Origin: a virus
Strand: one strand, 5' to 3'
Length of the DNA stretch: 23,296 bases
Virus record (IMG/VR): IMGVR_UViG_3300046007_011567
Coordinates: 1 to 23,296 of that record
Below, one piece after another: positions 1-23,296 of this stretch. Both the position numbers and the translations under genes were made by a program. The notes beneath the pieces are model-generated. The model saw only the letters and a program-made list of their open reading frames with translations, was not told the origin of the DNA and did no database searches. The number at the start of each line of letters is the position of its first letter. Position 1 is the first letter of the stretch.

Positions 1-873
1 TCCACCGAAGAAAGTGTGCTGCAGAGACGTGTACGTGTTTGTGGCAACTCCAAAAACATTTGGAGCGCCAATTTGCATTCCGTGCGATGAACCTGCATAT
101 GTCCCAGATACATGGAAAAGAGCAGAGGGTCTATTGGTTCCAACACCCACTCTTCCCCCAATTGTTCCAAGTGTTCCCGTCACGAAGAAGATTGAAGTAC
201 CTGAAGAATTTTGAACTTCAAAAAGTCCAGCATTGCTTGTCGGTGATGCCACACCTCCCTTGACAATCATCGCTGGAGTTGAAGACGTAGAAGAGCCGGA
301 AACGAAGAGGCGCGAAGTGTAAGAATTTGTTCCTATTCCGACGTTGGTACCGTCGTCGAGGATGGTGCTATTGCCAATCGTGCTCGTGCCCGTGAATTTT
401 GCAACATATCCTGAAGTGCCACTTCCACCAACACCTCCGCCGCCGCCTGAGAACTCCGTCCACGTCAGAGACGTGGTATCGACAGTTATGGCACCAGTAG
501 TCGACATGATATAGATCTTGCCACCGTTTGTCGATCCTTCTTCGACGTAAGTTGCAGCACCGCAACTGAGAGTCTCGGAATTTGCGTCCAACGACCTCGC
601 GAGAGAATACGAGGAGTTAGTTATTGTGCAAACGTATATGCCGTTTTGGGATCCTGAACTCTGACTATTGAGGAGCACTCTATTGCCACTCTCAATCGTG
701 ATCCCGTCGACAGACAATGGCGTACTGCCAGTGAGTGGAACGTTTCCGGTTGAAGCTGCTCTGACAGAATTCTTCCAGTCCAGAGAATCGTCAACGATGT
801 ACTGGACTTCCATCCTGGGTTGGACTCTGTAGTACGAGTAAGTCTTGGTAAATCTCTGCGCGTCTCTTGACAT
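1..873 (-). CDS. Tail-fibre-like structural protein, C-terminus beyond window
   Basis: An open frame of 291 codons starts at an ATG (complement of 871-873) and runs off the left edge without a stop. An AGGAAGAA ribosome binding site lies about ten bases upstream. Residues 28-140 match a fibre head domain common in phages: a TGNVPLTG segment, then an RVLLNSQ and NGIYVC stretch, then a LARSLDAN segment. A glycine-rich linker follows at about 142-152. After it come modules ending in VGIGT (178-182) and VGVGT (242-246), and an [12 protein letters not shown] module from 252. These later modules are close copies of segments of the 2651-residue fibre gene in this window. It is probably a virion fibre or tail appendage subunit; the receptor-binding end is not visible. 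Structural role is confident, exact position in the virion is unknown. Confidence 0.85.
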   Translation of the reverse strand, partial: MSRDAQRFTKTYSYYRVQPRMEVQYIVDDSLDWKNSVRAASTGNVPLTGSTPLSVDGITIESGNRVLLNSQSSGSQNGIYVCTITNSSYSLARSLDANSETLSCGAATYVEEGSTNGGKIYIMSTTGAITVDTTSLTWTEFSGGGGGVGGSGTSGYVAKFTGTSTIGNSTILDDGTNVGIGTNSYTSRLFVSGSSTSSTPAMIVKGGVASPTSNAGLFEVQNSSGTSIFFVTGTLGTIGGRVGVGTNRPSALFHVSGTYAGSSHGMQIGAPNVFGVATNTYTSLQHTFFGG

Positions 874-939
874 TTTTCGTTCTTCCTGTCTTTGTCTGTC
901 TACAAAGTATTTCTTTTGTATACATTGACAGACTTGTGT

Positions 940-947
940 TATAAATA
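940..947 (+). promoter_or_regulatory. Probable T4-type late promoter
   Basis: The octamer TATAAATA is the exact T4 late promoter consensus, which needs no -35 element and is read by a gp55-like sigma factor. It lies 52 bases upstream of the lipoprotein ATG on the same strand, inside the 126-base divergent spacer. No sigma-factor gene is in the window, so the assignment rests on the motif and its position. Confidence 0.5.
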
Positions 948-999
948 ATGATCACAGACCAAAACAACACATCTTTGGTCATCTAGGAGAAAAAGAAAA

Positions 1000-1302
1000 A
1001 TGAGATTAGCAATTAGTTCGATCGTGTTTGTTGCTGCATTCGCTCTCGTTGGTTGTGAGAAGAAGGTGGAGGCACCCGCAGTTGCAGATGCGGCCGCTCC
1101 CGAGAAGCCTGCCTGCTGTGAGAACGCAGCTCCTGCAGTTGATGCAGACGCAGCAGCTCCTGTCGCTCCTCTCACTGCCCCGACCGTTCAGCCTGTCACA
1201 GCTCCTGCCGTGACGACACCTGCGGCACCGGTTCCCGCAGCTGCACCAGCAGTTGCCCCAACCGCTCCGGTCGCGGCTCCAACCACCACGATCAAGAAGT
1301 GA
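1000..1302 (+). CDS. Small Ala/Pro-rich lipoprotein
   Basis: The 100-residue product begins with an export signal: an Arg at position 2, a hydrophobic core (IVFVAAFAL), then the lipobox LVGC with the lipidated Cys at 19. The residue after the Cys is Glu, which in enteric bacteria favours outer-membrane sorting. The mature part (about 82 residues) is almost wholly Ala, Pro, Val and Thr, ends in KK, and carries a vicinal Cys pair at 39-40, so it is probably an extended linker rather than a globular domain. A good AGGAGAAA site precedes the ATG, and a late-promoter motif lies upstream. Phage lipoproteins of this kind are known as outer spanins (Rz1-like, Pro-rich) or as superinfection-exclusion proteins (T5 Llp). 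No inner-spanin partner is visible here, so the role is open. Confidence 0.8.
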   Translation: MRLAISSIVFVAAFALVGCEKKVEAPAVADAAAPEKPACCENAAPAVDADAAAPVAPLTAPTVQPVTAPAVTTPAAPVPAAAPAVAPTAPVAAPTTTIKK

Positions 1303-1342
1303 GTTGGTGGCCCGTCAGTTTCGGTGATCGGAACACCTAATT

Positions 1343-1377
1343 AGGAGGAGTGGATTCGTCATCCACACGGGCCTCAG
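1343..1377 (+). promoter_or_regulatory. Shine-Dalgarno separated from the start codon by a hairpin
   Basis: A strong AGGAGG (1343-1348) lies 29 bases before the NADAR ATG at 1378, too far for normal initiation. Between them GTGGAT (1350-1355) pairs perfectly with ATCCAC (1361-1366) around a five-base loop. Folding removes 17 bases and leaves a spacing of about 12, the arrangement described for T4 gene 25. GAGG (1345-1348) could instead pair with CCTC (1372-1375) and hide the binding site, so the element might act as a switch. A perfect CCTAATTAGG palindrome (1336-1345) overlaps the binding site. Confidence 0.5.
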
Positions 1378-1824
1378 ATGACAGACAGAAAAATAATCGA
1401 TTCATTCACCTTGGCATCTGGATACGCATTTCTGTCCAATTTCCATCCTTCAACCATATGGGTGGGAGGCAAGAGCTATCCTACAATCGAGCATGCGTAC
1501 CAGGCACACAAGACTCTCAATGAGGACTCCCGAGAGTTGATACGTAACGCGAAGGATCCCTCGATCGCCAAGAAACTGGGGAGGGGTGTGGAGATGCGCC
1601 CCGATTGGGATTCGGTGAAGGAGGGGTTGATGCGGGACTTCATACGCAAGAAGTTCGAGTCCCCTTTCCTCGCCGATCAACTCCTCAAGACGGGTGATTG
1701 CGAACTCGTGTTCGGAAACACGTGGAACGATCGCGTGTGGGGAGTGTGCAGAGGAACGGGTGCGAACCTCCTAGGAAAGATCCTCATGGAGGTCCGTCAG
1801 GAGTTGAAGAACTCCTCGAGTTGA
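1378..1824 (+). CDS. NADAR-family protein (YbiA-like ADP-ribose N-glycosidase)
   Basis: The 148 residues span a complete NADAR (DUF1768) domain. Diagnostic segments in order are FLSNFHP (18-24), YPTIEHAYQAHK (34-45) with the conserved Glu38, GRGVEMRPDWD (68-78), KKF (91-93), LLKTGDCELVFGN (102-114), WNDRVWG (116-122), and NLLGKILMEVR (130-140). Family members cleave N-glycosidic bonds of ADP-ribose-type or riboflavin-pathway intermediates. NADAR domains also remove ADP-ribose from guanine and act as antitoxins to DarT1-type DNA ADP-ribosyltransferases. In a phage this suggests either reversal of a DarT-type host defence or NAD-metabolite handling; that is inference. The start codon lies behind an unusual hairpin-containing leader. 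The gene meets the patatin gene tail to tail with a 28-base overlap. Confidence 0.9.
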   Translation: MTDRKIIDSFTLASGYAFLSNFHPSTIWVGGKSYPTIEHAYQAHKTLNEDSRELIRNAKDPSIAKKLGRGVEMRPDWDSVKEGLMRDFIRKKFESPFLADQLLKTGDCELVFGNTWNDRVWGVCRGTGANLLGKILMEVRQELKNSSS

Positions 1825-2855
1825 TCGTGCATCTTCGCGGCGTCCTCGTAGCCTGCCTTCAACAGGAGTTGGATGTAGGGTTGGAAGATGAGGATGAACG
1901 AGAGTGAGGTTATCCATCCAGATGGGATGATTCCCCAGAGGATGTCATCCTTCGCCTGAAGTGCAAGTGAGTCCAGGGAAATCGAAGGCCTCGCGAGGAG
2001 GAGATTGATTCTCCTGTACTTTCCGTACGAATCAACACCCATCGAGTCGAGGAAGTCGTTGATCGTGTCGGCCTTCGCGACGTCCTGTGTGATGTGGTTG
2101 ACTGTGAGGGACTCGAACATCCTCGAGGTCTGTGTGAGGATCGTGGGCTCGCTCGTCCACTCATGCTTCGTCTCTGGTTCAGGCAGCGTGAGGACGAGGA
2201 TCTTAACCTCGGGATCAGAGGCCGTTCTATAGTTCCTGTCGTTGTACATCGACATGATCGCCGGGAGTATCGGTGTGTTGTTGCACAGGCCGCCATCGAT
2301 GTGCCACCCTTCCTCGAGCTGTACGGACCTGAATGCGATTGGAATTGCACCTGAAGCCGTAGCGTGTTCCGCTCCAAGCTCCCTTTTTCTCACAGTCCAG
2401 TTCGCAGACTCGTAGTCTCTCTCGACCTTGGAGTCCACCCAGATGTACGCCTTCTTCTCAGAGAGTTCGGTGGTTGTCACGATGTTGGTCTCCACCACAC
2501 CCGTGTCGATGTTTCGCCTGTAACCCTCGTTGTCGAGTGTCGTCTTCAGGAAGTCCATGAGCGGAGAGTTGTCCATGAGGGAGTAGAACTTGAAGGAGAA
2601 GATGTCGCCCCACGGGACCTTCGCCACCTGGCCGAACGTGACCTTGTTCCAGGGTTCCACGATCTTCTCTGGCAAATCTGGTGATCCTGCCGCTGCCACG
2701 TAGGACATGCCGTTCAGAGCCCCCGCCGAGGAACCGCACACTGTGGCGAACTTGTGCCCCCACTTCTCCGCCACGTACTTGAGGAATCCCGCCTCCCAGG
2801 CGCCCTTGACGCCTCCACCCGAAAGTACCAATGCGAACTTCTTGTTGTCTTTCAT
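1797..2855 (-). CDS. Patatin-like phospholipase
   Basis: The 352-residue product has all core elements of the patatin fold. An oxyanion-hole loop SGGGVKG lies at 12-18, the nucleophile elbow GSSAG at 41-45 (Ser43), and the catalytic Asp in the DGG motif at 187-189, the usual Ser-Asp dyad. The family hydrolyses acyl esters of membrane phospholipids. No signal peptide is visible, so it should act from the cytoplasm on the inner membrane; a hydrophobic stretch near residues 305-325 may aid membrane contact. An AGGAG site (complement of 2865-2869) sits nine bases from the ATG, and a near-consensus late-promoter motif lies upstream. Late expression would fit a role in lysis or membrane remodelling, but bacterial patatins also act as defence effectors, so its purpose in the phage is uncertain. 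Confidence 0.9.
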   Translation of the reverse strand: MKDNKKFALVLSGGGVKGAWEAGFLKYVAEKWGHKFATVCGSSAGALNGMSYVAAAGSPDLPEKIVEPWNKVTFGQVAKVPWGDIFSFKFYSLMDNSPLMDFLKTTLDNEGYRRNIDTGVVETNIVTTTELSEKKAYIWVDSKVERDYESANWTVRKRELGAEHATASGAIPIAFRSVQLEEGWHIDGGLCNNTPILPAIMSMYNDRNYRTASDPEVKILVLTLPEPETKHEWTSEPTILTQTSRMFESLTVNHITQDVAKADTINDFLDSMGVDSYGKYRRINLLLARPSISLDSLALQAKDDILWGIIPSGWITSLSFILIFQPYIQLLLKAGYEDAAKMHDQLEEFFNS

Positions 2856-2879
2856 GATGACGAACTCCTGTGTCTAGAT

Positions 2880-2887
2880 TACTTATA
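2880..2887 (-). promoter_or_regulatory. Probable T4-type late promoter for the patatin gene
   Basis: On the minus strand the octamer reads TATAAGTA, one base from the TATAAATA late consensus. It lies 24 bases upstream of the patatin ATG, with a good AGGAG site between. The position is ideal for a short 5' leader. Confidence 0.4.
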
Positions 2888-2964
2888 GCAGGTAAAAAAT
2901 TCGAGGTCCATTACAATGAATCGAGAAAATTTTACTATCTTTCAAGAACAATCAGGAGGGTCCC

Positions 2965-3351
2965 ATGACCGACGGTCTGAAGCAAGTGATACTTGTGCGG
3001 CGAGATTTGAAGATGAAGAAATCTCACGTTGCTTCGCTGGTGGCGAAAGCCTCAACCGAGTTCTTCCTGGCGAACGACGAGTCTGCGAGGGGCGACACCC
3101 TCTCGGTCCGCCTGACGCCGGAGGAGACCGACTGGATTAACAGTGGGTCCATTAGGATAGTGTTGGGTGTCGGATCTGAGACTTCACTCAAGAACCTCAC
3201 CTTCAAGGCGGAGCTCGCAGGTCTGCAGTGTTATCCCGTGGACGGCAAGATATTCGACGATGAGGGACCTGTGGAGACCCTGTGTGTCGCGATCGGCCCA
3301 GATGAAGCGAGCAAGATCGACGAGATAACAGGCAACCTAAAGTTGTTGTAA
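2965..3351 (+). CDS. PTH2-family peptidyl-tRNA hydrolase
   Basis: The 128 residues, close to the usual length of about 115-120, align along the whole PTH2 fold. The N-terminus KQVILVRRDLKMKKSHVAS (6-24) matches the family's KQVIVVRTDLKMGKGKIAA-type start. The C-terminus VAIGPDEASKIDEITGNLKLL region (from about 108) matches the typical AIGP...IDxITGxLKLL end. The enzyme releases peptide from stalled peptidyl-tRNA, recycling the tRNA. PTH2 is the archaeal/eukaryotic type, whereas most bacteria rely on the unrelated Pth1. The usual glycine-rich MGKGK is MKKSH here, and the usual GRT loop reads GKIF, so activity may be altered. An AGGAGG site lies just before the ATG. It directly precedes two tRNA genes on the same strand, which fits a tRNA-related role. 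Confidence 0.8.
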   Translation: MTDGLKQVILVRRDLKMKKSHVASLVAKASTEFFLANDESARGDTLSVRLTPEETDWINSGSIRIVLGVGSETSLKNLTFKAELAGLQCYPVDGKIFDDEGPVETLCVAIGPDEASKIDEITGNLKLL

Positions 3352-3375
3352 AGTTACTCCAGCATATGTTATAAC
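3346..3375 (+). promoter_or_regulatory. Candidate sigma-70-type promoter for the tRNA genes, with a palindrome
   Basis: TTGTAA (3346-3351, overlapping the PTH2 stop) and TATAAC (3370-3375) are spaced by 18 bases and would start transcription a few bases before tRNA-Leu. The -10 hexamer lies inside a perfect 14-base palindrome, TATGTTATAACATA (3365-3378), which may be an operator. The tRNAs could equally be read through from the PTH2 gene. Confidence 0.3.
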
Positions 3376-3386
3376 ATAGACATCAA

Positions 3387-3468
3387 GCCGCTCTGGCGGA
3401 ATCGGCAGACGCAGCGGATTCAAAATCCGCCACCGCGAGGTGTGTGGGTTCAACTCCCACGGGCGGCA
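3387..3468 (+). tRNA. tRNA-Leu(CAA)
   Basis: This 82-base gene folds into a full class II tRNA. The acceptor stem GCCGCTC pairs with GGGCGGC (one T-G pair), and the discriminator base is A73. The anticodon stem GCGGA/TCCGC encloses loop TTCAAAA with anticodon CAA at 3421-3423. A variable arm CACC/GGTG is closed by a GCGA tetraloop, and the T stem is GTGGG/CCCAC. The long variable arm and A73 are leucine identity features. It reads UUG. The CCA end is not encoded. Confidence 0.95.
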
Positions 3469-3482
3469 CTTGATACTCAAAC

Positions 3483-3556
3483 GGAACCATAGCTCAATAG
3501 GTTAGAGCATCTGACTCATAATCAGCCGGTTCTCGGTTCAAGTCCGAGTGGTTCCA
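3483..3556 (+). tRNA. tRNA with CAU anticodon, probably tRNA-Ile2
   Basis: This 74-base gene has a perfect acceptor stem (GGAACCA/TGGTTCC), D stem GCTC/GAGC, T stem CTCGG/CCGAG, and anticodon loop CTCATAA with CAT at 3517-3519. The top pair of the anticodon stem (T27-C43) is mismatched. A paired G1-C72 end rules out an initiator tRNA. The CAU anticodon fits elongator Met or the Ile isoacceptor whose C34 becomes lysidine and reads AUA. The phage's own TilS, encoded 0.8 kb downstream, favours Ile2, as does the Ile2-like T-loop stretch GGTTCAAGTCC. CCA is not encoded. The antisense endonuclease gene ends inside this tRNA. Confidence 0.9.
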
Positions 3557-4319
3557 CTAATTTTTCTACTGTAAAAGTTGAGTTCTTAATTTCGTCAATC
3601 TCTTTTCTCTTGATGATCACAAGACTTTTAGGAAATTGGCTCCATTTGCACCTGTCTTTTTCTGTTTCATATCCTTTTACCTCAACGTACACATCGATGG
3701 ATCCTAACCAGAAATCAGGATAATAGGTTCTTTCTCCGCTGAAATGATACGTGAAACCTCGATCGCACTGTTGCGGATTGAGGTTTTTCTCTTTTGCCCA
3801 CCTATAGAATTCAGCTTCCCAATTTCCCGTAACTACAATCCCGTCTATTTCGACTTTTCTTACTTTACCTCGGTTTCTTCCCTTGTATGAATTCGGATTA
3901 GAGTGAACAACTTCTTTCATTTTTTCTGACTGCTTCTTCCTCCTTTCGTCTGTCCACCACTCTTTCATGATTTTGCTTTTTTGAGCCCTTTGTTCAATTT
4001 TTTCAGGAGGAATTTGTTGAGGCTGAACGAATTTTTTAACATCTTGCACGATTTTCTTTCTGTGAGCATCACAATATTTTGCAAAAGGCATGGATGTGAA
4101 GAATTTTTGATCACACTTTACGCAAGATTTTTCCAACTTCTTGAGAAAAATCTTGCCCTTTTGTGATACACTTGATTTGGCCTTGAGGCTCTCGCTGATT
4201 TTTTTATTCTTTTCTTCTCTGCAATTTTTTGATGCAAACGACCTCGCACATTTAATACTGCAGAACCTACCCGACCCTACTTTGTCTTTGATTTCTTGCT
4301 CACAGTTTTCGCAGTTCAT
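3522..4319 (-). CDS. Probable homing endonuclease, zinc-finger plus PD-(D/E)XK nuclease
   Basis: The N-terminus of the 265-residue protein has two zinc-ribbon-like clusters: C3-C6-C20-C24 and C66-C69-C83-H86. A basic helix SKIMKEWWTDERRKKQS (115-131) resembles the NUMOD-type DNA-binding repeats of phage homing enzymes. The C-terminal domain has the PD-(D/E)XK pattern: an upstream Glu (168 or 170) in GNWEAEF, Pro201-Asp202 in YYPDF, and Glu213-Val-Lys215 in VEVKGY. Such free-standing nucleases cut an allele lacking the gene and spread by repair. The gene is antisense to its neighbours, clearly AT-richer than them, and lies between the CAU tRNA and tilS. Its last 11 or so codons are read from the antisense strand of the tRNA. 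No strong ribosome binding site precedes the ATG. Confidence 0.7.
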   Translation of the reverse strand: MNCENCEQEIKDKVGSGRFCSIKCARSFASKNCREEKNKKISESLKAKSSVSQKGKIFLKKLEKSCVKCDQKFFTSMPFAKYCDAHRKKIVQDVKKFVQPQQIPPEKIEQRAQKSKIMKEWWTDERRKKQSEKMKEVVHSNPNSYKGRNRGKVRKVEIDGIVVTGNWEAEFYRWAKEKNLNPQQCDRGFTYHFSGERTYYPDFWLGSIDVYVEVKGYETEKDRCKWSQFPKSLVIIKRKEIDEIKNSTFTVEKLVEPLGLEPRTG

Positions 4320-4387
4320 ATCAGTAAGTATTATTTGTGATTTGAACCAACCTCTAAATTAATGGTCCTTTTTGAAAGTGTAGCAAA

Positions 4388-4999
4388 ATGATTAGATTCC
4401 TTGGGAAACTTCCAAAAAAGTGCATTGTTGCCTTTTCCGGGGGCGTGGATTCCGTAGCTGTTACAGACTTTCTTGTAAATGGTGGAAAAGAAATTGATCT
4501 GGCTTTCTTTCACCACGGAACTGCTGCGTCTGAAGAAGCGGAGATCTTCGTGCGGGAGTTTTCCAAGCTTAGAAAACTACATTTGAACGTTAAGAGAATT
4601 GACAAGCTTGTCCCTCCTCGAGGAATCTCTCAAGAAGAACACTGGCGGAATTGTCGTTATGAATTTCTCGAAAGCTTCACTCTCCCAGTCGTTACGTGTC
4701 ATCATCTTGACGACGCTGTTGAAACTTGGATTTTCTCTTCTCTCCATGGTGAATCGAAGCTAATCCCTTACTCTCGAAGAAACATCATTAGACCATTCCT
4801 AATTTCAGAGAAGAAAGATCTTATTTCCTGGGCAAATAAGCGATCTTTGAGATGGCAGGAAGACATTTCGAATACAGACCTGAAGTACACAAGAAATTTG
4901 ATTCGACACGCTATCGTTCCTCAGGCATTAAAAGTGAACCCAGGACTTAGAAAAGTCCTCAAGAAGAAGTATTTGAATTCGATTCTCGGTGTACAATAA
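4388..4999 (+). CDS. tilS: tRNA(Ile)-lysidine synthetase, short form
   Basis: The 203-residue product carries all the motifs of the TilS N-type ATP-pyrophosphatase domain. The PP-loop SGGVDS is at 17-22, HHLDDAVET at 105-113, RPFL at 135-138, and EDISN...RNLIR at 158-173. TilS adenylates C34 of tRNA-Ile(CAU) and joins lysine to it, switching the tRNA from AUG/Met to AUA/Ile. E. coli TilS is about 430 residues; this one ends soon after the catalytic core and lacks the C-terminal tRNA-recognition domains, so it may rely on simplified recognition. The likely substrate tRNA lies just upstream, separated only by the antisense endonuclease gene. The ribosome binding site is weak. Being closer to TilS than to other PP-loop enzymes rests on the RNLIR and HHLDD motifs. 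Confidence 0.9.
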   Translation: MIRFLGKLPKKCIVAFSGGVDSVAVTDFLVNGGKEIDLAFFHHGTAASEEAEIFVREFSKLRKLHLNVKRIDKLVPPRGISQEEHWRNCRYEFLESFTLPVVTCHHLDDAVETWIFSSLHGESKLIPYSRRNIIRPFLISEKKDLISWANKRSLRWQEDISNTDLKYTRNLIRHAIVPQALKVNPGLRKVLKKKYLNSILGVQ

Positions 5000-5019
5000 T
5001 TACTAATGTCGAGGAAATC

Positions 5020-5541
5020 GTGAAGAAAGTCAGACTCTCCCTGAAACGGGGATCCAAGCCGTGGTCATTCACTCTGTATGACTCAGCCGAGTCTGCCTAC
5101 TATCTCAAAGATGAACCTCCTTATCCTGACGGATTCGAAGAGGAATATCGCAAGGTTGTCACCCTGAACAAGGGAGACATCCTCGAGGTCGAGTGGGTCG
5201 GATCCGAGTGGGTGTTCGAGGACGAACACGAAGACTTCCTGCGCAAACCGGTGGTCCTCCGACGCGAGGTCTTCGACAAGTACGATAAGATCAGAGTCGG
5301 CAAGATCACGCCGATCAAGGGCACCGAGGAGAAGATGGGTTACCTCGAGGTGTACGCCGGGTGGACCTTCGGTGGGGCCGTCCCATGGTCAGAAGAGACC
5401 ACTTCACATGGTCTCAAAATAACCGAGGTAAAAGGTCGGATACGTTCAAAGTTCGATTTTCCGAAGTTATTCTCGGACCCAACGATGGGTCTCCTCCAGC
5501 AGGAGGATCCTGAGCAGCCGTTGGGTGATGTCCTCAACTAG
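5020..5541 (+). CDS. Unknown 173-residue protein
   Basis: I do not recognise this protein. It starts at a GTG with a GAGG site five bases upstream; the nearby ATG at 5006 reads only five codons in another frame. The product is rich in charged residues and has a beta-strand-like middle (LEVEWVGSEWVFEDE). It has no signal peptide, membrane segment or known catalytic motif. It follows tilS by 20 bases on the same strand and may share its transcript. Its base composition is GC-richer than tilS, so the two probably have different origins. Its last four bases overlap the end of the convergent HAD gene. Confidence 0.75.
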   Translation: MKKVRLSLKRGSKPWSFTLYDSAESAYYLKDEPPYPDGFEEEYRKVVTLNKGDILEVEWVGSEWVFEDEHEDFLRKPVVLRREVFDKYDKIRVGKITPIKGTEEKMGYLEVYAGWTFGGAVPWSEETTSHGLKITEVKGRIRSKFDFPKLFSDPTMGLLQQEDPEQPLGDVLN

Positions 5542-6101
5542 ATCTCGGTCTTGTGCACGATGTGTCGAGAGATCACCTTGACGCTCGGATACTTTGCAGC
5601 ACGGCGATTGACGGCTTCGACATTTTTATATGAATCGTCGAAGAACTCTACGTACTTAACACCGTCATCGACGATTCTTTTTTCAATATAGTCTGCCTTC
5701 TTCTCGGGATCGGCGTTAGCCAGAGCGACGACTTCCAGACGAGGAAGACCTGCGTCTTCAAGAAACTGATATACAGGGGCTTGAGCTGACCTTGCGGTCA
5801 AAATGACCACCTCACCGCCTTTTGAGAGGATATTGCGAAGTATCCTACCCGTCCAAACAATCTCTCGTGGGTCGATCAACTTGGAAAAATCGGAGTAGTC
5901 GAACTCGTCTCCAGGCTGAGACTCATAGACGGCGTACTCGCCCGGTGTCAACTCGAACTTGTCTCCCGTGCCCGATGTGACATATATCTTCGAATTCGTT
6001 TTGACAAGTGTGTCGTCGAAATCGAAGACGCGGAGCCTCCGGCCCTCAATCCTTCTCCTCTCGGACAGGATTGAAGCTATGTATTCTCTCAGAAGCTCCA
6101 C
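5538..6101 (-). CDS. HAD-superfamily phosphatase with capsid-targeting-like N-terminus
   Basis: The 187 residues include the four HAD motifs. Motif I is DFDDT (27-31), with nucleophile Asp27 and acid/base Asp29. Motif II is Thr102 in ILTAR, motif III Lys134 or 135, and motif IV Asp155-Asp156 in FFDDSYKN. HAD enzymes mostly remove phosphate from nucleotides, polynucleotide ends or metabolites; the substrate cannot be told. Translation starts at GTG, with GAGGAG about ten bases upstream overlapping the stop of the preceding gene. The first 14 residues, MELLREYIASILSE, form an amphipathic helix ending in an L-x-E site, like the peptides that send T4 internal proteins and Alt into the prohead. 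It is the last gene of the leftward structural operon. The HAD call is strong, packaging is inferred. Confidence 0.85.
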   Translation of the reverse strand: MELLREYIASILSERRRIEGRRLRVFDFDDTLVKTNSKIYVTSGTGDKFELTPGEYAVYESQPGDEFDYSDFSKLIDPREIVWTGRILRNILSKGGEVVILTARSAQAPVYQFLEDAGLPRLEVVALANADPEKKADYIEKRIVDDGVKYVEFFDDSYKNVEAVNRRAAKYPSVKVISRHIVHKTEI

Positions 6102-6115
6102 GTCTCGTTCACTCC

Positions 6116-6466
6116 TCAGGCGCCTGGGTCAGGGGTAGGTTCAGGAGTCGGCTCTGGAGGTGGAGGTGGAGGTGGGGCAGGAGGAGCGTCCCAGTAGTTT
6201 CCTGCCTCTATCGACTCGATCACCACGTCTGCAAGTTTCGTGCCTAGCCACGTGTAGATGTAGGAATCGTCTGTTCCCCACGCCGAGTAGTCTTCACCGT
6301 CCATCGAGAGACCGCCCGACTCGTAGTCTCTTCTGTCTGTTGCCTGGTCTCCCATCAGCGACCATTCAACTATCGCTCTGGATCCGAGCTGGACCGATGT
6401 TCCTCTGACGACGAGGCACTTGGCCTGTCCCGTCCTATATGCAACCGGTGTTATCTTCGCGTACAT
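6116..6466 (-). CDS. Small protein with proline-rich tail, paralogue of the gene at 7225-7482
   Basis: The first 85 or so residues of this 116-residue protein match the product at 7225-7482 along their length. Shared landmarks are MYA at the start, a YRxG segment, TSVxL, a WSLM motif, a G-E-(D/E)-Y-S-(A/S)-W motif, and TWLxxKL near the end. The extra C-terminal 30 residues are mostly Pro, Glu and Thr, including a run of seven prolines. No function is recognised. Its place after the fibre genes suggests a small fibre-associated or chaperone protein. A GAAAGG site lies about a dozen bases upstream, and a near-consensus late-promoter octamer overlaps the end of the previous gene. Confidence 0.75.
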   Translation of the reverse strand: MYAKITPVAYRTGQAKCLVVRGTSVQLGSRAIVEWSLMGDQATDRRDYESGGLSMDGEDYSAWGTDDSYIYTWLGTKLADVVIESIEAGNYWDAPPAPPPPPPPEPTPEPTPDPGA

Positions 6467-6488
6467 GTTCTGTGTGACCTTTCACTAC

Positions 6489-6496
6489 TATTTATT
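6489..6496 (-). promoter_or_regulatory. Possible T4-type late promoter
   Basis: The minus strand reads AATAAATA, one base from TATAAATA, 22 bases before the ATG of the 116-residue gene. It overlaps the TAA stop of the upstream gene. AT-rich octamers occur by chance, so this is weaker than the one at 940. Confidence 0.3.
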
Positions 6497-7202
6497 ATCT
6501 TGAACTAGATTTGTTCTCCCATTCTGCAGGTGACGGCGGCAAAGTTAAACCAAATAGCTTCGCAATCCTGTGCATCTCATCAAACGCTGAGTCGTGTCGA
6601 TCGTACAGGTCTCTGTTAACTTCTGCAATTTTCCCTGCAATGGCATAGCCAGGGTCGTCTACTTGCAAATCCTGGGTTCCTGGTGTGCCAAGAGAGATCA
6701 TCTTCACGTCTCTTCCGTATGGCAACGTTTCCATTTCCTTTCGAATTCGATACTCTTTGTCTTGAAAGCTTCCGTCTAATTTCTTGAGTTTACTCAAAAC
6801 TGAATTTACGGTAGGGGAATCGCCTCTGTCTGACACAATCTTCTTCCATACCCTTAGACCTAGATTGTAGAGGATGGTCGCCTCAATCGCAGAGTTCGAC
6901 CAGAGATACACGACTTCATAGCCACCTGCGTGATGTTTCTTGACCGAGAAGATTCCATCTAAACTCACGGCTGATGCAGGCATTTGTTCTATCACAGGCG
7001 AGTAATAACCGAGTCGCTTGTGGTTGTTCTTCTCACTTTTCTTTTCTGATAATATCATTAAGAAACTATACGTGGGACACTCGGCATCAGACACGAGGTA
7101 GATGTCTTTTCTTTCTCTCGTCACCATGTCAGCCAGTGCTACATGATCTTTCACTATCCCTTTGCATCCCGCCTCTACTAGCTTCTTAACCTGTTCCAGC
7201 AT
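6495..7202 (-). CDS. Unknown 235-residue protein in the fibre operon
   Basis: I cannot assign this protein. It starts with a predicted amphipathic helix (MLEQVKKLVEAG), has a mixed alpha/beta central part, and ends in a helix and a polar serine-rich tail. It has no signal peptide, membrane segment or obvious catalytic motif. The upstream ribosome binding site is poor. It lies between two paralogous small genes downstream of two fibre genes, a position often used for fibre assembly factors, but no sequence evidence supports that role. The coding call rests on the uninterrupted frame, tight spacing to its neighbours, and absence of competing frames. Confidence 0.7.
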   Translation of the reverse strand: MLEQVKKLVEAGCKGIVKDHVALADMVTRERKDIYLVSDAECPTYSFLMILSEKKSEKNNHKRLGYYSPVIEQMPASAVSLDGIFSVKKHHAGGYEVVYLWSNSAIEATILYNLGLRVWKKIVSDRGDSPTVNSVLSKLKKLDGSFQDKEYRIRKEMETLPYGRDVKMISLGTPGTQDLQVDDPGYAIAGKIAEVNRDLYDRHDSAFDEMHRIAKLFGLTLPPSPAEWENKSSSR

Positions 7203-7224
7203 CTCGAAATCTTAAACCAAGAAA

Positions 7225-7482
7225 TTACACGTGTATTTCGACGATTGCAACGCCAAGCTTTCCGGCCAACCATGTCATGACATACTCGTCATCCCCAAGC
7301 CAGGACGAATATTCTTCACCACCAAGCAAGGCCGTTCCATGCTCAAATAATACAGATCTGTCTTCGTTCATGAGTGACCAACTTATAGCTGCTCCTCGGC
7401 TTAATTCAACACTAGTCTGCGTGATAGAAAGAACAGTGGCATCACCCTGCCTGTAACTTAATGGTTCAATGATAGCATACAT
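7225..7482 (-). CDS. Small protein, paralogue of the gene at 6116-6466
   Basis: An in-frame TTG lies 18 bases upstream (7500), but the ATG at 7482 is the better start. It has AAGGAAAA just before it and gives the same MYA beginning as its paralogue. The 85-residue product shares the YRxG, TSVxL, WSLM, EEYSSW and TWLxxKL landmarks with the 6116-6466 protein but lacks its proline-rich tail. It has no known domain and looks like a small beta-rich domain. Its ribosome binding site overlaps the end of the 800-residue fibre gene, so the two are probably translationally coupled, and it may decorate or help fold the fibre. Confidence 0.75.
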   Translation of the reverse strand: MYAIIEPLSYRQGDATVLSITQTSVELSRGAAISWSLMNEDRSVLFEHGTALLGGEEYSSWLGDDEYVMTWLAGKLGVAIVEIHV

Positions 7483-7492
7483 CTTATTTTCC

Positions 7493-9895
7493 TTAGGCAA
7501 CTCTGTAAGTTATTGTGAGGTAGATCTCAGCGTTAGCAGGCACATCTGCGTAAGAAATGACAGATGAAGATGTACCTACACCCGTCTGACCATACATGCG
7601 AATCTGCGTCTCAGTATCTGCAACATAGCCCGACATTGAATAGTAAGAATTTGTAAATGATATCCATCTTCCTACGGCAGCAGCACCGACGCCTGTCGAA
7701 GCATAAGGCAATCCCGTGATAACGAAGTTACCTGTTGCGGGCGTGCCGGCTCTTGCTGTTTGTTTGGCATAACAAGTCGCAATACATAGTTTTCCAACTC
7801 TGACATAATAAGCTTTCTGGTTTGTTGTATCCATGGTACCTGCATTTCCACCGCTTGCTCCGGTGAAGACAGGATTCCAAGTTCCATAATCATATTGGTC
7901 TATAGTGCTACTTGTTCGTGTTCCATTCGTTGGTCCTGATTGACCAATCCATCCTATGCCATATGTTGCGTTGAACGCGGCAATACCATTATAGATGTGA
8001 AACCTTGTATTGGTGATCGTCGTGTCTGGGGTTGTGGTTCCAATACCAACGCTTCCGTTCGTGTTATCCCACCAGAAGTTGTTGCTGCCGCTGAGAACTC
8101 CGCCTGTTCCGGCCACAACCACTTGTCCCGCAGAAACATTGCTTCCTGTAAGAGAACCAGAAATACTGGTGGCATAGACATTATTCCATCTCTTCGAAGA
8201 GGAACCGAGGCTGTATAGGTTGTCTGTTCCCGGAAGGAGAGAACCCGTGACGGACATCGACCCATTGACAGCGAGTTTATCACCCATGGCATTCGTGCCG
8301 ATGCCGACGTTGCCGCTCGTGTCAATTCTCATCCTCTCTGTCGCAGCAACGCTGAGAGCCAGCACGGTTCCGCTCGTGTTGGTTCCGATGGTCGCGAGAG
8401 ATGACCCAAGAGAAACCGCGAACGAGTTTGTCTTACCTTGATCGGCAACTAGAATTCCTCTACCTGAAGAGTCTGCTATGAAAGTCGCAGCCATTCCTGT
8501 GTTGCTGTTAGGAGCGACGACAAAGAGACGAGTGACACCTGTATCGATACCGGTGACAGAGGGCGTGGTTGAACCAATCCCAGCATTCTGTGAAGTATCG
8601 ATTGTTAAAGCTGTAACATTTGCTGTTCTAATTCCAAGCGTGTGACTGGTAACTGTTCCAATGAGGCCGCCGCCTGAAAACGCGTAATTCAGCAGCTCAA
8701 CATTATTCGTAGCATCTCGAATCGCCAGGTTTGTTGTCCCAAGAGCCGTGACGTAAGCAGTGGCGCTGACTGTCGGTGTATCATTTCCTGCTCCCACATG
8801 GAGGAGTGCAAGCGGAGCATTTGTTCCAATTCCCACCCGCGTGTTCGTGTTATCCCACCAGAAGTTGTTGTTGCCGCTGAGGACACCGCCTGTTCCTGCT
8901 ACGACCACTTGACCTGCAGAGACGTTGCTACTTGTCAGAGACCCCGATATATTTGTGACTTTTAAGAGATTCGTCGCCTTAGTGAACGTGAAGTCTGCAT
9001 CTCCTCCGAACGATCCACCGTCATTAAACTGAACATGCGTGTCAGAACCGCCAGGTGTTGCCGAGCTCGCGAGAAAGTTAGTTGCAACTCCGGCACCCAA
9101 AGAAGTTACGTCCCAATAACCTCCTCTGTTCGTTCCGCCTGTCTCAAATATTCTAACTCTGTTCTGGTGGACGTCGATGGACACACCAGTGTTCAATGAC
9201 GTATTCGTGACAGACTTGCTGAGAAATATCTCTCCACCCTCATCGCCTGATGAATTTAGAGACTTAAGCGTTCCGCTTGCAACAATGTCAACGGCAGACG
9301 TGATTTGACCTGTGAATCGTGTTCCGCTGACTGTTGCAACTACTGAATCGTTAATTCCGAGAGTGACTGTTGAGTTGGCACCGCCATCTGTCAAGGAAAG
9401 GCCTGTTCCTGCTGTCAATGACCTTTCCGCTGTGAGCGAAGAGTCATTTCCTATCGTAACGAACGCTGATGTCGAGGGCGCAAGATTAGGCGCTGAAATT
9501 GTGACGGCTCCGGAAGATCCCGTAAAGATGGTGACGTTTGATCCTGCAATGAGATAAGAGGACCCATCATTAAGTCTTGTGAGAGACCCTGACAAACTGT
9601 TAGCATATACATTCGCCCATCTGTTTCCGCTTGATCCCAGGTCATAGAGCCCTGTGACTCCGGGCAAGATAGAACCTGTGACTGCAGTCGTTCCGCTGAG
9701 AAATAAGGAGTTTAGAGCTCCTCCTGCAGCTGGGAAGTCTGATATCTTGAGCAGAGAGCCCGAGACACCGACGAACTGTACAGATCCTTCGCTGAGGACC
9801 TCTAATCGCAGTGTATTACCTGCAGACCCGCTAAACTGTATGTTTGGGTTTCCTGAACCTATTCTCTGTGGATCTATTAGTATGTCGCGAGGCAT
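7493..9895 (-). CDS. Tail-fibre protein with probable receptor-binding C-terminus
   Basis: The 800 residues begin with a short N-terminal segment (ILIDPQRIGSGNPNIQFSG) typical of fibre subunits. A repetitive beta-rich shaft follows. It has one SGSLTRLNDGSSYLIAG module near 100 that leads into an NDSSL...NDSVVATVSG cassette. It also has two [19 protein letters not shown] cassettes leading to VGIGT, and two LGSS...RWxNVYA hinge motifs. From about residue 668 a DYGTWNPVFTG segment opens a C-terminal domain with a YYVRVGK motif and a GLPY segment, a pattern common at the tips of phage fibres. An AGAAGAAA site precedes the ATG. The 73-base gap to the upstream 2651-residue gene has no good late-promoter octamer, so cotranscription is likely. 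The role in host adsorption is inferred from these shared motifs. Confidence 0.85.
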   Translation of the reverse strand: MPRDILIDPQRIGSGNPNIQFSGSAGNTLRLEVLSEGSVQFVGVSGSLLKISDFPAAGGALNSLFLSGTTAVTGSILPGVTGLYDLGSSGNRWANVYANSLSGSLTRLNDGSSYLIAGSNVTIFTGSSGAVTISAPNLAPSTSAFVTIGNDSSLTAERSLTAGTGLSLTDGGANSTVTLGINDSVVATVSGTRFTGQITSAVDIVASGTLKSLNSSGDEGGEIFLSKSVTNTSLNTGVSIDVHQNRVRIFETGGTNRGGYWDVTSLGAGVATNFLASSATPGGSDTHVQFNDGGSFGGDADFTFTKATNLLKVTNISGSLTSSNVSAGQVVVAGTGGVLSGNNNFWWDNTNTRVGIGTNAPLALLHVGAGNDTPTVSATAYVTALGTTNLAIRDATNNVELLNYAFSGGGLIGTVTSHTLGIRTANVTALTIDTSQNAGIGSTTPSVTGIDTGVTRLFVVAPNSNTGMAATFIADSSGRGILVADQGKTNSFAVSLGSSLATIGTNTSGTVLALSVAATERMRIDTSGNVGIGTNAMGDKLAVNGSMSVTGSLLPGTDNLYSLGSSSKRWNNVYATSISGSLTGSNVSAGQVVVAGTGGVLSGSNNFWWDNTNGSVGIGTTTPDTTITNTRFHIYNGIAAFNATYGIGWIGQSGPTNGTRTSSTIDQYDYGTWNPVFTGASGGNAGTMDTTNQKAYYVRVGKLCIATCYAKQTARAGTPATGNFVITGLPYASTGVGAAAVGRWISFTNSYYSMSGYVADTETQIRMYGQTGVGTSSSVISYADVPANAEIYLTITYRVA

Positions 9896-9968
9896 TTTCT
9901 TCTCTAATTATCGTGTGAAGACAAACGTTCGCCCGCAGTAAGCTTATGAAAAGTCAACTTATTAGTTG

Positions 9969-12900
9969 TCAGGACTCGTATTCAACTTCAAACTTGTGGT
10001 CTTTCCTGCTTGCTGTGATCGTGTAGAAGTACCTTGGTTTTATTCGGAATATTCTCATAAACCATCCTCTTCCGATTTTGACACAGTTATTCTTTACTTC
10101 TACCACGAACAAGGATTGCCATTTGCCGATGGGCGTGATCTGTACTGTGATGGTCTCCTCGTCGACTAACTTTTCCCAATACTCCGGAAGATCGATGAAT
10201 TCAGATTCGGACTGCCCACGAGCGTATACACCGTTTTCAGGACCTTCCAGAGATCCGTAACGAAGTTTCCAACCTTCTTTTGTCGGGTGCGGGATCACGA
10301 AGCTCTTTGTCGCCGCGGCGAACGTACCGTTTACTTCAAGAGTGAATCCTGGTGATGAAGTTCCTATTCCGACACGCTGGTTTGAATTGCTCCACCAGAA
10401 GTTGTTGCTTCCGCTGAGGACTCCGCCCGTACCGGCTACGACAACTTGTCCAGCAGAAACGTTGCTTCCTGTCAAGGACCCGCTTATGCTTGTTGCATAA
10501 ACGTTTCTCCATCTGTATGTTGGCGATCCAAGATCGCGAGCTGCATCACCGAAAGGATAGATGGACCCGGTGATAGACATGTCACCGTTGACAGCGAGCT
10601 TGTTTCCATTTGTGCCGTTGGTTCCAATTCCAACGTTACCGCTGGCATCTATTCTCATCGCCTCCGTTGTACTTGCCAGCTGGAACAGATGTGTCTGTGC
10701 CTTGTAAGTGTTGAGCGATACACCGAATACCTGTCCGCCTACTATAAGTGCCGAGGCTGCGTTGCCTGTGAGGCTGCTTGAGACAAAAAGATTCGCGCCC
10801 AGCGGGTTGTTCGTATTGATTCCGACTCCGCCGCTACCTGTGACAAAGAGGATCGATGTACCAGCTGAGTTCTGAACATCAAAAGTTCCTACCCCGCCGG
10901 TCGGGGAAGCAACACCTTCACGAACGACCATTGTAGGAGTTGCTGACGTAGAGGAACCAGAAACAAAGAGCCTGGCGGTGTAAGTTGCAGTTCCAATCCC
11001 TATGTTTGATGAAGTGTTTATTCTCATCGCTTCGGATGAATTTGCACCGAGGACGAGAACTTTGCTAGAGTTTCCTTGAACATACAGAGCAGAGGAGTCA
11101 TTGTAGATGCTTCCTACGGATGTGGCACTCTGATTAAAATCTATTCTTCCGCCCGTAGAAGTGCTTCCAACGGTGAGTGTTGTGTAACCAGCATTGCTGT
11201 TGGGTATTGTGGTTCCGATTCCGACGTTTCCTACAGTTGAGACGGAGAGATATCTGGTTGACGTGCTGTTGTTGTATTGGAGATAGAATCCATTCGATGC
11301 ATTGTTGTCAGTGATGACCTGCCACAAGTCTGTTGAGTCGATTTTGAAGTTGTACCCTGCGACTCCAGAGACGCCGCTCGTTCCTTCCGCCGAGATTTGT
11401 GGCCTCGTAGTTGATCCCTTAAACACATGGAGAGGGAACGTTGTGGGTGCTGCTCCAATACCGACGTTTCCGCTTCCTGAAACAAGAAACACACTTGTTC
11501 CTAAGTAATTTTGAGCATCGAGGACATACGAAGGACCTGTCGGAGATGCCACGCCACCCCTAATGATCGCGACCGACTCAGAAGCTGTCGAAGAGCCCGA
11601 GACGTAGAGACGTGCAGTGAAGCTCGAGGTTCCGATTCCAACACTTCCGTTGCCCTTAATCCTCATGCGCTCGGTCGAGTTGTAACCTCCGTTGTAGAGA
11701 CTGCCGAACACCATGTCCACTGTAGTACCGTTGTACCTCGTGTCGATCTGACCGGTGATGTTGGAACCGTCTCTCCACGTGAGTGAGTGATAGGAGTTGT
11801 CCGCAGCGTAAGTCGTTTTCAGCGTGAGAATTTCTGCATTGCTTCCTCCAAGATTTACTTCCAATCTTGCGTTTGGAGATGTTGTAGCAATTCCTACGCG
11901 GCCGCTGCCGCTGACGAAGAAGAGAGAGGTTCCTTCAGAGTTCTGAACTTCCAGAACTCCTGCACCACCTGTCTGAGAAACAACTCCTGCCTTGATGATG
12001 GCAACGGAGTCTGCAAGTGTCGCTGAACCTGACACGAAAAATTTGGAAGCAGGAGGATTTGTCGTTCCTATTCCGACAGTTCCGCCGGCCGTGTTGAAAA
12101 CCGTGTTATTACCACCATTATTTATCCTGAGAGTGCCGTTATAGGATTGTATCGTCCCAACGCCGCCTGTTCCCGTGGAGTCGATAACGATGCTTTGTGT
12201 ACCAGAACCAACAGAGAACTTTCCTATCGGAGACCCTGTTCCAATTCCTACTCTTCTGTTCGTATTGTCCCAGATGAAATCGTTGCTGCCGCTAATAACA
12301 CCACTCGTTCCGCCGAGGAGCACCTGGCCCGCCGACACGTTGCTGCTCGTTATGGAACCTGAGATATTTGTTACCTTGAGGAGGTTTGTTGACTTCGTAA
12401 AAGTAAAGTCTGCATCTCCTCCAAAAGTTCCTCCATCATTGAACTGAACTTGCGTGTCAGATCCTGCGACATAAGAGGCGCCTGATGCGGTATTACTGAT
12501 TGTGACTGCGCCTGAGGAACCCGTGGTTATTCCCACACCGCTTCCTGCTATGAGATATGATGTACCGTCTGTGAGACGTGTCAGAGATCCGCTTAGGCCT
12601 GCGTTGTGGTTAGTCACACCCGTGAAGGTGGATCCGCTGATAGTCGCCACAACTGAATTGTTTATTCCCAGCGATACGGTACTGTTAGCACCTCCATCAA
12701 CAATTGTAATTCCTGTCCCTGACGTGAGCGATCTTTCATTGGATAAAGATGAATCATTTCCAATAGTAACGAAAGCTGAAGTCGACGGAGCAAGATTAGG
12801 CGCCGATATTGTGACTGCGCCTGAGGAACCAGAAGAGATAGTGACGTTGTTGCCTGCTACGAGGTAGGATGTACCATCTGACAATTTTGTCAAAGATCCA

Positions 12901-15900
12901 CTGAGTCCTGCGTTAAATTTAACCGCACCCGTGAAGGTGGACCCACTTATCGTAGCTACGACAGAGTCGTTAATTGCGACAGTGACGTTACTATTCGCAC
13001 CTCCATCTGTAATTGTAATTCCTGTTCCCGATGTGAGAGATCTCTCATTTGACAGCGTCGAATCGTTGCCAATTGTTACGAATGCTGACGTAGATGAAGC
13101 TAGATTTGGTGCAGCAATTGTTACCTGACCACTTGACCCAGTCGCGACTGTCACATTGCTGCCAGCGACAAGATAAGAAGATCCGTTTGTCAGTCGAGTC
13201 AGAGAACCGCTGAATCCTGTTGATGCAACGACGTACGTTCCTGTGAGAGCTCCCGTGGTCTTGTTGTACGTAAGACCAGAGTTGGCACCAAAAGTTCCTC
13301 CATCATTGAACTGAACTTGCGTGTCAGATCCTGCGACATAAGCAGCTCCCGTAGCTGTATTGCTAATAGTCACAGCTCCTGTAGAACCTGTGACTATGCT
13401 TATGTTGTTGTCAGCGATAAGATAAGAAGATCCATTAGTAAGCTTTGTGAGAGAACCGCTTAGTCCTGCGTTGTGATTGGTCACTCCTGTGAAGGTCGAA
13501 CCACTTATTGTCGCCACGACTGAATTGTTTATTGCCAAAGTTACAGTGCTGTTTGCGCCGCCGTCTGTGATAGAAATACCAGTTCCGGATGTGAGGGCTC
13601 TCTCGTTTGAAAGGGAAGAGTCATTTCCTATCGTGACAAATGCCGATGTCGATGGAGCCAGATTTGGAGCTGCAATTGTTACAGATCCGTTCGATCCTGT
13701 CGTCAGAGATATGTTGCTACCAGCTATGAGGTAGTCTCCTCCCGTTGAGAGTTTTGTGAGAGATCCACTGAAAGCTGTCGAGTATGTGTTGCGCCATACT
13801 TTAGATGCAGAACCAATGTCATGCGTGTTATCCGCACCCGGGAGAGCTGAACCTGTTACGGACAACGAACCATTTACAGCAAGTTTGTCTCCCGTTGAAG
13901 TAGTTCCAATTCCTACATTTCCTGAACCTGAAACAACAAGCAACGAAGTACCTGAACTGTTCTGTATATCGAGAAGAGCTCCTGTGGGAGATGCAACTCC
14001 CGATTTGTAGATGATTCCTTGATCGGTAGAAGTCGAAGAGCCCGTCACATACAGCCTGGCCTGGTTAGCTACGACCCCAAGTGTTCCTCCTGCTAAAATA
14101 TTTCCATTGGAATCTAAAACAAGCCTCTGGGTAACACCGTCACCGCCGTAGAAAGTGTGTTGCAAAGAGGTATATGTGTTAGTAGCAACACCAAAAAAGT
14201 TAGGTGCACCAATTTGTATTCCTTGAGACGATCCCGCATACGTTCCTGAGACGTGAAGAATTGCAAGTGGAACATTTGTTCCAATTCCAACGCGACCGTT
14301 TGAATTACTCCACCAGAAGTTGTTGCTTCCGCTGAGGACTCCACCCGTACCGGCCACAACCACTTGACCAGCAGAAACATTGCTACCTGTGAGAGAACCG
14401 CTGATGCTCGCCGCATAGACATTTCTCCAACGCTTGATCGAAGATCCTAGATCTCTCGTGTTGTCTGTGTCAGGATTCACAGATCCTGAGAAGACAGAAT
14501 TACCATTGACGACCAGCTTGGAATCAAGCAGTGTTGTTCCGATTCCGACGTATGTTCCATCGTCATAGACGCTGCTGATCGCCAAAGCATTGCCGCTTGT
14601 GAACTTAGACAGGTAGTTTGCCGTGCCGCTGCCCGTGATCACATTGCTGCCGCTCACAAGCGATCCGAAGTTCACCCATGTGGGAGCAGAAGTTCCGGCT
14701 GATTGCAGTATCTGTCCTGAAGTTCCTGCTGCGCTGGACGAGAGGTTTGTGGATGTATTGAAATACGCCACACCTCCCTGGGTACCTCCTGAAATATTAT
14801 TAGAAGGAGTACCTGATATCGGTATCGTCTTATTGTAGAGATTATCTGTCGACCCCGTGGTGACAAGGTTGATCTCGTTTCCTGCCAATCCGGCCTTCCA
14901 CCTGTCGGTGACCGTGTCCCAGATGATGGATCCCGTGGTGTTCGCTGTCGTGTCCGCAACGTACACACCGCCGAAGTTGAGCGGAGAAGGGCCTGCGTTG
15001 AGGAGGATCGCGTTGTCCTTGATGTTTACAACCTCGGAGTTGATGATCGAGGAAGTTCCCAGGACGCGCAGGTCACCGGAGATGATCATGTCTCCCGAGA
15101 AGGAACCCGTCCTCGCGTATACGTCTCTCCAGTACTTCGTAGAGGAACCAATGTCGTGTGTGAGATTCTGCCCCGGGAGGAGAGACCCTGTGATGGCTGT
15201 AGGACCGTTAACGGAGAGAGTGTTTCCGTTGGTCTCAGTGGTTCCAATTCCTACCGATGAACCCACGTTGTAGATCACGCTGGAGTTTGCGATGGTGTTT
15301 GCACCGGTCCAGACTGGGACGTAGTTCGCAGTTCCTGTGCCGCTCACAGTTCCTGCAGGAGCACTTGAATTTATGGTCACTGCACCGTTCGACCCAGTCA
15401 AGATTGAAATGTTTGATCCGGCAATGAGATAGGAGGTTCCGTCAGTGAGACGTGTGAGAGAACCACTGAATCCTGTGAACGATCTAACAGTTCCGCTCAC
15501 GACCATGTCTCCGGCAAAGACTGATTTATCTGTGTCGCCAATTGTGCCCGTGACATACAGGAAGACGTCGTTTCCTGTTGTTACAGCAGATACAGACCTT
15601 CTCAGGATGACTTTGCCTCTTTGCGCCGTCATTGTGATATTACCTGGTGAGGTTGCAGATGCCGCCGCACCTGTGCTGATGTTCACGCTTCCGGCAGCAC
15701 CTGTTCCTCCACTGGGCAGCGACCCTGCACTTATTGTCACGCTTCCGGCAGTAGCACCGCCACCCGTTGAAGTAGTGTCACCCGCCGTGAGTGTTATGGA
15801 ACCTGCTGTGGAGACTGTATTTGTGTTTCCTGCTGTAATCGACACGGATCCACCAGGAGAAGACCCACCCACTCCTTCTCTCGCCGTTATCGATATATTG

Positions 15901-17924
15901 CCTCCACCAACGCTGCTCGCTCCCACAGCAGAAGTAATCGATATTCCCTTTCCTGTCTGAGTCGTGCCCCTTGTCGATCCGTTTATGGAAAGTGCTGATG
16001 TCGTATTGTTTGCCGAAAAGTTTGTTATAGTGTGGGTCTCAAGAGTTCCGCTGACCATCAGGTCACCGCCGAACACTGAAGCTCCATAAGTTGAAGATGA
16101 CGATCCGCTGACAAAGAAGTAGACGTCAGAACCTACGCTTTCTGCTGCATAAGAAGACCCAAGTCCTCCTGCAATGGAGACTGACCCTGTGGTGTTGAGA
16201 CGTGGCGAAGGTGATAACTCGTTCCACTGATAGAATGTCGGTGCTATGTTCGATATTGTGACTGCACCGTTGGATCCGGTCGATATTCCAACGTTTGTAC
16301 CTGCAATGAGATAGGAAGTGCCATCTGTCAGATTTGTGAGAGATCCACTGAGTCCTCCGTTAAACTTGACAGCGCCCGTGAAGGTTGATCCACTGATAGT
16401 GGCAACCTTGCTGTCGTCTATCGTCAGTGTGACTGTTCCACTCGTTCCTCCGCCTAGCAAACCGTTACCGGCTGTCACTCCATGGATTGTTCCGCTATTG
16501 ACTGTGGAAAGAGTTATCGATCCGTTCGATCCGCTCGTGACGGACATGTTGCCACCAGCGATGAGGTATGAAGTACCGTCAGAAAGCCTGGTGAGAGATC
16601 CGCTTATTCCTTCGGTGGCAACTATTGTTCCACTTACCTCAAGGACATCTCCGAACATCTCGAGTGATCCGCTGACTGAAACGTCACCACCGAAGACCGA
16701 TTTTTTGGAGTTAGCACCCGAACCGGTTATTGACCCGCTGACAAAGAAGAATACATCCGACCCAACAGACTGAACCGTGTAGCTCGACCCAAGCGCGCCT
16801 GCGATAGAAATAGAGGCCGTTGTGTTTAGCTGAGGTGAAGGTGAAAGTTCATTCCACTGATAGAACACTGGTGCGGTATTCGATATGGTGACTGCACCGC
16901 TAGAACCTGTGGAGATTCCTATGTTATTTCCCGCGACTAGATAGGAAGAACCATTTGACAATCGCGTGAGAGAACCACTGAATCCTACCGAAGCAACAAT
17001 GTATGTTCCTGTCAAAGCCTGCGTAGTTTTATTGTAAGTCAGGCCCGATGACCCAGCTGCAACTCCACCGTCGTTGAATACTACTTGTGTATCTGAGCCT
17101 CCGATTGGCCCTGTGGCACCCGTAGATCCTGTAGCACCAGTGCTTCCTGTAGGACCAGTCGCTCCCGTGGGTCCCGTAGACCCTGTCACACCTGTACTTC
17201 CAGTAGCACCCGTCGCTCCTGTTGCTCCTGTTGCTCCTGTTGCTCCTGTTGCTCCCGCTGGTCCAGGGGATCCGTTGGCTCCCGTCGCACCAGCAGGTCC
17301 CGTAGGCCCTGTAGGCCCTGTAGGGCCAGTCGCTCCTGTGCTTCCTGTGGCACCAGCAGATCCTGGGGTACCTGTGGCACCAGTGCTTCCTGTAGACCCT
17401 TTTGGACCTGCAGGACCTGCAGGACCTGTCGGACCTGTCGGACCCGTAGAACCTCCGCCGCCACCACTTGATGAATTAGCTAGAGAACTCCAAGACGTAC
17501 CAGTCCACGCAAGTATTATGCTCTCATAGTTGGAAGTCAGCGTCTTTGATGAAGAACCATCTATTTTTATATTTGAATTTCCACATTTAACAACAATGTT
17601 GTTAGTGGAAGCTTTTCCAAGGTAATCTTTTATGTAACAGGTTTGTCCTGGTTTCGCCCCATCAGGTAAGACTACTGTGACACTTCCCGATCCTGAATCT
17701 GCTATGGAAATGACAAGTAGTGTGACGTTTCCACTGTAAGATACGGTCTGACCTGGTTTTACTTCTATGACTGAGGTGCTCTGTATGAACCTTCCGGTTA
17801 ATTGCAATTCTCCGACATTGCCAGGGAATCCTACCTGTAAGTCGGATGCAACGACTGTTCTCTTTAGTTTACCGTTCTCAGTTACGAAGATTAAAGCGTC
17901 GTTTGACTTTTTTGCTATCGTCAT
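9969..17924 (-). CDS. Giant repeat-built fibre protein with collagen-like segment
   Basis: This protein has 2651 residues. An N-terminal domain (1-155), possibly for virion attachment, leads into about 115 residues of Gly-X-Y repeats (about 157-275) that can form a collagen-like triple helix. A long shaft follows. It has nine SGSLT-x-L-x-x-G-x-x-YLIA modules, three NDSSLSNER cassettes, two WNELSPSP domains, three SNVSAGQV cassettes and many VGIGT repeats joined to LFVSGSST-type units. The last 115 or so residues (from [12 protein letters not shown], followed by [15 protein letters not shown]) form a C-terminal domain found in many bacterial and phage surface proteins. It starts one base after the upstream stop with a weak ribosome binding site, implying translational coupling. 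It is probably a homotrimeric long tail fibre; trimerisation and receptor contact are inferred. Confidence 0.85.
12580..13760 (-). repeat. Tandem cassettes of the fibre shaft
   Basis: Three copies of a module of roughly 0.25-0.31 kb follow one another inside the 2651-residue gene. Each encodes SGSLT...SYL(I/V)A, then [11 protein letters not shown], NERxLTSGTGI and [14 protein letters not shown]-type segments. A further copy lies in the 800-residue gene at about 9300-9600. Protein identity is very high while many third codon positions differ. Confidence 0.8.
14146..14290 (-). repeat. Module duplicated at the left edge of the window
   Basis: This segment encodes [20 protein letters not shown] and the following [18 protein letters not shown]. 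The left-edge fibre gene encodes almost the same residues at 1-130, with about three quarters or more of the bases matching by eye. Confidence 0.75.
17104..17454 (-). repeat. Collagen-like Gly-X-Y repeat region
   Basis: About 115 codons encode [12 protein letters not shown] and related triplets almost without a break. At 17212-17256 five 9-base units (GTTGCTCCT or one-base variants) stand in tandem on the plus strand and encode repeated GAT triplets, a site prone to length change by slippage. The segment lies between the N-terminal domain and the shaft of the giant fibre. Confidence 0.9.
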
Positions 17925-17925
17925 C

Positions 17926-20898
17926 TCAAGTCACCGTCAGACCTGTCGTATCTATTTGCAACGACGTGAGTGTTGCATCAGTAATTAACGAGAGGTCTGA
18001 CTCTTGTCTAATCTTTGCGACGCCATCGAAGTAAGGGAGCGAAGATGTGACTTCTGAGCTTAGATTTTGGGACGTGGTCAACATGGGATCGACTTTTTCG
18101 TTGTATATGTATCCGATCTTTCTCTCGTCTTGTCTGTATCTCTGTCTGAAGAAGTTGACCTCGGCCACAGCAGGTCCCACGTTATTTGTTCGTACAGTTC
18201 TCAGCAATTTAGACTGTGTGAACTTATTGAAGTTATTTCTCGTCGTCGCGTCGTCAGACACAGGTGAGTCTTCAATATTGATGAATTTTGTGTATTGCCT
18301 CTGCTCGAGCATGTCTCTAAGCTGACCATACCTGTTTCTTCTGAAGACAGCCTTTGAGTTCATGGGAAGTCCGCTGTAAAGACCGTACTTCCAGCCTCTA
18401 ATGATTGGTGACACTCCGAACACGTACGACTCGTGGATGCCTTTTGTCGCCGCTTGATTCAGTGCAGTCCCGTCAGTCACTGAAGCATTCGGTCTGGGGT
18501 CGACTCTGTATGTCCTGAACTGAGGATAGTTGTTTCCACCTATCTTGGGTCCGTCCGGGTCACCTGTGATTTTGTAGGTCTTGACAGTAACATTGTCAAT
18601 ACCGGTCATGATGAATTCGTTTGCCTGTGTTGCGTCCCAGTAGGTCGAGAATTGAACTCTCCACTCACCGGGTGGGAAAGCTGCAGGCACCGTGGGTGTC
18701 CCTCCATACTGTAAAGCACTGTCAAAATTCTTGAAGATGTCGTAATAGAACTTCTTGGTTGGAGGCGACGGTGAGCCTGATGGGTTGTTCGACCCTGTTA
18801 TCTCTTCGAGCACTATGCCTGTCGATGCGGCTGATGGAGTAAAAGCAGACCCTGTGAGCGATGTGGTCAAACTAAAGCTTCCGTAACCTGCGACTGCCCT
18901 GTCGTAACTTAAAGTCCACGGATAAGATGACGTCACGTCCATGTAGCACTTGCTGTACTCTTGTGATGTAAGCGACGCATCATAGCTTCCTGAAGTATAG
19001 AGAATGAAATTCTCATTATCGCTTGAGAGACCAAAAAGTCCTCTTTTATAAGGATCGATTGTACCTGAAAGCGGTGCGGGCCCCCAGAAATTATAGTTTT
19101 CAGATCCTATAGTGGTACTTCCTGATCTATAGACTGTCGACCAAGGCTTGGACGTAGGCGATCGCGACCAGTCTATCTCGAGTCCGTCAGCTGCATATGA
19201 AGACAGCTGATAGGACTTTGTGTATAACGTGTTAGCACTGTAGACAACGCTAATGTTTGTCTCTATTGCAGAATATCTTGTTGTGACAAAATTGTAGGTC
19301 CTTCTCGGAGAGAAATAGATGTACTGATTTCCAACTGTAAAGAAGACTTGTAGTTTGACGAGTATTCTGTCAGAAGAGCTTAAAGATATTGGAGACGATA
19401 TGGTCCAAGGGATAGTGTAATAGTTCCAAGAAGTTCCTACTGTTACTTCGTCAGAAGTTCCTATTAGACTCTTAGATGATCCATCCCAAGAATATATTAG
19501 GGCACGTATCTTTAGAGGTGTATTGCCATATGCATTCAGTTTAAAATTCCACGTCCCAGCCGCAATGGTCGTCACGTTAGGGTCCAAGAGGTCTGTGATC
19601 CAAACAACATCTGGGTCAGTCGCAGAGAGGTCATATGCTATTGACTGCCAGCCCACTACAGGAAGTTCTACAGGGCCGCTGTTTCTCGATATCGTGACTG
19701 GAGATGTGGGCTCTTGAGAGCGGTCTAGTGATCTATCGTATCCGCTCGATTGTTTTGGGGCATCAGCCGAGTTTAACGCACTCCAGAAATAATAAGTTAC
19801 GTTTTGGGCAGCAAGCTCAAAGTCTTGTTCGTAAACATCAGAATTTTGACTGAAATTGTAATTGGCGTACGTCATGTTGTTGAGGTCGCCAAATCCAAAC
19901 AAGAACTTTACAGTGTCGTCAGTCGTCATCGATCCTGTGACGAGTTCACCTGATGTCGCAGTCTTTCCAAGATTCACGTCCGTCGGCATTAAAAAAGATA
20001 CACCAAGCGTATTGTCTAGAGACGAGCCTATTCCATACATGGCAGGTATGTTGTAAGGAACTGATCCGCTGAAGACACCTCTTAGCGCATTTCTTGCACC
20101 GATGGGAGTAACGTCCGTACCGTTCAATTTACCGGGAAGAATTGGAAGAAAACCGTTTAAGCTCCTCGTTTTGTCTTTGTCCAACACGGCGAGGTTGCCC
20201 AAAGTTAAGTTCCAGTTGTCGAAATATGAGCTGGACAGTGCGTACGACCAGTCCGCTGTTAAATTCGTAGAATCAAGACCGAGCGTATTAGACGTTTTTA
20301 CTAGTCTTTTTTCTGGGCTGTATTTCGTCTCGTACGGAAACGACCATGTCCATTCGTTATTGACAGTTGGGTCGTTGTCAAATCCTTCCGAACTTCTTGA
20401 AAGAGGTATCGTATTGAAAAGCATGAGTCCTGTATTTGAAGACCCAATGTTTCCTACGGGACTTAACGCATACTCTGATGTTGATACCCAAGTATTTGCA
20501 CCGTTTGCCTGAAAGCACGTGCTTATATCAGGTATGCATGAGTCGTAGTATCTCTCATTTGCATCGTAACATTGTACCAGCCTATTGGACGTCCTCGAGA
20601 GCCTGTCTTGCCATGGTACTTGCCTGTATGAAAGTTCAGGGACGTTATTAACGCTTAGGCCATAACTGGGATCAAAGGTGTGTGCGTAATATTTGCTGAA
20701 TAATCTGCCACGCTGACCTTCAGACAGGATAACTCTGCCGCCTGATTTTACAACTGTCAACATCGATCCCGTGACGTAATCGTCCTGCATAGTCCCGTAG
20801 AACGATGCGTTGTAAGTGATGTCGAACTGGTCTAGTACGGGGTCGTTTCCTATTACGTCTTTTACTGCATCTGTGAAGACCTTCGTGAAATCGCTCAT
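17926..20898 (-). CDS. Large structural protein of unknown function (990 residues)
   Basis: I recognise no named family. The 990-residue product is rich in Ser, Thr, Tyr, Asn and Gly and poor in Lys, typical of beta-rich virion proteins. It begins with a helix ([14 protein letters not shown]) and ends with a long, charged, more helical part that includes [20 protein letters not shown] and, a little further on, [13 protein letters not shown]. No membrane segment or catalytic motif is seen. Its ATG overlaps the preceding stop in an ATGA, and the giant fibre gene starts one base after its stop, so the three products are probably translated in linked amounts. A baseplate, tail or fibre-attachment role is inferred from position only. 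Confidence 0.75.
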
Positions 20899-22715
20899 GG
20901 TACGTATTTCTTGCCTTCCCTTACATAGGATCCATAGAAAGTAATGTTGATCTTTCCTGCGTCTAGTTGTACGTCGTGTCCGTTTGAGTCGCCCAAGTCC
21001 ATGAGGAAAGACGACGAGAGTATGCTCGCTCGTCCCACAATTAAATTCACTGTATTTTGAACGTTTGCTCTGAAATTTAAAAATGCCGGCCTTGTTTTGT
21101 TAGCAACAAGAGTTAATTTTTCTCCAGGATAGATGAGATAAGGCGATTGTCTTCTAGACCCAACGAAATAGTAGGCAGGTAGCTTCATATTGAAAGAGAT
21201 GTAGTCGGCTCCTCCAAAAACCGTCTTGTCTGGATTTAAGAATGTCAAGCTGCTTGAGATGTTTGACAAAATAGAAGCTCTTTTTGATCCTGACACATAA
21301 GAAGGATTTCTAATTTTTTTCGATCTGCTCAAGACATTTGAGTCTGCAGTTATGTATTCCGAGCCAAATATTGAACCTCCACTGGGAGAGAAACCCGTCA
21401 TTCCTCTTCCGAATGCGTCGACTCCTGTGAGTGTAGAATCACCAAAATCAACCGTTAAGTCGTCTAAACTGCTTGAAGCAAAACTCAATGCGCTCGAAGC
21501 TGACACCCAGTTATAAGAAGTCTTGCCTATTCCTGGTGTTCCGAATAACTGTCTATTGTGTATCACACGGATACCGTTTGTCACCTCGACTTCAGATTTG
21601 ACAATAACGCTTCCTGTGAAGAATTTTCTGTTACCTGAATAAGATGCGCTAACAATTGCGTCAACTTTTGTTTCATCTTGGTCTACGCCGAGAGGTGTTA
21701 ATTGATACCATATGGCATCAAAATCGCTTACGCCTAAAGGAGTTCCTCGTTCGATTATTGGAACAAGTTTCATGTCTCTTTGAGTGTCTTCCTCATGTGT
21801 AAGAAATCCTCTGCAGACAAGGTCTCTTATCGACCCGGTACCATAAGTTTTTTGAGACACCAATGCGAGTGTTATGCCCGGACCGCCATAGTTGTACACA
21901 ACGGTCGAACCGCTTCTCGGGATATCTGCAAACGTGTAAGTTGAACCGCCGTAAGATATTGTTGTTCCGTTGCTGACTAAGTCTGAAAAGGGAATGGAGT
22001 CTAACCCAAACGTATAGTCTCCGTACGAAGAAGTCATTAGAGTCAAAGCAGTTTTGTCGTTAAACCAGCCATTTCCGAAGCAGAAGGGGACTTCAAATAC
22101 TACTTTTTCTATTAGGAAAGGTTCGTCTATTGGAAGAGTGAACGTGTCTGTCGGTAGTGCATCATAAGAGGCGCTTCGCTGAACGCTTTTTGGTAGGTCG
22201 AGAACTAAATGCTTGCTGTAGTCACTTGGATTTAAGGCAAAAAGAGTCTGTATGCTTTCTTCAGATAGTTTTTGCTTTTTCTCTGTGTCCAATGAAAGAT
22301 TGGATAAATTTGTACGGAATATTCTTAGACTTCCTATCCCCAATCCATTCCCATGACTGTCAAACCACTTGTCGTCCTCCACGAAATTTGATCCTGACGT
22401 GCCAAGAATTAAAGATGGAGAGAAAGAAGATCTTGTGTCGACAGCAAAATGATTTCCAAAACCATCGAGCTCAGATGTAGATTTCTGAGGTATGTTCCAA
22501 TTTCCCGATCCTACGTTGAAATAGTAGATGCTGCTGCTGTTAGGAAGCATCTTGATTCTTGATTTCACGTCAAAAGACACTTTTATTTGTGTCTTATTGA
22601 TTAAGCTGTTGGAGAAAGACCCAGGTGTTTCGCCTATTCTGGGTGCAGAACCAGTTGTGTAGAATGAGTCGCTCTGGTTTTGTTCAAATAAAGAATTTTC
22701 TGAAAAAGAGCTCAC
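20895..22715 (-). CDS. Structural protein of unknown function (606 residues)
   Basis: The product has no domain I can name. Its 606 residues are rich in Ser, Gly, Thr and aromatic residues, beta-rich in appearance, with no signal peptide or membrane helix. Translation starts at a GTG that overlaps the preceding gene's stop in a GTGA, and its own stop overlaps the next start in an ATGA. These junctions, the shared composition and the strand place it in one structural operon with its neighbours. It may be a baseplate-proximal or fibre-connector protein. The frame is open throughout and the opposite strand holds only short shadow frames. Confidence 0.75.
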   Translation of the reverse strand: MSSFSENSLFEQNQSDSFYTTGSAPRIGETPGSFSNSLINKTQIKVSFDVKSRIKMLPNSSSIYYFNVGSGNWNIPQKSTSELDGFGNHFAVDTRSSFSPSLILGTSGSNFVEDDKWFDSHGNGLGIGSLRIFRTNLSNLSLDTEKKQKLSEESIQTLFALNPSDYSKHLVLDLPKSVQRSASYDALPTDTFTLPIDEPFLIEKVVFEVPFCFGNGWFNDKTALTLMTSSYGDYTFGLDSIPFSDLVSNGTTISYGGSTYTFADIPRSGSTVVYNYGGPGITLALVSQKTYGTGSIRDLVCRGFLTHEEDTQRDMKLVPIIERGTPLGVSDFDAIWYQLTPLGVDQDETKVDAIVSASYSGNRKFFTGSVIVKSEVEVTNGIRVIHNRQLFGTPGIGKTSYNWVSASSALSFASSSLDDLTVDFGDSTLTGVDAFGRGMTGFSPSGGSIFGSEYITADSNVLSRSKKIRNPSYVSGSKRASILSNISSSLTFLNPDKTVFGGADYISFNMKLPAYYFVGSRRQSPYLIYPGEKLTLVANKTRPAFLNFRANVQNTVNLIVGRASILSSSFLMDLGDSNGHDVQLDAGKINITFYGSYVREGKKYVP

Positions 22716-23296
22716 TTATTTCTACCTCTCTCACTCAAACTGTCAAACATTAAATTATCAAACAGACCAGACCTTAGTGTCATGTTGGTTTCTATGCTAC
22801 CTGATTTGTATAATTCTACAATACTGATTGAATCAGTGTCGTTCATGTCTGTCACATAATCGACAGGTAGCATTGATGAAATCTGAGTCCTCTGATTGTT
22901 GAAATTTATTGTCTTCTGATCGTTAAAGGCGCCTGATCTCACAAAAGACGACGAGTCTCTGTCATTTAATACTTTTCTTGTCGACTTTCTCTTGTTGCGC
23001 GGAGGAGTAAGTCTAAACGTTGCTCCTCTTTCTAGACCGGGCCAGTCTTTATAGCTGTTGAGAGATATGGTGTAATCTGCTGTGTTGGATCCGTCTGTGT
23101 CTGTGTAAGTTCCGTTGTAAACAGACCCACCATTTCTGTATTTACCTCTACTGTCTTTTCTCAAGACGTAAGACAGGTCTCTATACCTCTTGCCGTATGT
23201 TGATCCACCGCAAGCAAATATTGCCATCGTTGCATTTTCATCGGACTCATATTGATGAAATATCCTGGGACCATATCGGAACTCGAGAACTCCTGA
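22712..23296 (-). CDS. Structural protein, N-terminus beyond window
   Basis: The frame is open to the right edge. It has an in-frame ATG at 23227, but that codon has no clear ribosome binding site. The 23 codons before it read like protein (GVLEFRYGPRIFHQYESDEN), so the true start is probably outside the window. The visible 194 residues are polar, with an Arg/Lys-rich stretch (RLTPPRNKRKSTRKV) and a C-terminus rich in Ser, Asn and Leu. No family is recognised. Its stop overlaps the GTG of the 606-residue gene by four bases, so it belongs to the same leftward structural operon. Confidence 0.7.
   Translation of the reverse strand, partial: SGVLEFRYGPRIFHQYESDENATMAIFACGGSTYGKRYRDLSYVLRKDSRGKYRNGGSVYNGTYTDTDGSNTADYTISLNSYKDWPGLERGATFRLTPPRNKRKSTRKVLNDRDSSSFVRSGAFNDQKTINFNNQRTQISSMLPVDYVTDMNDTDSISIVELYKSGSIETNMTLRSGLFDNLMFDSLSERGRNK

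Follow-up and report, generated by a model that had tools for sequence, protein, structure and literature searches.

Known lysidine synthetases and the phage locus

Bacterial lysidine synthetase (TilS) is known as type I, with the C-terminal domains CTD1 and CTD2, and as type II, with CTD1. In the known enzymes these C-terminal domains bind the tRNA and distinguish tRNA-Ile2 from tRNA-Met (PMC12514573). The TilS of phage MIJ3 was reported in 2019 as a protein of unknown function, and the CAU tRNAs were called Met with no link drawn to the enzyme (PMC6892783). The TilS proteins of the Pseudomonas jumbo phages MIJ3 and PA5oct fall within the same clade as the TilS described here (≈43% identity) and are also single-domain proteins of 203 aa. 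The PA5oct genome has three CAU tRNAs and its tilS is AUA-depleted as in our locus, but the tilS genes of MIJ3 and PA5oct lie several kb from the CAU tRNAs, unlike the gene studied here. The jumbo phage RsoM2USA encodes a TilS of 349 aa (PMC8504454), and giant algal viruses encode lysidine synthetase (PMC11953307); the available portions of these two accounts report neither a paired tRNA-Ile2 nor an AUA pattern. According to a review, the tRNA(CAU) of a T4-like vibriophage carries lysidine at position 34 and reads AUA, modification of the phage tRNAs being ascribed to enzymes of the host (PMC13191261), whereas the phage described here has its own enzyme near the tRNA.

A TilS encoded by phages and a phage tRNA with lysidine had thus each been described before, but separately. 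In the literature searched, with subscription journals mostly outside it, we found no report of the linked pair, of a one-domain TilS or of an AUA-free tilS, and one of the results below would likely surprise a specialist. It is not settled what purpose tRNA genes serve in phages, and arguments from codon usage tend to be statistical and weak. In the present case three things point to a single pathway across many phage lineages: a tRNA, the enzyme expected to define its decoding, and the lack of one codon in the gene of that enzyme. We propose that the locus is very probably an AUA-decoding module of the phage, consisting of its own tRNA-Ile2 and a catalytic-domain TilS, with tilS kept near AUA-free for early translation.

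The DNA analyzed (the window) comprises 23,296 bases and corresponds to an entire IMG/VR virus record. It encodes tail-fibre and collagen-like proteins and is therefore a phage fragment. A Pth2-type peptidyl-tRNA hydrolase gene, a tRNA-Leu (CAA), the CAU tRNA and tilS follow each other on the plus strand, and the relevant features are as follows.

2965–3351, plus strand: peptidyl-tRNA hydrolase of the Pth2 type, in synteny with the tRNA-tilS block (PF01981, E 2.9e-19)
3387–3469, plus strand: tRNA-Leu, anticodon CAA, a neighbour within the same block (ARAGORN; Rfam 52.8 bits)
3483–3557, plus strand: tRNA with anticodon CAU (3517–3519), tRNA-Ile2 by similarity, without encoded CCA (ARAGORN; Rfam 70.6 bits)
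3522–4319, minus strand: endonuclease-like ORF, probable free-standing homing endonuclease (phrog_15137, E 4e-15)
3563–4985, no strand: low-GC block (endonuclease and foreign tilS), exchanged relative to close relatives (DNA matches, aa identity)
4388–4999, plus strand: tilS, 203 aa, catalytic domain only, AUA at 0 of 16 Ile codons (TIGR02432, AlphaFold, codon counts)
7493–23227, minus strand: structural and tail-fibre genes, AUA-rich (117 of 293 Ile codons; codon counts, tail-fibre families)

A second IMG/VR record (L002) contains 9.85 kb of the window with zero mismatches. An assembly chimera is judged unlikely, as this identity would argue against assembly error if L002 is an independent assembly, though both records may come from the same sample. 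No sigma-70 promoter or terminator signals above chance were found in the region. The Pth2 gene adjoins the tRNA-tilS block in six relatives (L003, L034, L035, L038, L039, and L041). Pth2 is the archaeal/eukaryotic type of peptidyl-tRNA hydrolase, here found in a phage, where it may serve to recycle the peptidyl-tRNA that drops off at rare codons. Further upstream (1378–2855), a NADAR-domain gene, scoring above the cut-off with the riboflavin-intermediate N-glycosidase model, overlaps a patatin-like phospholipase gene head-on.

The CAU tRNA resembles tRNA-Ile2

Both ARAGORN and Rfam (E 7.6e-14) called the tRNA, with the CAU anticodon placed in a cloverleaf. The first-pass annotation had described it as a non-initiator tRNA, which fits its 49% identity to an fMet tRNA, and had suggested a test that tells Ile2 from Met. 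We made this comparison as paired similarity to CAU tRNAs from five bacterial genomes, that is, with few references, and in all five the window tRNA resembled Ile2 more closely than elongator Met. The identities to Ile2 and elongator Met, respectively, were 86.7 and 69.3% for a Bacteroidales genome, 78.7 and 64.6% for Terrimonas, 76.0 and 61.8% for Flavobacterium, 73.7 and 68.4% for E. coli, and 66.7 and 57.3% for Facklamia. The E. coli tRNA labels were taken from RefSeq, while the other genomes were labelled by likeness to E. coli and B. subtilis sequences. The top E. coli database matches to the window tRNA also carry a tRNA-Ile annotation. Elongator Met was ruled out as the isotype by the paired comparison, and identification as tRNA-Ile2 is supported by this sequence likeness, as a good but not a formal classification. 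Some phage tRNAs labelled Met may accordingly be Ile, as our results suggest.

The E. coli enzyme uses the pairs C4:G69 and C5:G68 as identity elements, but such elements vary among species (PMC12514573). The window tRNA does not have both, but A4:U69 and C5:G68. Given the variation among species, these pairs are not defining for all tRNA-Ile2. The anticodon arm (3509–3525) has a U27:C43 mismatch, which leaves an anticodon stem of four pairs. The same mismatch is seen in the tilS-side CAU tRNAs of L038, L053, and L066–L069 and in one of the two in L050/L051. Wider decoding has recently been tied to four-pair anticodon stems (PMC13092985).

A TilS with the catalytic domain only

The tilS gene and its catalytic motifs, both noted from the sequence at first reading, were confirmed. 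The 203-aa ORF scores 105.8 bits with TIGR02432 (NCBI cut-off 93.6) and contains the PP-loop SGGVDS, HHLDD..E, and RNLIR motifs, which are largely invariant in 35 viral relatives. Its distance from the CAU tRNA (0.83 kb) is also the 0.8 kb originally given. The AlphaFold model has a pLDDT of 95 and a pTM of 0.90, and its best five PDB matches are all TilS (E 6.6e-15 to 2.9e-13, TM 0.80–0.83 by query length). TtuA-type structures rank after these, from E 1.5e-10, and the TtcA model scores a mere 18 bits on the protein. The fold is hence nearest to TilS and not to TtuA, LarE, MnmA or other PP-loop enzymes. A chance ORF is excluded by the TIGR02432 score, the AlphaFold model and the PDB matches.

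The catalytic domain, fold and motifs are the same as in the bacterial type I and type II enzymes (A. aeolicus 1wy5/2e21). Unlike these, the phage protein has neither CTD1 nor CTD2, the match spanning residues 25–223 of the 317-residue A. aeolicus TilS, and it therefore belongs to neither type. Judged from sequence and model, it is a TilS homolog that should work like TilS, as a variant outside types I and II, and it presumably makes lysidine at C34 of tRNA-Ile2. A one-domain TilS could be useful for learning what TilS requires in tRNA recognition.

The viral relatives are ≈195–240 aa long and share a C-terminal motif, VNPGL..K(K)K. A profile scan of IMG/VR found at least 460 relatives, 80 of which were kept for analysis. 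When applied to ≈85,000 genomes of bacteria and archaea, the same profile yielded a single phage-like match, on an 8-kb contig; the remaining matches were ordinary bacterial TilS or weaker. By these profile matches, the catalytic-domain-only TilS characterizes a viral clade with hundreds of loci in IMG/VR.

Linkage of the CAU tRNA and tilS

The same pair was sought in related phages, as the first-pass annotation had advised, and tRNA and tilS proved to be physically linked in many of them. In 17 of 59 dereplicated viral loci, tilS has a CAU tRNA on its own strand at a distance of at most 100 nt. Altogether 28 CAU tRNAs were found no further than 6 kb from the dereplicated viral tilS genes; 19 of them are at most 100 nt away, vs. 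5 of 74 for other tRNAs (Fisher 8e-10), and all 19 share the strand of tilS. In a bacterial control a CAU tRNA was found within ≈1.5 kb of tilS in 1 of 30 Bacteroidota loci. The CAU tRNA is located 5′ of tilS in some clades and 3′ in others, and this mixed placement therefore points to repeated selection for closeness and not to a single inherited layout.

In close relatives (TilS 58–65% identical) the tRNA is upstream of tilS in every record with sufficient upstream sequence. The gap is 16–22 nt in L004, L007–L009, L034, L035, L038, L039, and L041, 88 nt in L040, ≈1 kb in relatives with the endonuclease, and 5.1 kb in L037, where an insert lies between the two genes. This ≈5-kb insert (L037 886–6000) contains a 1413-aa ORF and an apparent adenine methylase. 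A PrkA-type serine kinase gene (L037 7181–9175; AAA_PrkA 457 bits) adjoins tilS in the same record, and a similar ORF is found in L010 (7530–9467).

In larger relatives such as PA5oct, L048, L056, L064, and two 640-kb phages, the CAU tRNAs are found elsewhere in the genome, and many distant viral relatives have tilS without a nearby CAU tRNA. The expectation that tilS would not occur without any CAU tRNA held for the close relatives. It did not hold for some distant records, including one of 222 kb, in whose available sequence, possibly fragments in all cases, no CAU tRNA was found. In phages without a CAU tRNA, TilS could act on the host tRNA.

A tRNA-Leu (UAA) is located 48–54 nt 3′ of tilS in L012 (10657–10742), L015 (9504–9589), and L019 (10738–10823), in the slot occupied by the CAU tRNA in L053 and L066–L069; the available sequence of L012, L015, and L019 yielded no CAU tRNA, and L093 and L097 are counted in the same group. 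In L013, L014, L016, and L017 tmRNA genes, matching the tmRNA and permuted-tmRNA families, are found close to tilS.

AUA codons are frequent in the phage and nearly absent from tilS

Counting AUA, as had been proposed from the sequence, gave 145 of the 425 Ile codons in the window (34%), or 19.3 per 1000. For comparison, AUA use is 4.9 per 1000 in E. coli, and more than 10 per 1000 is considered high (PMC12514573); the GC content of E. coli is similar to that of the window. The AUA share is close to that expected from the A-rich third positions (0.37 against 0.39), and AUA is therefore freely tolerated in the phage and not specially enriched, no enrichment beyond base composition being found in the window. 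AUA use is higher in the structural block (117/293 vs. 27/101; p 0.02).

The tilS gene of the window has no AUA among its 16 Ile codons. In the 59 dereplicated viral loci the tilS genes contain 66 AUA codons vs. 237 predicted from the genes around them at each locus (O/E 0.27, z -14), and 34 of the 59 lack AUA altogether, vs. 2.7 expected. The next most depleted codons have O/E values of 0.77–0.79. General avoidance of A-ending codons was ruled out, as the other A-ending codons are not comparably depleted (O/E 0.79–1.32). The ORF nearest to tilS, used as a control, has an AUA O/E of 1.20, and when a random similar gene was drawn at each locus 2000 times, the value was never below 0.84 vs. 0.27 for tilS. 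The depletion is robust to background ORF cut-offs of 100–300 aa. When the sequences are clustered at 60% identity, it is present in all 23 clusters, which rules out that a few related sequences drive it. In PA5oct the counts are 2/14 for tilS vs. 122/212, and in the two 640-kb phages they are 1/15 and 0/18 vs. about half. The viral genes were found by an alignment scan with two peptide patterns; a bias against AUA in this search is judged unlikely because the patterns contain little isoleucine.

Bacterial tilS frames are mostly 320–670 aa long and, unlike those of the phages, not depleted in AUA (O/E 0.97 in each of two groups, 29 Bacteroidota and 30 Bacillota), which rules out that all tilS genes are AUA-poor; the PP-loop part of the Bacteroidota genes is mildly low (O/E 0.70). 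Avoidance of AUA is not clear in the lineage of L053, L066, and L067 despite the adjoining CAU tRNA. The O/E value is 0.20 for viral tilS without a CAU tRNA within 6 kb vs. 0.35 for those with one. As the depletion is no weaker without a near CAU tRNA, it goes with the enzyme and not with the pair.

The tilS gene was exchanged together with a probable homing endonuclease

The gap between the CAU tRNA and tilS contains an endonuclease-like ORF on the opposite strand, the last codons of which are antisense within the tRNA. The phrog_15137 match stands beside a Pfam search with no family above cut-off and a PDB sequence search with no match. Homologs (42%) are found at the same position in L006 and L010, while the site is empty in L034, L035, L038, and L039. 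In Vibrio phage Kuja and Escherichia phage PhaxI, too, members of the family are found directly next to CAU tRNAs. Such insertions are usually explained by homing, and from these matches the ORF is probably a free-standing homing endonuclease.

The genes flanking the block are 66–92% identical (aa) to those of L034, L035, L038, and L039, and the DNA matches to L035 end at 3562 and return at full strength at 4986. The tilS gene of the window is 61–62% identical (aa) to those of the same four records and has a GC content of 0.42 vs. 0.52–0.57, whereas their tilS genes are mostly 75–90% identical among themselves. Relatives that match both flanks keep another tilS directly beside the tRNA. The strong flank matches, the divergent low-GC tilS and the inserted endonuclease together therefore show a block exchange, in which the endonuclease and a foreign tilS displaced the resident tilS, with the end of the tRNA as the left border.

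Alternative explanations

It is very improbable that the tRNA is an elongator Met and the pairing coincidental, with the adjoining tilS serving the host tRNA-Ile2 only, or nothing. ARAGORN does label the tRNA Met, from its anticodon, many viral tilS loci lack a nearby CAU tRNA, and the PA5oct tilS is several kb from its CAU tRNAs; yet the tRNA is nearer to Ile2 in each genome compared, its best E. coli matches are annotated tRNA-Ile, and CAU tRNAs cluster at tilS far more than other tRNAs do. A stronger competitor, although still on the unlikely side, is that the phage TilS chiefly adds lysidine to the tRNA-Ile2 of the host, or stands in for a host enzyme that during infection is lost, inhibited or too slow, with the phage tRNA as an optional part. 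This would agree with an AUA depletion at least as strong without a nearby CAU tRNA and with the records that have tilS and no CAU tRNA found. It agrees less well with the overall strength of the tRNA-tilS linkage and with the lineage of the window, where the tRNA, wherever visible, is always present and adjacent to tilS.

The lack of AUA in tilS might also arise because the gene was captured recently from AUA-poor hosts, or because early or short genes avoid rare codons in general, so that no bootstrap is involved. Bacterial genomes are often AUA-poor (PMC12514573), and the PP-loop part of Bacteroidota tilS is itself mildly AUA-low. We regard this as improbable, however, since the other codons of viral tilS resemble those of the surrounding phage genes, the depletion is found in all of the divergent clusters and never in random similar genes, and TilS like that of the viral clade was found among bacteria only on the single 8-kb contig. 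Equally hard to credit as the coincidental pairing is the view of the block as passenger of a mobile element, in which the endonuclease spreads and drags tilS along with no benefit to the phage. The replacement of the resident tilS in the window and the introns and other inserts at the same place in relatives would fit such a history, but most relatives have tilS beside the tRNA without the endonuclease, a tilS is always retained, the new gene having taken the place of a working one, the motifs are intact in the 35 relatives, and the AUA pattern requires selection on function.

Proposed mechanism and insertions at the locus

The AUA-decoding module, proposed from the sequence in the first-pass annotation as decoding by the tRNA and TilS pair, is supported by the Ile2 likeness of the tRNA, the linkage, the AUA-rich phage and the AUA-free tilS. 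In this module the AUA capacity of the host would be too small for the phage, and the AUA-free tilS would be made early in infection. The phage TilS would then convert C34 of the phage tRNA-Ile2, perhaps that of the host as well, to lysidine. Host IleRS would charge the lysidinylated tRNA, and ribosomes could read the many AUA codons of the phage genes. The AUA-rich genes would be translated after this, above all the structural block as the likely beneficiary. The tilS gene enables the reading of AUA and is itself AUA-free in AUA-tolerant genomes, which suggests that it is translated while AUA decoding is scarce; it may be kept nearly AUA-free so that it can be translated before lysidinylated tRNA-Ile2 is abundant. 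On the basis of codon usage, AUA decoding by the phage may be independent of host TilS.

A bolder version, which we consider rather unlikely, is that AUA decoding acts as a timing switch, with AUA-rich genes poorly translated until the AUA-free tilS arms the tRNA-Ile2 of both phage and host. If so, the one-domain TilS, having no tRNA-binding domains, would select its tRNA in a new way.

The locus also serves as a landing place for mobile elements, with the probable homing endonuclease in the window, which arrived together with the replacement tilS, and group I introns in the tRNA of relatives. Such introns are found inside the CAU tRNA of L003 (87.8 bits) and L005 (39.2 bits, under the Rfam cut-off, E 1.9e-8). 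Group I introns are known from bacterial tRNA-Ile2 in Acidovorax and Burkholderia (PMC8450103); those of L003 and L005 likewise interrupt tRNA-Ile2, but in phage genomes and near tilS, and the tRNA of the window is intact. The genome of L003 (G001) has a second group I intron at 61747–62090 (77 bits). In L005 an apparent second, broken tRNA 5′ half (90–190) is located upstream of the intron-split tRNA and is perhaps the relic of an earlier tRNA copy.
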